DNA from: an uncultured Bacteroidia bacterium
Lineage (GTDB): Bacteria; Bacteroidota; Bacteroidia; Bacteroidales; UBA932
Direction of reading: 5' to 3'
Assembly: GCA_902801885.1 (NCBI GenBank)
Contig: CADCJX010000008.1
Coordinates: 62,001-126,000, forward strand
Length of the DNA stretch: 64,000 bases
A program made the position numbers and the translations under genes. Shown here one piece after another: positions 1-64,000 of the stretch; positions within the stretch are counted from its first letter, which is position 1, and each line of letters opens with the position of its first letter. The notes below the pieces were generated by a model. It made no database searches, was not told the origin of the DNA, and saw only the letters and a program-made list of their open reading frames with translations.

Positions 1-3045
<3,045 letters not shown>

Positions 3046-3074
<29 letters not shown>

Positions 3075-4707
3075 CGGATTCAAGGAGGCGCTTGTACCAG
3101 GGCCTCCTTGACCATTCCTCGAGTGTGAGTTCGCGGCATTTCTCCAGGTCCTTCTCGAAGATAGCCTTGTTCATTAGGGCTGCCTCCTCATCGTAGATGT
3201 AGGTGTTGATCTCGTAGTTTATTCCGAAACTGCGGGCGTCCATGTTGGCGCTTCCGATGCTGGAGAGGTAGTCGTCACAGACGAAGGTCTTGGAGTGGAT
3301 GAATTCTCCCTGGCGCAGGAATATCCTCACTCCTGCTCCCAGAATCTCTTCGTAATATGCCCTGTTGGCCGGCCTGGCGATGAAATTGTCGGCGGCTTCG
3401 GGGAGCATAAGGCGTATGTCTACCCCTGTCAGGGCAGCAATCTTCATGGCGTCGAGCACGGGCTCTGGTGGGACGAAATATGGGGTCTGGAACCAGATGT
3501 ACCTCTTTGCATGGTTGATCGCCCATTCGTAGCTGTACAGGAGCATCGGCAGTGGCAGGTCCGGCTCGTCCGGCACAATCTGCATCAGTTTGCTGCGCAA
3601 AACGTCTACCCCCCTGCACCCCCGAGGGGGACTGAGGGGCGTACCCCTCAGACTCCCTGAGTCGCTATGCTCCGAGTCATTGGAACGACCGTCCGCTACC
3701 ACTCTGGCTGGCGAGACCACTGCCACCCTCGGCACGTTAAGAGGGGGGACCGGAGCGGAGCGCAGCGTAGCGAGCGGTGGGGCCGAGCGTAGCGAGGCGG
3801 TCGAGCCGCCAGAGGTGGTAGCGGATGATGGTAACTCTTTTGCCATCGGGTAGTATTCGAGCATGGGACGGTCGATGGTTCCGCCGCCGGTGAGCCATGA
3901 ATCCATGAAGGCGTACTGGAGTGATGCGACAGCTTTGCCGGTGAGGCGCATGTGAGTGTCTCTCCAATGCTCGAAATAATGGTCGTTGATATTCATCCCC
4001 CCGGTGTAGCCGATCTTCCCGTCGATTACGACTATCTTACGGTGGTTGCGGTAGTTGAGTGTGGTGACCAAGTCGAACAGGTGCGCCCTTGGATTCGTGA
4101 ACCGGACGACCTCGACTCCCGCCTCCCTCATGTCGTCATAGTACTTGGAACTGATTGGGAAATTGGCGATGTTCTCGTTGATGAACCTGACCTTCACTCC
4201 CTCCCTGGCTTTCTGCATGAGGAGCTCCTTTATGGCCCTGCTGCCCTTGTCATTCCCGAAATGGAAATATTCCATATGGATGCTCTCCCTTGCCTGGAGG
4301 ATGTCCTGGGAAAGCAGTTCGAACTTGCGTTTCCCTTCGGTTATGATCTCGACGTCGTTGCCGGCAGTTACGGAAGGGTAAGCTCCGCGGCCCATCATTT
4401 CAGCCAGCGGACGGAAATCCTCCCGTACAAGGGCCTCCGTGTCATGACCGAAAAGTATCCGGTTAAGGTCCTCATTCGTTTCCTTTTCGAAGATGTCCTT
4501 GTACTTCTGGTGCCTCCGGTTGAAGATCCAGTGGTGCCGGTAGTTGATACCGAACATGAAGTACAGCAGGATTCCGAAGAGGGGAATGGCAGCGATGATC
4601 AGCAACCATGCGAATTTCCTTCCTGAATCACCGTTATCGACGAGGATGACGACCACCACGGTGAGGATAAGGAGGACGTAGAGTATGGTCACTATCGTCT
4701 GCAGCAT
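3046..4707 (-). CDS. cls: cardiolipin synthase with an in-frame repeat insertion
   Basis: A membrane phospholipase D-family enzyme that condenses phosphatidylglycerol into cardiolipin. Two N-terminal membrane segments lie within residues 1-55. Two HKD catalytic motifs follow: NHRKIVVIDGKIGYTGG near residue 220 and HSKTFVCDDYLSSIGSANMD near residue 475. The protein has 553 residues, longer than the usual 470-500. The excess is a low-complexity stretch at about residues 292-370, rich in Ser, Arg and Pro, between the two catalytic halves. That stretch is encoded by repeat DNA and also contains PPLNVPRVAVV, seen in the E2 gene at 11943. The frame stays open through it. The start is one base downstream of the miaB stop, so the two form an operon. 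Confidence 0.93.
3611..3663. repeat. cluster of short hairpins in the cls insertion
   Basis: Three consecutive short palindromes lie beside the coding repeat: ccccc-ga-ggggg at 3619-3630, ctgagggg-cgta-cccctcag at 3632-3651, and gactc-cct-gagtc at 3651-3663. All are inside the cls coding sequence and belong to the stretch that looks inserted between the two HKD halves. There is no counterpart in the E2 copy, so this is a second module of a composite insertion or older flanking repeat DNA. Confidence 0.7.
3693..3824. repeat. palindromic coding repeat, copy in cls
   Basis: The element is bounded by inverted arms: ccgctaccactctggc at 3693-3708, and its complement with one extra base at 3808-3824. 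Inside, bases 3716-3760 match 12305-12349 of the E2 gene, in opposite orientation on the window, at 44 of 45 positions. The next roughly 38 bases also match, less well. The cls reading frame passes through unbroken and yields PPLNVPRVAVV. The match and arms are seen directly; mobility is inference. Confidence 0.85.
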
Positions 4708-4708
4708 C

Positions 4709-6028
4709 TCAGGCGAGTTTGCAGATCAGGGTGGCGGAGGTGCAGGAGATAACGGTGACGTCAACATATTCCCCGGCCTTGTGGACCTTGTCGGGGAAGA
4801 CACACATCTTGTTGCTGCCTGTCCGGCCGCATAGCTCTTCTGGATTCTTCTTTGAAGGGCCTTCGACCAGGACGGTGTAAGTCTTTCCTATTTCGGCCTG
4901 GTTGCTCTTCAGGCTCAACTCGTTTTGAAGGTTGATGATCTCATTCAGCCTCCGGGTCTTGACCTCAAGAGGTATATCGTCCGGGTAATTCCTGGCTGCG
5001 AGTGTCCCCGGCCTTTCGGAATAGTTGAACATGTAGGCATAATCGAAACCAACTTCCCTGAACAGGGAGAGGGTGTCCTGATGGTCCTCTTCCGTCTCCG
5101 AACAGAAACCTGCGATCACGTCTGTGGTGATTCCGCATCCCGGAAGGACTTCCCGGATCTTCCTGACTCGTTCAAGGTACCACTCACGGGTGTAGCGACG
5201 CCTCATTTTCTCAAGCAGCCGGTTGCTTCCGGACTGGACCGGTAGATGAATATGCTTGCAGATGTTGTCGTGCCTGGCCATTGCCTCGATCAGTTCGTCG
5301 CTGATGTCTTTGGGATGGTTGGTTGCAAACCTGACCCTTAGTTCAGGGCTGATTCCGGCCACGGACTCCAGGAGGTTTGCGAAAGTGACCGTCCTTGCGT
5401 CACATTTCCAAAGGTAGGAATCCACGTTCTGTCCCAGCAGGGTAACTTCCTTGTAGCCTTTGCTGAAGACATCCCTGGCTTCGGCCAGGATAGTCTCGGG
5501 ATCCCTGCTGCGCTCCGCACCGCGGGTGTAGGGGACTACGCAGTATGAACAGACATTGTTGCATCCGCGCATTATCGAGATGAAGGCTGATACACCGTTC
5601 TTGTCCGTCCTTACCGGAACGATGTCGGCGTAAGTTTCCTCATGGGAGAGGAGGACGTTGATCTGGGGAGCGTCAGGGGTTATGTCCCTTACGAGCTGCG
5701 GGATGGTCCTGTAGGAGTCAGGCCCAGCCACCAGGTCCACCTTGCCGGTGTCGGTGAGTGAATCCTTTAGCCTTTCAGCCATGCACCCTACTATTCCCAC
5801 GATGACCCCGGGCCTTTTTTCTTTCTGCTTGTGGAACAACTCGATCCTGCCCCAGATCCTCTGTTCGGCATTGTCGCGTACAGAGCAGGTGTTGGCGAGG
5901 ATGATGTCGGCTTCATCCATTGATTCCGTCCGGGCGTAGCCTTCCTTGGCCATTATGGCGAAGATGACTTCGGAATCGACCACGTTCATCTGGCATCCGT
6001 ATGTCTCTATGTAGATTTTCTTTTCCAT
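4709..6028 (-). CDS. miaB: tRNA-2-methylthio-N6-isopentenyladenosine synthase MiaB
   Basis: A radical SAM methylthiotransferase that modifies A37 of tRNAs reading UNN codons. The N-terminal UPF0004 domain begins MEKKIYIETYGCQMN and has the further cluster cysteines ANTCSVRDNA and GIVGCMAERL. The radical SAM cluster motif CNNVCSYC lies near residue 157. A C-terminal TRAM domain ends the protein. At 439 residues it has the usual length. It is the first gene of a two-gene unit with cls and faces a divergent lipoprotein gene; a TATCTTTG box on the minus strand (6050-6057) lies 22 bases before the start. Confidence 0.95.
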   Translation of the reverse strand: MEKKIYIETYGCQMNVVDSEVIFAIMAKEGYARTESMDEADIILANTCSVRDNAEQRIWGRIELFHKQKEKRPGVIVGIVGCMAERLKDSLTDTGKVDLVAGPDSYRTIPQLVRDITPDAPQINVLLSHEETYADIVPVRTDKNGVSAFISIMRGCNNVCSYCVVPYTRGAERSRDPETILAEARDVFSKGYKEVTLLGQNVDSYLWKCDARTVTFANLLESVAGISPELRVRFATNHPKDISDELIEAMARHDNICKHIHLPVQSGSNRLLEKMRRRYTREWYLERVRKIREVLPGCGITTDVIAGFCSETEEDHQDTLSLFREVGFDYAYMFNYSERPGTLAARNYPDDIPLEVKTRRLNEIINLQNELSLKSNQAEIGKTYTVLVEGPSKKNPEELCGRTGSNKMCVFPDKVHKAGEYVDVTVISCTSATLICKLA

Positions 6029-6049
6029 TCAAAATAGACTGTACCGGCA

Positions 6050-6057
6050 CAAAGATA
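6050..6057 (-). promoter_or_regulatory. Bacteroidota -7 box for miaB-cls
   Basis: The minus strand reads TATCTTTG, a perfect match to TAnnTTTG, 22 bases before the miaB start. It is back to back with the box of the divergent lipoprotein gene. Confidence 0.7.
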
Positions 6058-6087
6058 TGGATTTTTCAGCGAATAAGTATTTTTTCA

Positions 6088-6095
6088 TATCTTTG
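6088..6095 (+). promoter_or_regulatory. Bacteroidota -7 box for the lipoprotein-SPOR-rpoN genes
   Basis: TATCTTTG matches TAnnTTTG and lies 21 bases before the ATG at 6117. No clear -33 element was seen. Confidence 0.65.
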
Positions 6096-6116
6096 TAGGA
6101 AAGGTTGCATGGACCG

Positions 6117-6599
6117 ATGAAAGTGTTAAAGAACATAATCCTGGGACTGGCAGTATCCTTGTCCGTCTTGTTTTTCGGGAGTTGCTCAGGTATCTCCAAG
6201 ATAAAGGACATCAAGGTGACATCATGTGGAGTGGAGTCTTATTCCATGAAGGGATTGCGATCCATCGATGCCGTCCTGGCCATCGGAATAGACAACCCTG
6301 CAATGGCTTTTACCGTGACGGATCTCAGCGGTATCCTCAAGTACAATGGCGAGGATGTTGCATTCTACACTGCTGACACCGTCATGGTGGACAAGAAGAG
6401 CAGCAAGGTTTACGACCTTCCCTGCAGTGCGACCTTGTCGGAGCGCGTGAACCTGATGCAAGCCCTTCAGATAGCAAGGAAGGGATCGCTCGAAGGACTT
6501 ACTACCGACATTGAAGCAAAGGTTAAATTGAAGAATGGTGCAGGCAAGACATTGAGATTCAAGGACCTGAACCTTCAGGAAATGGCTGAGAGACAATGA
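6117..6599 (+). CDS. lipoprotein with LEA type 2-like domain
   Basis: I chose the ATG at 6117 (160 residues) over a TTG twelve bases earlier because it opens a good lipoprotein signal, MKVLKNIILGLAVSLSVLFF, with lipobox FGSC at Cys23. The rest resembles small periplasmic LEA type 2 proteins of Bacteroidota: a single beta-rich domain with IDAVLAIGIDNPAMAFTVTD. The function of this family is unknown. The next gene starts within its stop codon (ATGA overlap), which implies translational coupling. Confidence 0.75.
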   Translation: MKVLKNIILGLAVSLSVLFFGSCSGISKIKDIKVTSCGVESYSMKGLRSIDAVLAIGIDNPAMAFTVTDLSGILKYNGEDVAFYTADTVMVDKKSSKVYDLPCSATLSERVNLMQALQIARKGSLEGLTTDIEAKVKLKNGAGKTLRFKDLNLQEMAERQ

Positions 6600-7078
6600 G
6601 ACGCATTATCGTGACAGCTTTGGCGGCACTGCTTATGGCTTTTACTATGGCCGCCCAGACAGAGTCGGTTCCCGCGCAGGGGGCTGCCCTGGATTCGACG
6701 CTTGTCGGCAAGAATATATTCACCCTCCTTCCGAACATTACCGTCCACCAGTCGGACAATATCAGGAAGGCTCTGAACAATCAGATCGCTTCGAACTCTT
6801 CAAGGAAGGTAGCGGGGTACAGGGTCAGGATTTTCAATGACAACAAGCAGACTTCCAGAGGGGCTTCGGAAGCGGCCCTCAACCGCTTCAAGGGTATGTA
6901 TCCAGGGATAGCGGCCTACCGTACCTATTCCAATCCGTTCTTCAAGGTCACGGTGGGAGATTTCCGGACCAAGTCGGAGGCCATGCAGCTGCTTCAACAG
7001 ATCAAAGGCTCATTTCCTTCGGCCTTCATAGTCAAGGAAGCTGCCATCAACTACCCTCCGGTAGGTTCAATTTTCTAG
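6596..7078 (+). CDS. exported SPOR-domain protein
   Basis: A 160-residue protein with an N-terminal signal peptide (MRRIIVTALAALLMAFTMAA, cleavage near AAQ). A C-terminal SPOR domain covers about residues 70-155, with GYRVRIFNDN, FKVTVGDFRTKSEA and AFIVKE. SPOR domains bind denuded peptidoglycan glycans at division sites, so a periplasmic cell-wall role is likely. It is coupled to the lipoprotein upstream, and rpoN starts six bases after its stop. Confidence 0.8.
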   Translation: MRRIIVTALAALLMAFTMAAQTESVPAQGAALDSTLVGKNIFTLLPNITVHQSDNIRKALNNQIASNSSRKVAGYRVRIFNDNKQTSRGASEAALNRFKGMYPGIAAYRTYSNPFFKVTVGDFRTKSEAMQLLQQIKGSFPSAFIVKEAAINYPPVGSIF

Positions 7079-7084
7079 TGGAAT

Positions 7085-8497
7085 ATGCTCAAGCAAGGAC
7101 TCGAACTCAAACAGACGCAGAAGCTTTCTCCTCTGCAGATACAGACGATCAAGCTGATCGAGCTGCCTATCCAGGAACTTGAGCAGCGTGTCAAGGCAGA
7201 ACTGGAGGAGAATCCTGTCCTGGATGATTCCCCGGCTCCTGACAGGGATGACGATTCCGATGATCCGAAAGATGTCTCGATAGACGAGATCGATGAGAAT
7301 GATCCCATCCCGTCTTACAAACTGCGGGTCAACAATTACGGAAAGGACGAGCGTCCCCAGTACAACACATTCTCTGTCAAGGAAAGTTTCACCCAGAGCC
7401 TGATGGAACAGCTCGGGTACCGGAATCTCTCCAAGCACGACCATGATGTAGCAGCCTTCGTGATAGGAAGCCTGGACGAGGATGGGTATCTCCGCAGGGA
7501 CATAGAAAGCATAGTCGACGACCTGGCCTTCAGGGCCAACATCGAGTCCGACCCGGAAGAAGTAGAGAGGATTCTCAGGATCATCCAGGAGTTTGAACCT
7601 GTCGGTGTCGGCGCCAGGGATCTCAGGGAATGCCTGCTCCTGCAGCTTCGTTCCCAGAAACAGACCAGGGAAGTCCAGATGGCCGAGGCCGTCCTGACGG
7701 ATTATTTCCAGGAGTTTTCCAATAAACACTTCCAGAAAATCATTGCCAAGCTCGGCCTGAGCGAGGATGACATGAAGGCAGTCATCTCCAGGATTGTCAA
7801 ACTCAATCCTTCCCCGGGAGGACAGATAGACGACTCGTACAACGACCAGGCCCAGCAGATCGTCCCCGATTTCGTACTTGACATCGAGGATGGAGAACTC
7901 AAGCTCACGATGCCCCGCTTCTCGATCCCGGAGATCAGGGTAAACCGGAAATATGCCGAACTTCTCGCCGATGCCCAGGGGTCTACCGACAGGCAGCAGA
8001 AAGAAGCTGCAACATTCGTGAAACAGAAACTGGATTCAGCAAAGTGGTTCGTAGAAGCCCTGAAGCAGCGCCATAATACCTTGGAGAACACCATGAAGGC
8101 CATTCTCGAGTACCAGCATGACTACTTCCTGGATGGGGATGAATCCCACCTCCGTCCCATGGTGCTCAAGGATATAGCCGAGAAGACCGGATTTGACATT
8201 TCAACCATTTCCAGGGTGGTGAACAGCAAGTACATCGAGACGCATTTCGGAATCTTTCCTCTCAAGTACTTCTTCTCAGAGGGACTTGAAAATCAGGATG
8301 GAGAGGAAGTCTCGACCCGCGAACTCAAGAAGGCCCTCAGGGAATGTGTCGATTCTGAAGACAAGCGCAAGCCTCTTACCGACGATCAACTCGTAGCCGA
8401 GATGAACAAGAGGGGCTACAAAGTCGCCCGCCGTACCATAGCCAAGTACCGCGACCAGTTGGATATTCCTAAGGCAAGACTCCGCAAGGAACTATAG
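7085..8497 (+). CDS. rpoN: RNA polymerase sigma-54 factor
   Basis: Sigma-54 directs RNA polymerase to -24/-12 promoters and needs an AAA+ activator. The three expected regions are visible: a Gln- and Leu-rich activator-interacting N-terminus (LKQTQKLSPLQIQTIKLIEL); an acidic linker with the core-binding domain; and the C-terminal DNA-binding part with the RpoN box ARRTIAKYR about 18 residues from the end. The length, 470 residues, is normal. It probably shares the promoter of the two genes upstream. Its last six bases overlap the convergent upp. Confidence 0.96.
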   Translation: MLKQGLELKQTQKLSPLQIQTIKLIELPIQELEQRVKAELEENPVLDDSPAPDRDDDSDDPKDVSIDEIDENDPIPSYKLRVNNYGKDERPQYNTFSVKESFTQSLMEQLGYRNLSKHDHDVAAFVIGSLDEDGYLRRDIESIVDDLAFRANIESDPEEVERILRIIQEFEPVGVGARDLRECLLLQLRSQKQTREVQMAEAVLTDYFQEFSNKHFQKIIAKLGLSEDDMKAVISRIVKLNPSPGGQIDDSYNDQAQQIVPDFVLDIEDGELKLTMPRFSIPEIRVNRKYAELLADAQGSTDRQQKEAATFVKQKLDSAKWFVEALKQRHNTLENTMKAILEYQHDYFLDGDESHLRPMVLKDIAEKTGFDISTISRVVNSKYIETHFGIFPLKYFFSEGLENQDGEEVSTRELKKALRECVDSEDKRKPLTDDQLVAEMNKRGYKVARRTIAKYRDQLDIPKARLRKEL

Positions 8498-9151
8498 TTT
8501 CACCTTCGCTCCGAACGCAAGGTCTCCTGCGTCTCCCAGTCCGGGGATGATGTAGGATTGGCTTGTCAGTTCCTCATCTACGGCTGCAGTCCAGAGGCAG
8601 GTGTTGTCCGGAAGTCTCTTCTGGAGGTATTCGATGGCATAGATGCTTGAGATGGGGCTGATGAAATGGGTGAACAAAGGAGTTCCGCCTTCATCTACAA
8701 GCCTGTCGTAAGTGATTTCCATGGAGGCTCCGGTGGCGATCATGGTGTCGGAAATGATGAGAGTCTTTCCGGCCAGGTCGGGGCAGGAACAGTACTCTAT
8801 CGCGATATGGAAGTCATCTCCCTTGTCATACTTCCTGTAAGCTGCGACGAAGGCGCTCTCTGCATCGTCGAAGATGTCCAGGATACCCTTGTGGAGGGGC
8901 AGGCCTGCCCTGAGGATTGTGGCTGCGACTATCTTTGATTCGCAGGTGCTCACCTTCGCAGTAGCCAGAGGAGTCTGGATCTCCTTCGGGGAATACTCCA
9001 GTCCCTTGCTAAGTTCATAAGCGAAGATCTGTCCGAGCCGCTCAAGGTTGAACCGGAAGCGGAGGCTGTCTTTCTGGACTTTCCTGTCGCGTACCTGCGC
9101 GATAATGTTGCCAAGCGCCGAATTTGTCTCGCCTAGGTTGATGACTTTCAT
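8492..9151 (-). CDS. upp: uracil phosphoribosyltransferase
   Basis: A pyrimidine salvage enzyme that makes UMP from uracil and PRPP in the cytosol. I start at the ATG at 9151 (MKVINLGETNSALG, 219 residues); an upstream in-frame start would place codons over the promoter box. The PRPP loop is DTMIATGAS and the uracil-binding end is IPGLGDAGDLAFG, both typical. It converges on rpoN with a six-base overlap. The box at 9179-9186 implies its own promoter with a short leader. Confidence 0.93.
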   Translation of the reverse strand: MKVINLGETNSALGNIIAQVRDRKVQKDSLRFRFNLERLGQIFAYELSKGLEYSPKEIQTPLATAKVSTCESKIVAATILRAGLPLHKGILDIFDDAESAFVAAYRKYDKGDDFHIAIEYCSCPDLAGKTLIISDTMIATGASMEITYDRLVDEGGTPLFTHFISPISSIYAIEYLQKRLPDNTCLWTAAVDEELTSQSYIIPGLGDAGDLAFGAKVKL

Positions 9152-9178
9152 TGTTTTTAGAGTATTGTTTCCGGAAAT

Positions 9179-9186
9179 CAAAAGTA
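9179..9186 (-). promoter_or_regulatory. Bacteroidota -7 box for upp
   Basis: The minus strand reads TACTTTTG, matching TAnnTTTG, 27 bases before the upp ATG. Confidence 0.6.
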
Positions 9187-9214
9187 GAGATTTATTTCAA
9201 CTCCTGCAAATTTT

Positions 9215-9913
9215 TCATGGAAGGTCTTCTGCCGAATACACCTCTTCATCGGCGAAACTGAAAAGGCTGTCATCACAGACTATGATGTGGTCGACCAGGG
9301 ATATGTCAAAAGTCCCGAGTGCTTTCTTTATGTCCTTTGTCTGGACCAAGTCTTCCCGTCCCGGCCTCGGGTTACCGGAGGGATGGTTGTGTACCAGGAT
9401 AACTCCTGTGGCATGGGTGTCCAGGGCTCTTTTGACAATGAGTTTAGAATCGACGACGGTACTTGAGATTCCTCCTCGGCTGACCATTTCCTTCCGGAGG
9501 ACGTAGTTCGCCCGGTTGAGGAGGATCAGCCAGAATTCCTCGTGTTTGAGACCTTTCATGACCGGGATCATCAGCCGATAGGCTGTCCTGGGGCTGCAGA
9601 CAGGGACTTTTTCTATCCCCCTGGCCTCAAGGCAGCATCTCTTCCCAAGCTCCAAAGCAGCAGCGATGGACGTGTATCGTACTCTTCCGATACCGTCCAT
9701 CGCCATTACTTCTGAGGGATCCATCGCGGCTATGCGCGAAAGGTCTCCTTCAACTGTTGCAAGCAGCCTGTTGGCCACTTCCAGAACATTCTGGTTTTTC
9801 GTGCCCGAACCGATGAGGATGGCCAGAAGCTCTGCATTGCTCATCGCACCGGCACCTTTGGAGAACATCTTCTCCCGCGGACGTTCGTCCGCACACAATT
9901 CCTTGATTTTCAT
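9215..9913 (-). CDS. radC: RadC family JAB-domain protein
   Basis: A 232-residue protein of the RadC family. The N-terminal part has a helix-hairpin-helix-like segment (AMDPSEVMAMDGIGRVR). The C-terminal MPN/JAB domain carries the metal motif HNHPSGNPRPGREDLVQT preceded by an upstream Glu. The family was linked to DNA repair, but its biochemical role is unsettled. It follows the two transketolase genes on the same strand after 88 bases that hold a REP-like repeat, so it may be read from their promoter; I see no good box of its own. Confidence 0.88.
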   Translation of the reverse strand: MKIKELCADERPREKMFSKGAGAMSNAELLAILIGSGTKNQNVLEVANRLLATVEGDLSRIAAMDPSEVMAMDGIGRVRYTSIAAALELGKRCCLEARGIEKVPVCSPRTAYRLMIPVMKGLKHEEFWLILLNRANYVLRKEMVSRGGISSTVVDSKLIVKRALDTHATGVILVHNHPSGNPRPGREDLVQTKDIKKALGTFDISLVDHIIVCDDSLFSFADEEVYSAEDLP

Positions 9914-9957
9914 AGTTTTAATATGTTTAGATTCTGCGTCGATTCTTCGTCGGGCTC

Positions 9958-10007
9958 CGCCCTTCTCAGAATGACATTATTTCGCCCTTCTCAGAATGAC
10001 ATTATTT
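9958..10007. repeat. 25-base tandem repeat, REP-like
   Basis: Two exact copies of a 25-base unit (cgcccttctcagaatgacat followed by tattt) lie at 9958-9982 and 9983-10007. The preceding attcttcgtcgggctccgcc has the look of a dispersed intergenic repeat. The second copy supplies the stop codon of the transketolase C-terminal gene (tta at 10002-10004). Confidence 0.85.
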
Positions 10008-10952
10008 CCTGTCGATGACCTTGCGGGCGGCTTCGGCGATGTTCGTCGAGTCGATTCCGTAGGCTTCGAGAAGTTCGGACGGAGTACCGCTCTGGCCGAA
10101 AGTGTCCTTGCCGTTCACATATTCAATGGGCTTGGGCGAGACAGTTGCGAGCACTCCGGCTACCAGTTCTCCGAGTCCTCCGGCCATGTTGTGCTCCTCT
10201 GCCACGACCACAGCTCCGGTCTTGATTGCGGAGGCTATGACGGTTGCCGTGTCAAGGGGCTTGATGGTGGCAACGTCGATCACATCAGCGCAGATGCCTT
10301 CGGCTTCGAGGACTTCTGCTGCCTTCAGGGCTTCCCAGACCATGTGTCCGGTGGCAATGATGGAGACGTCCTTTCCTTCGTTCAGGACGTAAGCCTTGCC
10401 GATCTCAAAGGGTTCGTCTGGCATGAAGTCAGCCACTTTCGGGCGGCCGAAACGAAGGTAGACCGGGCCGTTGTATCTGGCGGCTGCGATTGTTGCGTTC
10501 TTGGTCTGTGTCCAGTCGCAGGGATTCAGTACCACCATGTCAGGGAGTGCGCGCATCAGGGCGATGTCCTCCATCGTCTGATGGGTGGCACCGTCTTCAC
10601 CAAGGGTGATCCCGGCATGGGAAGATGCGAGCTTGACATTGGTCTTGCCGTAACAAACTTCCATCCTGACCTGGTCGTAGACTCTTCCTGTTACGAATTC
10701 TGCGAATGAACCTGCGAACGGGATGAGTCCGGTGATGGCCATTCCTGAAGCTACGCCGATCATGTTGGCTTCGGCGATTCCGCATTCGTAGTACCTGTCA
10801 GGGAACTCTGCAGCAAAGGCGTCCATCTTGAGGGAGCCTTTGAGGTCAGCGGTTAGGGCTACAACCCTGGGATCGGCCTTTCCTGCAAGCAGGAGGCCTT
10901 CACCGAAACCGCTGCGGGTGTCTTTCTTTCCTCTGTCTATATATTTTTTCAT
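10002..10952 (-). CDS. transketolase C-terminal subunit
   Basis: The pyrimidine-binding and C-terminal half of a split transketolase (316 residues). With the gene just upstream it would form the enzyme that moves two-carbon ketol units in the non-oxidative pentose phosphate pathway. Residues with the family pattern include YECGIAEANMIGVASGMA, with the catalytic Glu that activates thiamine diphosphate, and HAGITLGEDGATHQTMED. It starts 13 bases after the N-terminal subunit gene. The stop codon lies in a tandem repeat. Confidence 0.93.
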   Translation of the reverse strand: MKKYIDRGKKDTRSGFGEGLLLAGKADPRVVALTADLKGSLKMDAFAAEFPDRYYECGIAEANMIGVASGMAITGLIPFAGSFAEFVTGRVYDQVRMEVCYGKTNVKLASSHAGITLGEDGATHQTMEDIALMRALPDMVVLNPCDWTQTKNATIAAARYNGPVYLRFGRPKVADFMPDEPFEIGKAYVLNEGKDVSIIATGHMVWEALKAAEVLEAEGICADVIDVATIKPLDTATVIASAIKTGAVVVAEEHNMAGGLGELVAGVLATVSPKPIEYVNGKDTFGQSGTPSELLEAYGIDSTNIAEAARKVIDRK

Positions 10953-10965
10953 GATGCTGTCAATT

Positions 10966-11811
10966 TTAGAAATCTCCCAAAGTCTCTTCGAGCTGGCTCA
11001 TTGCGCTTGCGCACTGGTCAGCATTGGGCACGCTGCCATGCCATTTGTGGGTTCCTGCCATGAAATCGACCCCGTGGCCCATTTCGGTCTTGAACAGGAT
11101 CATGACCGGCTTGCCCTTTCCTTCAAATTCCTTGGCCTTGCCGAAGGCTTCGAGGATCTTGTCCATGTCGTGGCCGTCAGCCTGGATTGTCTCCCATCCG
11201 AATGCCTTCCACTTCGCCTCGAGATCTCCGAGTCCGGCAACCTCTTCTGTGGTTCCATCGATCTGCTGCCCGTTTACATCGGTCATTGCAATGAGGTTGT
11301 CGACCTTGTGATGGGCTGCGAACATGGCTGCCTCCCAGATCTCTCCTTCCTCGCTCTCACCATCTCCGCAGAGTACGAACACGGAATGGTTGTCTTTGAG
11401 GGCTTTCTTACCGAGAGCCATGCCGACTGCGACGGAAAGGCCCTGACCGAGGGATCCGGCTGCCTGGAAGACGCCGGGAAGTACCTTCCTGACCGAGGGA
11501 TGGCCCTGGAGACGGGTTCCGAACTTGCGGAAACTTGCAAGCTCACTTACAGGGAAATATCCGGCCCTTGAGAGGATTGAATAATACATTGGGGTAAGGT
11601 GACCGGCAGAGAGGACGAACATGTCCTGTCCGTTCCCTTCGCGGGTCCATGTGGCTGGATCGTGGTCCATGACGTTGAAATAAAGAGCCGTCATGAAATC
11701 CGTGCTGCTCATCGATCCGCCCGGATGTCCGGATTTGGCCTCGACGACCATCCTGATGATGTCTCTTCTGACTTGAGAGGCAATCTTCTTCAGATCTTCA
11801 GTTGATTGCAT
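10966..11811 (-). CDS. transketolase N-terminal subunit
   Basis: The thiamine diphosphate-binding half of the split transketolase (281 residues). It has the early motif AKSGHPGGSMSSTD and the diphosphate-magnesium motif GDGESEEGEIWEAAMFA, ending near TDVNGQQIDG. It is the first gene of the pair and possibly of a unit that includes radC. A minus-strand TATATTTG box lies 48 bases before the start. Its promoter region is shared with the divergent E2 gene. Confidence 0.94.
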   Translation of the reverse strand: MQSTEDLKKIASQVRRDIIRMVVEAKSGHPGGSMSSTDFMTALYFNVMDHDPATWTREGNGQDMFVLSAGHLTPMYYSILSRAGYFPVSELASFRKFGTRLQGHPSVRKVLPGVFQAAGSLGQGLSVAVGMALGKKALKDNHSVFVLCGDGESEEGEIWEAAMFAAHHKVDNLIAMTDVNGQQIDGTTEEVAGLGDLEAKWKAFGWETIQADGHDMDKILEAFGKAKEFEGKGKPVMILFKTEMGHGVDFMAGTHKWHGSVPNADQCASAMSQLEETLGDF

Positions 11812-11859
11812 TTGCTGTTTGATATTTTGAATTTGATTTATGCTTTTTGTCTAAGCATA

Positions 11860-11867
11860 CAAATATA
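11860..11867 (-). promoter_or_regulatory. Bacteroidota -7 box for the transketolase genes
   Basis: The minus strand reads TATATTTG (TAnnTTTG), 48 bases before the start at 11811. Confidence 0.65.
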
Positions 11868-11894
11868 ATCCTTTTTTATCTCACGAGGAAATTT

Positions 11895-11902
11895 TAACTT
11901 TG
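11895..11902 (+). promoter_or_regulatory. Bacteroidota -7 box for the 2-oxoacid dehydrogenase operon
   Basis: TAACTTTG matches TAnnTTTG and lies 40 bases before the E2 ATG, divergent from the transketolase box. Confidence 0.6.
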
Positions 11903-11942
11903 TATGATCTTTCCAAGGTCAATTGAATAAACAACATAATCG

Positions 11943-13325
11943 ATGGCACAAGTCGTTATAATGCCCAAACAGGGGCAGTCAGTAGAAAGTTGCATTGTAA
12001 CAGAATTCAAGAAGAAGGTCGGCGACAAGGTCTCCGTAGGAGACATCCTTTTCAGCTATGAGACTGACAAGGCTTCGTTCGAGGAGGAATCCAAGTTCGA
12101 GGGTACTGTCCTGGCTTGCTTTTTCAATGATAATGACGAGATTCCTTGCCTTGAGAACGTGATGGTGATCGGTGAGCCGGGAGAGTCTTTCGAGGAGTTC
12201 GCTCCCGGTGGCGCCTCTTCAGCAAGTGCTGCCGGCGCGGCTGTAGAGGATGCTTCCTCCGGCACCGTCTCGCTCCGCTCGACCCCACCTGTCGCTCCGC
12301 AAGGCTCCGCTCCGGCCCCCCCTCTTAACGTGCCGAGGGTGGCAGTGGTGCCTGGAGGAACATCCTCCACAGCCGCTTCACCTCGTGCCAAACGTCTTGC
12401 TGCCGAGAAGGGCATCAATACTTCGCTCATAGCCGGCTCAGGCCCGGGAGGACGCGTCATCGAAAGGGATGTGATCGCAGCCGCTGCCTCACCTCTTAGC
12501 GGCCTTGCCAAGGCAATGATGGCAGAAGGAGGCCTTCAGGCTCCCGCTGCCGGTTCTGGAATAGGAGGCATGGTCAGGGGAAGTGACCTTCGCCAGGCCT
12601 CTGCAGAAGCTGAAACTGCCTCCGCAGAGTTCACGGTCGAGAAGATGTCCAACATGCGTAAGCTCATAGCCAAGAGCATGTACAATTCCCTCCAGAATTC
12701 CGCCCAGTTAACTCACATGCTCGGTGCAGATGCAAGGAAGATCCAGGCCCTTCGCAAGAAGGCCAAGAAGGCTCTCGAAGAAGGCCGTATCGACGCTAAT
12801 GTCACCATCAACGATTTCGTCTGCTATGCCGTCATCAAGGCTCTCCAGAAGTTCCCGAAGGTCAATTCACATTGCCTTGGAGATTCCATGAGAATTTTCC
12901 AGACCGTCAACCTCGGTTGTGCTGTGGACACTGAGCGCGGACTGATGGTACCGTGCATCAAGCATGCGGAGACCCTGAGCATAACCGAACTCAGCAAGGC
13001 TCTCAAGCAGGTAGCAGACGACTGCCGCAAAGGCAGCATCAATCCTGACCTGCTGTCATCCGAAGCCGCTTCATTTACGGTTTCCAATCTCGGCGGCTTT
13101 GGCGTTGAGTGGTTCACTCCGGTTATCAACCTGCCTCAGAGTGGAATCCTGGGAGTAGGCACAATCGTTCCCCGTCCGAAGGATCTCGGATCCGGTGTCT
13201 ATGCCTTCGTGCCCTATCTCGGACTTTCCCTTACTTACGATCACAGGGCCCTGGACGGAGGTGAGGCAACGAGGTTCCTCAAGCAGGTTGCGACAGAGAT
13301 CGAGAACCTCGAAATTGATTTTTAG
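11943..13325 (+). CDS. 2-oxoacid dehydrogenase E2, dihydrolipoamide acyltransferase
   Basis: The E2 core of a 2-oxoacid dehydrogenase complex, which moves acyl groups from E1 to CoA on a lipoyl arm. The lipoyl domain covers about residues 1-78, with the lipoylation site ETDKASFE at Lys43. A Ser/Ala/Pro linker follows; residues about 102-142 are encoded by the palindromic repeat also found in cls. An E1/E3-binding domain lies at about 146-180 (SPRAKRLAAEKGI, GSGPGGRVIERDV). A second, weaker copy lies at about 183-218 (GSGIGGMVRGSDL). The catalytic domain ends with YDHRALDGGEATRF. The substrate cannot be told from E2 alone: pyruvate, acetoin or branched-chain oxoacids are all possible. Confidence 0.92.
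   Translation: MAQVVIMPKQGQSVESCIVTEFKKKVGDKVSVGDILFSYETDKASFEEESKFEGTVLACFFNDNDEIPCLENVMVIGEPGESFEEFAPGGASSASAAGAAVEDASSGTVSLRSTPPVAPQGSAPAPPLNVPRVAVVPGGTSSTAASPRAKRLAAEKGINTSLIAGSGPGGRVIERDVIAAAASPLSGLAKAMMAEGGLQAPAAGSGIGGMVRGSDLRQASAEAETASAEFTVEKMSNMRKLIAKSMYNSLQNSAQLTHMLGADARKIQALRKKAKKALEEGRIDANVTINDFVCYAVIKALQKFPKVNSHCLGDSMRIFQTVNLGCAVDTERGLMVPCIKHAETLSITELSKALKQVADDCRKGSINPDLLSSEAASFTVSNLGGFGVEWFTPVINLPQSGILGVGTIVPRPKDLGSGVYAFVPYLGLSLTYDHRALDGGEATRFLKQVATEIENLEIDF
12246..12367. repeat. palindromic coding repeat, copy in E2 gene
   Basis: The inverted arms are 12246-12265 (gaggatg-c-ttcctcc-ggcac) and 12348-12367, whose complement reads gaggatg-ttcctcc-a-ggcac; all but two bulged bases pair. 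The body includes 12305-12349, which matches the cls copy at 44 of 45 positions. The arms do not resemble those of the cls copy. The insert lies in the flexible linker after the lipoyl domain and keeps the frame. Confidence 0.85.
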
Positions 13326-13349
13326 TTCAGGAATATTAATTACTTCAAT

Positions 13350-14726
13350 ATGTACGATTTAGCGATTATCGGCGGCGGTCCCGGTGGTTATGTGGCCGCA
13401 GAAAGGGCCGGAGCGGTCGGCCTCAAGGTCGTCCTCTTCGAAAGGAAGTCGCTCGGCGGAGTCTGTCTGAATGAGGGCTGTATCCCGACCAAAACCCTTC
13501 TTTACAGTGCCAAGGTCTACAACTATGCCAAGACAGGCGACCATTACGGAGTCTATGTAAGCGATCCTGCCTTCAAATACGACGAGATCGTGGCCCGCAA
13601 GAACAAGGTGGTCAAGAAACTCGTCGGCGGTGTCAAGGCGGCCATGAAGGCTGGAAAGATCGAGGTGGTTGCCGAGAATGCGACCATCCAGGGCCGTGAT
13701 GCGGAAGGAATCAAGGTTGAAGCAGCGGGAAACGTCTATGCTGCGAGGAACCTGCTGATCTGCACCGGCTCGGAGGCGGCTGTCCCTCCGTTCCCTGGCC
13801 TGAAGGAAGCCGGTGACGTGATCGTGACAAACCGCGAGATACTTGCCTTGAATGAACGTCCTGAGGAACTGGTTGTGATCGGCGGCGGAGTGATCGGAAT
13901 GGAGTTCGCAGCATTCTTCAGCACCCTCGGTACGAAGGTTACTGTAGTGGAGATGCTCCCTAAGATCCTCGGACCTCTTGATGACGAGATCAGCGAAATG
14001 CTCCAGAAGCAGTACGAGAAGAGGGGAGTGCAGTTCTGCCTGCGTTGCAAAGTCACCGGAATCGAGGGCAATACGGTTGTCTACGAAGATCCTGAAGGAA
14101 AGGTCTGCCGTGTCAGCGGAGACAAGATCCTGGTGAGTGTTGGCCGCAGGGCCAATATCAAGGATTTCGGCCTTGAAAACATCGGAGTGGAGCTCGCTCT
14201 CAACCCTGCAGGCCGTCCCTGCGGAATCAAGGTCGATGACCACATGCGTACGAATATTCCCGGTGTCTATGCAGCCGGAGATGTAACCGGTTTCTCCATG
14301 CTTGCCCACACGGCATCCCGTGAAGGAGAGGTGGCGGTCAACAATATCCTCGGCAAGGAAGACCACATGCGTTACAATGCCATCCCTGGTGTTGTCTACA
14401 CCAACCCTGAGGTCGCCGGAGCCGGACTTACCGAGGCAGAGGCCAAGGCAAAGGGCATCGACTTCAAGGTCGTCAAGCTCCCAATGGCTTATTCAGGCCG
14501 CTTCGTGGCTGAGAATGAAAGGGGAGAAGGAATCTGCAAGATCATCGTGGGCGCAACCCACCACGAGGTTCTTGGTGTCCATATGCTCGGCAATCCCTGT
14601 TCGGAGATTATCCACAGTGCCTGCCTTGCTATCGAGGCCGAAATGACCCTGGAGCAGCTCCAGCAGGTTGTCTTCCCTCATCCGACCGTGTCTGAAATCA
14701 TCAAGGAAACCGCATTCTCCATCTAA
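13350..14726 (+). CDS. lpdA: dihydrolipoamide dehydrogenase (E3)
   Basis: A flavoprotein that reoxidises the dihydrolipoyl groups of E2 with NAD+. The FAD-binding GGGPGGYVAAERAGAVG is at the N-terminus and the redox disulfide GGVCLNEGCIPTK lies near residues 39-51. NAD binding is by VIGGGVIGMEFAAF, and the C-terminal active-site His-Glu region is HPTVSE. The length, 458 residues, is normal. It lies 24 bases after E2 and 15 before E1, so all belong to one operon. Confidence 0.95.
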   Translation: MYDLAIIGGGPGGYVAAERAGAVGLKVVLFERKSLGGVCLNEGCIPTKTLLYSAKVYNYAKTGDHYGVYVSDPAFKYDEIVARKNKVVKKLVGGVKAAMKAGKIEVVAENATIQGRDAEGIKVEAAGNVYAARNLLICTGSEAAVPPFPGLKEAGDVIVTNREILALNERPEELVVIGGGVIGMEFAAFFSTLGTKVTVVEMLPKILGPLDDEISEMLQKQYEKRGVQFCLRCKVTGIEGNTVVYEDPEGKVCRVSGDKILVSVGRRANIKDFGLENIGVELALNPAGRPCGIKVDDHMRTNIPGVYAAGDVTGFSMLAHTASREGEVAVNNILGKEDHMRYNAIPGVVYTNPEVAGAGLTEAEAKAKGIDFKVVKLPMAYSGRFVAENERGEGICKIIVGATHHEVLGVHMLGNPCSEIIHSACLAIEAEMTLEQLQQVVFPHPTVSEIIKETAFSI

Positions 14727-14741
14727 TAACCCCAGAATATC

Positions 14742-17225
14742 ATGCCTAAAGCACTTTACATAGATCCCGAAGTCACCCTGCGTCCTCAGGAGCATGAACT
14801 CAAGCTCCCTTCAATCCCGGTGATGAAGTACAACAAGACCGTCAAGGAAGAAATCGAGAGCGGCCGTTTCTCCAAGGAAGACCTTCTCCGCATTTTCCGT
14901 GACATGTCCTATATCCGCGAGTTTGAGACTATGCTCAATCTCGTGAAGACTACCGGAGGCTACAATGGCGTTCCCTACAACAACCCGGGTCCCGCCCATC
15001 TTTCAGCGGGCCAGGAGGCTGCCGCAGTCGGTATGGCCTATGCACTTGACACTGATGACTTCATATTCGGAAGTCACCGTTCCCACGGTGAGATCCTCGC
15101 AAAGGGTCTTCGCTCGATCCAGATCCTTCCTGATGAAGAATTGAAGAAGGTCATGGACGAGTTCTGGGACGGAGCAACCGTGGCGGTCGCCAAGAAAGCA
15201 TATTCAGGAAACGACACCAAGGAACTCGGCATCCGTTTCCTCCTTTACGGAGCGATGGCTGAGATTTTCGCCCGCACCACAGGTTTCAACAAGGGACTCG
15301 GTGGTTCGATGCACACCTTCTTCACTCCTTTCGGTATCTATCCGAACAACGCCATCGTCGGCGGAAGCGGTTCGATAGCTGTGGGTGCAGCCCTTTACAA
15401 GAAAGTCAACAGGAAGAAAGGTATCGTTGTCGCCAATCTCGGTGACGGTGCCATGGCCCGCGGCCCTGTCCTCGAGGGCATGACCTTCGCTTCCATGGAC
15501 CAGTTCAACACCCTCTGGGAAGGTGACATGAAGGGCGGCCTGCCCGTCCTCTTCAATGTCATGGACAACCAGTACGCCATGGGTGGCCAGACCAAGGGCG
15601 AAACTATGGGCTACACCTTCCCCGCACGTCTCGGTGCAGGATTCAAGGCTGATGCCATGGCTGCTGAAAGGGTCGACGGTTACAATCCTCTCGCAGTCAT
15701 CGACGCGTTCTACCGTAAAAAGGCCTACCTTCTCGAGAAGAAGGGACCTGCCCTTCTTGATGTCGTCACCTACCGTTACAGCGGCCATTCTCCTTCCGAC
15801 CAGAGTTCATATCGTACAAAGGAAGAGATCGAGGCTTGGGAGAAGGAAGACTGCATCGTGGCTTTCGGCAAGAAGCTCATCGAGGCCGGAGTGGCTGACC
15901 AGGCTGCCCTTGACGCAATCCGCGCCGAGGTCAATGCCAATATCTTCGAGTGCTACAAGCTCGCGATAGATGAAGAAGTCTCTCCGAGAATGGATCTCGT
16001 AAAGCAGGATGAGCTTTTGGGTGAGATGATGTTCTCCAACCAGAGCATCGACTCTCTTTCCGACGCCAAGCCCGACGTGCTTATGCCTCTTGAGGACAAC
16101 CCCAGGGTCAAGCAGATCGCAGGAAAGGAACGTTTCTGGCTCGACAAGGACGGCAAACCCGTCAGCAGCATGAAGTCCTACAACTTCCGTGACGGTGTCT
16201 TCGAGGCTATCGTCGACCGTTTCTACAAGGATGCTTCCCTCATTGCCTACGGTGAAGAGAACCGTGAGTGGGGCGGTGCCTTCGCAGTCTATCGCGGACT
16301 GACGGAGGCCATCCCTTACCACCGTCTGTTCAATTCTCCTATCGCCGAGGCGGCAATCATCGGAACTGCAATCGGTTACGCCATGTGCGGCGGCCGCGTT
16401 ATCCCCGAGATCATGTATTGCGACTTCCTAGGATGCTGCGGAGACGAGATCTTCAACCAGCTCCCGAAGTGGCAGGCCATGTCCGGAAATATCCTTAAGA
16501 TGCCTGTAGTGGTCAGGGTCTCTGTCGGTTCAAAGTACGGTGCACAGCACAGCCAGGACTGGACCAGCCTCTGCACCCATATCCCCGGACTGAAGGTCTG
16601 CTTCCCTGCTACTCCTTACGACGCCAAGGGTCTGATGAACGCCGCTCTCCAGGGTACCGACCCTGTGATCTTCTTCGAGAGCCAACGCCTTTACGGCATC
16701 GGCGAGAAGTTCCACGAAGGCGGAGTGCCCGAGGGTTATTACGAGATTCCTATCGGCGAGCCTGATGTCAAGAGGACCGGAAAGGATGTCACCATCCTGA
16801 CCATAGGTGCCACCCTGTACAGGGCTCTCGAGGCTGCCGACATCCTTAAGGAGAAATATGGAATGGAAGCCGAGGTCATCGATGCCCGCTCACTCGTTCC
16901 GTTCAACTACGACAAGGTGATCGAGTCCGTCAAGAAGACCGGCAGGATCATCATCGCCGGCGATGCCTGCGCCCGCGGATCCTACCTCAACGACCTCGCG
17001 GCCAACATCTCCGAGATGGCATTCGACTATCTGGATGCAGCCCCCGTGGTGCTCGGTTCCCGCAACTGGATCACCCCGTGCCATGAGCTTGAGGAGGCCT
17101 TCTTCCCCCAGCCGTCCTGGTTCCTCGATGCGATCCACGAGAAGATCGTTCCTCTCAAGGATTATGTTCCCACCAGCAACCAGACCGTCGCCCAGATGCG
17201 CCTGCACGCACGTAAGGGTATTTAA
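14742..17225 (+). CDS. 2-oxoacid dehydrogenase E1, alpha and beta fused
   Basis: The thiamine diphosphate-dependent decarboxylase of the complex. Its first half (about residues 1-430) is E1 alpha, with the thiamine motif GDGAMARGPVLEG ending at NVMDNQYAMGGQ, and the phosphorylation-loop-like YRYSGHSPSDQSSYRT. The second half (about 490-827) is E1 beta (FNSPIAEAAIIGTAIGYA, VRVSVGSKYGAQHSQDW). At 827 residues it is longer than the roughly 650-700 common for fused E1 proteins; the extra length lies partly in the N-terminus and the alpha-beta linker. A pyruvate, acetoin or branched-chain substrate cannot be separated from sequence alone. Confidence 0.93.
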   Translation: MPKALYIDPEVTLRPQEHELKLPSIPVMKYNKTVKEEIESGRFSKEDLLRIFRDMSYIREFETMLNLVKTTGGYNGVPYNNPGPAHLSAGQEAAAVGMAYALDTDDFIFGSHRSHGEILAKGLRSIQILPDEELKKVMDEFWDGATVAVAKKAYSGNDTKELGIRFLLYGAMAEIFARTTGFNKGLGGSMHTFFTPFGIYPNNAIVGGSGSIAVGAALYKKVNRKKGIVVANLGDGAMARGPVLEGMTFASMDQFNTLWEGDMKGGLPVLFNVMDNQYAMGGQTKGETMGYTFPARLGAGFKADAMAAERVDGYNPLAVIDAFYRKKAYLLEKKGPALLDVVTYRYSGHSPSDQSSYRTKEEIEAWEKEDCIVAFGKKLIEAGVADQAALDAIRAEVNANIFECYKLAIDEEVSPRMDLVKQDELLGEMMFSNQSIDSLSDAKPDVLMPLEDNPRVKQIAGKERFWLDKDGKPVSSMKSYNFRDGVFEAIVDRFYKDASLIAYGEENREWGGAFAVYRGLTEAIPYHRLFNSPIAEAAIIGTAIGYAMCGGRVIPEIMYCDFLGCCGDEIFNQLPKWQAMSGNILKMPVVVRVSVGSKYGAQHSQDWTSLCTHIPGLKVCFPATPYDAKGLMNAALQGTDPVIFFESQRLYGIGEKFHEGGVPEGYYEIPIGEPDVKRTGKDVTILTIGATLYRALEAADILKEKYGMEAEVIDARSLVPFNYDKVIESVKKTGRIIIAGDACARGSYLNDLAANISEMAFDYLDAAPVVLGSRNWITPCHELEEAFFPQPSWFLDAIHEKIVPLKDYVPTSNQTVAQMRLHARKGI

Positions 17226-17248
17226 TTGAATATCAAGACGAATTTAAT

Positions 17249-18523
17249 ATGAAGACAAAAGCGGTACGCCTTTATGGCAAGGAAGACCTGAGGCTCGAGG
17301 AGTTCGAACTTCCCGAGATGAAGGAAGACGAGATCCTCGCTAAAGTAGTCAGCGACAGCATCTGCATGTCGTCTTACAAGTCCTCCCACCAGGGAACGGA
17401 CCACAAGAGGGTCCCCAATGACATCGCCGAGAATCCTACGATAATCGGACATGAGTTTGCCGGAATCATCGAGAAGGTCGGTTCGAAGTGGAAGGATCAG
17501 TTCAAGCCCGGAGACAAGTTCTCAATCCAGCCTGCCATCAACTATCCCGGAGGCCCTGTCGGCGTGCTATCTTCTCCCGGCTATTCCTACAAATATGCCG
17601 GAGGCGATGCCACCTACATCATCATCCCTGCTGAAGTGATGGAGCAGGGCTGCCTGCTGCCTTACAACGGTCCAGGGTTCTATCCGGCTTCTCTAAGCGA
17701 GCCTTTGTCCTGTGTCATCGGTGCCATGCATGCATGCTACCACACCACTCCAGGATCCTATGTCCATCAGATGGAGATAAAGGATGGAGGTAAGATGGCG
17801 CTTCTTGCAGGAGTCGGCCCGATGGGTCTTGCCATGATCAATTACATCCTCCACCGTGAGGACCGCCGTCCATCCCTGTTCGTGGTGACCGACATCGACA
17901 AGGCCCGCCTTGACAGGGCTGCTTCCCTTTACACCAAGGAATATGCTGCTTCAAGGGGAGTGGATCTGCGCTATATCAACACCGGTACTGTCGAGAATCC
18001 CGCTGCCTTCCTGCGTGAGATTTCCGGAGGCACCGGCTACGACGAGGTCGTGGTCATGGCACCTGTCCCTTCAGTCGTGGAGCAGGGAGACGATATCCTT
18101 GCACAAGACGGCTGTCTCAATTTCTTCTCCGGTCCTAGCAAGGCTGATTTCAAGGCTCCCCTCAATTTCTACAATGTCCACTATGCTTCCACCCATATCG
18201 TAGGTACAAGCGGCGGCAACACTGACGACATGAAGGAAGCTCTTGACCTGATGGGCAAGGGAATGGATCCTGCAGGCCTCGTGACCCATATCGGAGGACT
18301 GAACGTTGTGCCTGAGACCACTCTTCATCTCCCCGAAATCAAGGGAGGTAAGAAATTGATCTATACCCATGTTGAGATGCCTCTGACAGCTATTACCGAG
18401 TTTGAGGAGAAGGGCAGGACAAATCCTGTCTATGCAGAACTCGACCGTCTCTGCAAGGCCAACAACGGCCTGTGGAACATCGAGGCCGAGGAATATCTTC
18501 TCAGCCATGCCGACCAGCTGTAA
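17249..18523 (+). CDS. zinc-dependent medium-chain dehydrogenase, sorbitol/sorbose-phosphate type
   Basis: A 424-residue member of the zinc medium-chain dehydrogenase/reductase superfamily. Catalytic zinc ligands can be seen: Cys39 in DSICMSSYKS and the pair in GHEFAG (His68, Glu69). The nucleotide-binding fold has GVGPMGLAMIN. It is longer than most alcohol dehydrogenases and resembles the L-sorbose-1-phosphate reductase branch, but the substrate is not certain. It is the last gene of the E2-E3-E1 operon, 23 bases after E1, and is followed by a terminator. Acetoin-catabolic operons also pair such complexes with a butanediol dehydrogenase, which is a possible reading. Confidence 0.75.
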   Translation: MKTKAVRLYGKEDLRLEEFELPEMKEDEILAKVVSDSICMSSYKSSHQGTDHKRVPNDIAENPTIIGHEFAGIIEKVGSKWKDQFKPGDKFSIQPAINYPGGPVGVLSSPGYSYKYAGGDATYIIIPAEVMEQGCLLPYNGPGFYPASLSEPLSCVIGAMHACYHTTPGSYVHQMEIKDGGKMALLAGVGPMGLAMINYILHREDRRPSLFVVTDIDKARLDRAASLYTKEYAASRGVDLRYINTGTVENPAAFLREISGGTGYDEVVVMAPVPSVVEQGDDILAQDGCLNFFSGPSKADFKAPLNFYNVHYASTHIVGTSGGNTDDMKEALDLMGKGMDPAGLVTHIGGLNVVPETTLHLPEIKGGKKLIYTHVEMPLTAITEFEEKGRTNPVYAELDRLCKANNGLWNIEAEEYLLSHADQL

Positions 18524-18563
18524 TGCTGTTTTTTGTAACGGCTTAATTATGAAATAATTATGG

Positions 18564-18596
18564 AAAACGAGTGGCTTATTAAGCTACTCGTTTTTT
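18564..18596 (+). terminator. Rho-independent terminator of the E2-E3-E1-dehydrogenase operon
   Basis: A 14-base stem (18564-18577 with 18581-18594, one G-T pair, three-base loop) runs into a run of T. A further 7-base AT-rich hairpin lies just before it at 18544-18560. Confidence 0.85.
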
Positions 18597-18697
18597 GTAA
18601 ATGGCTTACAATCAATGAATTCTGTAAAACGCCATATTTCAGTTACATTATCCCGATAAGAAAAGGAAGTCACTGGGATAGTCGACGAAGAAGGTTG

Positions 18698-19651
18698 TTA
18701 ATGAACAATCAGTCTGACTAGGTCGTTCGCTTCCGTGCCCTGGAAAAACCTTGAGACTTCGGTTGCTGCAAGAGCCTCCAGAAGCGTCTTCTGTTCCAGA
18801 CGGCGTCCGATTAGTTTACTGGCGAGGACATCAGTCGGCTCAGAGAAGAGAAAATCGCCGAAGAAAGCCAGTTCCTTGATAAGTCCGCGGTCCACAGTGA
18901 TGTGGGCCTCGACGGTACCGCAAGGGAGTTTGGCTGACCGGACCAAACCGGCTTCGTGGGAGTGACCGTAGATGAAATCCCATGTAGAGAACTTCTCATC
19001 CCTCATCTTCCTGACTCTTTCAAATCCGTCTTCCGGAAAATCCAGCGTCTCGTCGCCTGCTGAGAGGATCTCTTGGAGGGCAGCCTGAACTTCGTCAAGG
19101 GATGAGAAGCCGGGAAGATATTCCTTGAGGTTGGCTACGCGGCTCTTCACCGAAGCTATTCCCTTGGCCTGCAGCTTCGAGCCTGGGGTGTCGAGGACCC
19201 TGGTAAGGGTCTCCAGATCCACGTCATACATCAGGGTACCGTGGATGATTTCCTGATTCTTTGAAACCCTTCTGGCGTAGCCGGAAACCTTCCTGCCTTC
19301 CACGAATATGTCATTGCGCCCTGTAAGTTCTGCGGGAACTCCAAGTTTCCTGAGGGCATCCACCATGGGCAGGGGCGAGGGATGACGGCCTACGATGGTG
19401 TAGTTCATGTTCTGGAGGTCGTGATAGACGGCCCCGCCTCCGGTGACCCTGCGGGCGAGGGTGATCCCATGCTCCTCAAGATAAGGCAGATTGACTTCCG
19501 AATAAGCGTTCTGGTTGAGTCCGATGATGACGGAAGGACGGTTGCGCCAGAGGTAGAAATACGGCTCGTCGGCGACGATGTTCTCAAGACAGAACTCGTC
19601 CAGGGCCATATTGAAATATGGGTCTGTGGAATTATTCAGAAGATACTTCAT
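18698..19651 (-). CDS. lplA: lipoate-protein ligase A
   Basis: This enzyme activates free lipoate with ATP and attaches it to lipoyl domains. The family motif RRVTGGGAVYHDLQN lies near residue 70, and GRNDIFVEGRKVSGYA contains the catalytic lysine region. At 317 residues it has both the catalytic and the accessory C-terminal domain. It converges on the lipoate-dependent E2-E3-E1 operon, whose E2 is a likely substrate. It overlaps the upstream hydrolase gene by 20 bases, so it belongs to a three-gene operon with that gene and the HAD phosphatase. Confidence 0.93.
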   Translation of the reverse strand: MKYLLNNSTDPYFNMALDEFCLENIVADEPYFYLWRNRPSVIIGLNQNAYSEVNLPYLEEHGITLARRVTGGGAVYHDLQNMNYTIVGRHPSPLPMVDALRKLGVPAELTGRNDIFVEGRKVSGYARRVSKNQEIIHGTLMYDVDLETLTRVLDTPGSKLQAKGIASVKSRVANLKEYLPGFSSLDEVQAALQEILSAGDETLDFPEDGFERVRKMRDEKFSTWDFIYGHSHEAGLVRSAKLPCGTVEAHITVDRGLIKELAFFGDFLFSEPTDVLASKLIGRRLEQKTLLEALAATEVSRFFQGTEANDLVRLIVH

Positions 19652-20210
19652 CGAGGATCACCGGGAGGAAATAGTTCTTGATCTGGGGAAAATTGGGAAG
19701 ATGTGTTCCAGGGTAGCGGAAGCCACGGCCCGGGTAGTGGATGCAGAATTCATCAAAGCAGTCCACCATCTCGTCATGGTCGGCGAAAAATCCGGTGGTA
19801 AGAGCGGTCTCCTCTGCATCTAAACCATCGAATTCGCTCATTTCCAGCGTCTCGTAGCCTTGACAAATACTTTCGGTTATCTCGAAGGAAGTTTCCCCGT
19901 CCCGCCTCGGTGAGAGATATTCCATTATCCCTATCTTGCTTCTGAGGAGCTTTGACGGATGCAGGTCGGGGTTTACGAGGATCTTCTTCATCCCACGGAG
20001 TTTCTGGGCCCAGAACCCACCCAGGGACAAGCCTACTACCAGGTCGGGAGACTCGTGTGAGCATATTCCTTCAAGGAGGGAAAGGGCTTCCGATGGCTTG
20101 ATCGGTACATCTGGGGCCAGCACGGTACTGCCCTTGAGTAGTATCCTCAAGGACGACGCCATCTTGTAGGCTCCCGATGACGCCAGACCGTGGATGAAGA
20201 GGATTGTCAT
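19632..20210 (-). CDS. YqiA/UPF0227 family alpha/beta hydrolase
   Basis: A 192-residue small alpha/beta hydrolase. It opens with the oxyanion-region motif FIHGLASSGAYK and has the nucleophile elbow GLSLGG near residue 61, with a possible acid/His pair in DHDEM and the C-terminal GTHLPNF. This is the UPF0227/YqiA esterase type; the natural substrate is unknown. It starts three bases after the HAD gene stop and overlaps lplA, so it is translationally linked to both. Confidence 0.78.
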   Translation of the reverse strand: MTILFIHGLASSGAYKMASSLRILLKGSTVLAPDVPIKPSEALSLLEGICSHESPDLVVGLSLGGFWAQKLRGMKKILVNPDLHPSKLLRSKIGIMEYLSPRRDGETSFEITESICQGYETLEMSEFDGLDAEETALTTGFFADHDEMVDCFDEFCIHYPGRGFRYPGTHLPNFPQIKNYFLPVILDEVSSE

Positions 20211-20213
20211 CAG

Positions 20214-21074
20214 TTATGCCTTGCGGCTTTCAAGGATGAGGTCTCCGAGTTCCTTGAGGTCCCGGACGATGAAATCGGCTGTGCCGGCCTCAAGGGCGGT
20301 CTCCAGGGTGGTCTCTCCTGAGAGTACGAGTACGCTGACAGCTCCTGCCCTGCGCCCCATTTCGATGTCGGTGTAGATCCTGTCTCCTACCATGGCGATT
20401 TCTTCCGGTTTGAGCCCATGGCGGTCACGGATTCCGTCAAGCATTGTAGGATCTGGCTTGCCCATCACCTTGTCAGGCTTCCTTCCGGTCGCGGCCTCGA
20501 TGCATTTCTGGAGAGATCCGCAGTCCACCAGGATGGTCTCTGCATCAGTAGGACAGACCCAGTCGGGGTTGGTGGCGATGTAGGGGAGACCCTGCTTCGC
20601 CCACCAGGCAGCCCTGCAGAGGCGTGAGTAGACCAGCGTGGTGTCGAAGGCTACGATGAGCATGTCAGGCCTGTCAGCAGGATCGTCCTCGCAGGAGACG
20701 AAGCCGGCCTGGACGAACTGCTCGCGCATGCTGGGGGTGCCCAGCATGAAGAGACGTTTCACCTCAGGGTAGGCTTTCTTTATGTAGTCTATAGTCGCTA
20801 TCGGAGTGGTGTACATGTCTTCGAAGGCGCAGTCAATGCCCATCTTCGCAAGCTTCGCCACGTAATCACCAACGGATTTGGTAGGGTTGTTTGTGAGGAA
20901 TGAATGGCCTACACCATCTGCCTTCAGTGCATCAAGGGTGGGAATGGTGAACGGGAATATGTTGTTCTCCATGTAGATGGTACCGTCCATGTCCAGGGCC
21001 AGATGCTTGATTTGACGAAGCTTCGCCCTCTGCTCCGGGGTAAGGGTTTTGTTATAGTTTCCTGTCATTTCCAT
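20214..21074 (-). CDS. HAD-IIA family sugar phosphatase (NagD-like)
   Basis: A cytosolic haloacid dehalogenase-type phosphatase of the NagD subfamily. The nucleophile motif is ALDMDGTIY near residue 30, the second motif is FLTNNPTKS, and the final acidic motif is MVGDRIYTDIEMG. The start may be the ATG at 21074 (used, 286 residues) or 21068; a box at 21081-21088 would put the transcript start within a few bases of either. It leads an operon with the hydrolase and lplA. Confidence 0.85.
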   Translation of the reverse strand: MEMTGNYNKTLTPEQRAKLRQIKHLALDMDGTIYMENNIFPFTIPTLDALKADGVGHSFLTNNPTKSVGDYVAKLAKMGIDCAFEDMYTTPIATIDYIKKAYPEVKRLFMLGTPSMREQFVQAGFVSCEDDPADRPDMLIVAFDTTLVYSRLCRAAWWAKQGLPYIATNPDWVCPTDAETILVDCGSLQKCIEAATGRKPDKVMGKPDPTMLDGIRDRHGLKPEEIAMVGDRIYTDIEMGRRAGAVSVLVLSGETTLETALEAGTADFIVRDLKELGDLILESRKA

Positions 21075-21080
21075 AATACA

Positions 21081-21088
21081 CAAAAGTA
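21081..21088 (-). promoter_or_regulatory. Bacteroidota -7 box for the HAD-hydrolase-lplA operon
   Basis: The minus strand reads TACTTTTG (TAnnTTTG). It ends 6 bases before the ATG at 21074, so any 5' leader would be absent or about 6 bases. Confidence 0.55.
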
Positions 21089-21120
21089 CGAAATATCTTC
21101 GAGATAACGCCGGATTTACG

Positions 21121-21128
21121 TATATTTG
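21121..21128 (+). promoter_or_regulatory. Bacteroidota -7 box for the organophosphate antiporter
   Basis: TATATTTG (TAnnTTTG) ends five bases before the ATG at 21134. The expected transcript start falls on or next to the start codon, suggesting a leaderless mRNA. Confidence 0.6.
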
Positions 21129-21133
21129 TAAAT

Positions 21134-22540
21134 ATGGATCAAGATATCAAGAAAAAGTACAATTATTGGCAGTGGCGTACCTTGATCATCCTTATGATCG
21201 GTTACGCACTGTTCTATTTCGTCAGGAAGAATTTCAGCATTGCGATGCCGGCCCTGAAGTCAGAACTCGGACTGGACGAGACCCATCTAGGCATCTTCCT
21301 GACTCTAAATGGCATCATTTACGGAATCTCCAGGTTCATCAATGGTTTCATTTCGGACAGGGCCAAGTCGAAGAAATTCATCATGGGCATGGGCTTGCTC
21401 CTCTCGGCAATTGTCAACATACTGATCGGACTGAGCCCCCAGATGAATGGCTTCTTCCATCTTCTGGACAATTCCGGAAAGGCTACCATCGGCATGGTGT
21501 ATTTCATCGGTTCCCTTTGGCTGATCAACGGATTCACCCAGGGCATGGGTTATCCTCCCTGCGGAAGTCTAATGGCGCACTGGATAAAGCCGTCAGAACT
21601 TGCGACCAAGCAGAGTATCTGGAACAGTTCCCATTCGATCGGTGCAGGATTGGTAGCAGTGCTTGTCGGTACCTTGATCCTTGGAAAGTTCGGTTATGAA
21701 GCTTGGCAGTGGTGTTTCTTTATCCCTGCAATCCTCGCGGCCGCAGGCAGTTTGCTGCTCTTCTTCGGCCTTAAGGACTCACCTGCTTCCGTGGGACTGC
21801 CCAATCCTGAAGAGCTGGATGAGAATGCTCCCGTGAAAAAGGTTGTCAAGGAGTCTCCAGAGCACGCAAAGCGTCTTTATGATGCCCTGCTCAAGAAGAT
21901 GGTTTTCCGCAATCCCATCATCTGGATCCTGGCTATTTCCAATTTCTGTGTCTATGTGATCCGTTTTACTATCCTTGACTGGGGCTCCATGTTCCTGACC
22001 GACTACAAGCATCTTCCAATCGCTACCGCAGCGAATGTCGTTGCCGCGTCTGAGATTGTCGGAGGAATTATCGGTACCCTGCTTGCAGGATGGGTGACTG
22101 ACAAGTTCTTCAAGAGCAAGGCTCACCATACATGCTTGATATTCATGGTGATGGCCACCTTCTGCTTCTTCATGTTCTGGAAGATGCCGCAATCCAATAC
22201 GGGTCTGGCGATCTTCTTCCTCATCATGTCCAGTTTCTTTATCTATGGCCCCCAGGCCCTTACCGGTATCGCAGCCTCCAACCAGGCTACCAAGAGGGCG
22301 GCCGCTTCAGCCAACGGCATTCTCGGAATATTCGGTTATGCCAGTACGACAGTCTCCGGCCTGGCCTTCGGTATGATCGCGAAATCGTTCGGCTGGAATA
22401 CCGTTTTCGCAGTTGCCATCGCTTTCGGTATCCTGGGCTGCCTTGTCTTCGCACTTATGTGGAAGGCTCCTGCTGACGGTTATGCCAAGGCAGACAAGAT
22501 CATTGCCGAGGTAGAGGCACAGGAAGTTGCCGAACAGTAA
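21134..22540 (+). CDS. organophosphate:phosphate antiporter (GlpT/UhpT family)
   Basis: A 468-residue major facilitator protein with about twelve membrane segments. It fits the OPA family, which exchanges glycerol-3-phosphate or hexose phosphate for inorganic phosphate across the inner membrane. Family features are YALFYFVRKNFSIAMPAL near the start, RFINGFISDR after the second helix, and NGFTQGMGYPPCGSLMAHW. I cannot tell which phosphate ester is carried. The next gene starts at or across its stop. Confidence 0.88.
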   Translation: MDQDIKKKYNYWQWRTLIILMIGYALFYFVRKNFSIAMPALKSELGLDETHLGIFLTLNGIIYGISRFINGFISDRAKSKKFIMGMGLLLSAIVNILIGLSPQMNGFFHLLDNSGKATIGMVYFIGSLWLINGFTQGMGYPPCGSLMAHWIKPSELATKQSIWNSSHSIGAGLVAVLVGTLILGKFGYEAWQWCFFIPAILAAAGSLLLFFGLKDSPASVGLPNPEELDENAPVKKVVKESPEHAKRLYDALLKKMVFRNPIIWILAISNFCVYVIRFTILDWGSMFLTDYKHLPIATAANVVAASEIVGGIIGTLLAGWVTDKFFKSKAHHTCLIFMVMATFCFFMFWKMPQSNTGLAIFFLIMSSFFIYGPQALTGIAASNQATKRAAASANGILGIFGYASTTVSGLAFGMIAKSFGWNTVFAVAIAFGILGCLVFALMWKAPADGYAKADKIIAEVEAQEVAEQ

Positions 22541-22550
22541 ACATTCTGAG

Positions 22551-23669
22551 GTGGAAACCAACAAGAGGCTTGCCTCGCTTGACATATTGCGTGGATTGGA
22601 CCTTTTCCTGCTGCTTGCGGCAGGGCCGGTACTCCACGCATTTCTTAATGCAAATCCTTCTCCTGCCTGGGATGGCGTAAGGCATCAGCTCTCCCATGTC
22701 TCTTGGGAAGGTTTCGTACTCTGGGACATAATCATGCCTCTCTTCATGTTCATGTCGGGAGCGACGATCCCTTTCTCCATGGCGAAGTATCAAGACTTCA
22801 GGCCAGGAAAAGAGTTCTACCTGAAGCTGGTCAAGCGGTTCGCCCTGCTTTTCTTCCTGGGTTGGATCGTCCAGGGCAATCTCCTGAACCTTGACTGGAA
22901 ACAGTTCCATCCTTTCGCCAATACGCTCCAAGCCATTGCGGTCGGCTATGTATTCGCTGCCCTCGCTTTCGTCCACTTCGGAAGGAAGGGCCGTTGGATT
23001 TTCGGCACGGCGTGTTTCATTGCCTATATCCTTGTCTTTTACCTGTTCGGCCATATGAATCTGGACCCGCAGGACAACATAGCCATGGCTATTGACAAGG
23101 CTGTCCTCGGGAGCCACAGGGACGGTGTGATCTGGAATCCGGACGGTAGCTGGACCTGGAACGATGGTTACCAGTACACCTGGATCCTCAGCAGCCTCAA
23201 CTTCATCGTGACCGTGATGCTAGGCTGTTATGCCGGCAGTATCTTGAAGGACAGGTCAGTGAGGCCTGCCCGCAGGGCTCTCTTACTTGCCGGGGCGGGC
23301 GTAATGATGATAGTGCTCGGCCTTGCCATGAGTGCCTATTTCCCGATCATAAAGAAGATTTGGAGCAGTTCGATGACTCTCTATTCCGGTGGGATCTGCT
23401 CTCTTGCCCTCGCCGTGACCTATCTGGTGGTCGATGTGCTGGGCTTCAGCAAGGGGCTCGGATGGCTAAAGTATTTCGGAATGAACTCTATTGCCGCGTA
23501 CTGCATTGGCGAGACCATAAATTTCTCATCGGTGAGCCGGTCGCTCCTTCATGGGTTCGAACATCTTACGGGAGACTATTACCAGCTCGTGATCACTTTA
23601 GGCAACGTGCTGATCCTCTTCCTGATCCTGAGGTTCATGTACAGGAAGGGAATATTCCTTAAGGCATAG
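22551..23669 (+). CDS. multipass membrane acyltransferase-like protein (DUF5009/HGSNAT type)
   Basis: A protein of about 372 residues with around ten hydrophobic helices. The opening RLASLDILRGLDLFLLL and FVLWDIIMPLFMFMSGATIP match the family related to heparan-alpha-glucosaminide N-acetyltransferase, found widely in Bacteroidota. The likely role is transfer of acetyl groups to sugars across the inner membrane, inferred from family only. The start is uncertain: a GTG at 22551 (used) lies after the antiporter stop, and a TTG at 22527 would overlap it. The conserved part begins just after the GTG. Confidence 0.75.
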   Translation: METNKRLASLDILRGLDLFLLLAAGPVLHAFLNANPSPAWDGVRHQLSHVSWEGFVLWDIIMPLFMFMSGATIPFSMAKYQDFRPGKEFYLKLVKRFALLFFLGWIVQGNLLNLDWKQFHPFANTLQAIAVGYVFAALAFVHFGRKGRWIFGTACFIAYILVFYLFGHMNLDPQDNIAMAIDKAVLGSHRDGVIWNPDGSWTWNDGYQYTWILSSLNFIVTVMLGCYAGSILKDRSVRPARRALLLAGAGVMMIVLGLAMSAYFPIIKKIWSSSMTLYSGGICSLALAVTYLVVDVLGFSKGLGWLKYFGMNSIAAYCIGETINFSSVSRSLLHGFEHLTGDYYQLVITLGNVLILFLILRFMYRKGIFLKA

Positions 23670-23671
23670 CG

Positions 23672-24118
23672 ATGGGTTCAGAAGTCGAGCGCCATCCTTT
23701 CGAGCCCTTCCTTCCGGAGAATGCCAAAGTACTTTTCCTCGGAAGTTTCCCTCCCCAGCCCAAGCGCTGGAGCATGGAGTTCTATTACCCCAACTTCATC
23801 AACGATTTCTGGAGGATCATGGGGCTCATCTTCTTCTCCGACAAGGACCGTTTCGTGGATCCAGGAGCGAAGAAGTTCAAGCTGACCGAGATAATCTCTT
23901 TCTGCAAAGAATATGGGTTCGCGATGTACGACACCGCAACTGCCGTGCGACGACTTAAGGACAACGCATCCGACAAGTTCCTTGAGGTTGTGGAACCTAC
24001 CGATGTTGGAGCCCTTCTCCGCCGGATACCTGATTGCCGGGCCGTTGTCACCACCGGTGAGAAGGCCACCAAAGAAAAGCCGACGTTTACCGCCGGCTTT
24101 TCGAAGAGTTGGGTATGA
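23672..24118 (+). CDS. uracil-DNA-glycosylase-like protein, C-terminally truncated
   Basis: The first about 130 residues look like the Mug/UDG-superfamily proteins of Bacteroidota, with the motif LFLGSFPPQPKRWSMEFYYP and MYDTATAVRRLKDNASDKF. The family normally runs to about 190 residues and ends with a second conserved motif around MPSSSRAYP. Here homology stops at VVTTGEKAT (about base 24070), and the last 15 codons run through a hairpin that looks like the terminator of the oppositely oriented neighbour. The second motif is absent, so the product is probably inactive. This reads as a gene whose 3' end was replaced. Confidence 0.7.
   Translation: MGSEVERHPFEPFLPENAKVLFLGSFPPQPKRWSMEFYYPNFINDFWRIMGLIFFSDKDRFVDPGAKKFKLTEIISFCKEYGFAMYDTATAVRRLKDNASDKFLEVVEPTDVGALLRRIPDCRAVVTTGEKATKEKPTFTAGFSKSWV
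24074..24102 (-). terminator. Rho-independent terminator of the Ig-like lipoprotein gene
   Basis: A nine-base stem (24074-24082 with 24094-24102, loop of 11) is followed on the minus strand by tttctttgg. It lies 30 bases past the stop of the gene at 24132-26453. It also forms the last codons of the truncated glycosylase gene on the other strand. Confidence 0.65.
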
Positions 24119-24131
24119 ATTCCTGACAGGA

Positions 24132-26453
24132 CTAATTGACTACGTTGAGAGTCGTTGTCCCAAAGACAGCACTGCCATAACAGGAACTTATAGTAATGGT
24201 GGCTTTTCCGACCTTCTTTGCATGTACATTGAAATCAAACTCAGTATAGGAGTATGGTTCGCCTACAGAAGTATTACTGGATTTTACAGTCCAATACGCG
24301 GCGTTTACATAAGAGTTTGTAGACTTGTTGTACACCCTGAATTTCACATAATCCTGAGTGGCGGAGCCTAGTTGATAGGTTAGGGTGGAAGGAATGAGGC
24401 TTCCACTGTAGCGAGCTTCAAACTCGCCGACTATAACCTTGAGAGTGCGGGTGAATGTGCCAAAAGTCATCGTGATGGTGGCGCTTCCGGCTTTGAGGGC
24501 AGTAAGCTTCCAGGCATTGAATATTCCTGTAGGAGAACTGGATGCGCCCAGGTAAGCTATTTCTGCTTTGACGACGCTTGGATCAGATGACTTGATCGAG
24601 AAGCCTGACGGCTGATAGATAGTTTGGTCATTGTTCCTGTCATAAGGCTGGTAAATCATACTCTCTCCTACCTCGAATAGAGCGGTCGCACCTTCATAAA
24701 GATTGCGGTCCCCGACCATGATGGTGTACTCAGGTTTTGGCCTTACCGTGAGCTGGAGGGTCCTGATAGTCTTGCCCTTATAGGAGAAGGTAAGAACCGT
24801 CGTACCCTGGTAGTGAGCCTTTACGACCCTTTCAGTGCTGTTGTAGGCTATGCTCTGAGCAACAGAGGCCTTGGATGAGGTGATCTTGAAGTCGTCTTTG
24901 TAGACGGACTCTCCGGTCACCAACTGTTTGTTGACCTTGTCGTAGAGTTTGAAGATGATGTAGTCGCGAGTGGCTGAACCCAGGGTGTAGGTCATCTGGG
25001 AAGGGGCTTCGCCTCCGTTCCAGTAGACTGTGAAATCACCAGGATTATCCACCTTTACCGTACAGCTTGAAGTGAACTTTCCTTCCTCAGTGGTGACTGT
25101 GATAGTGGTCGAGCCGGACTTGAGTGCTGTTACGACACCATATTCGGAGACTGATGCCACGCTAGAATTGCTGCTCTTCCAGGTGACGTTCTTATTTTCT
25201 GCAGTGGAAGGCTTCACATTGGCTTCCAGTTCGAACTTATCTCCTACCAGGAGATTCAAAGTGCTCATTGAGAGTTCGACTCCGCTTACATCCGTAAGCG
25301 CTGCAGTGACTGTTACGTAGCAGATTGCTTTCTTTCCTCCGTCTTCTGTGGTCACGGTGATTGTCGTGCTGCCCATCGTCAGGGCAGTCATGGTTCCGTC
25401 AGAAGCGATAGTGGCGACCTTCTCATTGCTGCTTGTCCAACTTACATTCCTGTTGGTGGCATTCTTGGGGAAGAACTCAGGTTCAAAGGTGTAAGTCTCG
25501 CCGGCAGGAATCTCCATCTGGGTGTTGTTGAGGGTGACACCGGTTACTGACACTCCGTCCTTGACGATTATCTTCGCGGTTGCAGTCTTGCCTCCGTCTA
25601 TGGTCTTTGCCGTGATTGTGGTTTCGCCTGTCTTCAAGGCCTTGACCTTTCCGGTTGCATCAACGGAAGCCACTTTCTCGTCCGACGAAGTCCATTCGAT
25701 GCTCTGGTCGGTAGCATCTTCCGGCGTGATAGTGACGCCCAGTACGGCTGTTTCTCCTTCCTCGAGGGTGATTTCCTTGCTGTCATCATTGATCGTGATC
25801 CCTGTGACAGCAATCTTGGCAGGGACCACAGTGACTTCGCTCGTTACAGTCTTGTTGCCGTCCTTCGTGGTGACGGTGATGGTGGCCGTTCCTTCCGCAA
25901 TTCCGGTCACGACACCTTCGGCAGACACGGTAACGACTTTATCGTCGGAAGACTTGAATGTAACTGTCTTGTCAGATGCATCTGCCGGCTCCACGGTCGG
26001 CTTCAAGGTGACGGTCTTGCCCTTCTCTACAGTAAGAGTCTTGGAAGCATCGTCCAAAGATACTCCGGTCACAGCCACATTGCTTGCAGTAACGGTGACA
26101 GTGCAGGATGCTGTCTTGGCACCGTCCGTGGTTATCACCTGGATCGTGGTCGTACCGGCTTTGACGCCGGTAACCTTGCCGCTGACATCGATAGTAGCGA
26201 TAGAACCATCGTTAGACTTCCAGATGACATTAGTATTGGTGGCATTGGAAGGGGAGATAGTGTAGCTGAGTGTCCCAGTCTCACCTACTTTAAGGGTCAT
26301 TGAAGAACTGCTCAGGGTTACACCGGTCACGGCAACTGTCTGCGGGGTAGGGGGAGTGGGATCCGGCTCCTCATGGCCGCAGCTTGCCATAAGCAAACTG
26401 AAGGCTGCGATGGCAGATAGCGCAGCACAGAATCTGGCAAATACTTTTTTCAT
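24132..26453 (-). CDS. lipoprotein with five Ig-like (Big_2) domains, probably surface-exposed
   Basis: A 773-residue protein. A lipoprotein signal ends at LMASC (Cys25) and is followed by GHEEPDPTPP, an acidic start like the surface-export signal of Bacteroidota lipoproteins. Five tandem Big_2 domains of about 85 residues each cover about 40-470, with repeated patterns such as VAVTGVTL, WKSSNSSVASVS and TTITVTTEDG. Three more beta-domain-like units follow to the end; two share a motif around LGSATRDYIIF and LGSATQDYVKF. Such proteins often act in adhesion or polysaccharide binding, but the ligand is unknown. The gene abuts a truncated gene, hinting at insertion as an accessory unit. Confidence 0.85.
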   Translation of the reverse strand: MKKVFARFCAALSAIAAFSLLMASCGHEEPDPTPPTPQTVAVTGVTLSSSSMTLKVGETGTLSYTISPSNATNTNVIWKSNDGSIATIDVSGKVTGVKAGTTTIQVITTDGAKTASCTVTVTASNVAVTGVSLDDASKTLTVEKGKTVTLKPTVEPADASDKTVTFKSSDDKVVTVSAEGVVTGIAEGTATITVTTKDGNKTVTSEVTVVPAKIAVTGITINDDSKEITLEEGETAVLGVTITPEDATDQSIEWTSSDEKVASVDATGKVKALKTGETTITAKTIDGGKTATAKIIVKDGVSVTGVTLNNTQMEIPAGETYTFEPEFFPKNATNRNVSWTSSNEKVATIASDGTMTALTMGSTTITVTTEDGGKKAICYVTVTAALTDVSGVELSMSTLNLLVGDKFELEANVKPSTAENKNVTWKSSNSSVASVSEYGVVTALKSGSTTITVTTEEGKFTSSCTVKVDNPGDFTVYWNGGEAPSQMTYTLGSATRDYIIFKLYDKVNKQLVTGESVYKDDFKITSSKASVAQSIAYNSTERVVKAHYQGTTVLTFSYKGKTIRTLQLTVRPKPEYTIMVGDRNLYEGATALFEVGESMIYQPYDRNNDQTIYQPSGFSIKSSDPSVVKAEIAYLGASSSPTGIFNAWKLTALKAGSATITMTFGTFTRTLKVIVGEFEARYSGSLIPSTLTYQLGSATQDYVKFRVYNKSTNSYVNAAYWTVKSSNTSVGEPYSYTEFDFNVHAKKVGKATITISSCYGSAVFGTTTLNVVN

Positions 26454-26487
26454 GGTACGGACTGTTATGTGGATGATAAAGAAATTT

Positions 26488-26517
26488 CCCTTCCTGCCAT
26501 AAATATGGCAAAAAGGG
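26488..26517 (-). terminator. probable terminator of the carboxyltransferase gene
   Basis: An inverted repeat, ccctt-cc-tgccat-aaat-atggca-aa-aaggg, lies 35 bases past the stop codon at 26552 on the minus strand and precedes the Ig-like lipoprotein gene. The T-run after it is weak. Confidence 0.5.
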
Positions 26518-26551
26518 AGAAAAAAAACAAATAAAAGTAGATTTCCCTAAA

Positions 26552-28333
26552 TTATTCTACGAAAGCAACTATCTGACCCTTTACGACTTTGTCACCCTGC
26601 TTGCCAAGAATGGCGACTACACGACCGTCTCTTGCGGGGATGATCTCTTCCATTCCATAATAAGTCTGGACGAATCCCATTCCATTGCCGGCCTTGACTT
26701 CGGTGCCGGCCACCGGGGCCTTGGACTCGTCATCCACATCCACCTGCCACAGGAGCTGGCCCTTGACCGGGGCCTGGACAGGGACTGCGTTGGGATAGCG
26801 TTTTGCATATTCATCGACATCGAAAGCTGGCATCTCGACGACCGGACGGGTCACGATGATGGGTGCTCCGGCCTTCTTCTTGAAGTCCTCGAGCTCCTTG
26901 TTGAAGCGCTCCTTGGCTATGCCGCTCCTGTAGTCGCGGTACTGGCGCTCATGCATTGCGAGTTCGAAGAGTTCCTCGTCATCCTCACCGTAGTCCCAGC
27001 CTTCCTCGTCCATCATCTTGCGGAACTTGGGAAGTTCATCGGGATAGTTGTCCTGGGGATTGCCTGTCGAGAACTCCATGCCCTTTTCCTTGGCCAGTTC
27101 CACGATTTCGGGAGCAAGAGGTCCGGGAAGCTGTCCCATGTTGCCCAGGATCATGCCCCAGGTGTCCTTGTCGATGGTTGTCCAGCGAGGCTTGTCGTTT
27201 AGCATGTTGAACAGGTTCATGAGGGCAGTATTCTTGACATACTGGCTGAACGGGGTCACGAGGGGCGGGTAGCCGAGGCGCGGCCAGACATATTCAACCT
27301 CCTGGAAGAGCTTGACCATCAAGGTGTCGAGACTCATCTCAGGACGGCCGTGAGACCTCTGGGCGGCATTGATGGCACCCTGGAAACCCTTCAGGTCGGC
27401 CATCATGGATCCCATCATGCCTCCGGGCAGGCCGCAGCCCACGAGAAGGGAACTCATCTGGGAGTTGGTGGGATTGATCCAGTAACCAAGGAAGTCGTCG
27501 ATGAACTTCTGGGTAAGGCGCCTGACCTCCATGTAGGCATCCATGTTGAGATCCTTCACGAGGAAACCGTCAGCCTTCATCATCTCACGGATGGTGATCA
27601 CGTCAGGATGGACCTTGCCCCATGAGAGGGGTTCGACAGCAACGTCGAGATAGTCAGCACCAGCCCTTGCAACCTCCAGCATGGATGCCGGGGAGAAACC
27701 GGGGCCGGTATGACCATGGTATTGGACAACGATGTGAGGATATTTCTTCTTGATGTCACGGACGAGTTCTCCAAGGAACGTAGGCCTTCCGATGCCAGCC
27801 ATGTCCTTGAGACAGATCTCGTCGCAACCGTATTCAACCACCTTGTCGACGATTCCCATGTAGTACTCCACTGTGTGGACGGGGGAATTGGTGATTGAAA
27901 GGGCAACCTGGGAAATCATGCCTCCCTTCTTTGCACCTTCAACAGATCCACGCAGGTTGCGATGGTCGTTCAGGCCGCAGAAGGAACGGGCGATGTCTGT
28001 GCCCTGCTTTTTCTTTACCTTGAACATGAGGTCCCTGACATCCTTTGGAACCGGGTTCATCCTCAAGGCGTTCAGTCCTCTTTCCAGCATGTGGGTCTGG
28101 ATGCCGGCCTTGTGAAAGGGGGCTGTCCATTTGCGGACGGCCACATTCGGATTCTCTCCGAAAAGGAGGTTAACCTGCTCGAAGGCTCCTCCGTTGGTCT
28201 CGACACGGTCAAAGCAACCCATGTCAATGATCGCGGGGGCTACTTCGCAAAGCTGGTCCACTCTCGGGACGTATTTTCCAGAACTCTGCCACATGTCCCT
28301 GTACACCAGGGAGAACTTTATTTCTCTTGCCAT
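26552..28333 (-). CDS. pyruvate/oxaloacetate carboxyltransferase, biotin lysine missing
   Basis: A 593-residue relative of pyruvate carboxylase subunit B and oxaloacetate decarboxylase alpha. I start at the ATG at 28333 (MAREIKFSLVYRDMWQS); the longer open frame is not supported by homology or by the promoter box upstream. The HMGL-like TIM barrel covers about 1-300 (RVETNGGAFEQVNLLF, KDMAGIGRPTF, QYHGHTGPGF). A conserved carboxylase domain runs to about 470. The C-terminus has a biotinyl-domain fold, but where the family has MKM the sequence is TYYGMEEI (near residue 556), with no lysine. A separate carrier or a changed role must be considered. Confidence 0.85.
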   Translation of the reverse strand: MAREIKFSLVYRDMWQSSGKYVPRVDQLCEVAPAIIDMGCFDRVETNGGAFEQVNLLFGENPNVAVRKWTAPFHKAGIQTHMLERGLNALRMNPVPKDVRDLMFKVKKKQGTDIARSFCGLNDHRNLRGSVEGAKKGGMISQVALSITNSPVHTVEYYMGIVDKVVEYGCDEICLKDMAGIGRPTFLGELVRDIKKKYPHIVVQYHGHTGPGFSPASMLEVARAGADYLDVAVEPLSWGKVHPDVITIREMMKADGFLVKDLNMDAYMEVRRLTQKFIDDFLGYWINPTNSQMSSLLVGCGLPGGMMGSMMADLKGFQGAINAAQRSHGRPEMSLDTLMVKLFQEVEYVWPRLGYPPLVTPFSQYVKNTALMNLFNMLNDKPRWTTIDKDTWGMILGNMGQLPGPLAPEIVELAKEKGMEFSTGNPQDNYPDELPKFRKMMDEEGWDYGEDDEELFELAMHERQYRDYRSGIAKERFNKELEDFKKKAGAPIIVTRPVVEMPAFDVDEYAKRYPNAVPVQAPVKGQLLWQVDVDDESKAPVAGTEVKAGNGMGFVQTYYGMEEIIPARDGRVVAILGKQGDKVVKGQIVAFVE

Positions 28334-28364
28334 ATCTGTTTTGTTATCGTTCGTGCAAATCGTG

Positions 28365-28372
28365 CAAATATA
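28365..28372 (-). promoter_or_regulatory. Bacteroidota -7 box for the carboxyltransferase gene
   Basis: The minus strand reads TATATTTG (TAnnTTTG), 31 bases before the ATG at 28333. It supports the short start. Confidence 0.65.
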
Positions 28373-28422
28373 CTCATTTCCCTCGAAATATAAGTTATTT
28401 TGGTGATGGGAAGACATTTCAT

Positions 28423-28430
28423 TAAATTTG
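28423..28430 (+). promoter_or_regulatory. Bacteroidota -7 box for the SPOR lipoprotein gene
   Basis: TAAATTTG (TAnnTTTG) ends six bases before the ATG at 28437, so the mRNA may be leaderless. Confidence 0.55.
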
Positions 28431-28436
28431 CAAGTT

Positions 28437-28919
28437 ATGAAAAAGGTTTTTCCTGCCATATACATCCTGCTGGCGGTCTGCGTTGCATTGACCGGCTGTG
28501 ACTTCTTCCGTACTCTTGCCGGAAGGCCCACTTCGTCTGAAATCGAGGCCACCCGGGAAGTGATCAGGCAGAAGACGGCTGAGCAACAGGTGCCTGAAGC
28601 CAGGGATACAGTGCATGCCGAAGTCCAGGTACAAGAAAAAGCTTCAGTAGAACCAGTCGAGACGGCTGTTAAGGAAGGCAAGAAAAGGTACTACATCGTA
28701 ATGGCATCATTCGCAAGTGCCGAGAACGCTTCCAAGTATGCCGAACGGCTTTCTTCAAAAGGTTACGAACCGGAGTTCCTTGGTTTCAAGGGTGGTTACA
28801 CAGCAGTGGGAATATGCGGTACCGACGATGAGGAAGAAGCCAAGGCATCCTTGAACGAGGTAAGAAGGCAGGATTTTTGTCCTGAGGGTGTTTGGATAAT
28901 AGACAGGAACAAGAGATGA
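28437..28919 (+). CDS. SPOR-domain lipoprotein
   Basis: A 160-residue protein with a lipoprotein signal (MKKVFPAIYILLAVCVALTGC, lipobox LTGC). A charged middle region is followed by a SPOR domain at about residues 82-157 (YYIVMASFASAENASKYAER, GYTAVGICGTDD). It probably sits on a membrane in the periplasm and contacts peptidoglycan. I prefer the ATG at 28437 over a TTG nine bases earlier, which lies in the promoter box. The next gene overlaps its stop (ATGA). Confidence 0.8.
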   Translation: MKKVFPAIYILLAVCVALTGCDFFRTLAGRPTSSEIEATREVIRQKTAEQQVPEARDTVHAEVQVQEKASVEPVETAVKEGKKRYYIVMASFASAENASKYAERLSSKGYEPEFLGFKGGYTAVGICGTDDEEEAKASLNEVRRQDFCPEGVWIIDRNKR

Positions 28920-30274
28920 AAAACGCCAGATTCACGATAGTATTGGCATTCTTAGCCATGGTCATGGGCTTCTGTCCCCTCAGGGCCCAGTACCGTTCAG
29001 GATACTCGGAGTTGGGAGACAGCGAGACGGTCACTGCCTTGAAGAAGCATGTGTCCACGGTTTCCGCTGCCGTGATGGAAGGCCGGAAGGCGGGCTCCGA
29101 AGGAGAAAAGATGACGGCCGAGTACATAACCGAGACGTTGAAGGGATATGGGCTTGACATCATTTCTGGTGAGAGCGGCGATCCTTTCGGAATACGCCAG
29201 GATAATGGCGACACCCTGACTTCCAGGAATGTCTGCGCCTTTATCCATGGAGGTGACAAGTCTCTAAGGGACAGGTATATAGTCATAGGGGCCAGGATGG
29301 ATAACCTGGGTACCGGAACAATGACCGTGGATGGCAAGACCATTGACAAGATTTATTACGGAGCCAATGGAAATGCCTCCGGTGCCGCTGTCCTTATGGA
29401 GTTGGCACGTATGCTCCAGACAAACCGCTTCCTTCTTCGCAGGTCAGTCCTGCTGGTCGCTTTCGGTGCATCCAGGGAATCCTTTGCCGGTTCCTGGTAC
29501 TTCCTGAACAGGTCTTTCTCCGATGTTTCCAATATCGATGCGATGATCAATCTGGACATGCTCGGAACAGGATATGACGGTTTCTATGCCTACACGGCTT
29601 CAAATGCCGACATGAATGCACTCGTGGAGTCGGTATCCTCGGTGTTGCAGCCGATCAAACCGGAAATAATCACCAAGGAACCTTATCCTTCCGACCATGT
29701 GGCTTTCTACGACAAGAGGATCCCTTCCGTTCTATTCACCACGGGTATGTATCCTGCACATGATACGGAGAGGGATACCCAGTCGATTATCGACTACGAA
29801 ACCATGGAGAAGGAATTGGAGTACATCTACAATTATTCAGTAGCCCTTGTGAACGGCCCCAAGCCCATCTTCAATCCTTCCGACGTGCTTCAGCGCGCTG
29901 ACGGTTCTTCTGGAGTTGTCCCTTATTACGACTGTGACGTCAAACCGAGTTTCCTCGGGAGCACCGACCCCAGGGTTTTCCTCCAGAAATGGGTCTACAC
30001 CTACATGAAGTATCCTCAGGAGGCCATAAGAAACGGGATCCAAGGCAGGGTCCTGGTGGATTTCATCATCGATGAGACCGGTAAGGTCAGGGATGTGAAG
30101 GTACTAAAGGGCGCTGATCCTTTGTTGGACGAAGAAGCAGTAAGGATAGTCAGCGGATCCCCGCAGTGGAAGCCCGGAAAGTTGAGGGGCAAGAAAGTAA
30201 AGTCAGAGATGTCCCTATATGTCGAGTTCCGTCTCGAAAGGAAGGGAACAAGAAGTTTTGGAATAAAGAAATAA
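28916..30274 (+). CDS. M28-like peptidase domain fused to a TonB C-terminal domain, probably inactive
   Basis: A 452-residue exported protein (signal MKNARFTIVLAFLAMVMGF). Residues about 30-310 have the M28 metallopeptidase fold, but several catalytic positions are changed. The first zinc His motif is GARMDNLG instead of a GAHYDH type, the bridging Asp motif is GANGNASG instead of GADDNASG, and the Glu-Glu pair is ASRESFAGS. The later NLDMLG and SDHVAF are kept. A TonB C-terminal domain follows at about 352-440 (YPQEAIRNGIQGRVLVDF). This suggests a periplasmic binding or scaffold protein rather than an enzyme. It is coupled to the SPOR lipoprotein gene. Confidence 0.75.
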   Translation: MKNARFTIVLAFLAMVMGFCPLRAQYRSGYSELGDSETVTALKKHVSTVSAAVMEGRKAGSEGEKMTAEYITETLKGYGLDIISGESGDPFGIRQDNGDTLTSRNVCAFIHGGDKSLRDRYIVIGARMDNLGTGTMTVDGKTIDKIYYGANGNASGAAVLMELARMLQTNRFLLRRSVLLVAFGASRESFAGSWYFLNRSFSDVSNIDAMINLDMLGTGYDGFYAYTASNADMNALVESVSSVLQPIKPEIITKEPYPSDHVAFYDKRIPSVLFTTGMYPAHDTERDTQSIIDYETMEKELEYIYNYSVALVNGPKPIFNPSDVLQRADGSSGVVPYYDCDVKPSFLGSTDPRVFLQKWVYTYMKYPQEAIRNGIQGRVLVDFIIDETGKVRDVKVLKGADPLLDEEAVRIVSGSPQWKPGKLRGKKVKSEMSLYVEFRLERKGTRSFGIKK

Positions 30275-30283
30275 ATCAAGGAT

Positions 30284-33049
30284 ATGGATTACGATTTCAG
30301 GAAAATTGAAAAGAAATGGCAGGCCTATTGGGCTGAAAACGGGACGTTCAAGACAAAGGAAGATCCTTCAAAGCCCAAGTTCTATGTACTGGACATGTTC
30401 CCTTACCCTTCAGGTGCGGGACTTCATGTAGGACATCCACTGGGGTACATAGCCAGTGATATTTTCTCCAGGTACAAGAGGCTCAAGGGTTTCAATGTGC
30501 TGCATCCCATGGGATACGACTCCTTCGGCCTCCCTGCAGAGCAGTACGCTATCCAGACCGGCCAGCATCCTGAGGTCACGACTGTCCAGAACATCAACCG
30601 CTACCGTCAGCAGATGGACCGCATCGGTTTTTCCTATGACTGGGACCGTGAGGTGCGTACTTGTGATCCTGCCTATTACAAATGGACCCAGTGGGCTTTC
30701 CTGAAGATGTTCGGAAGCTGGTACGACAATGCCCTTGGCAAGGCCCGTCCGATAGAGGACCTGGTCGCAGCTTTCGAAGAGGGCGGCAGCGAAGCTGTCG
30801 ACGCAGCCTGCTCCGAGCATGATCCTTTCACTGCTGACCAGTGGAAGTCCTTCAGCGAGAAGGAGAAGTCAGACATGCTGATGAACTACCGAATCGCCTA
30901 CCAGGGAGAGACTTCCGTAAACTGGTGTGCAGGACTCGGTACCGTGCTTGCCAACGACGAAGTCAAGGACGGCCTTTCCGTCCGTGGCGGTTTCCCTGTG
31001 GAGCAGAAGAAGATGATGCAGTGGCAGCTCAGGGTTTCAGCCTACGCAGGAAGGCTTCTCGAGGGCCTTGACAGGATAGATTGGACGGATTCCCTCAAGG
31101 AAATGCAGCGCAACTGGATAGGGAAGTCCAATGGGTGCGAGGTCGTCTTCAAGTGCTATAACGGGGAGGTTGAACATGACGTTACCATTTTCACTACCAG
31201 GGTGGACACCGTGTTCGGGGTGACGTTCATGGTACTTGCTCCCGAGAGCGACCTTGTCCAGGTACTGACCACGGACGCCCAGAAGGCTGAGGTCGAGGAG
31301 TACCTTGCCTATGTGAAGAAAAAGACTGAGCGCGAAAGGATCTCCGAGACCAAGACTGTGACGGGAGTCTTCTCCGGATCTTACGGAGTCAACCCTCTGA
31401 CCGGCGAAAGGGTCCCTGTCTGGATCTCTGAATATGTGCTCGCAGGTTATGGAACAGGCGCTATCATGGCTGTCCCGGCACATGACAGCCGTGACTATGT
31501 CTTCGCCAAGAAATTCAACCTTCCGATCGTCCCTATCATCGAGGGCTGCGATGTCAGCGAAGAGAGTTTTGACGCCAAGGAGGGAAAGATGGTCAATTCC
31601 GGTTTCCTCGACGGAATGGAGGTAAAGGATGCCATCCCTGCAGCGATCGATTACGTAGAGAAACACGGGCTCGGTCACCGCAAGGTCAATTACAGGCTCC
31701 GTGATGCCATATTCAGCCGCCAGAGGTACTGGGGAGAACCATTCCCGATCTATTACAAGGACGGAATCCCGACTCCGGTACCGTTCGAAGACCTGCCTCT
31801 GACCTTGCCGGAGATCAGCGAGTTCAAGCCTACCGAGAAGGGTGAACCGCCGCTCGCCCGCGCAAAGGACTGGAATTACAAGGGTTATCCTCTTGAAACC
31901 AGTACCATGCCCGGTTTTGCCGGATCCAGTGCCTATTACCTTCGCTATATGGATCCGCACAACGACAAAGCCCTGGTGGACAAGGATGTGGATTCCTACT
32001 GGCGCGATGTCGACCTCTACATCGGAGGTACCGAGCATGCAACCGGCCACCTTATCTATTCCCGTTTCTGGAACAAGTTCCTCTATGACCTCGGCTATGT
32101 CTGCGAAGACGAGCCTTTCTGCAAGCTTATCAACCAGGGAATGATCCAGGGCCGCTCCAACTTTGTCTACCGGATCGTTGGTACCAACAAGTTCGTTTCT
32201 CTCGGCCTCAAGGACCAGTACCAGACTACCGAAATACACGTGGACATAAGCCTCGTCCGCAATGACAAGCTCAACCTGGAAGCCTTCAAGGCGTGGAGGC
32301 CGGAGTTCGCCGATGCCGAATTCATCCTTGAGGATGGTGAATACATCTGTGGCTGGGCGGTTGAAAAGATGAGCAAGTCCATGTTCAATGTCGTTAATCC
32401 GGACAACATCTGCGATGACTACGGTGCAGACACCCTCCGTCTCTACGAAATGTTCCTGGGACCCCTCGAGCAGAGCAAGCCTTGGGACACCAAGGGAATC
32501 GACGGTGTCAACCGCTTCCTCAAGAAGTTCTGGAGGCTGTTCTTCGAAGGAGACTCCCTTGCCGTGTCAGAGGAAAAAGCTACTCCTGAGGAACTCAAGG
32601 TGCTCCATAAACTGATAGGTAAGGAGGAATATGACATCGAGCACTTCTCCTTCAATACCACTGTCAGTGCTTTCATGATTGCATTGAATGACCTCGGAGC
32701 TCTCAAGTGCCGCAAGCGCGAGATCCTGGAGCCGATGACCATCCTGCTTTCTCCCTTTGCTCCCCATATCGCTGAGGAGCTCTGGGCCGCCCTCGGGCAT
32801 CAGGAAAGCGTTACCTATGCACACTTCCCTGAATTCAATCCGGCCTTGGCAGCTGAAGACAGCGTGAAGTATCCTGTTTCCTTTAATGGAAAGATGCGCT
32901 TTACTGTGGATCTTCCCAAGTCCATGCCTGCTCCTGAGGTCGAGGCGCAGATCCGCGCAATGGAGCAGACGGCCAGGTGGATTGGTGACAAGTCCATCGT
33001 CAAGGTGATCGTAGTTCCCGGAAGAATTGTTAACATAGTCCTGAAATAG
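30284..33049 (+). CDS. leuS: leucyl-tRNA synthetase
   Basis: A class I aminoacyl-tRNA synthetase that charges tRNA-Leu. The HIGH-type motif is in [16 protein letters not shown] near residue 50 and the second motif is KMSKSMFN near 693. The large editing domain between them contains the threonine-rich [14 protein letters not shown]. The length, 921 residues, is normal for Bacteroidota. It starts nine bases after the M28-TonB gene and nine before a YitT gene, so it may be in one long transcript. Confidence 0.97.
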
Positions 33050-33057
33050 GTTTTTGT

Positions 33058-34008
33058 ATGGCTGACAAGGAAAACAAGACACTCAAACAAACCATCCTGT
33101 CTACGGCTGGTGATTATCTGATCATCACCCTGGGCGTAATCATGTACACCTTCGCCTGGTCCGCGATGTTCATTCCGAACGGAATTGCCAGTGGTGGTCT
33201 TACCGGCGCATGTACCATCCTCAATTTCGCGACCGGCATCCCCGTCTACCTTTCCTATATCGTCATTAATGCCCTCCTGATTCTACTGGGTATCGTTATC
33301 CTCGGCAAAGGCTTTGGATTCAAGACCTTGTACGCGATCGGCATTTCTTCCCTCTTCCTGGATCTCATGGCGAACTGGGAGTTCCTTCACATCTTCTTCG
33401 ACAACAAGCTTCTCCTTGTCGTGGTGGCGGCTATTATCGAATCGATAGGGATATCCTTCATCCTTGCACGAGGTGGAAGCACAGGAGGGACTGATATCGT
33501 AGCCCTGATAGTCAATAAGTTCTGGCCGGTGTCCCTTGGAAAGGTGTTCCTTTTCGTGGACCTGTTCATAATCGCTTCGGTCCTCCTTATCCCAGGAAAG
33601 ACAGTCGAAGATATGGTCTACGGCTACGTTGCGATGGTGATATTCTCGGTTTTCGTCGACTGGGTGATGCTTGGGCGGAATTCCACTTGGCAGATAATGG
33701 TCTTCTCCACCAAGTACAAGGAAATCGCTGACACCGTCATCCACGACTTGAACAGGGGAGTGACAGCCCTGGATGCTCAGGGATGGTACTCCGGTGAGAG
33801 CAAGAAGGTTCTTCTGATCATGGTCCGCAAGCCCGAGCTCCACACGATAACAAAGGTCGTAAAGGAGATCGATCCCAAGGCCTTCGTGACCGTGGCTTCT
33901 GCCAGCACGGTCTACGGAGAGGGTTTTGACGAAATGAAGACAGGAATAAAGCTAAAACTTAAAAAGAAAGCTGAAAATGCAAGAGAAGAACGTCCTGAGG
34001 ACAATTAA
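33058..34008 (+). CDS. YitT family membrane protein (copy 1)
   Basis: A 316-residue inner-membrane protein. The N-terminal DUF161 domain has about five to six helices (FIPNGIASGGLTGACTIL, ARGGSTGGTDIVALIV). The C-terminal soluble DUF2179 domain includes DLNRGVTALDAQGWYSGE. The function of the family is not known; transport has been proposed. It starts nine bases after leuS, and its end overlaps the next gene, a paralogue, by 32 bases. Confidence 0.85.
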   Translation: MADKENKTLKQTILSTAGDYLIITLGVIMYTFAWSAMFIPNGIASGGLTGACTILNFATGIPVYLSYIVINALLILLGIVILGKGFGFKTLYAIGISSLFLDLMANWEFLHIFFDNKLLLVVVAAIIESIGISFILARGGSTGGTDIVALIVNKFWPVSLGKVFLFVDLFIIASVLLIPGKTVEDMVYGYVAMVIFSVFVDWVMLGRNSTWQIMVFSTKYKEIADTVIHDLNRGVTALDAQGWYSGESKKVLLIMVRKPELHTITKVVKEIDPKAFVTVASASTVYGEGFDEMKTGIKLKLKKKAENAREERPEDN

Positions 34009-34900
34009 GGAGTACATCCTGATCACACTCGGAATTATCATCTATACCTGCGGGTGGACTATCTTCCTTACTCCTAACAACATGTTCGGTGGGGGAGTGT
34101 CTGGTATAAGTGCTATCATACAGTATGCTACAGGCATAAAGATGGGCTATTCGTATTTCGTTATCAATGCAGTCCTTCTTCTGATATCGCTGTTTATCAT
34201 CGGCCCTTCATTCGGAATCAAGACAGTTTATGCGATCCTTCTGGCATCAGTATGTCTCAATGTTGAGCAAAGCCTTATCCCAGCGCCGTTCATCCAGGAT
34301 TTCGCACTTTCGAATGGAAAACTGATGTGCTCCATCATAGGTGGTTCCATGGCGGGTCTTGGAATAGGGATGTCAATCTCTCAAGGAGGGAGCTCCGGCG
34401 GAACAGACATAATTGCCTTGATAATTACCAAGTACCATAACATCTCTCCCGGGAAGGTCATCCTTCTCATCGATGTGTTCATCATAGCGTCATCCTTGCT
34501 CGTACCATCATTCACGCCTGAAGGCCAGCCGCTTCCGTTTGTCGACAAGTTCATCACTGCAGTCTACGGAATGATCATCGTGACTGTCTGCGGCAACCTT
34601 GCCGACATCTACCTCGCTGGTTCCAAGCAGAGCGTACAGCTCTTCATACTTTCGCACAAGTATGAAGAGATTGCCGACATGATCGGCAGGGATTTCCACA
34701 GGGGAGTGACTGTTCTTGACGGCCAGGGATGGTACACCAAGCAGGTGACATCCGTACTTATGGTTCTCACCAGGAAGACAGATGTCAACCTTTTGCTACG
34801 TTCAATAAAGAGGATCGACCCTGAAGCCTTCATTTCCATTTCTTCCGTTACAGGAGTCTATGGGAAAGGCTTTGACTCGATTAAGGATAAAAAGGCATAG
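33977..34900 (+). CDS. YitT family membrane protein (copy 2)
   Basis: A 307-residue paralogue of the preceding gene, with the same DUF161 plus DUF2179 layout (LTPNNMFGGGVSGISAII, SQGGSSGGTDIIALII, DFHRGVTVLDGQGWYTKQ). The tandem overlap suggests a duplication and perhaps a hetero-oligomer; that is inference. A terminator follows at 34931-34962. Confidence 0.85.
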   Translation: MQEKNVLRTIKEYILITLGIIIYTCGWTIFLTPNNMFGGGVSGISAIIQYATGIKMGYSYFVINAVLLLISLFIIGPSFGIKTVYAILLASVCLNVEQSLIPAPFIQDFALSNGKLMCSIIGGSMAGLGIGMSISQGGSSGGTDIIALIITKYHNISPGKVILLIDVFIIASSLLVPSFTPEGQPLPFVDKFITAVYGMIIVTVCGNLADIYLAGSKQSVQLFILSHKYEEIADMIGRDFHRGVTVLDGQGWYTKQVTSVLMVLTRKTDVNLLLRSIKRIDPEAFISISSVTGVYGKGFDSIKDKKA

Positions 34901-34930
34901 GCGTAGTCCTAATTTGTCATTTATGAAGAA

Positions 34931-34962
34931 AACCCCCGGTATCTAGGCACCGGAGGTTTTTT
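34931..34962 (+). terminator. Rho-independent terminator after the YitT pair
   Basis: A ten-base stem, aacccccggt with accggaggtt (one mismatch), has an eight-base loop and is followed by a T-rich tract. Confidence 0.85.
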
Positions 34963-35018
34963 CTTTTTTTATCTTTCGAAAGGTTAATCAATGACCACGC
35001 CAACTAAAACTTACACTT

Positions 35019-36110
35019 ATGACGGGAATAATTGCATTTCCTCTGCTTTTGGAACTGTCCTTCTTCCTGATCTATGATCTTCTCAGGAACCGCAGTCCAA
35101 GGACTCCCAAATTCTGGATAAGATTCATCTCTGCCGGTTCAGGAGTCTTGTTCATTGCTGCCAGTTTGATCTTGAACAAAGCTTGTCCGCCGGACCTGGT
35201 CATAGCGGACATGCTTTTTCCTGCAGCTGTTCTTGCCATCTATCCCTGTTCATTCGAGAAGCCTCTTCCTGCACTGAAATCGTCCGTGGTGATTGCCTTT
35301 TCCGGGATCCTGGCCCTTCTGTATGGGATAATCATCCACTCTGGCCTGCCGTCATTCAGGACACAGGAAATCATTTTCGCTGTCGTACTGATGCTGGTTG
35401 TCTTTGTTTCCTGTGTGGCTTCCACAGTCGTAAGGCGTTTCAAGGGGATACGCCTGTTCTTCCGCAACATGGCAGTTTGGTACAACATGGAGGATTATTC
35501 GCGTTTCCTATTTTCGATGGCATTTCTTTGTATCTGCGTCTTGTTCGTGTGCGGGGTTTCCGTTCCAGGCGATGCCGGAGGGATCCTGGACCTTGCCTGC
35601 GCCTTGCTGCTCGCGGTGCTTTATGCCCTTCTCTACATGAAGGCTCTTTCAGGAAGAACCTTTCTGGTTGACAAAGGAACGGAGAACAGGATCAAGGACA
35701 TTATCAAGGGCAATCTGCGGACTGCCAGCATAGACAAGGCTGAAGCAGACAGGAAGATGAACATGCTTTACAGTAAGGTTATGACCTGCATGACGGAGGA
35801 TAAGCCTTATCTGGATCCTTCATTCTGCATGAATGACCTCGTTGAAAAAGTCTATTCCAACAAACTCTATCTCTCCCGTACAATCAATACTATGTCGGGA
35901 CGTAATTTCAGGCAGTTCGTGAATTTTCACCGTGTCCAGTACGCCATGACGCTGTTCCGGAAAGATCCGAAGCTGAAGATCGGGGAAGTTGCAGCTCTGT
36001 CGGGTTTCAATTCCGGAGTGTCATTCAATATGGCTTTCAAGGTCAACACAGGGAAGACTCCTTCCGAATGGCTTCAGGAGTATATGATGGAAACCAGGGA
36101 CCGATTATGA
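35019..36110 (+). CDS. membrane-anchored AraC-family regulator
   Basis: A 363-residue protein. Its first about 215 residues hold six to seven hydrophobic helices. The C-terminal about 110 residues are an AraC-type double helix-turn-helix domain (LVEKVYSNKLYLSRTINTMS, LKIGEVAALSGFNSGVSFNM, TGKTPSEWLQEY). Such a layout suggests a sensor embedded in the inner membrane that binds DNA directly. The target and signal are unknown. It stands alone between a terminator and the next promoter. Confidence 0.85.
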   Translation: MTGIIAFPLLLELSFFLIYDLLRNRSPRTPKFWIRFISAGSGVLFIAASLILNKACPPDLVIADMLFPAAVLAIYPCSFEKPLPALKSSVVIAFSGILALLYGIIIHSGLPSFRTQEIIFAVVLMLVVFVSCVASTVVRRFKGIRLFFRNMAVWYNMEDYSRFLFSMAFLCICVLFVCGVSVPGDAGGILDLACALLLAVLYALLYMKALSGRTFLVDKGTENRIKDIIKGNLRTASIDKAEADRKMNMLYSKVMTCMTEDKPYLDPSFCMNDLVEKVYSNKLYLSRTINTMSGRNFRQFVNFHRVQYAMTLFRKDPKLKIGEVAALSGFNSGVSFNMAFKVNTGKTPSEWLQEYMMETRDRL

Positions 36111-36120
36111 TTTTTTATGC

Positions 36121-36128
36121 TATATTTG
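36121..36128 (+). promoter_or_regulatory. Bacteroidota -7 box for the coiled-coil protein gene
   Basis: TATATTTG (TAnnTTTG) lies 30 bases before the ATG at 36159. Confidence 0.6.
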
Positions 36129-36158
36129 TGAAGTTGTGGAAACAAACTTAGAAATCAA

Positions 36159-36845
36159 ATGTCACAGATGAGAAGAATCACCCTAATCGTCCTGGCAGTC
36201 TTCATGGCACTTTCCCCGGTGGGTGCCCAGGGCAGAAAAGCAGTCAAGCAGGCTAAGGAAGACTCCAGATACCTGGTTAACCAACTCAAACAGGAAGGTT
36301 ACAAACCCCTGGACAGCAAGAAACTGGATAATTCAGTCCAGGATTACCTTGAGGTCAAGTATTCAGAGAAGAACCTGCTGGAAGTGGTCGGAAAGGCAAC
36401 TTCCAAGAATTTGAACGAGGCAAAATCCCGGGCAAGGGAGGACGCCATGTCTTACTATCCCTACGGAGAGATAGCGAATTCTTTCTTTGTCTACAGGAAG
36501 AACAGGAATAGATACAGCGTCTCCTGCTATGCCCTTCTCAGGGCCTCTTCCAGGGGAGCTTCATCAGTGAGGGCTGCCCAGGGCACGGCATCTGCCATTG
36601 CAGCCGGCAGGGCAGAGCAGGCCGTGAGGGAATCAAAGGCCGAGGCCAGGAAGCTTGAAAAACAGGCCAGGAAAGAAGTTGAGAAGGCTCAGAGGAAGGT
36701 GGAGAAGCAGGCTGACAAGGCCCGGGCAAAGGCAGACAGGGCACACCAGAAGGCTGTTGACAAAGCCAATGAAAGGGCCAGGAAAGCTATCGAAAAAGCA
36801 GACCGGGAGAGAGAAAAAGCTCTGGAGGGCCTGGGAAACTACTAG
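36159..36845 (+). CDS. exported protein with a long charged coiled-coil tail
   Basis: A 228-residue protein of unknown function. A signal peptide (RRITLIVLAVFMALSPVGAQ) is followed by a globular region at about 25-130 with VKYSEKNLLEVVGKATS and AKSRAREDAMSYYPYGEI. The last about 85 residues are Ala, Lys, Arg and Glu in heptad-like order (KARAKADRAHQKAVDKANER) and should form a continuous helix or coiled coil. Part of the globular region resembles small Bacteroidota periplasmic proteins, but I do not recognise the family. The start may be 36159 or the ATG at 36168. Confidence 0.6.
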   Translation: MSQMRRITLIVLAVFMALSPVGAQGRKAVKQAKEDSRYLVNQLKQEGYKPLDSKKLDNSVQDYLEVKYSEKNLLEVVGKATSKNLNEAKSRAREDAMSYYPYGEIANSFFVYRKNRNRYSVSCYALLRASSRGASSVRAAQGTASAIAAGRAEQAVRESKAEARKLEKQARKEVEKAQRKVEKQADKARAKADRAHQKAVDKANERARKAIEKADREREKALEGLGNY

Positions 36846-36848
36846 AGA

Positions 36849-37562
36849 CTAGATGAATTCCCCTATTCCTTTCCAGGAAGATGGGGGAGGAGCGATAATG
36901 TCCATCTCGTCCTTGCGGACGGGGTGGACAAATTTTATCTCCCGGGAATGAAGGCTGATACCTCCGTCTGGGTTGGACCTGGGCGCTCCGTACTTGAGGT
37001 CTCCCTTGATGACGCAGCCCATTCCGGCAAGTTGGCAGCGTATCTGGTGGTGCCGTCCGGTGAGGAGCTCCACTTCTACCAATGAATACCTGTCAGTCCG
37101 TCCCAGAAGCTGATAGCGGAGTCTGGCTTCCTTGGCTCCTTGTGAACCTGCTTTGACGATGAAACTCTTGTTCATCTTCTCGTTGCGGGAAAGCCAGTCC
37201 GTCAGTTCTCCGGATTCCTTTTCAGGGGCCTTGCAGCACAAGGCCCAGTAAGTCTTGTGGATGTCTCCGGTCCGGAACATCTCGGAGAGTCTCGAGAGGG
37301 CCTTTGATGTCTTTGCAAACACCACGATTCCGCTGACCGGCCTGTCCAGACGATGCGGAATGCCCAGGAATACTTTCCCGGGCTTTCCGTCTCGTTGTGC
37401 TATGTAAGCTTTCAGGGTTTCAGCAAGGCATTCGTCACCGGTCTTGTCACCTTGGACGATTTCTCCGGCAGCCTTGTTGAAGATAAGGACATGGTTGTCC
37501 TCGTGGAGTATCCTGGAGGAGATGTCTCCGAATTCTTCGGGTTCAAGTCTTCTGTACTCCAT
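36849..37562 (-). CDS. RluA-family pseudouridine synthase
   Basis: A 237-residue RNA-modifying enzyme that isomerises uridines in rRNA or tRNA. The catalytic motif is HRLDRPVSGIVVFAKT near residues 70-85, with the active aspartate in HRLD. GRHHQIRCQLAGMGC near residue 165 is also typical. There is no S4 domain, so it resembles the short RluA/TruC-like members; the target site cannot be predicted. It ends the fabH-fabF-fabZ operon, starting nine bases after fabZ. Confidence 0.87.
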   Translation of the reverse strand: MEYRRLEPEEFGDISSRILHEDNHVLIFNKAAGEIVQGDKTGDECLAETLKAYIAQRDGKPGKVFLGIPHRLDRPVSGIVVFAKTSKALSRLSEMFRTGDIHKTYWALCCKAPEKESGELTDWLSRNEKMNKSFIVKAGSQGAKEARLRYQLLGRTDRYSLVEVELLTGRHHQIRCQLAGMGCVIKGDLKYGAPRSNPDGGISLHSREIKFVHPVRKDEMDIIAPPPSSWKGIGEFI

Positions 37563-37571
37563 GCCAGACCC

Positions 37572-38006
37572 TTATTGCTGGATGGGGACGAGGGCGAAGG
37601 AAGGCTCTCCTTTGCAGCAGAGCTTGCCGTTGACCTCGAGTTTTGCCGAGCAGAAGAAGAGCTGGCCGCGCCTGTTGTCCAGGCTTGCTGTGACTTCGCA
37701 AAGGTCTCCCGGCCTCACTGTGTTCTTGAAGCGGACCTTGTCGATCCCTGCATATAGGGTGATGTTTCCAGGGATTTCGTCCTTGACGAGGATGGCGCAG
37801 CTCTGTGCCATGATCTCGCACAGGATAACTCCGGGGACTACAGGGTTGCCCGGGAAATGACCCCTTGTGAAGAATTCGTCTTCCTTGATCCTGTATTTGG
37901 AGTGGGCAAGGCCGTTATCGTCGATGTAAGCTTCTTCTATGAGGAGCATCGGTTCCCTGTGAGGCAGGAATTTCTTTATGTCGTCTTTGTTGAGTACTTC
38001 TGTCAT
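37572..38006 (-). CDS. fabZ: 3-hydroxyacyl-ACP dehydratase, FabZ-like
   Basis: A 144-residue hot-dog-fold protein that would remove water from 3-hydroxyacyl-ACP in fatty acid elongation. The active-site pattern GHFPGNPVVPGVILCEIMAQ lies near residue 49, with the catalytic His and later Glu. It follows fabF by 12 bases in the same operon. Bacteroidota usually have a FabZ fused to LpxC, so this separate copy may serve another chain type. Confidence 0.85.
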   Translation of the reverse strand: MTEVLNKDDIKKFLPHREPMLLIEEAYIDDNGLAHSKYRIKEDEFFTRGHFPGNPVVPGVILCEIMAQSCAILVKDEIPGNITLYAGIDKVRFKNTVRPGDLCEVTASLDNRRGQLFFCSAKLEVNGKLCCKGEPSFALVPIQQ

Positions 38007-38018
38007 GGTCTTTTCGAA

Positions 38019-39278
38019 TTAATCGTCACATTTTCTGAATGCTACGCAGGCATCATGGCCTCCGAAACCGAAGGAGTCGGAAATACCGAGGGTCAGGTCA
38101 GCCTTTACGGCCTTGTTGGGAGTGTAGTCCAGGTCGCATTCTGGATCTGGAGTGTCCAGGTTGATTGTAGGAGGGCAGATTCCGTCACGGAGTGCAAGGA
38201 CGGTTGCAATCGCCTCTGCTGCTCCTGCTGCTCCGAACATGTGTCCGGTCATGGACTTGATCGAGCTGATGTGGGCCTCGTAGGCAAAATCCCCAAGAGC
38301 ATTCTTGTAGGCCAGCGTCTCGGCAGCGTCATTGAGTTTGGTGCCGGTTCCGTGGGCGTTGATGTAAAGGTTGTCCTTATCCTTGTCGAAGCCGGCCTCC
38401 TTGAGTGCAAGTTCGATACACCTGGCCTGGGTTGTTCCGTCAGGCCTCGGAGCTGTCGAGTGATAAGCGTCGCAGGTGTTGCCGTAACCGACCATCTCTC
38501 CCAGGATCTTTGCTCCACGAGCCTTGGCGTGCTCATATTCCTCGAGGATGAGGGAAGCAGAGCCATCTCCCATTACGAAACCTGCACGGTTGGCGTTGAA
38601 CGGGAGGGATGCGTATTTAGGATTGGTCGACCTTGACAAGGCCTTGAGGTTTGCGAATCCGGCGATTCCGATCGGAATGGTGGCGTTCTCGCTGCCTCCG
38701 GTGATGATGGCGTCGGCATAGCCGTGCTTGATAGCCCTGTAGGCCTCACCCATGGCGTTGGTGGAAGTGGCGCAGGCCGTTACAATGTCAAGGCAGGGGC
38801 CTTCGGCATGATTGAGGATGGCAATCTGTCCGGCAGCGATGTTGGAGATCATCGTGGGGATGAAAAGCGGGGATATCCACTGGCCGGACGGATCGTCGAT
38901 CATCTTGGCCATCTCCCTATACTGGGTTGCGAAGCCACCTATGCCGGATCCGAAGTAGACACCGAACCTGAAAGGATCGATGTTCTGGCCCTCTCCTGTC
39001 GAGACAAGGCCGGATTGCTTGACTGCCTGGTAGGCAGCGGCTACTCCAAACTGGGTGAAGAGATCCTGCTTGCGGATGAAGGGTTTGTCCATCCCATATT
39101 CCTCGGCGTGGAAATCCTTTACCTTTCCGGCAATCCTCACAGGAAGTTGCTCGGTGTCTTCACTTTCGATGACTTCGATTCCGCAATAACCTTCACAAAG
39201 GTTCTTCCAGAATGTTGTGACATCATTTCCTACAGGGGAAATGACACCCATACCAGTTATAACAACTCTTTTGTCCAT
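38019..39278 (-). CDS. fabF: beta-ketoacyl-ACP synthase II
   Basis: A condensing enzyme that extends acyl-ACP with malonyl-ACP. I start at the ATG at 39278 (MDKRVVITGMGVISPVG, 419 residues), because conservation begins there and a promoter box lies 44 bases upstream. The Cys-His-His active site is visible: DIVTACATST (Cys169), NAHGTGTKLND and MTGHMFGAAGA. No acyl carrier protein or rnc gene adjoins it, unlike many primary fabF loci, so it may be a paralogue. Confidence 0.92.
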   Translation of the reverse strand: MDKRVVITGMGVISPVGNDVTTFWKNLCEGYCGIEVIESEDTEQLPVRIAGKVKDFHAEEYGMDKPFIRKQDLFTQFGVAAAYQAVKQSGLVSTGEGQNIDPFRFGVYFGSGIGGFATQYREMAKMIDDPSGQWISPLFIPTMISNIAAGQIAILNHAEGPCLDIVTACATSTNAMGEAYRAIKHGYADAIITGGSENATIPIGIAGFANLKALSRSTNPKYASLPFNANRAGFVMGDGSASLILEEYEHAKARGAKILGEMVGYGNTCDAYHSTAPRPDGTTQARCIELALKEAGFDKDKDNLYINAHGTGTKLNDAAETLAYKNALGDFAYEAHISSIKSMTGHMFGAAGAAEAIATVLALRDGICPPTINLDTPDPECDLDYTPNKAVKADLTLGISDSFGFGGHDACVAFRKCDD

Positions 39279-39322
39279 ATAATCAGATAATTCTTTATTC
39301 TTGTTGGAATTAGTTGGAAATA

Positions 39323-39330
39323 CAAATATA
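39323..39330 (-). promoter_or_regulatory. Bacteroidota -7 box for fabF-fabZ
   Basis: The minus strand reads TATATTTG (TAnnTTTG) in the 68-base gap between fabH and fabF, 44 bases before the fabF ATG. Confidence 0.6.
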
Positions 39331-39346
39331 ACAATTAGTGTGAAGA

Positions 39347-40294
39347 TTACCACTCGATTACCGCAGCTCCGGAGAGGAGCCCGGCGCCGAATGCACTGAA
39401 CACGATGATATCCCCTTTCTTGAACATGCCCTTTCTGTTGCATTCATCAAGCAGGATAGGACATGAGGCTGATGAGGAGTTCCCATGGTCCTGGATGTTC
39501 ATCGGACATCTTTCCTGAGGGACCTTCATGTAGTCCACGATTGCATCCAGGATCCTCTTGTTGGCCTGGTGCACCATGAACCATGAAACATCCTCCTTCT
39601 TGATGCCGACCTCGTCAAGGAGGTCCTTGACGCCGTTGGTGCAAGCGTTCACTGCGAAACGGAAGACTTCGCGGCCTTTCATCTGCAGGGCTACGTCAGG
39701 TTCCTTCACCGTGACATAGGGACTGTCTGTCAGGGCACGGGTCATCCAGATCTTGTCAATGTCTGGCTCAGAGTGCAATTTGGTTCCTTTGATGTTGTCA
39801 CCTTCAGTCAGTACAACGGCTCCGGCGCCGTCACCGAACAGGACACAGGTGGAACGGTCTTCCCAGCTTACCATCCTGGTCGGCTCTTCGATGCAGGCTA
39901 TCAGTACATTCTTTACCTTGCCGGCTTTGTAATATGCTTCCGCCATGTCCAGCGCATAGACGAAGCCCGGACATGCGCAGTTGATGTCGAACATCGGGCA
40001 GTTGAGTCCTACTTTGGCAGCTACTACGCAGCTGATGCCCGGGGTTCCATATTCCGAGACAACATTGGATGCGATGAACAGATCGATGTCAGATGCTTGT
40101 AGACCGGACATTTCCAAGGCTTTCATGACGGCCTCGGCTCCCAGGTCCTCCAGCTTTTCGTCAGTGATGACATGCCTCGACTTGATGCCGGTCCTGGTTG
40201 AGATCCACTCGTCGCTAGTGTCAAGGAATTGCGCTATCATTTCGTTGGTGACGACTTTCTTGGGCAGCGCACTTCCCGTTCCGATGATTCTCAT
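39347..40294 (-). CDS. fabH: beta-ketoacyl-ACP synthase III
   Basis: The enzyme that starts fatty acid synthesis by condensing acyl-CoA with malonyl-ACP. The catalytic triad is visible: FDINCACPGF (Cys108), WFMVHQANKRILDAI and DHGNSSSAS. The length, 315 residues, is normal. It leads the minus-strand cluster fabH-fabF-fabZ-rluA-like and has a box at 40323-40330. The start at 40294 gives MRIIGTGSALPKK, typical for the family. Confidence 0.93.
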   Translation of the reverse strand: MRIIGTGSALPKKVVTNEMIAQFLDTSDEWISTRTGIKSRHVITDEKLEDLGAEAVMKALEMSGLQASDIDLFIASNVVSEYGTPGISCVVAAKVGLNCPMFDINCACPGFVYALDMAEAYYKAGKVKNVLIACIEEPTRMVSWEDRSTCVLFGDGAGAVVLTEGDNIKGTKLHSEPDIDKIWMTRALTDSPYVTVKEPDVALQMKGREVFRFAVNACTNGVKDLLDEVGIKKEDVSWFMVHQANKRILDAIVDYMKVPQERCPMNIQDHGNSSSASCPILLDECNRKGMFKKGDIIVFSAFGAGLLSGAAVIEW

Positions 40295-40322
40295 ATACTA
40301 TTTGCTTTGTAATAAATTCCTG

Positions 40323-40330
40323 CAAAAATA
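40323..40330 (-). promoter_or_regulatory. Bacteroidota -7 box for fabH
   Basis: The minus strand reads TATTTTTG (TAnnTTTG), 28 bases before the fabH ATG. Confidence 0.55.
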
Positions 40331-40458
40331 CCCACTCGCGCACGCGCGACAAAATAATTGTGGCGAATGTCATCAAAATTACGCGAGACACCTTTTTCTG
40401 TGGTTATTTCATCATATTTGTGGTGGAATCGGGATTTTTGTTAATTGTAAAAAGTGGT

Positions 40459-40466
40459 TATCTTTG
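40459..40466 (+). promoter_or_regulatory. Bacteroidota -7 box for the LytTR gene
   Basis: TATCTTTG (TAnnTTTG) ends 17 bases before the ATG at 40484. Confidence 0.65.
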
Positions 40467-40483
40467 TCGGATAATAGAGACTT

Positions 40484-41368
40484 ATGGCATCTCCGACCAA
40501 GCAGCTGCCCGACTATTTCAGGGGTAAGAACCAATTGATCTACACCGTGACTTTCGCGGCGTTGTTCTCAATAGTGTTCCTGCTTCTTAGCCTTCCTTTC
40601 TCCCACAACAGTTGGATGGCTCTTGGTAATTCACGCTTCTTTGCCTTCACCGTCCTTTTTGCTACCGGTTCACTCCTGCTGGTGGCCCTGAGCAAATTCG
40701 TTATGTACAAGACGAGGAATATTCTGAGAATGACTTTCCTCGGCTACATCCTGTGGTGCATCGCGGAGGTGGTTGTTATCTGCCTGGCCTATTCGTTCAT
40801 TACGGTCCCTATAACAGGCATCGGCTGGGAACAGTTCCCGGAAACTCTCGGCAATGCCCTCCTGTACGGGACGATCTCCCTTATCATTCCCTATATTCTT
40901 GCAGGGATGTATTTCGCAATACAGGACAAGAACCAGACGATCCGCCTGATGAACTACGGCAACGTCGTCCTTGATGAGAATGTCCTCCCTTCGAAACTTG
41001 AAAAGATCACCCTTTTCGACAACAGCGGTGACCTGAAACTGTGTGTGAGTGCGTCGAATCTGTTTTATATCGAGTCGGACGACAACTACATCAAGGTCTG
41101 GTACTCCGACAGCAAGGGTGACCTGAAGCGCTACATGCTAAGGTGCCGCCTTAAGACTGTCGAGGAGAGTTTCCGTGGGAGTTCGCTAGTACGGTGCCAC
41201 CGGAAGTACATCGTCAACATGGACAAGGTGAAGGTACTCAGAAAGGAAAAGGAAGGTTATGAACTTGACCTGGACAATGACACCATCCCCCAGATCCCTA
41301 TCACGAAGACATACGAAAAAAACGTCCTGGCCTATTTCAACAATAATCCAAGACGTTCAGAAGAATAA
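40484..41368 (+). CDS. membrane-anchored LytTR DNA-binding protein
   Basis: A 294-residue protein. Four hydrophobic helices lie in about residues 18-150. A LytTR DNA-binding domain fills the C-terminal about 100 residues (NLFYIESDDNYIKVWY, RCRLKTVEESF, LVRCHRKYIVNMDKVK). No receiver domain is present, so the membrane part may sense the signal itself, as in other Bacteroidota LytTR proteins. Its targets are unknown. It diverges from fabH. Confidence 0.85.
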   Translation: MASPTKQLPDYFRGKNQLIYTVTFAALFSIVFLLLSLPFSHNSWMALGNSRFFAFTVLFATGSLLLVALSKFVMYKTRNILRMTFLGYILWCIAEVVVICLAYSFITVPITGIGWEQFPETLGNALLYGTISLIIPYILAGMYFAIQDKNQTIRLMNYGNVVLDENVLPSKLEKITLFDNSGDLKLCVSASNLFYIESDDNYIKVWYSDSKGDLKRYMLRCRLKTVEESFRGSSLVRCHRKYIVNMDKVKVLRKEKEGYELDLDNDTIPQIPITKTYEKNVLAYFNNNPRRSEE

Positions 41369-41383
41369 CCTTTCTGAAGGTGG

Positions 41384-42253
41384 CTATCTGGTCAACTGTT
41401 CCAGGGACATCTCTATCAGGGAACGTACCTGAGGTTTATAGTCTGTGTTGCTGCTCTTGAGATAGCGGTTGGCTATGGCGCAGCAGACTGTGCCGGCCTC
41501 GTGCCCCAGATGTTTCGCAAGTCCTGCGACTGCTGAACTTTCCATCTCGAAATTTGTGATCCTGTAATCTCCGAACCGGAAGCTCTCGAATTTTTCAATC
41601 ATGTCAGGCATCGCGAGGCCAAGTCTCACGACTCTTCCCTGGGGACCGTAGAATCCAGGAGCGGAGATGGTCACTCCTTCGACTGAACAGCCCTTGAACT
41701 TTTCAGACAGTTTGTCGCTGGCTTTGACGAAATAAGGAGAGGGGAGATTCTTGTCCCATCCTGTGTGCTCCTTGAAAGCTTCTTCCATGGCCTTTTCAGT
41801 GATCTTGTCCCTGTCCGCGTACCAGTTGAGGAGACCGTCGCAACCTACTGAGTAGCGGGAGAAAATCGCCGAGCCCAGAGGAATGTCAGGCTGGACTGCC
41901 CCAGTGGTCCCGATCCTCAAGATAGTCAGGGTGCGATGTTCTGCCTTGGGCTCGCGGGTTTCAAAATCGATGTTGGCAAGGGCGTCAAGTTCAGTCATGA
42001 CTATGTCGCAGTTGTCCGTACCGATGCCGGTGGACAGGGCGGTAATACGCTTCCCGTTGTACTTTCCCGTTATGGAGACGAACTCCCTGTTGGCGTGGCG
42101 GAACTCCTTGTCTTCAAGGTAATAACCGATCATGTCTACCCTGTCGGGATCTCCTACCAGGATGACTGTGTCGGCGAGTTCTTCAGGTCTTAGATGGATG
42201 TGGAAGGCGGAACCGTCGGAGTTGATTATAAGTTCTGATTCGGGTATTCTCAT
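41384..42253 (-). CDS. nucleoside phosphorylase (uridine phosphorylase-like)
   Basis: A 289-residue salvage enzyme that splits nucleosides with phosphate. The family shows in VILVGDPDRVDMI near residue 30, STGIGTDNCDIVMTELDAL near 95, and NFEMESSAVAGLAKHLGH near 230, whose Met-Glu contacts the ribose. The pattern fits uridine phosphorylase more than purine enzymes, but specificity is not certain. It has its own minus-strand box at 42281-42288 and diverges from the DUF4293 gene. Confidence 0.85.
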   Translation of the reverse strand: MRIPESELIINSDGSAFHIHLRPEELADTVILVGDPDRVDMIGYYLEDKEFRHANREFVSITGKYNGKRITALSTGIGTDNCDIVMTELDALANIDFETREPKAEHRTLTILRIGTTGAVQPDIPLGSAIFSRYSVGCDGLLNWYADRDKITEKAMEEAFKEHTGWDKNLPSPYFVKASDKLSEKFKGCSVEGVTISAPGFYGPQGRVVRLGLAMPDMIEKFESFRFGDYRITNFEMESSAVAGLAKHLGHEAGTVCCAIANRYLKSSNTDYKPQVRSLIEMSLEQLTR

Positions 42254-42280
42254 TATCGTAGTGTTTTAAATGATTAATTC

Positions 42281-42288
42281 CAAATATA
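42281..42288 (-). promoter_or_regulatory. Bacteroidota -7 box for the nucleoside phosphorylase
   Basis: The minus strand reads TATATTTG (TAnnTTTG), 27 bases before the start at 42253. Confidence 0.65.
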
Positions 42289-42309
42289 AGGATTTTCATC
42301 GGAAATAGC

Positions 42310-42317
42310 TATTTTTG
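42310..42317 (+). promoter_or_regulatory. Bacteroidota -7 box for the DUF4293 gene
   Basis: TATTTTTG (TAnnTTTG) ends four bases before the ATG at 42322, so a leaderless mRNA is likely. Confidence 0.6.
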
Positions 42318-42321
42318 CACC

Positions 42322-42759
42322 ATGTGGCAAAGAATTCAGACATTGTACCTGGCCATCGCGGCAGGTCTGACTGTGGCGCTTTTCTTCTGCGTCAAGTCCT
42401 TTTCATTGGGTACCGGTGGTGCCCACGTCGATGAACTGAAATACATCCAGTTCTTCCCCTACCTGATACTCCTTATCCTGGTAACCATACTCCATCTCAT
42501 AGCACTGGGATCATTCAATGTCAGGGTTCTCCAGATGCGTACGGCTGTCCTCGCCGGATTGCTCCTGCTGGCTCTGCAGGGGTGGCTGGCTGTAGACTAT
42601 TTCGCAGCCGCGGAAGGAGTGATATTCAGATGGACGGCTGTCCTTCCGATCATCTCTGCCATTCTTGATTTCATGGCGGCGAGGTGCATATTCCGTGACC
42701 AGCTGCTGGTTGAAAGCATCACCAGGCTGCGTTCAAAGAAAAAGAATCACAAGATCTAG
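42322..42759 (+). CDS. DUF4293 family membrane protein
   Basis: A 145-residue protein with four membrane helices. The opening MWQRIQTLYLAIAAG and the C-terminal DFMAARCIFRDQLLVES are typical of DUF4293, a family found in Bacteroidota with no known function. Its last four bases overlap the convergent DUF2723 gene. The promoter box lies almost on the start codon. Confidence 0.85.
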   Translation: MWQRIQTLYLAIAAGLTVALFFCVKSFSLGTGGAHVDELKYIQFFPYLILLILVTILHLIALGSFNVRVLQMRTAVLAGLLLLALQGWLAVDYFAAAEGVIFRWTAVLPIISAILDFMAARCIFRDQLLVESITRLRSKKKNHKI

Positions 42760-45700
42760 CTGTTACCCAGGAAGGTAGCGAGATCGGATTCGATCTTTTC
42801 TCCGAACTCCTTGTCGCCACTCTTCTTCACTTCATTTGCCAGATAGTAGATAAGCTGGCAGTTGTACTCGAACTCTTCCTTGTAGTCAGGGTAGTAGTCG
42901 AGGTACAGCATAGTGGATTCCATGACTTCGCTGACAAGTTCTTGGACTACCGCCTTGGCTTTGTCCGGTTTGCCGAGGAGGTAGTAGTCCTTTATCATTT
43001 CGATAGGATACAGGGCATTTGAAGCCCAGCCAAGGATGGAATTGTCATACGGATACCTCTTGGGATCCATGACTTCCCGGCACCGGTCGAGCATCTCTTC
43101 AGCCCTTGAAGCCTCTCCTGCTTTTATGAAGGAATTCGCTGAAGAAATGAAGAGATTCCTGATCGACATCACTCCGAGGAAGGTGTAGCAGTTCTGGAAG
43201 TCCACGCAGTAGTCTTTACGGGAAAGCGCGTCGAACTTGAATACATTTGTCATCTGGTCGTAGAGCTTGTCAGTGTCGACCAGACCTGGATCGAGAGAGG
43301 TGATGTTGTTGCGGATCGGAGTCAGCCTGGAGGAGAAGCCGTCGTACATCAGGTAGTCCTTCAAGCCTATGTTGAGGTCGCCTCCCTGGTTGAGCATGTT
43401 GATGGGACGGTCCCAATCATAGCTCGAGAGAAGATCCAGAACGAACAGTTCCTGCTTTGAGAGCGCATTCTTGCTCTGAGGTATCTCGAGGACTATGGAA
43501 TCAGGTATCGCGGTTGCGAACTTTTCGCTCACGATTCCGTATTTGAGGCAGTTCTCCTTGTTGACCGGTACGATCATCTTTCGGGAGATCCAGTAGTCCA
43601 GTTTCCTGCCGTCGCTGGTCGCTACCTTTGCTTCGGGGTGCTTGAACACCTTGATGCAGTCTGACAGGAGGACGGCCTGGCCGCGATTGTCCTGGATGGG
43701 TACCCAGTCATTGGTTCCGTAGAGGTACTGGTTCTGTCCGACTGAAAGGTTAAGCGGGGCGGAATTGTTGATCGCATACCTCATCTGGTCGATGTACCAG
43801 TCGGTACCGAGCAGCGAAGTGTTGCAGATCCTCACGTCGTTCCTGATGCCTTCGACTTCCTGGGCGTACCAGAGAGGGAAGGTGTCATTGTCTCCGTGAG
43901 TGATGAGAAGACCGTTCTCGCCGACGGAATTGAGGTAGTTCCAGGCGATTTCGACAGAGGTGCGGCGGTTGCTGCGGTCGTGGTCATCCCATTCCTGGGC
44001 GCACATGAGGGCAGGAACACCGAGGCATGCGGCAGTGGTAAGCCCAGCCACGAGTGTCTTGCCTTTCTCGCCGGCGAGCGAGGAGATCCATGAATATATT
44101 GCCGCGACGGCAAACCCTATCCATATCGTAAATGCATAGAATGAACCGGCATAGGCGTAGTCCCTTTCACGGACCTGATATGGGGTCTGGTTGAGGTAGA
44201 CTACGATTGCGATTCCTGTCATGAAAAAGAGCAGGAAGGTCAGCCAGCAGCCTCTCTTGTCCCTGTCGAACTGGAAGAACAAGCCAAGGAGACCCAGGAG
44301 CAGGGGAAGGAAGTACAGATGATTCTTGCCCTTGTTCTCCTTCAGCCATGTAGGGGCATTGTCCTGGTTGCCGAGGCGCAGTTCGTCAATAGGTTTTATT
44401 CCGCTTTCCCAGTTGCCTGTAAAATAATCGGCGACGGGAGAGTGGATTTCGTTCTGGCGCCCTACGAAGTTCCACATGAAGTACCTCCAGTACATCCATC
44501 CCAGCTGGAAGTCGAAGAAATACCTCAGGTTGGCTCCGAAAGTGGGTTTCTTGTAATCGGCACCCGGGATCGGAGTCCCCTTGCCTTCTGTGTAGGTCTG
44601 GTAGAACTCTATGGCCCGATCGTCGGTACTATACATCCTGGGGAACAGCATCTTGCCGGATGGGGAGTAGACAGGCTCCACCGGGCTTGCAGCCTTGATG
44701 TACTTCCCGTTCATCGGAGTCCAGTACCTGCCCTGTTTCAATTCGTACGGGGAACCGTAATACTGTCCGTAGAGCAGTGGAGTCGAGCCATACTGCTCAC
44801 GGGAGAGGTAGCGTATGAGGGTGAAAGCGTTGTCAGGCTGGTACTCGTTGGTCGGAGTCTTTGCAGAGGAGCGGATGATCACGATGCTGAAGATCGAGAA
44901 TCCTATGATGATGGTCGTGAAGCACAGCAGGGCGGTGTTCCAGAACACCTTCCCCTTGTCGAAGGTCTTGAAGAGTCCCCAGAAGCAAGCTGCCAGGAGA
45001 ACCAGCATGAAGGAGGCTGCTCCGGAATTGAAAGGCAGTCCGAGGGTGTTCACGAAGAAGAGGTCGAAATAGGCCGCGAACTTCGGTACAAGCGGGATGA
45101 TTACGAACAGGACGAGGGCCAGGATTGCTACGGACACCAGGAATATCTTGACGATCTCCCAGAGTGTGTAAGGCTTGTCCTCGCGCATCTTGTAATAGTA
45201 CATGAAGACCAGCATGGGGATGGCAAGGAGGTTCAGCAGGTGAACTCCTATTGAAAGGCCCATTAGGAAGGAAATCAGCACGATCCAGCGGTTGGCATAC
45301 CTTCTGTCTTCTGTCTCGTACCATTTGGTCATGGCCCAGACCACGATAGCCGTGAATAGGGATGACATGGCGTAGACTTCACCCTCAACTGCGGAGAACC
45401 AGAATGTGTCGGAGAAGCAGTAGGCAAGGGCGCCGACAACTCCGCTGCCGAAGATGGCTATGGCCTCGCCGGTTGAATGGGAACCATCCTCTCTCTTTGG
45501 AGGTATCACTCTCTTGACAAGGAAAACTATGGTCAGATAGAGGAAGAAAATGGTCAGGGCTGAGCATAGAGCGTTCATTGCATTCACCATCACGGCGGCC
45601 TTGTCGGGGCCGGTGAACATGGTAAAGAATCTCGCGATCAGCTGGAATACGGGGTTCCCCGGAGGGTGACCCACCTCAAGCTTGTAGGAAGAAGCGATGA

Positions 45701-45821
45701 ATTCACCGCAGTCCCAGAATGAGGCCGTGGGCTCGATCGTGGAGAGATATGTTACCGCCGAAACCAGGAAGACCGCGGCAGCGACCAATAGATTCCAGCG
45801 ACTGAATTTCTTTTTATCCAT
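42756..45821 (-). CDS. DUF2723 family membrane protein, glycosyltransferase-like
   Basis: A 1021-residue protein. The N-terminal half has about ten or more hydrophobic helices, and the opening YLSTIEPTASFWDCGEFIAS carries the acidic pattern of GT-C type transferases. The sequence GHPPGNPVFQLIARFF is typical of DUF2723. The C-terminal half is mostly soluble, with a TPR-like end. GT-C enzymes use lipid-linked sugars for glycosylation at the membrane; in Bacteroidota this family has been proposed to act in protein O-glycosylation. That role is inference here. Confidence 0.88.
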   Translation of the reverse strand: MDKKKFSRWNLLVAAAVFLVSAVTYLSTIEPTASFWDCGEFIASSYKLEVGHPPGNPVFQLIARFFTMFTGPDKAAVMVNAMNALCSALTIFFLYLTIVFLVKRVIPPKREDGSHSTGEAIAIFGSGVVGALAYCFSDTFWFSAVEGEVYAMSSLFTAIVVWAMTKWYETEDRRYANRWIVLISFLMGLSIGVHLLNLLAIPMLVFMYYYKMREDKPYTLWEIVKIFLVSVAILALVLFVIIPLVPKFAAYFDLFFVNTLGLPFNSGAASFMLVLLAACFWGLFKTFDKGKVFWNTALLCFTTIIIGFSIFSIVIIRSSAKTPTNEYQPDNAFTLIRYLSREQYGSTPLLYGQYYGSPYELKQGRYWTPMNGKYIKAASPVEPVYSPSGKMLFPRMYSTDDRAIEFYQTYTEGKGTPIPGADYKKPTFGANLRYFFDFQLGWMYWRYFMWNFVGRQNEIHSPVADYFTGNWESGIKPIDELRLGNQDNAPTWLKENKGKNHLYFLPLLLGLLGLFFQFDRDKRGCWLTFLLFFMTGIAIVVYLNQTPYQVRERDYAYAGSFYAFTIWIGFAVAAIYSWISSLAGEKGKTLVAGLTTAACLGVPALMCAQEWDDHDRSNRRTSVEIAWNYLNSVGENGLLITHGDNDTFPLWYAQEVEGIRNDVRICNTSLLGTDWYIDQMRYAINNSAPLNLSVGQNQYLYGTNDWVPIQDNRGQAVLLSDCIKVFKHPEAKVATSDGRKLDYWISRKMIVPVNKENCLKYGIVSEKFATAIPDSIVLEIPQSKNALSKQELFVLDLLSSYDWDRPINMLNQGGDLNIGLKDYLMYDGFSSRLTPIRNNITSLDPGLVDTDKLYDQMTNVFKFDALSRKDYCVDFQNCYTFLGVMSIRNLFISSANSFIKAGEASRAEEMLDRCREVMDPKRYPYDNSILGWASNALYPIEMIKDYYLLGKPDKAKAVVQELVSEVMESTMLYLDYYPDYKEEFEYNCQLIYYLANEVKKSGDKEFGEKIESDLATFLGNS

Positions 45822-45844
45822 AATTATAATAGCATATATTCGGA

Positions 45845-45852
45845 CAAAGATA
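45845..45852 (-). promoter_or_regulatory. Bacteroidota -7 box for the DUF2723 gene
   Basis: The minus strand reads TATCTTTG (TAnnTTTG), 23 bases before the start at 45821. Confidence 0.65.
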
Positions 45853-45865
45853 CAAAAGGATTAGC

Positions 45866-45873
45866 TATCTTTG
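45866..45873 (+). promoter_or_regulatory. Bacteroidota -7 box for the SUI1 gene
   Basis: TATCTTTG (TAnnTTTG) ends 19 bases before the ATG at 45893, back to back with the DUF2723 box. Confidence 0.65.
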
Positions 45874-45892
45874 CAAAAATAGATTCAATAAA

Positions 45893-46240
45893 ATGAAACC
45901 GGAAAACGACTGGAAACAACGCCTCGGAGTGGTCTATTCGACCGACCCCGGTTTCAACTATTCCAAGGAAGAGGCTCCGGAGGTGAGTACTCTCGAACCG
46001 GGCCGCCAGAAACTCATCGTTTCCATCGACAGGCGGAACCGTGGAGGAAAGCAGGTTACCCTGGTTTCGGGTTTCGTCGGTACAGAAGACGACCTTGCCG
46101 CTCTCGGAAGGATTCTGAAAGTCAAATGCGGTGTCGGCGGCACTGCAAAGGATGGACAGATAACAATCCAGGGTGATTTCAGGGACAGGGTTACTGCTCT
46201 GCTCAAGGGGATGGGGTATAACGCAAAAAGAGGGAACTGA
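45893..46240 (+). CDS. yciH: SUI1/YciH family translation factor
   Basis: A 115-residue homologue of eukaryotic initiation factor 1. The SUI1 core covers about residues 35-113 (LIVSIDRRNRGGKQVTLVSG, LKVKCGVGGTAKDGQI, ITIQGDFRD). In bacteria these proteins affect start-site discrimination, though the role is not well fixed. It leads a plus-strand run with the DUF4271 gene six bases downstream. Confidence 0.88.
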   Translation: MKPENDWKQRLGVVYSTDPGFNYSKEEAPEVSTLEPGRQKLIVSIDRRNRGGKQVTLVSGFVGTEDDLAALGRILKVKCGVGGTAKDGQITIQGDFRDRVTALLKGMGYNAKRGN

Positions 46241-46245
46241 CGGCC

Positions 46246-46884
46246 ATGGACATGTTCGACAATCCAGTGTTCTGCGGTCTCGCGGTCTTTTTCACCCTTC
46301 TTTTCCTTTTGAACCTGAGAAGTTTGATCAAGGTTGCGCCTTCCCTTATCGACTGTATCATGAGGTGGAAGGGCAATTTGGACCTTGAAGACAGCATACA
46401 GTTGAGCCGCAGCCGCAACTGGATTGCCGCCATACTCTTTATTCCTTTCTGCATGCTGGTCTATGCCGATGGTCTTTTCTCCCCGGACATCATTTCCGGC
46501 CAGCCGCCTCTTGTAAGGCTGGCAGCGGTGGCCGGAGTCATGACGATCTATCTTCTGCTGAGGACCTTCCTTAACTGGCAGCTTGAGATGCACAACTACA
46601 GGTCCAAAGCCTTTACTGCAGCAAACAGGTCTTTCTTCAACTATGCAATCATCCTTTTTTTCATCCTGTTCCTTGCCGGTCCGTTGGTAAGGATGTTCAC
46701 CGATGATGAAACCCTCGTGAAGACTATCCTGTTGTGGATTATAGCATTGACCTACTTATTCTTCACCTTACGCCGGGGGCAGATTTTCAGTTCTGTTTGC
46801 AATCCTTTCACAACATTTTTGTATCTTTGCAGCCTTGAATTGCTCCCTTCCGCCGCATTGGTCCTTTCGGCCGTTTTGCTTTAA
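46246..46884 (+). CDS. DUF4271 family membrane protein
   Basis: A 212-residue protein with about six hydrophobic helices and no recognised catalytic motif. It fits DUF4271, a Bacteroidota family regularly found just before hemD. The function is unknown; a link to heme or envelope work is only suggested by gene order. A perfect TATCTTTG box (46822-46829) lies inside its 3' end and may serve the genes downstream. Confidence 0.8.
   Translation: MDMFDNPVFCGLAVFFTLLFLLNLRSLIKVAPSLIDCIMRWKGNLDLEDSIQLSRSRNWIAAILFIPFCMLVYADGLFSPDIISGQPPLVRLAAVAGVMTIYLLLRTFLNWQLEMHNYRSKAFTAANRSFFNYAIILFFILFLAGPLVRMFTDDETLVKTILLWIIALTYLFFTLRRGQIFSSVCNPFTTFLYLCSLELLPSAALVLSAVLL
46822..46829 (+). promoter_or_regulatory. 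possible internal -7 box before hemD
   Basis: TATCTTTG (TAnnTTTG) lies within the end of the DUF4271 gene, 81 bases before the hemD start. Confidence 0.45.
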
Positions 46885-46910
46885 CGGAAGGTGTTGACAA
46901 ATAATAGGAT

Positions 46911-47654
46911 ATGTCCATTAAGAGAATATTGATATCGCAACGCCCTCCCCTCAATGAGGCTCCATACAATGCTCTCAGGGAAAAATATGGCGTTGACATC
47001 ACTTTCAGGCAGTTTTTCCTCATCGAACCCCTCTCTTCCAGGGAATTCAGGTCGCAGAGGATAAACATTCTGGATTACACTGCTGTCATTTTTTCTTCCC
47101 GTCATGCCATCGACGCTTTCTACGGCCTTTGTGAAGAACTAAGGGTCAAGGTTCCCGAGACAATGAAGTATTTCTGTACTACCGAGGCCGTCGCGATGTA
47201 TCTGCAGAAGCACATAGTCTACCGCAAACGCAAGATATTCTTCGGCAACGGTACTCCCGAGTCCATAATCACCCAGATAGGGACCAAGCACAAGGGAGAA
47301 CGTTTCCTGGTCACCCAGTCAGATTCCAGCAGCAGTTCTCCTCTTACCAACCTGCTTGATGCACAGGGGATCGACTACAAGGCAGCCGTTTTCATCAAGA
47401 GCGTACCACAGGACCTTAAGGATATGTCCCTCAAGGACTACGACATGGTCGTCTTCTACAATCCTCACGACGTGAAGTCCCTGCAGGAGAATTTCCCCGG
47501 GTTCGAGCAAGGAGACATCAAGTTTGTTTCCTATGGCAAGTCAATCGTCAAGGCCATGGAGGAGGCCGGACTCAAGATCGACGTAAAGGCACCTACTCCG
47601 GAAGCTCCTTCCGTGGCAAGGGCAATCGAACTCTACCTTCAGGCACATCAATAG
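46911..47654 (+). CDS. hemD: uroporphyrinogen-III synthase family protein
   Basis: A 247-residue protein with the two-lobed HemD pattern: RILISQRPPLNEAPYNALRE at the start, DYTAVIFSSRHAIDAFY near 55, and DYDMVVFYNPHDVKSL near 180. The enzyme closes the tetrapyrrole ring with inversion of one pyrrole. HemD sequences diverge strongly, so activity is inferred from family and context. It lies in the order DUF4271-hemD-rnpA-yidD that is common in Bacteroidota. Confidence 0.85.
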   Translation: MSIKRILISQRPPLNEAPYNALREKYGVDITFRQFFLIEPLSSREFRSQRINILDYTAVIFSSRHAIDAFYGLCEELRVKVPETMKYFCTTEAVAMYLQKHIVYRKRKIFFGNGTPESIITQIGTKHKGERFLVTQSDSSSSSPLTNLLDAQGIDYKAAVFIKSVPQDLKDMSLKDYDMVVFYNPHDVKSLQENFPGFEQGDIKFVSYGKSIVKAMEEAGLKIDVKAPTPEAPSVARAIELYLQAHQ

Positions 47655-47661
47655 TACTCCC

Positions 47662-48030
47662 ATGAACACTCTACCGAAATCTGAACGCATCAGAGGGAAG
47701 GCGTCGGTTTCGGCTCTGATGTCAAAGGGCCGCTGGGGCTTCGCCCAGGGGCTCAAGTATTGTTATTTTCGCAGGACGGATGCGGATGAGGCCCTGTTGC
47801 CCAACAGGATCATGGTTTCTGTGCCCAAGAGGTTTTTCAAGCGTGCGGTCAAGAGAAACCTCCTGAAAAGGAGACTCCGTGAAGCATACAGGACGCAGAA
47901 AGGGACCATCCCTGCATCCGGTGTTGACCTGATGCTTCTCTACAACACCAATGAGATCATGGACATGGACACCGTTTCACGGGAGGTCGCGTCTGTTCTA
48001 AGGAAAATCGGAGATGAAGGACAGCTATAG
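47662..48030 (+). CDS. rnpA: ribonuclease P protein component
   Basis: A 122-residue basic protein that assists the RNase P RNA in cutting tRNA 5' leaders. The RNR motif KRAVKRNLLKRRLREAYR lies near residues 55-72. It overlaps the following yidD gene by 17 bases, a very common arrangement. It does not adjoin rpmH here; instead hemD precedes it. Confidence 0.93.
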   Translation: MNTLPKSERIRGKASVSALMSKGRWGFAQGLKYCYFRRTDADEALLPNRIMVSVPKRFFKRAVKRNLLKRRLREAYRTQKGTIPASGVDLMLLYNTNEIMDMDTVSREVASVLRKIGDEGQL

Positions 48031-48274
48031 CATACCATCGTGGAGAAGGACCCTGAGGAATGTCCTGAGCGCACCTTTCATGGCACTCATCTGGTTCTAC
48101 CGTAAGTGCATCGGACCTTATATTCCCAAGACCTGCCGTTTCGAACCTTCCTGTTCGACCTATGCCCTGGAGGCTTTCCGTAAATGGGGCCCTATCAAGG
48201 GGTTGTACCTCACGGTATGGCGCATCCTGCGCTGCAACCCATGGGGAGGCAGCGGCTACGATCCTGTTCCTTAG
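48014..48274 (+). CDS. yidD: YidD membrane protein insertion efficiency factor
   Basis: An 86-residue protein with an amphipathic N-terminus and the family pattern CRFEPSCSTYALEAFRKWG, followed by RCNPWGGSGYDPVP. It helps the YidC insertase in membrane protein insertion. It overlaps rnpA by 17 bases and ends one base before the stop of the convergent methyltransferase gene. Confidence 0.93.
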   Translation: MKDSYSIPSWRRTLRNVLSAPFMALIWFYRKCIGPYIPKTCRFEPSCSTYALEAFRKWGPIKGLYLTVWRILRCNPWGGSGYDPVP

Positions 48275-48275
48275 G

Positions 48276-49178
48276 TTATCTTCTGAGTCTCACGAATATC
48301 GACAGCGGAAGGACTTTCCCGAAGCTGTCCCTGAGAGCGAGTTCTCCTGAATCCAGCGGGAAGTCAGGTGAAAGGCTCAGCGCCTGCCTGACTACGGTTT
48401 CGCCAAGGGCGGCTGAGAAACCGTTGGAGTAGAGGTTCAGGACCATGAAACTGTTCTGCGGAGCCAGGATCTTTCCGACATCTTTCATCAAATCGAAAAG
48501 ACACTCGTCCAGTTTCCATTTTTCTCCGTCCGGACCATGGCCGTAGGCAGGAGGATCGAGGATTATCCCCTGGTAGACATTGCCGCGTTTTGCTTCACGT
48601 CTTGCGAATTTCATGGCATCTTCCACTACCCATCTGATGCCGTCCAGACCGCTTCGGTCTTGGTTCTCATGGGCCCATGTGACCACTTGGCGTACTGAAT
48701 CAAGATGGGTTACATCCGCTCCGGCCTTCCTGGCTGCGAGGGATGCCGCACCTGTGTAGGCGAAAAGGTTGAGTACTTTTGGACGGGTCTCCTGGGATGC
48801 TGCAATCCTGGAGGTCTGGCTGAATATGTAGTCCCAGTTTGCGGCCTGCTCGGGGAAGACTCCAACGTGTTTGAAAGAAGTCAGGCCGAGACGGAGGGAA
48901 AAATAGTTCCGATAGCGGATCCACCACTGGTCAGGCATCTTGCGCAGCCTGTCCCAGGTGCCGCTGTCCTCCTTGCCGGCCTTGCCGAATCCGGCTCCCG
49001 GCGTGAAGCGGGTGTGGGTCATAGAACCCCATTGCTCTTCGCTCATATCCTTGTCCCACAGAGCCTTAGGCTCCGGGCGTGCAAGGACGAACCCTCCGAA
49101 CTTTTCGAGCTTCATGCCTCCTCCTGAGTCCAGAAGCTCGTAGTCTTTCCATTCTTGTGTGGGAAACTCTGTCGCCAT
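48276..49178 (-). CDS. class I SAM-dependent methyltransferase, RlmI/RlmK-like
   Basis: A 300-residue protein. I start at the ATG at 49178 (MATEFPTQEWKDYELLDSG), since a box at 49186-49193 lies directly upstream. The Rossmann methyltransferase motif is VLNLFAYTGAASLAARKAGA, and IILDPPAYGHGPDGE is the DPPxY active-site pattern seen in 23S rRNA cytosine methyltransferases such as RlmI. It lacks the N-terminal PUA domain of RlmI. The exact substrate is unknown. Confidence 0.8.
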   Translation of the reverse strand: MATEFPTQEWKDYELLDSGGGMKLEKFGGFVLARPEPKALWDKDMSEEQWGSMTHTRFTPGAGFGKAGKEDSGTWDRLRKMPDQWWIRYRNYFSLRLGLTSFKHVGVFPEQAANWDYIFSQTSRIAASQETRPKVLNLFAYTGAASLAARKAGADVTHLDSVRQVVTWAHENQDRSGLDGIRWVVEDAMKFARREAKRGNVYQGIILDPPAYGHGPDGEKWKLDECLFDLMKDVGKILAPQNSFMVLNLYSNGFSAALGETVVRQALSLSPDFPLDSGELALRDSFGKVLPLSIFVRLRR

Positions 49179-49185
49179 GATGTTG

Positions 49186-49193
49186 CAAAGATA
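49186..49193 (-). promoter_or_regulatory. Bacteroidota -7 box for the methyltransferase gene
   Basis: The minus strand reads TATCTTTG (TAnnTTTG), seven bases before the start at 49178, leaving almost no leader. Confidence 0.55.
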
Positions 49194-49202
49194 AAAAAAT
49201 AG

Positions 49203-49210
49203 TATCTTTG
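49203..49210 (+). promoter_or_regulatory. Bacteroidota -7 box for pgk
   Basis: TATCTTTG (TAnnTTTG) ends 35 bases before the pgk ATG, divergent from the methyltransferase box. Confidence 0.65.
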
Positions 49211-49245
49211 CTCCGGAAAAAAACGACAATAAAATATTTACTACA

Positions 49246-50499
49246 ATGCAACAGCACATTGACAATTACGATTTCAAAGGCAAAAAGGCTATCGTCAGGG
49301 TTGACTTCAACGTCCCGCTAGACGAAAATTTCAACATCACTGACGACACCCGTATCCGCGCTGCCCTTCCTACACTCAAGAAGGTCCTTGCAGAGGGAGG
49401 ATCCCTTATCCTCATGTCCCATCTCGGACGCCCGAAGGGTGTGACTGAGAAGTTCTCACTCAAGCACATCGTGAATCATGTTTCCGAATGCCTCGGAGTT
49501 CCTGTCCAGTTCGCAGAGGACTGCCAGAAGGCAGATGCCCAGGCAGCTGCCCTTAAGCCAGGCGAGGTCCTGATGCTTGAGAACCTGCGTTTCTATGCTG
49601 AGGAGGAAGGTAAGCCCAGGGGACTGGCCGAGGACGCAACTGATGAGGAGAAGGCTGCTGCCAAGAAGGCAGTCAAGGAGAGCCAGAAGGAATTTGTCAA
49701 GAAGCTCGCTTCCTACGCAGACTGCTACATCAACGACGCATTCGGTACCGCTCACAGGGCCCATGCTTCTACGGCCCTTATCGCTGCCTACTTCCCTGAG
49801 GACAAGATGTTCGGTTACCTCATGGAGAAGGAGATCAAGGCCATTGACAATGTCCTGAAGAACGCCCGCCGTCCTTTCACCGCCATCATAGGTGGTTCGA
49901 AAGTCTCTTCCAAGCTCGCAGTTCTCGAGAACCTGCTCGGCAAGGTCGACAACCTGATCATCTGCGGAGGCATGGGCTATACCTTCATCAAGGCAGAAGG
50001 AGGAAAGATCGGTGAGTCCCTCCACGAGGACGACCTCATCCCTCAGGCTCAGGAAATCATGTCCAAGGCTCAGGAACTCGGTGTCAACGTGTCACTTTCC
50101 GTCCAGACCCGCGTCACCCAGGAGTTCTCCAACGACGCTCCGGAGATGGTAGTTCCTTCTCACCAGATTCCCGACGGTTGGGAGGGCCTCGACTGCGGTC
50201 CCGCTTCCCTCGAGAATTGGGCCAGGATCATCCTTGCATCCAAGACCATCCTCTGGAACGGACCTGCCGGAGTCTTCGAGCTCCCTAATTTTGCCAAGGG
50301 AACCGAGAAGATCGCCGAACTGGTTGCTCAGGCCACTTCTCACGGAGCCTATTCCCTGGTAGGCGGTGGCGATTCCGTCGCTGCGGTTACCAAGATGGGC
50401 TTTGCAGACAAGGTCAGCTACGTCAGCACAGGTGGCGGCGCCATGCTCGAGGCAATCGAGGGCAAGACCCTTCCCGGAATAGCTGCTATCCAGGAATAA
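49246..50499 (+). CDS. pgk: phosphoglycerate kinase
   Basis: A glycolytic enzyme that transfers phosphate from 1,3-bisphosphoglycerate to ADP. The N-terminal [20 protein letters not shown] and SHLGRPKG are substrate-binding patterns. The nucleotide domain shows [15 protein letters not shown] and [16 protein letters not shown]. The length, 417 residues, is normal. Codon choice looks biased in the way expected for a highly expressed gene. It heads a run with lgt and a HAD gene. Confidence 0.97.
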
Positions 50500-50511
50500 T
50501 ATTCCACGGCC

Positions 50512-51396
50512 ATGGAATTACTTGCAGTGCATTGGAACATGAATCCGGAGATATTCCGGATAGGAGGTTTCGCCGTCAGGTGGTATGGCCTCCTGTTCGT
50601 CTCCGGTTTCATTCTGGGATATTGGATGTTCACGAAGTTCTTCGAAAGGGAGAAAGTCAACAAGGACATCCTTGACCCGCTACTTTATACGCTCCTGATC
50701 GGTACGCTCGTGGGAGCCCGTCTGGGACACTGCCTGTTCTATGGTTTCGACTATTACTTCACTTCCTGGAAAGGCTTTGTGGAGATCTTCAAGGTCTGGG
50801 AGGGCGGACTTGCCAGCCACGGCGGCACAATCATGCTGATTCTCTGCATGTGGTGGTTCGCAAACAAGTATGGCAAGAAGAATCACATCGACTTCCTCTG
50901 GATCCTCGACCATCTCTGCATTGCAGTAGCGTTTGCCGGCGCCTTTATCAGGCTTGGAAACCTTTGCAACTCCGAGATTTACGGTAATGTTACAGATCTC
51001 CCCTGGGGCTTCATCTTCGAACGCAGGGGAGAGACTGAACCTAAGCATCCGACCCAGATTTACGAGGCTCTCAGCTATCTGATCCTCGGACTCTGCCTTG
51101 TCTGGCTCTACATCAAGAAGCTGGACCGGATGTACAGGGGGACCTTCATAGGAATCTTCTTCATCGGTTGCTTTGGAATGAGATTCCTCATCGAGTTCAT
51201 CAAGGAGCCTCAGGAGGCATTTGAGAACGATATGGTCCTCAACATGGGCCAGACCCTGAGCATCCCCTTCATCATTTTGGGAATATGTCTTCTGGTCTAT
51301 TCTTTCAGTAAGAAGATTCCCGCGCGGGCAGTCATCCCTGTCACCCGCACCAAGAAGGCGGAACCGACTCATTATGCCAAAAGCCTGAACAAGTAA
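50512..51396 (+). CDS. lgt: prolipoprotein diacylglyceryl transferase
   Basis: An inner-membrane enzyme that adds diacylglycerol to the lipobox cysteine of prolipoproteins. It has about seven membrane segments. The signature GAFIRLGNLCNSEIYG and the early GARLGHCLFY and GGLASHGG are characteristic. The length, 294 residues, is normal. It starts 12 bases after pgk and its stop overlaps the next start by one base. Several predicted lipoproteins in this window would be substrates. Confidence 0.94.
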   Translation: MELLAVHWNMNPEIFRIGGFAVRWYGLLFVSGFILGYWMFTKFFEREKVNKDILDPLLYTLLIGTLVGARLGHCLFYGFDYYFTSWKGFVEIFKVWEGGLASHGGTIMLILCMWWFANKYGKKNHIDFLWILDHLCIAVAFAGAFIRLGNLCNSEIYGNVTDLPWGFIFERRGETEPKHPTQIYEALSYLILGLCLVWLYIKKLDRMYRGTFIGIFFIGCFGMRFLIEFIKEPQEAFENDMVLNMGQTLSIPFIILGICLLVYSFSKKIPARAVIPVTRTKKAEPTHYAKSLNK

Positions 51397-52172
51397 TGAT
51401 AAAGGCCCTTTTTTTCGACATTGACGGCACCTTGGTCGGGTTTGATACCCACAGGATGTCCGACAAATTGAAGGAATGTTTGAACGAGCTTCGCGCCAAG
51501 AGCGTGAAGCTCTTCATTTCCAGCGGCCGTCACACACTCGTGATGGACAATCTGGAATCTTTCCCTTTCGACGGCTATATAGCCATGAACGGGGTGCTGA
51601 CCATCCTCGGTGGTGAAACTATCGACAGTCATCCGCTTCCCAAGGAGATATCTCTTCAGGTTGCCAGGATAGCGTCTGATGTCAAAGTCCCATGCTGGTC
51701 ATTCGCTGATACGATAGTCGGGATCAATTTCGAGAACGAGAGATCCCTGGAGGTTTCCCGCCAGCTCGATTTCTATCCGAAAATGTATCTGGACCTTACT
51801 GATGTTGCCTTGAAGCACGAGGTCTATCAGTACACTATCTACATGTCTTCCGAAGAGGAAGAAAGATACCTTCGCCCTGTCCTTGATGGCGTCGGATATG
51901 CCCGTTGGCATCCTTATTTCACCGACATTATCCCGCAGGGGCTTTCCAAGTCTTACGGAGCCGGAAAGATCTTGGAACGGTTAGGAATTGCTCCGGATGA
52001 GTGCATGGCTTTCGGGGACGGGGGCAATGACATTCCACTTATCGAGTACGCGGGAATCGGAGTTGCGATGGGCAATGCCACTGACGACGTGAAGGCTGCT
52101 GCCGATTACGTCACCGGCACGGTCGGAGAGGATGGTGTGATTACCGCCCTGCGTCATTTTGGCGTGATTTGA
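51396..52172 (+). CDS. Cof-type HAD phosphatase
   Basis: A 258-residue HAD-IIB phosphatase. The nucleophile motif is FFDIDGTLVGFD, the second is LFISSGRHT, and the acidic loop is AFGDGGNDIPLIEYAGIGVA. The large cap between them fits enzymes acting on sugar phosphates or nucleotides; the substrate is not predictable. It is translationally coupled to lgt (one-base overlap). Confidence 0.87.
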   Translation: MIKALFFDIDGTLVGFDTHRMSDKLKECLNELRAKSVKLFISSGRHTLVMDNLESFPFDGYIAMNGVLTILGGETIDSHPLPKEISLQVARIASDVKVPCWSFADTIVGINFENERSLEVSRQLDFYPKMYLDLTDVALKHEVYQYTIYMSSEEEERYLRPVLDGVGYARWHPYFTDIIPQGLSKSYGAGKILERLGIAPDECMAFGDGGNDIPLIEYAGIGVAMGNATDDVKAAADYVTGTVGEDGVITALRHFGVI

Positions 52173-52276
52173 CACGCTTTCAGAAAGCTTTCCAAAGTAC
52201 ATCGTTTTAGGCGTTTTCGTGCTGTCTATCAGGCGCGACATTTGTAGTGTCCTTTAATTCATTTATAAGCTTTGGA

Positions 52277-53821
52277 ATGAAAACGAGAATTGAAAGAATA
52301 GTGTTGACTGTCGCTATGTCCGTCCTTTCCTCGTCTGCATTCGCGCAGTACAATACGGACGCCTCGGTCTCCACCACCAATGCCGACACTTCTGCTGTCG
52401 TGATCACCCTTGACGATGCTCTTAAGATCGCTCTCAGCGAGAATGTCGCTGTCAAGGTGGCTGACAAGGAGATCGAACGCAGTGAATATGCCAAGAAAGG
52501 TACATATTCATCCCTCTTCCCTCAGATCAACGGGTCCGGTTCCTATCAGAGAACCATCAAGAAGCAGATCATGTACATGGATTCCGACAGCGGAGATGGT
52601 GAGGAAGGAGGCGGTTTCGGAATGCTTAGTTCCCTTGCTCCTTACTTTATGAGGATCAACGAATTGTCCGTCCTTCAGGGAATGGAGCCTATAGTCCCTG
52701 GACAAAGCGAGCAGAGCAGTTCCAACAGTGGTTTCGCTGTCGGTCGTTGGAATACTTATAATTACGGAGTTTCCGCTTCCATGCCACTGGTGAACGCCCA
52801 GCTCTGGGAGAGTCTCAGGATTTCCGGTCAGGGGGTCGATCTGGCCGTGGAGAAAGCGAGGTCTTCCAGGTTAGACATGGTGACCCAGGTCAAGCAGGCT
52901 TTCTACGCTGTCCTGCTTGCAAAAGAGGCGTTCAACGTCTACAAGGATGTTTACGAGAATGCTGTCGAGAACTTTCTCCAGACAGAGAAGAGATACAATG
53001 CAGAAAAGGCTTCCGAGCTTGAATACACAAGGGCGAAGTCAGTTGTTGCCAACGCTATCCCCAATGTCTACAATGCCGAGAGTTCAGTCATCCTGGCACT
53101 CTGGCAGCTCAAGGCTGTCATGGGCGTGGATCTCGACCGCAACATCGATGTCGCAGGAACTCTCGGAGACTATTCTACCCAGATGTTCAGGGACATCCAC
53201 GAGAACGAGGATCCTTCGTTGGACCGCAACACTTCCTTGAGGCAGCTCGAGATCCAGGCAGACCAGCTTGCTTCTACGGTCAGGATGTACAAGGCCGCGT
53301 ATCTGCCAACTCTTTCGGTAGCTTTCGCCTACAACATGATCGCCATGACCAATGATTTCAATTTCAGCGAGTACAAGTGGTCGCCGTATTCCTATGTGGG
53401 CTTGAGCCTCAACATCCCTATCTTTACGGGAGGGAAACGTCACTATGACGTGCAGCAGGCAAAGATCCAGGCGACTGAACTCGATCTCCAGCGAATCGAT
53501 GCCGAGCGCCAGCTGAGGATAGCCATCCGCCAGTACCTTAATACTATGGAGACCAGCATGAACAGCTATAATTCGGCCTCCGAGGCTGTCAGTCTGGCCC
53601 AGAAGGCCTACGACATCGCAGCCAAATCCTATAAGGTCGGGAAGAGTACGATCACAGACATGAATGACGCCCAGCTGACACTTACCCAGGCCAGCCTCCA
53701 GCAGAGCCAGGCCATTTACAATTTCGTCGTTGCCAAATCGAATCTTGAGAAGACCATCGGTTACGATTTCATCGACGACAAGGGTGAAGTTGACCTGGAG
53801 AATATGTATAATCACGGATAA
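52277..53821 (+). CDS. TolC-family outer-membrane efflux protein
   Basis: A 514-residue protein. I start at the ATG at 52277, which gives a signal peptide ending near SSAFAQ. The two TolC repeats are long helical stretches with LDDALKIALSENVAVKVADK and LEYTRAKSVVANAIPN in the first, and DMNDAQLTLTQASLQQSQ in the second. It forms the outer-membrane channel of the efflux system encoded by the next two genes; the adaptor gene starts two bases after its stop. Confidence 0.9.
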   Translation: MKTRIERIVLTVAMSVLSSSAFAQYNTDASVSTTNADTSAVVITLDDALKIALSENVAVKVADKEIERSEYAKKGTYSSLFPQINGSGSYQRTIKKQIMYMDSDSGDGEEGGGFGMLSSLAPYFMRINELSVLQGMEPIVPGQSEQSSSNSGFAVGRWNTYNYGVSASMPLVNAQLWESLRISGQGVDLAVEKARSSRLDMVTQVKQAFYAVLLAKEAFNVYKDVYENAVENFLQTEKRYNAEKASELEYTRAKSVVANAIPNVYNAESSVILALWQLKAVMGVDLDRNIDVAGTLGDYSTQMFRDIHENEDPSLDRNTSLRQLEIQADQLASTVRMYKAAYLPTLSVAFAYNMIAMTNDFNFSEYKWSPYSYVGLSLNIPIFTGGKRHYDVQQAKIQATELDLQRIDAERQLRIAIRQYLNTMETSMNSYNSASEAVSLAQKAYDIAAKSYKVGKSTITDMNDAQLTLTQASLQQSQAIYNFVVAKSNLEKTIGYDFIDDKGEVDLENMYNHG

Positions 53822-53822
53822 T

Positions 53823-54866
53823 ATGAAAGAAACGTATATGAACAAGATTTTCAAGACATTGACTCTCGTCGTCGCTGCCTTTGCCCTTTTTTCCTGCGGT
53901 GGAAGGCAGGCTGAAAGCGCTTCCGCTGCAGTGGAGGAAGAAAAGGCTATCCTGGTCTCAACTGCAACTGCCGTCATGCAGGAAGTTCCGCAGACTGAAG
54001 TATATTCATCTACCGTTGAGGCCTATGCCATAAACAATATCGCTCCTCAGACCCCCGGCCGTATCCAGTCGATAAGGGTTGATGTCGGGTCTTTCGTGGG
54101 CAAGGGCCAGGTCCTTGCCACGATGGATGCCGCCCAGCTCGACCAGACGAGGCTCAAACTGGTCAATGATTCGACCGAACTCAGCCGCTTGAAGAGCCTT
54201 TACGAGGAAGGAGGAGTTTCCAAGTCTGACTATGATGCCGTCGAGATGGCTTACAAAGTCAGCCGCAGGTCTTATAACAACCTTGCCGAGAACACCTATC
54301 TCCGCTCTCCTATCAGCGGCGTAGTTACAGCCCGCAATTACGACAAGGGCGACCTGTATGCCGGCCAGCCTATCTTTGTCGTTCAGCAGATCACGCCTGT
54401 CAAACTGAAGGTCGGAGTGTCTGAGTCCGACTACACCAAAGTGAAGATCGGAAACCAGGTTGAGATCACTGTCGATGCTCTCCCCGGCCAGACTTTCACC
54501 GGAAAGATCAACAAGATATATCCGACCATGGACGCTGTCTCGCACACCTTCATAACTGAGATCCTTGTCCAGAATTCCGACAGGGCGCTTCGTCCGGGAA
54601 TGTTCGCCAGGGTGAAGATCGAGTTCGGCGTGAACAACAGCGTCGTCGTACCGGAGGAGTCTGTCGTCAAGATGCAGGGCACCGGCCAGAGATGTGTTTA
54701 TGTGCTTCAGCCGGACAACACGGTGGAGAGTTCCATCGTCAAGCTGGGCCGCCATCTCGAAGGCAGCTATGAGATCCTTGAAGGACTGTCAGAAGGCGAC
54801 GTGGTGACTGCAAAGGGCAGTACCAGCCTCAAGGACGGAGCCAAGGTCGAGGTGTCTAACAACTAA
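53823..54866 (+). CDS. RND efflux membrane fusion protein (periplasmic adaptor)
   Basis: A 347-residue lipoprotein adaptor. The signal ends in LFSC (Cys in ALFSCGGRQ). The lipoyl/barrel-sandwich part has PGRIQSIRVDVGSFVGKGQV and YLRSPISGVVTARNYDKGD. A beta-barrel and a membrane-proximal domain follow (LRPGMFARVKIEF, LSEGDVVTAKG). It bridges the TolC channel and the RND pump. The start may be 53823 (used) or the ATG at 53838. Confidence 0.9.
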   Translation: MKETYMNKIFKTLTLVVAAFALFSCGGRQAESASAAVEEEKAILVSTATAVMQEVPQTEVYSSTVEAYAINNIAPQTPGRIQSIRVDVGSFVGKGQVLATMDAAQLDQTRLKLVNDSTELSRLKSLYEEGGVSKSDYDAVEMAYKVSRRSYNNLAENTYLRSPISGVVTARNYDKGDLYAGQPIFVVQQITPVKLKVGVSESDYTKVKIGNQVEITVDALPGQTFTGKINKIYPTMDAVSHTFITEILVQNSDRALRPGMFARVKIEFGVNNSVVVPEESVVKMQGTGQRCVYVLQPDNTVESSIVKLGRHLEGSYEILEGLSEGDVVTAKGSTSLKDGAKVEVSNN

Positions 54867-54878
54867 TCTCAGCAGCCA

Positions 54879-57800
54879 ATGAGTGTCATTAGATCTGCAG
54901 TGAGCAAACCGGTCACGACAGCCTTGGTTTTCCTGGCTTTCGCGATTTTCGGAATATATTCCCTGACAAAGACATCGGTTGCCCTTTTCCCGGACTTTGA
55001 CGCCAATGTCGTCCTGGTCATGTCTTCATATCCAGGAGCAAGTGCTTCCGATGTGGAGAACAACCTGACCAAACTTCTGGAAAACACACTCAACAGTGTG
55101 GCCAACCTGAAGAACCTGACTTCCCGCTCCCGTGAGAATGTATCGATCGTAATGCTGGAGTTCAAATACGGAACAGACATTGACGAGGCAAGTAACGACA
55201 TCAGGGACAAGCTGGACTTGGTCAATTCGTCGCTGCCGGACGGTGCATCCGTGCCGGTACTGTTCAAGTTCGGTATGGATGACATGCCGGTCCTGATCCT
55301 TTCCGCGACGGCAGACAAGAGCATGGCCGGCCTCGACAGGATCCTGGACGACAGGGTAGTCACCCCTCTGGGACGAGTTACAGGAGTCGGAACAGTCTCC
55401 GTGGCAGGAGCCCCGGCCAGGGAGATACACGTGTATTGCGATCCCAATAAGCTCGCAGCCTACGGTCTCAGCGTCGCCGGTATTTCCCAGATAATAGCTG
55501 CCGAGAACCGCAATGTCCCTTCCGGATCGATCGACATCGGCTCGGAATCATTCTCGCTGAGGGTGGAGAAAGAATTCAAGGATCCTTCCGAACTTCTCGA
55601 TGTGGTCGTAAGTTACCGCAACGGACAAGTGGTTTACCTGAAGGATGTCGCCCGTGTTGAGGATGGCCTGGAAGAAAAGTCACAGGAGTCTTACACCAAT
55701 GGACGCCAGTCTGCCATGATCGCTATCCAGAAGCAGTCCGGTGCCAACACCGTCAATGTGGTCAAGGCTGTCAAGCAGAGGATCAAGGAAATCGCCCCGA
55801 CCCTTCCTTCCGACATCCAGATAACTGAGGTAGTGGACAACTCCTCAGAGATCATGAACACGATCAACTCCCTCAAGGAGACCATCATAATCACCCTTCT
55901 GGTGGTCATGCTCGTGGTCTTCATATTCCTCGGACGTTGGAGGGCGACATTCATAATCGTCCTGTCCATCCCTATAGCCTTGCTCGGTTCACTGGTCTAT
56001 CTCTTCGCTTCCGGGAACACATTGAATATCATTTCGATGTCAGCTCTCTCGATAGCGATCGGAATGGTCGTGGACGATGCCATCGTCGTTCTTGAGAACA
56101 TATCCACCCATCTGGAGAGGGGTGAAAAGCCAAAGGAGGCTGCCGTCCATGCTACTTCCGAAGTAGGTATCTCGGTCATCGCTTCCACCCTTACGATGCT
56201 CTGTGTCTTCCTGCCTCTTACAATGGTTTCCGGAATGGCGGGAATCATGTTCAAGCAGCTGGGCTTCATCGTCAGCATCATCATGATCATTTCCACCACC
56301 GCCGCATTGACTCTGGTGCCGATGCTCTGTTCAAGGATGCTGAAGGCTGGTCCAAAGACCGGTAAGCTTCACAGGGCTATCTTCGATCCTATCGAGAAAG
56401 GGCTCGACAATCTGTCCAACTGGTATTCAAGGGTCATAGCTTGGGCTGTAACTCACAGGAAGACAGTTATCTTCGGCGCTTTGGCCATCTTCGTAGGAGT
56501 GCTCGCCATTCTGGCTCCGGGCCTCAAGACAGAGTTCTTCCCCACGATGGATGGTGGACGTCTTTCCGTCTCGATTGAGTTGCCAGTCGGTACCGAGCAG
56601 AGTGTCACTGGCGCTTTCGCAAAACAGATTTCTGATCGCCTCGAGGCGGAAATCCCTGAGATCGAGGTGCTTCAGTACCGTTTTGGCCAGGCGAGTTCGG
56701 ACAATGTGATAGGTAGCATGCAGAACAATGGTTCCCATGTCATCTCGATGAATGTCAACATCGGCTCCATGGAGAACCGCAAGCGTTCCTCGTCAGAAAT
56801 CGCAGACCTCATCAGGAAGGATCTGCGTGAATATCCCGAGGTGAAAAAGGCCACCGTGACTGAAGGTATGGGCGGTGTCGGAGGAGCTGCTACCCTCAAT
56901 CTTGAAATATATGGCTACGATTTCGACGAGACAGACAGGGTAGCCAAGGAGGTGCAGGAGAAGATGCTTGCAGATCCTTCCTTTACCCAGGTTATCCTGA
57001 GCCGTGATGACTACACTCCCGAGTACCAGGTCGATTTCGACCGCGAGAAACTGGCTTTGAACGGCCTCAATTCCACCACTGCCGCAGCGGCTTTCAGCGC
57101 TGCAATGAGCGGTTCCGTGAATTCCTTCTATCGCGAGGACGGAGACGAGTACAACATCAGGGTCATCTATGACAGACGCTTCCGTACAAGTGTCGAGGAT
57201 ATTGAGAATATATTGATATACACTCCTCTGGGTGGTACAGTCAGGATCAAGGACCTGGGTACTGTCGTGGAGTCGAAGGTGCCTCCGACCATCGAAAGGA
57301 AGAACCGTGAGAGGTACATCACCGTCACCGGTATAGTCACAAGAGGCTACGCCTTGAGTGACGGAGTCGCTGCTACGAACAAGATTCTCGCTGGAAACGA
57401 TATCCCCAACACTATCTCCACCGAAATCACAGGAGACTTCGAAGATCAGCAAAGCATGTTCAAGGATCTCATCATCCTTATGATACTGATCATAATCCTG
57501 GTCTACATGGTCATGGCGTCCCAGTTCGAATCGTTCATGAGTCCGCTCGTGATCATGTTCTCAGTACCGTTCGCCTTTACAGGAGTGATCATGGGCCTGA
57601 GGTTTACAGGAACGGCGCTCGGGGTCATGGCGATGATCGGTATCATCATCCTTCTTGGTATTGTCGTGAAGAACGGTATCGTGCTGATTGACTATACCAT
57701 ACTCATGAGGGAGAGGGGAATGAATGTCATCGACGCCTCCGTTACCGCTGCACGAAGCCGTCTGAGGCCTATCCTCATGACGACTCTCACCACCGTCCTC

Positions 57801-58001
57801 GGTATGCTTCCGATGGCTTTGGGACGCGGTGAAGGCTCTGAAATGTGGCGTGGTCTCGGCATGACAGTGTGCTGGGGACTTTCATTCTCGACACTGATCA
57901 CTCTCGTGCTGATTCCTGCAGTGTACTGCGTGTTCGCGGCTCGTCAGGAGAAAAGGGCTGCCCGCAAGGCACAGGAGAAGCTTCAGGCTTCCAAATCTTG
58001 A
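54879..58001 (+). CDS. RND efflux transporter, AcrB type
   Basis: A 1040-residue proton-driven inner-membrane pump with twelve expected helices and two large periplasmic loops. The proton-relay aspartates appear in GMVVDDAIVVLENI in helix 4, which fits the hydrophobe/amphiphile family rather than heavy-metal pumps. VKNGIVLIDYTI is the helix 10 motif, and RLRPILMTTLTTVLGMLPMA is also typical. It is the third gene of a TolC-adaptor-pump operon. The substrate range is unknown. Confidence 0.93.
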   Translation: MSVIRSAVSKPVTTALVFLAFAIFGIYSLTKTSVALFPDFDANVVLVMSSYPGASASDVENNLTKLLENTLNSVANLKNLTSRSRENVSIVMLEFKYGTDIDEASNDIRDKLDLVNSSLPDGASVPVLFKFGMDDMPVLILSATADKSMAGLDRILDDRVVTPLGRVTGVGTVSVAGAPAREIHVYCDPNKLAAYGLSVAGISQIIAAENRNVPSGSIDIGSESFSLRVEKEFKDPSELLDVVVSYRNGQVVYLKDVARVEDGLEEKSQESYTNGRQSAMIAIQKQSGANTVNVVKAVKQRIKEIAPTLPSDIQITEVVDNSSEIMNTINSLKETIIITLLVVMLVVFIFLGRWRATFIIVLSIPIALLGSLVYLFASGNTLNIISMSALSIAIGMVVDDAIVVLENISTHLERGEKPKEAAVHATSEVGISVIASTLTMLCVFLPLTMVSGMAGIMFKQLGFIVSIIMIISTTAALTLVPMLCSRMLKAGPKTGKLHRAIFDPIEKGLDNLSNWYSRVIAWAVTHRKTVIFGALAIFVGVLAILAPGLKTEFFPTMDGGRLSVSIELPVGTEQSVTGAFAKQISDRLEAEIPEIEVLQYRFGQASSDNVIGSMQNNGSHVISMNVNIGSMENRKRSSSEIADLIRKDLREYPEVKKATVTEGMGGVGGAATLNLEIYGYDFDETDRVAKEVQEKMLADPSFTQVILSRDDYTPEYQVDFDREKLALNGLNSTTAAAAFSAAMSGSVNSFYREDGDEYNIRVIYDRRFRTSVEDIENILIYTPLGGTVRIKDLGTVVESKVPPTIERKNRERYITVTGIVTRGYALSDGVAATNKILAGNDIPNTISTEITGDFEDQQSMFKDLIILMILIIILVYMVMASQFESFMSPLVIMFSVPFAFTGVIMGLRFTGTALGVMAMIGIIILLGIVVKNGIVLIDYTILMRERGMNVIDASVTAARSRLRPILMTTLTTVLGMLPMALGRGEGSEMWRGLGMTVCWGLSFSTLITLVLIPAVYCVFAARQEKRAARKAQEKLQASKS

Positions 58002-58009
58002 ACTGATTA

Positions 58010-58333
58010 ATGTACAAAGATATGAAGGCGATATTCATAGCATACAACCAGGCCTACGGCACTGAAATCGTGGAGCTCCTGAGCGAGCATGGCCAGAGAG
58101 GTTTCACCCAGTGGGTCGACATCCAGGGCAGGGGCGGCGATGAGGGAGAACCTCATTACGGCAACCATGCCTGGCCTACACAGAACTACGCCATCCTGAC
58201 GATGGTTCCGGATGAAAAGGCTCCTGAACTGATGGCTGCCCTCAAGGAAACGGACCGGAAGTACCCTGACCTCGGCCTTAGGGCCTTCCAGTGGACGTTG
58301 GACGAAGGAAGTGAAGAATCTGGAAGAATCTGA
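58010..58333 (+). CDS. small PII-like protein of the RND operon
   Basis: A 107-residue cytosolic protein with a ferredoxin-like pattern: MKAIFIAYNQAYGTEIVELL, then GFTQWVDIQGRGG, and YAILTMVPDEKAPELMAAL. The order of strands and the T-loop-like segment (GDEGEPHYGNHAWPTQNY) resemble PII/DUF3240-type proteins, some of which are found after metal RND pumps. Two His residues in the loop could bind a metal, which is inference. It lies nine bases after the pump gene, so a role in sensing or gating that pump is plausible. Confidence 0.65.
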   Translation: MYKDMKAIFIAYNQAYGTEIVELLSEHGQRGFTQWVDIQGRGGDEGEPHYGNHAWPTQNYAILTMVPDEKAPELMAALKETDRKYPDLGLRAFQWTLDEGSEESGRI

Positions 58334-58342
58334 ATTAATTAT

Positions 58343-58350
58343 TATATTTG
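58343..58350 (+). promoter_or_regulatory. Bacteroidota -7 box for trxA
   Basis: TATATTTG (TAnnTTTG) ends 26 bases before the trxA ATG. Confidence 0.65.
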
Positions 58351-58376
58351 TACGATAATCACAACCAAGAACCAAT

Positions 58377-58691
58377 ATGGAAATTACAGCTACCAACGAA
58401 AATTTCGCAGAGATACTTTCTGCCAATAATGTAGTCCTCGTCGACTTCTGGGCAACTTGGTGCGGTCCTTGCCGCATGCTCGGTCCGACAGTCGAGGCCG
58501 TGGCCGGTGAATATGAAGGCAGGGCCGCTGTCGCCAAATGCAATGTTGACGAATGTGAAGATATTGCCGTCCAGTACGGTATCAGGAACATCCCTACGCT
58601 GCTCTTCTTCAAGGGAGGCGAACTGGTCGACAAGCTTGTCGGCAACGTTCCCAAGGCTGAGATCACGGCAAAGCTCGATGCTCTTTTATAA
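58377..58691 (+). CDS. trxA: thioredoxin
   Basis: A 104-residue thioredoxin that reduces protein disulfides in the cytosol. The active site is WATWCGPCRM (Cys29, Cys32) and the cis-proline loop is RNIPTLLFF. No signal peptide is present. It has its own promoter box and lies after the efflux operon and before a barrel protein. Confidence 0.95.
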   Translation: MEITATNENFAEILSANNVVLVDFWATWCGPCRMLGPTVEAVAGEYEGRAAVAKCNVDECEDIAVQYGIRNIPTLLFFKGGELVDKLVGNVPKAEITAKLDALL

Positions 58692-58709
58692 CAACTTAAC
58701 AATAAAAGA

Positions 58710-59348
58710 ATGATGAAGAAGTTTTTTGTAGCTGCCATGGCAGCAGTCCTGGCATTCAGCCTTAATGTCAGCGCCCAGCATTACAATAACGCCAGGTTCG
58801 GAATTACCGGAGGTTTGACTTCCGCTTCCGGAAAGATCAAGGATGTCGACACCAAGTCGATTTCCCAGTATCATGCCGGTATCGCCCTGGAGATTCCCAT
58901 GGGTGCAGGTTTCGCCATCCAGCCCGAGGTCATCTATCAGGTTAAGGGAATGTCCCTTGACAAGTGGGGTGACGCTACCGGGAAAGACATCACCGGATCC
59001 TTCGAGACCAAGGTCGGATATATCGAAGTCCCCGTCCAGATCCAGTGGGGACCGGATCTCGTCGCCTTCCGTCCCTATGGTTTTGTCGAGCCTTTCGTAG
59101 GCTACAAGATCTCTGACATCAGCGAGGGAGAGGCCAAGGATCTTGGTACCTACCTTCAGACTGTCGAATACGGAATGAGCCTTGGCGCCGGACTGGACAT
59201 CTCCCATTTCCAGCTTTCAGCCAAGTATTTCTGGAACTTCGGCAACATCTACAAGGGTGACATCAGCGAGACCGGAAACACCATCAAGAACCTGAAGGAC
59301 GGCAACAACTTCAACGGATTCGCCGTTTCTGTTGCTATCTTCTTCTAA
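58710..59348 (+). CDS. outer-membrane beta-barrel protein (PorT-like)
   Basis: A 212-residue protein with a signal peptide (MKKFFVAAMAAVLAFSLNVS, cleavage near SAQ). The rest is alternating beta strands ending in NGFAVSVAIFF with a terminal Phe, typical of an eight-stranded barrel. It resembles the PorT/OMP_b-brl_2 type of Bacteroidota. The function is unknown. Start 58710 or 58713. Its stop overlaps the LOG gene by one base. Confidence 0.82.
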   Translation: MMKKFFVAAMAAVLAFSLNVSAQHYNNARFGITGGLTSASGKIKDVDTKSISQYHAGIALEIPMGAGFAIQPEVIYQVKGMSLDKWGDATGKDITGSFETKVGYIEVPVQIQWGPDLVAFRPYGFVEPFVGYKISDISEGEAKDLGTYLQTVEYGMSLGAGLDISHFQLSAKYFWNFGNIYKGDISETGNTIKNLKDGNNFNGFAVSVAIFF

Positions 59349-59899
59349 TGATGTGTACCGGTTCTGAAGCAGAACGGAAGATCGTCATCTTCTGTTCTGC
59401 CAGTTATGAAATAGATCCGAAATTCAATCAAGCTGCGCGGGAAGTAGTCCGCGCGGCTTGTTCGCTTGGTTATACCATCGTTTCCGGTGGAGCGGTGAAG
59501 GGCACGATGGGTGTCGTCGCGGATGAGATTGTAGCTTGTGGGGGAGTCCATATTGGAGTTCTTCCCAGGTTCATGGCCGTCTACCGTCATCCTTCGCTAA
59601 GTGAGACGGTCTGGACGGACACCATGGCAGAACGTAAGGAAAAGATGAGGGAGGGAACCTGTGCTGCCGTTGCGCTTCCCGGAGGTATCGGCACACTTGA
59701 CGAACTGATCGAAACGCTTACTCTCGCCAAACTCGACATCTACAAGGGGCAGGTCATCGCGCTCAACATAGACGGGTTCTTCAATCCTTTGATCGCTTTG
59801 CTGGACCACTATGTTGAGACAGGCATGCTTGACTCCAGGTCCAGGTCCCTCATTTCTTTCCCGCAGAGTGTAGCTGAGCTAAATGATCTTTTGAGATAG
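59348..59899 (+). CDS. LOG family protein (TIGR00730)
   Basis: A 183-residue Rossmann-fold protein. The motif PGGIGTLDELIETLTLAKLD is the LOG signature, with an upstream Arg in TMAERKEKM. Family members release free bases from nucleoside 5'-monophosphates, as in cytokinin activation, though the bacterial role is often unclear. It overlaps the barrel gene by one base and precedes the polyprenyl synthase by eight. Confidence 0.88.
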   Translation: MMCTGSEAERKIVIFCSASYEIDPKFNQAAREVVRAACSLGYTIVSGGAVKGTMGVVADEIVACGGVHIGVLPRFMAVYRHPSLSETVWTDTMAERKEKMREGTCAAVALPGGIGTLDELIETLTLAKLDIYKGQVIALNIDGFFNPLIALLDHYVETGMLDSRSRSLISFPQSVAELNDLLR

Positions 59900-59907
59900 C
59901 CTTTCTA

Positions 59908-60891
59908 ATGACTTTGGATGGAATCAGAGCTTTCCTTGGGGAGGACTGGAAGCGGACAGAGCGACTGATCCGTTCTTCACTCAGGAGCGATATAGATCTT
60001 CTGGACACTACCAATGAGGCGTTGCTTTCCAACGGCGGAAAGCAGTTGCGTCCCCTTATGTCCCTCCTGGTGGCAAGGGCATGCTCCGGTGGAAGGACGA
60101 CGGAGGACAGCATACGTTTCGCCGCAGCCTCGGAGTTGCTCCACAATGCGACCCTGCTTCATGACGATGTCGTGGACGGAAGTACGGAAAGAAGGGGAGT
60201 ACCCACGGTCATGTCTGTCCTCGGAGGTCCTGCCGCAGTCCTGATCGGGGATTATTGGCTGGTCAAATCGATCGAGAACATCCTGGCGTCCCCGACGCAT
60301 AGCGAAGAGGTTACAAGGATATTCTCGAAGACGCTGAGTGATCTTGCCGAAGGTGAGATGCTCCAGCTCCAAAAGGCTGCCTGCTGCGACACGGACGAGG
60401 AAGACTATTACCGGATCATCTACAGCAAGACAGCTTCCCTATTCGAGGCCGCAGGCCTTTCGGCTGCCATTTCAGTTGATGCTTCAGATGCTCTTGTAGA
60501 GGCTGTCAGGGCCTATTCCGTCAGTTTGGGAATAGCCTTCCAGATCAAGGACGACATCCTTGACTACAGCGGGGAACCGAAGATCGGCAAGCCGACGGGA
60601 GTGGATCTGAACGAGCAGAAAATCACGCTCCCTCTTCTCGGGGCCTTGAAATCCGTGGATGACGAAAAGGCTGGCTTGGTCCGCAGGAAAGTGATGCAGA
60701 TACATGAACATCCTGGGTACAGCGATGAGATACGAGCCTTCGTGTTCAGACATTCCGGCAATGAATATGCTTCATTGAGACTCAATGAATATGTCAAAAA
60801 AGCTGTCGAGGCATTGGAGATCCTTCCTGATTCAGAAGAAAAAAGCTATCTTGTAGCGATTGCTGAATTCACAGCCAGCAGGGATAAATGA
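59908..60891 (+). CDS. ispB: polyprenyl diphosphate synthase
   Basis: A 327-residue trans-prenyl synthase that builds a long isoprenoid chain, probably for menaquinone. The first aspartate-rich motif is LLHDDVVDGS (about residues 84-91) and the second is FQIKDDILDYSG (about 211-222). GGKQLRP near residue 43 binds diphosphate. The chain length cannot be set from sequence, so the gene symbol is a family-level guess. It overlaps the next gene by four bases. Confidence 0.87.
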   Translation: MTLDGIRAFLGEDWKRTERLIRSSLRSDIDLLDTTNEALLSNGGKQLRPLMSLLVARACSGGRTTEDSIRFAAASELLHNATLLHDDVVDGSTERRGVPTVMSVLGGPAAVLIGDYWLVKSIENILASPTHSEEVTRIFSKTLSDLAEGEMLQLQKAACCDTDEEDYYRIIYSKTASLFEAAGLSAAISVDASDALVEAVRAYSVSLGIAFQIKDDILDYSGEPKIGKPTGVDLNEQKITLPLLGALKSVDDEKAGLVRRKVMQIHEHPGYSDEIRAFVFRHSGNEYASLRLNEYVKKAVEALEILPDSEEKSYLVAIAEFTASRDK

Positions 60892-61982
60892 GACTTGACG
60901 GGATCATAGGGAACAGGGAAGCCGTAACTGCATTGTCGGGGATGGTCCGCGAAGGACGTATCCCTCATGCGATGATGATCTATGAGAATGATGGCTGCGG
61001 AGCCATGGCCATCGTCCTTGCCTTCCTCAGCGAGGTTTTCTCGGATGAGCACAAGGTTTCCGGATTGATCCATCCTGATGTTCACTATGTCTATCCTGTC
61101 GCTTCCGGCAGCAAGGTGACAGAGAAGGTACAGAACCTTCGCGCCGAATTATTCCTGAAATACTGGCGCGACTTGATGAAAGAGAATCCTTATGCTCTTG
61201 AATCAGAGGTTAACGAGGCTTTCGGAATAGAAGGGAAGCAGACGGTCATCAACAATGCCGAGGCTAAGGAGATTCTCGAAACCATCTATCTTACCCCTGT
61301 TGAAGGCGGGTGGAAGGCGGTGGTGGTCTACCTGCCGGAGAAGATGAATGCGACTGCTGCCAACCGTCTGCTGAAAGCAATCGAAGAACCACCGGAGAAG
61401 ACTCTTTTTCTGATGGTAACACATGCCCCGGAGAAAGTCATGCAGACCATTTCTTCAAGATGCCAGGCCTTGCGGATCCTCCCATATCCCAAAGAGGAGA
61501 TAACCCTCATCCTTACCTCGGTGTTCGGAAAAGAGCCATCCGAGGCCGCTGCAGCTGCCCAGGTTTCAGGAGGAAGTGTCGGAGCTGCAATCCATTTCCT
61601 TTCCGACAGCGAAGACCATCAGATGCAGATGGAGATATTCACGAACCTGATGAATGCCATTGCATCCAGGGATCTGGCTGCTGCTCTTTCATGCGGTGAC
61701 ATGCTCTCCGAGCTTGGTTCCCGCGAAAAACAGAAAGCTTTTTGTAAATTTGCCGGAGAGTGCCTCAGGAAGATATTCCTGATTCAACAGGATTTGCCAG
61801 GGATAGCCGGCATCCCTGATGATGAGGTGGAATTGTTCTCTTCCCTGGCAGGGAAGTTCAAGAAGAGTTTCCCCAGGCAGGCCGCTTCAAGCCTTGACAG
61901 GGCGCAGATGCTGATCGACCGGAACGTGAGCCAGAAAATCCTTTTCTGCGAGCTTGTCACAAGGTTATATTCATTTTATTGA
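60888..61982 (+). CDS. holB: DNA polymerase III delta-prime-like subunit
   Basis: A 364-residue AAA+ clamp-loader protein. The opening LDGIIGNREAVTALSGMVRE with GRIPHAMMI is the delta-prime pattern; the Walker A position reads ENDGCGAMAIVL, without the usual GKT, as is frequent in delta-prime. The sensor-1-like KAIEEPPEKTLFLMVTHAPE follows. It is longer than average. It overlaps the next gene by up to four bases. Confidence 0.85.
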   Translation: MRLDGIIGNREAVTALSGMVREGRIPHAMMIYENDGCGAMAIVLAFLSEVFSDEHKVSGLIHPDVHYVYPVASGSKVTEKVQNLRAELFLKYWRDLMKENPYALESEVNEAFGIEGKQTVINNAEAKEILETIYLTPVEGGWKAVVVYLPEKMNATAANRLLKAIEEPPEKTLFLMVTHAPEKVMQTISSRCQALRILPYPKEEITLILTSVFGKEPSEAAAAAQVSGGSVGAAIHFLSDSEDHQMQMEIFTNLMNAIASRDLAAALSCGDMLSELGSREKQKAFCKFAGECLRKIFLIQQDLPGIAGIPDDEVELFSSLAGKFKKSFPRQAASSLDRAQMLIDRNVSQKILFCELVTRLYSFY

Positions 61983-61990
61983 AACGAGTG

Positions 61991-63169
61991 ATGGACAACA
62001 CATACAACGAGACCATTCAGTTCGACTGCAACCGCGGATGTACCGTTATCCGCGACCAGGAGACGGGAGAGTATGACTGCAACTACCGTCAGGGATGCTG
62101 CAAGCTTGAATCGTACAATTGGCTGAAGGGTGTTACCCAGGAGCAGTACAAGGATCTTTTCGAGGTACGCTTCAAGAACACCCGCAAGGGAATATACATA
62201 AATGCCTCCGGGCAGGGAATCAAGACCGGTGACCTGGTGATCGTAGAAGCTTCCAATGGACATGATCTTGGAATAGTTACCCTGGAGGGCCCCATCGTGG
62301 GGAGGCAGATGAAATGCAAGGGTGTCGACCCGGATACCAATCCCTTGAAGAAAATCTACCGCAGAGCGAAACCTTTCGACATAGTCAAGTGGCAGGAGGC
62401 CATTGCCCGTGAACAGGACACCATGATCCAGGCGAGGCGCATTGCGGCAGAGTTAGGCCTTGACATGAAGATCGGGGATGTGGAATTCCAGGGCGACGGC
62501 ACCAAGGCCATCTTCTATTACATCGCCGACGGCCGAGTGGATTTCCGCCAGTTGATCAAGGTCTACGCTGAAGAATTCCGCATAAGGATAGAGATGAAGC
62601 AGATCGGAGCCCGCCAGGAAGCCGGACTCATCGGGGGATTGGGCGTCTGCGGCAGGGAACTTTGCTGCGCCAATTACATAACCAGTTTCCAGTCCATCTC
62701 GACATCTGCTGCCCGGACACAGGACCTTTCCCTGAATCCACAGAAACTTGCAGGTCAGTGCGGGAAGCTTAAGTGCTGCCTCAACTACGAGGTCGCCAAT
62801 TACCTGGATGCCCAGACAAGGATCCCCAAGGTCACCGAACCGCTTGAGTTCGAGGACGGACCAGCCTACCTGGTCAAGACTGACATCCTCCAGGAGACCA
62901 TGTACTTCTCCTACGAGAAAGGGTCCCTGTCCAATCTTTATGCCCTCAGTGCCGACGAGGTCAGGGAAATAATCATGATGAACCGCAACGGAGAAAGGCC
63001 GGAGTCCCTTAAGTTTGAACCGGAACCTGCGGGGCCCCAATTCATCTCTGCTGTCGGTGACGACAGCATCACCAGGTTCGACAAACCCAAGAAGAGCAAG
63101 AACAAGAACCGTGGCCGCAACAACCGGAAGAACGGACGCGGCAAGAGGCCTTCAAAAGAACAATCCTGA
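61991..63169 (+). CDS. PSP1-domain protein, RicT/YaaT-like
   Basis: A 392-residue protein of the PSP1 superfamily. The core includes VEFQGDGTKAIFYYIADGRV, then GGLGVCGRELCCANYITSF and CGKLKCCLNYEVANY, cysteine pairs that bind an iron-sulfur cluster in Bacillus YaaT. The N-terminus has more cysteines (CNRGC, QGCCKL). The C-terminus is a basic Asn/Lys/Arg tail. In Bacillus the homologue works with RNase Y; here the partner is not visible. I prefer the ATG at 61991 over a TTG at 61979. Confidence 0.87.
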   Translation: MDNTYNETIQFDCNRGCTVIRDQETGEYDCNYRQGCCKLESYNWLKGVTQEQYKDLFEVRFKNTRKGIYINASGQGIKTGDLVIVEASNGHDLGIVTLEGPIVGRQMKCKGVDPDTNPLKKIYRRAKPFDIVKWQEAIAREQDTMIQARRIAAELGLDMKIGDVEFQGDGTKAIFYYIADGRVDFRQLIKVYAEEFRIRIEMKQIGARQEAGLIGGLGVCGRELCCANYITSFQSISTSAARTQDLSLNPQKLAGQCGKLKCCLNYEVANYLDAQTRIPKVTEPLEFEDGPAYLVKTDILQETMYFSYEKGSLSNLYALSADEVREIIMMNRNGERPESLKFEPEPAGPQFISAVGDDSITRFDKPKKSKNKNRGRNNRKNGRGKRPSKEQS

Positions 63170-63176
63170 CCTTCAG

Positions 63177-63617
63177 ATGAAAGGACGCCTGCTCATAATC
63201 ATCCTTGCTTCAGTGCTGGCTTCCTGTTCCAGGCCCTCATCTTACGAGCCATTCGTGATGAAGGAGAAGGCCGAGTACGGGGACACCTATCCTTTCGTCC
63301 TGGATCTTTCTGACACGACGGTCTCTTACAGCCTGGCATTTTACACCAGGCTTGAACGGGCTGCTTTCGGGGAGTTTCCAGAGGAGGACATCATATTGGA
63401 TCTGAGGTGGTTCTCTCCTTCTGATTCGATTTTTGCCGACACCACGGTTATCAGGGTAGGAGTGCCTCTTGATTCAGCTTATTATTCAAGGGATTTCGTA
63501 AGCAATTACCGCGATCCCTTCTCACTCCCTGAAAAAGGGGAGTGGCGCCTGAAAGCAAAGGTCGTCAATGATGCACAGTCTTTGCGGGGGCTGGGGCTTA
63601 TTTTGAAAAGATATTGA
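63177..63617 (+). CDS. gldH: gliding motility lipoprotein GldH
   Basis: A 146-residue lipoprotein (signal MKGRLLIIILASVLASC). The GldH pattern is seen in YPFVLDLSDTTVSYSLAFYT, DLRWFSPSDSIFADT and the C-terminal GEWRLKAKVVNDAQSLRGLG. GldH was first found in gliding Flavobacterium but is also present in non-gliding Bacteroidota, where the role is less clear. It starts seven bases after the RicT-like gene and overlaps trmB by one base. Confidence 0.85.
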   Translation: MKGRLLIIILASVLASCSRPSSYEPFVMKEKAEYGDTYPFVLDLSDTTVSYSLAFYTRLERAAFGEFPEEDIILDLRWFSPSDSIFADTTVIRVGVPLDSAYYSRDFVSNYRDPFSLPEKGEWRLKAKVVNDAQSLRGLGLILKRY

Positions 63618-64000
63618 TGGGACACGATAAACTCAGAAAATTCGCGGAGAACGAGACCTTCCGCTGCCTTCTTCAACCGGAGGCTTCATTGGTGCTTGAC
63701 AAGAGCGGGAATCCTGCGGATGGACTCCGTCTTAAAGACCATCCGGTCAAGGGCAGGTGGAATGAAACGATGTTTGCGACAGACCAGCCGATCGTCCTTG
63801 AACTGGGATGCGGTAAGGGTGAGTACACCATCGATCTTTCTAAGAGGGTCCCTGACCGGAATTACATCGGAGTTGACATAAAGGGTGCGAGACTCTGGAG
63901 AGGGGCTAAGACTGCGACGGAGGAAGGGCTTCCTAACGTGGCTTTCCTGAGGACCAGGATAGAGTTCATCGAAGCCTTTTTCGGCCCCGGAGAGGTCTCG
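63617..64000 (+). CDS. trmB: tRNA (guanine-N7-)-methyltransferase, 3' end cut by window edge
   Basis: The first 128 codons of TrmB, which makes 7-methylguanosine at position 46 of tRNA. The SAM-binding motif is VLELGCGKGEYTIDLS, followed by YIGVDIKGARLWRGAK and the start of the next family segment. It starts one base into the gldH stop codon. The remaining about 100 residues lie beyond the window. Confidence 0.93.
   Translation, partial: MGHDKLRKFAENETFRCLLQPEASLVLDKSGNPADGLRLKDHPVKGRWNETMFATDQPIVLELGCGKGEYTIDLSKRVPDRNYIGVDIKGARLWRGAKTATEEGLPNVAFLRTRIEFIEAFFGPGEVS

Follow-up and report, generated by a model that had tools for sequence, protein, structure and literature searches.

In-frame hairpin elements, probably mobile and non-autonomous, in unrelated genes of one genus of Bacteroidales

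The window analysed here, a stretch of 64,000 nucleotides from an uncultured Bacteroidia bacterium, holds two unrelated genes whose products share a peptide. One, on the minus strand at 3046–4707, encodes a cardiolipin synthase of 553 aa (cls; PF13091, PF00614 and PF13396, TIGR04265); the other, on the plus strand at 11943–13325, encodes a dihydrolipoamide acyltransferase of 460 aa (E2; PF00198, PF02817 and PF00364). An earlier note on this DNA had reported a match of 44/45 positions between them, and comparison by eye bears this out: the minus strand of 3716–3760 differs from 12305–12349 at one base. The inner 32 bases are identical in the two copies, against an expectation of 0.00 in shuffled windows. 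Both genes encode PPLNVPRVAVV in frame, as had been claimed, and in cls, where the frame is stop-free across the insert, the additional sequence does lie between the catalytic halves, with the PLD motif (residues 218–244) before it and the PLDc_2 stretch (residues 396–520) after it. Each copy contributes approximately 47–49 extra residues. Near the E2 gene, at 14742–17225, an 827-aa protein matches pyruvate dehydrogenase E1 alpha and beta models, below curated cut-offs, and is apparently an alpha/beta E1 subunit fusion.

Each copy comprises a core flanked by inverted arms, and either could fold into a stem-loop. The cls insert had been placed at 3693–3824, which is the right location but too narrow: with its arms the copy occupies 3685–3832 (148 nt), its structured strand being the plus strand. 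An outer arm (3685–3702) pairs at 83% with its partner (3815–3832) by inverted-repeat search, and local alignment pairs 24/27 positions of the arm adjoining the core (locus L001). Between them, the core and inner arms (3703–3814) include a hairpin, H1, of sequence GCC(ACCCTC)GGC at 3722–3733, which covaries across the family, with GAGGGGGG downstream as a possible pseudoknot partner. Fused to this copy within cls, at approximately 3605–3674, is an unrelated repeat belonging to a second family, TGCACCCCC..AGGGGGACTGAGGGG, which has separate BLAST matches at L005, L008, L020 and L028. The E2 copy, at 12237–12376 by inverted-repeat search (140 nt), has its structured strand on the minus strand, opposite to the gene; its core (12267–12346) lies between arms at 12237–12266 and 12347–12376, which pair at 80% over 30 nt ungapped, or at 28/30 positions when gaps are allowed (locus L006).

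These are two of many copies. Querying the window's own genome (2.46 Mb) by BLAST with the cls insert gave 29 matches at E≤1, 4/29 of them belonging to the second family and the weakest (E 0.96) being of doubtful value; a covariance model, R1, recovered 24 copies in the same genome. A genome-wide search for the shared block, which the earlier note had proposed, thus places it in many unrelated genes and in intergenic sites beyond cls and E2, and it is not confined to these two genes through a known domain. A strict core motif (GCCACCCTCGGC, 2–6 nt, AGAGGGRGG) was present in 18/61 genomes, comprising 18/37 of the window's own genus and 0/24 from other families of the order, and the same motif read backwards, as a control, was found in 0 of these 61 genomes. 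With R1 at E≤0.01, 1–33 copies per genome were detected in 55/120 genomes, all from the window's genus (55/73 genus genomes; 1/48 genera with matches). Outside the genus there were R1 matches in 0/47 genomes, and in none of 47 other genera, under filters that lose weak matches. The genus is presumably GTDB Cryptobacteroides. A motif scan of named genomes returned at least 117 stretches, of which the 80 titles listed were Bacteroidales or Bacteroidia, many of them ruminant-derived, or one Candidatus Coprenecus; the exact motif had 0 matches in IMG/VR. Because copies were collected by the exact motif, degenerate copies are under-sampled; orthologous copies were counted separately. The element is G+C-rich (mean 66% over 104 nt). 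At one locus (L017/L025, G000:C15:29355–29601), two elements from different subfamilies lie in opposite orientation within a single periplasmic binding protein gene.

Judged by homology of both flanks, 123/240 copies (orthologous copies counted separately) lie inside genes. The reading frame is kept in 119/123 of these and lost in 4/123, as measured against a protein database that includes homologues themselves carrying the insert. A stop in the bridging frame was flagged in 5/119 in-frame copies, at least one flag (L209) being false, since the frame there is open. In addition, 95/164 copies lie within open frames of ≥200 aa, some perhaps spurious. Hosts in the window's own genome include cls, E2, GH3, MatE, IspH, RsmF, MiaA, a class-III aminotransferase, a RecQ-type helicase, aspartate-semialdehyde dehydrogenase and a periplasmic binding protein, and degenerate copies are found there in DnaX and FtsK. 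MiaA, IspH, RsmF and aspartate-semialdehyde dehydrogenase are central proteins. Given that frame is retained, the inserts in genes are likely to be translated.

The same sites can be filled, empty or inverted in related genomes. Comparison of cls among relatives found homologues without the peptide: the site is occupied in G000, in G096 by an inverted copy and in G073 by one with different arms, holds apparent remnants in G301 and G236, and is empty in G170, G107, G117 and G020. In the E2 linker the core has minus orientation in five genomes and plus orientation in four; a further four have it as a hybrid with another repeat, and the linker is empty in G117, G200, G020, G008, G014, G012 and G002. 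For miaA, 24 loci were taken from a search of 300 genomes (206 of them with a match), and 23/24 were readable at the site; depending on the locus, a single linker contains the core in plus orientation, the core in minus orientation, nothing, or a third repeat. Among 14 genomes ispH is filled in five, empty in eight and occupied by a remnant in one. Orientation differs between relatives at four sites (E2, miaA, cls and L043/L109), the clearest in-place inversion being L043/L109, where the arms are collinear and the core alone is inverted; at the other three sites the difference could reflect separate insertions. From this presence and absence, together with the distribution of copies, we infer that the element is mobile. 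Because relatives show sites filled, empty or inverted, both the arrival of such palindromes and the acceptance by proteins of approximately 40–50 foreign residues can be tested.

Across copies, a conserved core of approximately 60–100 nt is enclosed by a stem that reaches approximately 33 nt out from the core. Within the core, H1 has the layout X Y T N GCC (ACCCTC) GGC N' .. Y' X' and covaries strongly: the base beside GCC/GGC (N/N') is paired in 236/244 copies (shuffle mean 126, maximum 148), and the XY/Y'X' dinucleotide is Watson-Crick in 222/230 (shuffle mean 50, maximum 67; 14 copies without a readable dinucleotide excluded), with eight pair types. The significance given by shuffling is overstated, since the copies share relatives; eight pair types would be hard to get without an underlying structure. 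RNAalifold, applied to a MAFFT alignment (A1; 42/63 diverse cores chosen from 157 short cores of 227), returned as its sole helix the invariant CCCTC/GAGGG pairing, with zero covariation. It saw no covariation because the other A1 columns are misregistered, and H1 covariation was therefore counted directly, as above.

The H1 loop CCCTC is predicted to pair with the downstream GAGGG as a pseudoknot. This prediction is weakly tested: the CCCTC/GAGGG pairing is invariant by construction of the search motif, and a looser scan of the partner found three CGT/ACG and one CGC/GCG double changes, of unverified independence, and one more complementary match of doubtful kinship, against one CGT/GCG and a few other mismatched pairs. 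Two further hairpins with variable stems are predicted, on equally light testing, to follow H1 and the pseudoknot, the loop of the last being mostly GAA, GCA or GTA by eye. Searches of 15 loci against Rfam gave no family at gathering score and three sub-threshold miRNA matches only. The term ‘palindromic repeat’ in the earlier note needs correction: because arms and core behave differently, a simple palindrome is rejected in favour of a structured core set within site-specific inverted arms.

The arms of a copy match each other: the pairing score averaged 15.9 within copies versus 6.6 between arms of different copies, and 96/164 copies exceeded the 99.9th percentile of permuted arm pairs, a permuted set that includes orthologous copies. 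In 159/164 the arm directly adjoins the core, with a median length of 29 nt and 92% identity. Left arms mostly show no kinship between non-orthologous copies. Within subfamilies, approximately 20 nt of core-proximal arm are shared (CCAGTCTGGATGGCGAGACC and a few others), and the border between this and the site-specific arm is sharp. By eye, the inner 20 nt pair imperfectly, the consensus having two bulges and two mismatches, and the outer 8–14 nt are site-specific, with at least 8 nt matching in 9/10 extended copies read on both sides; L157 is the exception, and L334 and L339 have a common outer arm. The outer arm ends at a median of 33 nt from the core both in 20 extended copies (10–90% range 29–35) and in 208 others (28–42). 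Left arms are T-poor and G-rich at 17–24 nt out and pyrimidine-rich at 7–12 nt out. Direct repeats of ≥6 nt around the arms of 239 copies were in no clear excess (6.7%, compared with 5.4% permuted).

One explanation is that the long stem would be completed at each insertion, one arm being copied from the other by fold-back, which would account for arms that are specific to their site, self-complementary and constant in reach. Because individual sites give evidence both ways, we hold this origin of the arms tentatively, with the balance a little against it. In its favour are the sharp border between inner and outer arm, the fixed reach, the miaA pairs and a site, site C, at which G066 has a single copy of the host sequence GGTGGCGACC and G213 has two around the element, the second inverted (9/10 bases), the flanks of the two genomes being 100 and 98.5% identical in protein. 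Site C could equally have arisen by precise loss via a 4-nt repeat. At site B, by contrast, G017 is filled, with arms of approximately 32 nt, neither of which is present in the empty G213, G066 and G321, where one base separates two stop codons. Similarly, site D is filled in G186 and empty but nearly identical in G213, which lacks the G186 arms there. Here, however, G213 has probably undergone precise loss between 7-nt direct repeats, because G017 and G321 share the filled state and arms, and several of the ‘empty’ sites may be excision products. Site D, which is intergenic (window approximately 9940–10005; L407, L408, L409, L413, L414 and L415), is a hot spot: the arms of G236 and G321 are wholly different while the flanks are 97–98% identical, and in G000 a TTCTCAGAATGACA repeat stands in place of the element.

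Other routes to the arms were considered. Pure inverted target duplication fits miaA (G114 versus G170, and G033 versus G176) and site C, but does not fit ispH, GH3 or sites B and D. A pre-existing hairpin may have been the target at site A, given the terminator-like hairpin of G114, and is not needed elsewhere. Rapid drift of the arms with self-correction is disfavoured. It could account for the different arms at site D and for the GH3 site, at which several compensated base changes separate the arms of G236 from those of G017; however, among 14 same-orientation orthologous pairs 20–27 of 27 left-arm bases were kept, and arms were about as conserved as flanks (0.87 vs 0.88). In this count, from which shifted or inverted inserts were excluded, the ungapped right arm was out of register in 3/14 pairs (5–9 of 27). 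To return to fold-back, a fuller version, possible but doubtful, has the element carrying nothing beyond the folded core and perhaps some inner arm, the outer arms being built anew at each landing site by fold-back with a fixed reach of approximately 33 nt, and the core then flipping between the arms. If true, this would be a mode of insertion without shared terminal repeats and without target duplication.

Overall, these observations are probably best explained by a hairpin element that is mobile but non-autonomous and has spread through one genus of gut-type Bacteroidales. Such an element would move as a folded single strand, most likely ssDNA, and on balance we favour a single-strand intermediate, with cutting and joining of the strand by an enzyme supplied in trans. 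Insertions in genes would survive only where a protein loop tolerates extra in-frame residues, and the core would later be flipped or removed, either through inversion between its arms or through slippage at short direct repeats. The covarying fold provides a concrete substrate for finding the enzyme.

HUH/Y1 proteins are candidate movers, and a distinct reading makes the element a REP/REPIN-type repeat mobilised by the genus's approximately 300-aa HUH (Y1_Tnp) proteins. Members of the Y1 superfamily process ssDNA with secondary structures (PMC6006769). Y1 matches occur in 17/18 motif-positive versus 10/19 motif-negative genus genomes (27/37 in all; Fisher p=0.008), and Y1 presence follows R1 copy number (14/15 genomes with ≥10 copies, 10/14 with 1–9 and 3/8 with 0; trend p=0.004). 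This correlation could, however, be produced by shared ancestry and genome completeness, and one of the 18 motif-positive genomes (70% complete) has no Y1 match. Moreover, the core was present in the 250-nt flanks of 0/19 inspected Y1 genes, the sole core in 20 Y1 loci lying inside an rsmA gene near one Y1 gene (L372); several Y1 genes have their own, different matching hairpins on both sides (e.g. L370, L374, L378, L386, L387 and L388); and no constant tetranucleotide tag stands beside H1, the dinucleotide there taking eight forms. We regard both a Y1/HUH enzyme as the mover and mobilisation as a REP/REPIN-type repeat as possible but doubtful. The ∼300-aa HUH/Y1 transposase-like proteins at L370–L372 and L374–L389 are diverse and have weak Pfam scores; those of G000 have frames at approximately G000:C9:23535–24413 and C2:67864–68820.

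It is unlikely that the element is instead of retro type, an RNA copy being reverse-transcribed at a nick, its end snapping back and copying host DNA. Both the covarying fold and the site-specific inverted arms would suit such a route, but covariation cannot tell RNA from ssDNA, and host-derived arms are not seen at sites B and D. Less probable by a good way is removal of the insert from mRNA in the manner of an intron, or its skipping by ribosomes, so that proteins lack it: a closed structured fold with a long stem does resemble self-contained RNA elements, and the hosts are conserved enzymes, yet removal would not need frame, which 119/123 gene copies keep, and the 15 loci searched yielded no Rfam family at gathering score. 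We give very little credence to an immobile origin, whether as an old shared peptide domain or as copies spread by recombination between genes; this would account for the same peptide in E2 and cls, but not for copies that occupy unrelated genes as well as intergenic sites, with both orientations and different frames represented, nor for homologues without the insert and arms that are mostly site-specific. Finally, among the matches listed, named ones are mostly labelled MAG, but an artefact of metagenome-bin assembly is scarcely credible when 24 exact-motif copies occur in G016, an assembly of approximately eight contigs, and orthologous sites are coherent across many species.

The best-known in-frame ‘selfish’ palindromes are those of Rickettsia and Wolbachia, in work reportedly due to Ogata, Claverie and colleagues. 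The earlier note had likened the present repeat to the Rickettsia palindromic elements (RPEs), and in-frame copies in genes, many unrelated hosts and empty homologous sites support the likeness; that this is an RPE-like mobile element we hold with little doubt. RPEs and the Wolbachia elements are described as structured palindromes of approximately 105–150 bp, in many copies, both in frame within unrelated conserved genes and intergenic (PMC2229807, PMC10969869). The present element is likewise a multi-copy structured element of roughly 100–150 bp, found in frame in unrelated genes and between genes. It differs in belonging to Bacteroidales rather than Rickettsia or Wolbachia, in being G+C-rich, and in the strong H1 covariation of its core; its arms mostly differ from site to site, whereas RPEs are tabulated with 12-bp terminal inverted repeats (PMC2229807). 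The evidence supports an RPE-like in-frame element in an unrelated bacterial group, with a different architecture. It works as RPEs are described to do, and membership is not claimed.

The further claim that no such element had been described for Bacteroidota was too strong as worded: CGTC-tagged REPs, REPs being 20–40 bp, are reported from Bacteroidetes among five phyla (PMC3733652). The claim stands to the extent that, in literature available in part, nothing of such size and kind was found, and a search for comparable Bacteroidota elements, or for ones with inverted target copies, gave no fitting report. Like REP, BIME and CGTC repeats with their RAYTs, the present element is a hairpin repeat that is sometimes intragenic, with HUH transposases in many of the same genomes. 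Intragenic REPs are reported in several species, the REP tag is GTAG or CGTC, and REPs can flank their own RAYT genes (PMC3733652). The present element, in contrast, has no fixed GTAG/CGTC tag (eight main dinucleotide forms) and no core beside 19 Y1 genes; identity with REPs is ruled out by the lack of a fixed tag and of a core beside inspected Y1 genes.

MITEs (Correia/NEMIS, ERIC, RUP) are also small, non-autonomous and dispersed, some of them intragenic, and most are described as having shared terminal repeats and target-site duplications (PMC2229807). Here the outer arms are mostly unique to each site, the inner arms are common only within subfamilies and direct repeats are in no clear excess; with neither shared terminal repeats nor target duplication, a standard MITE is ruled out. 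YPAL/RU-2 of Yersinia is not TA-flanked, has inverted repeats, inserts at or near dyad symmetry and makes target duplications of 3–26 bp (PMC2229807). The first three properties resemble those of the present element, but the Yersinia element duplicates its target and no duplication was seen here.

Other in-frame repeats occur close to the main element. The second family (TGCACCCCC..AGGGGGACTGAGGGG) has eight strict matches in the examined loci, all in open frames of ≥200 aa (window 3605–3674, L005, L008, L119, L152, L240 and L372 among them), and weaker copies at L020 and L028 that are not in a frame of ≥120 aa; in cls and rsmA it neighbours the main element. A third in-frame repeat (GGAGGCGCAGGGCCCCGAAGCC..) is present at the miaA linker (L216, L219, L220 and L222), partly nested in remnants of the main element. 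In the E2 linker of G096, G066, G186 and G073 (L247, L249, L255 and L256), a fourth (GGCCGCAAGGGGTTTGGGGG..) forms a fusion with the main element at one of its ends.
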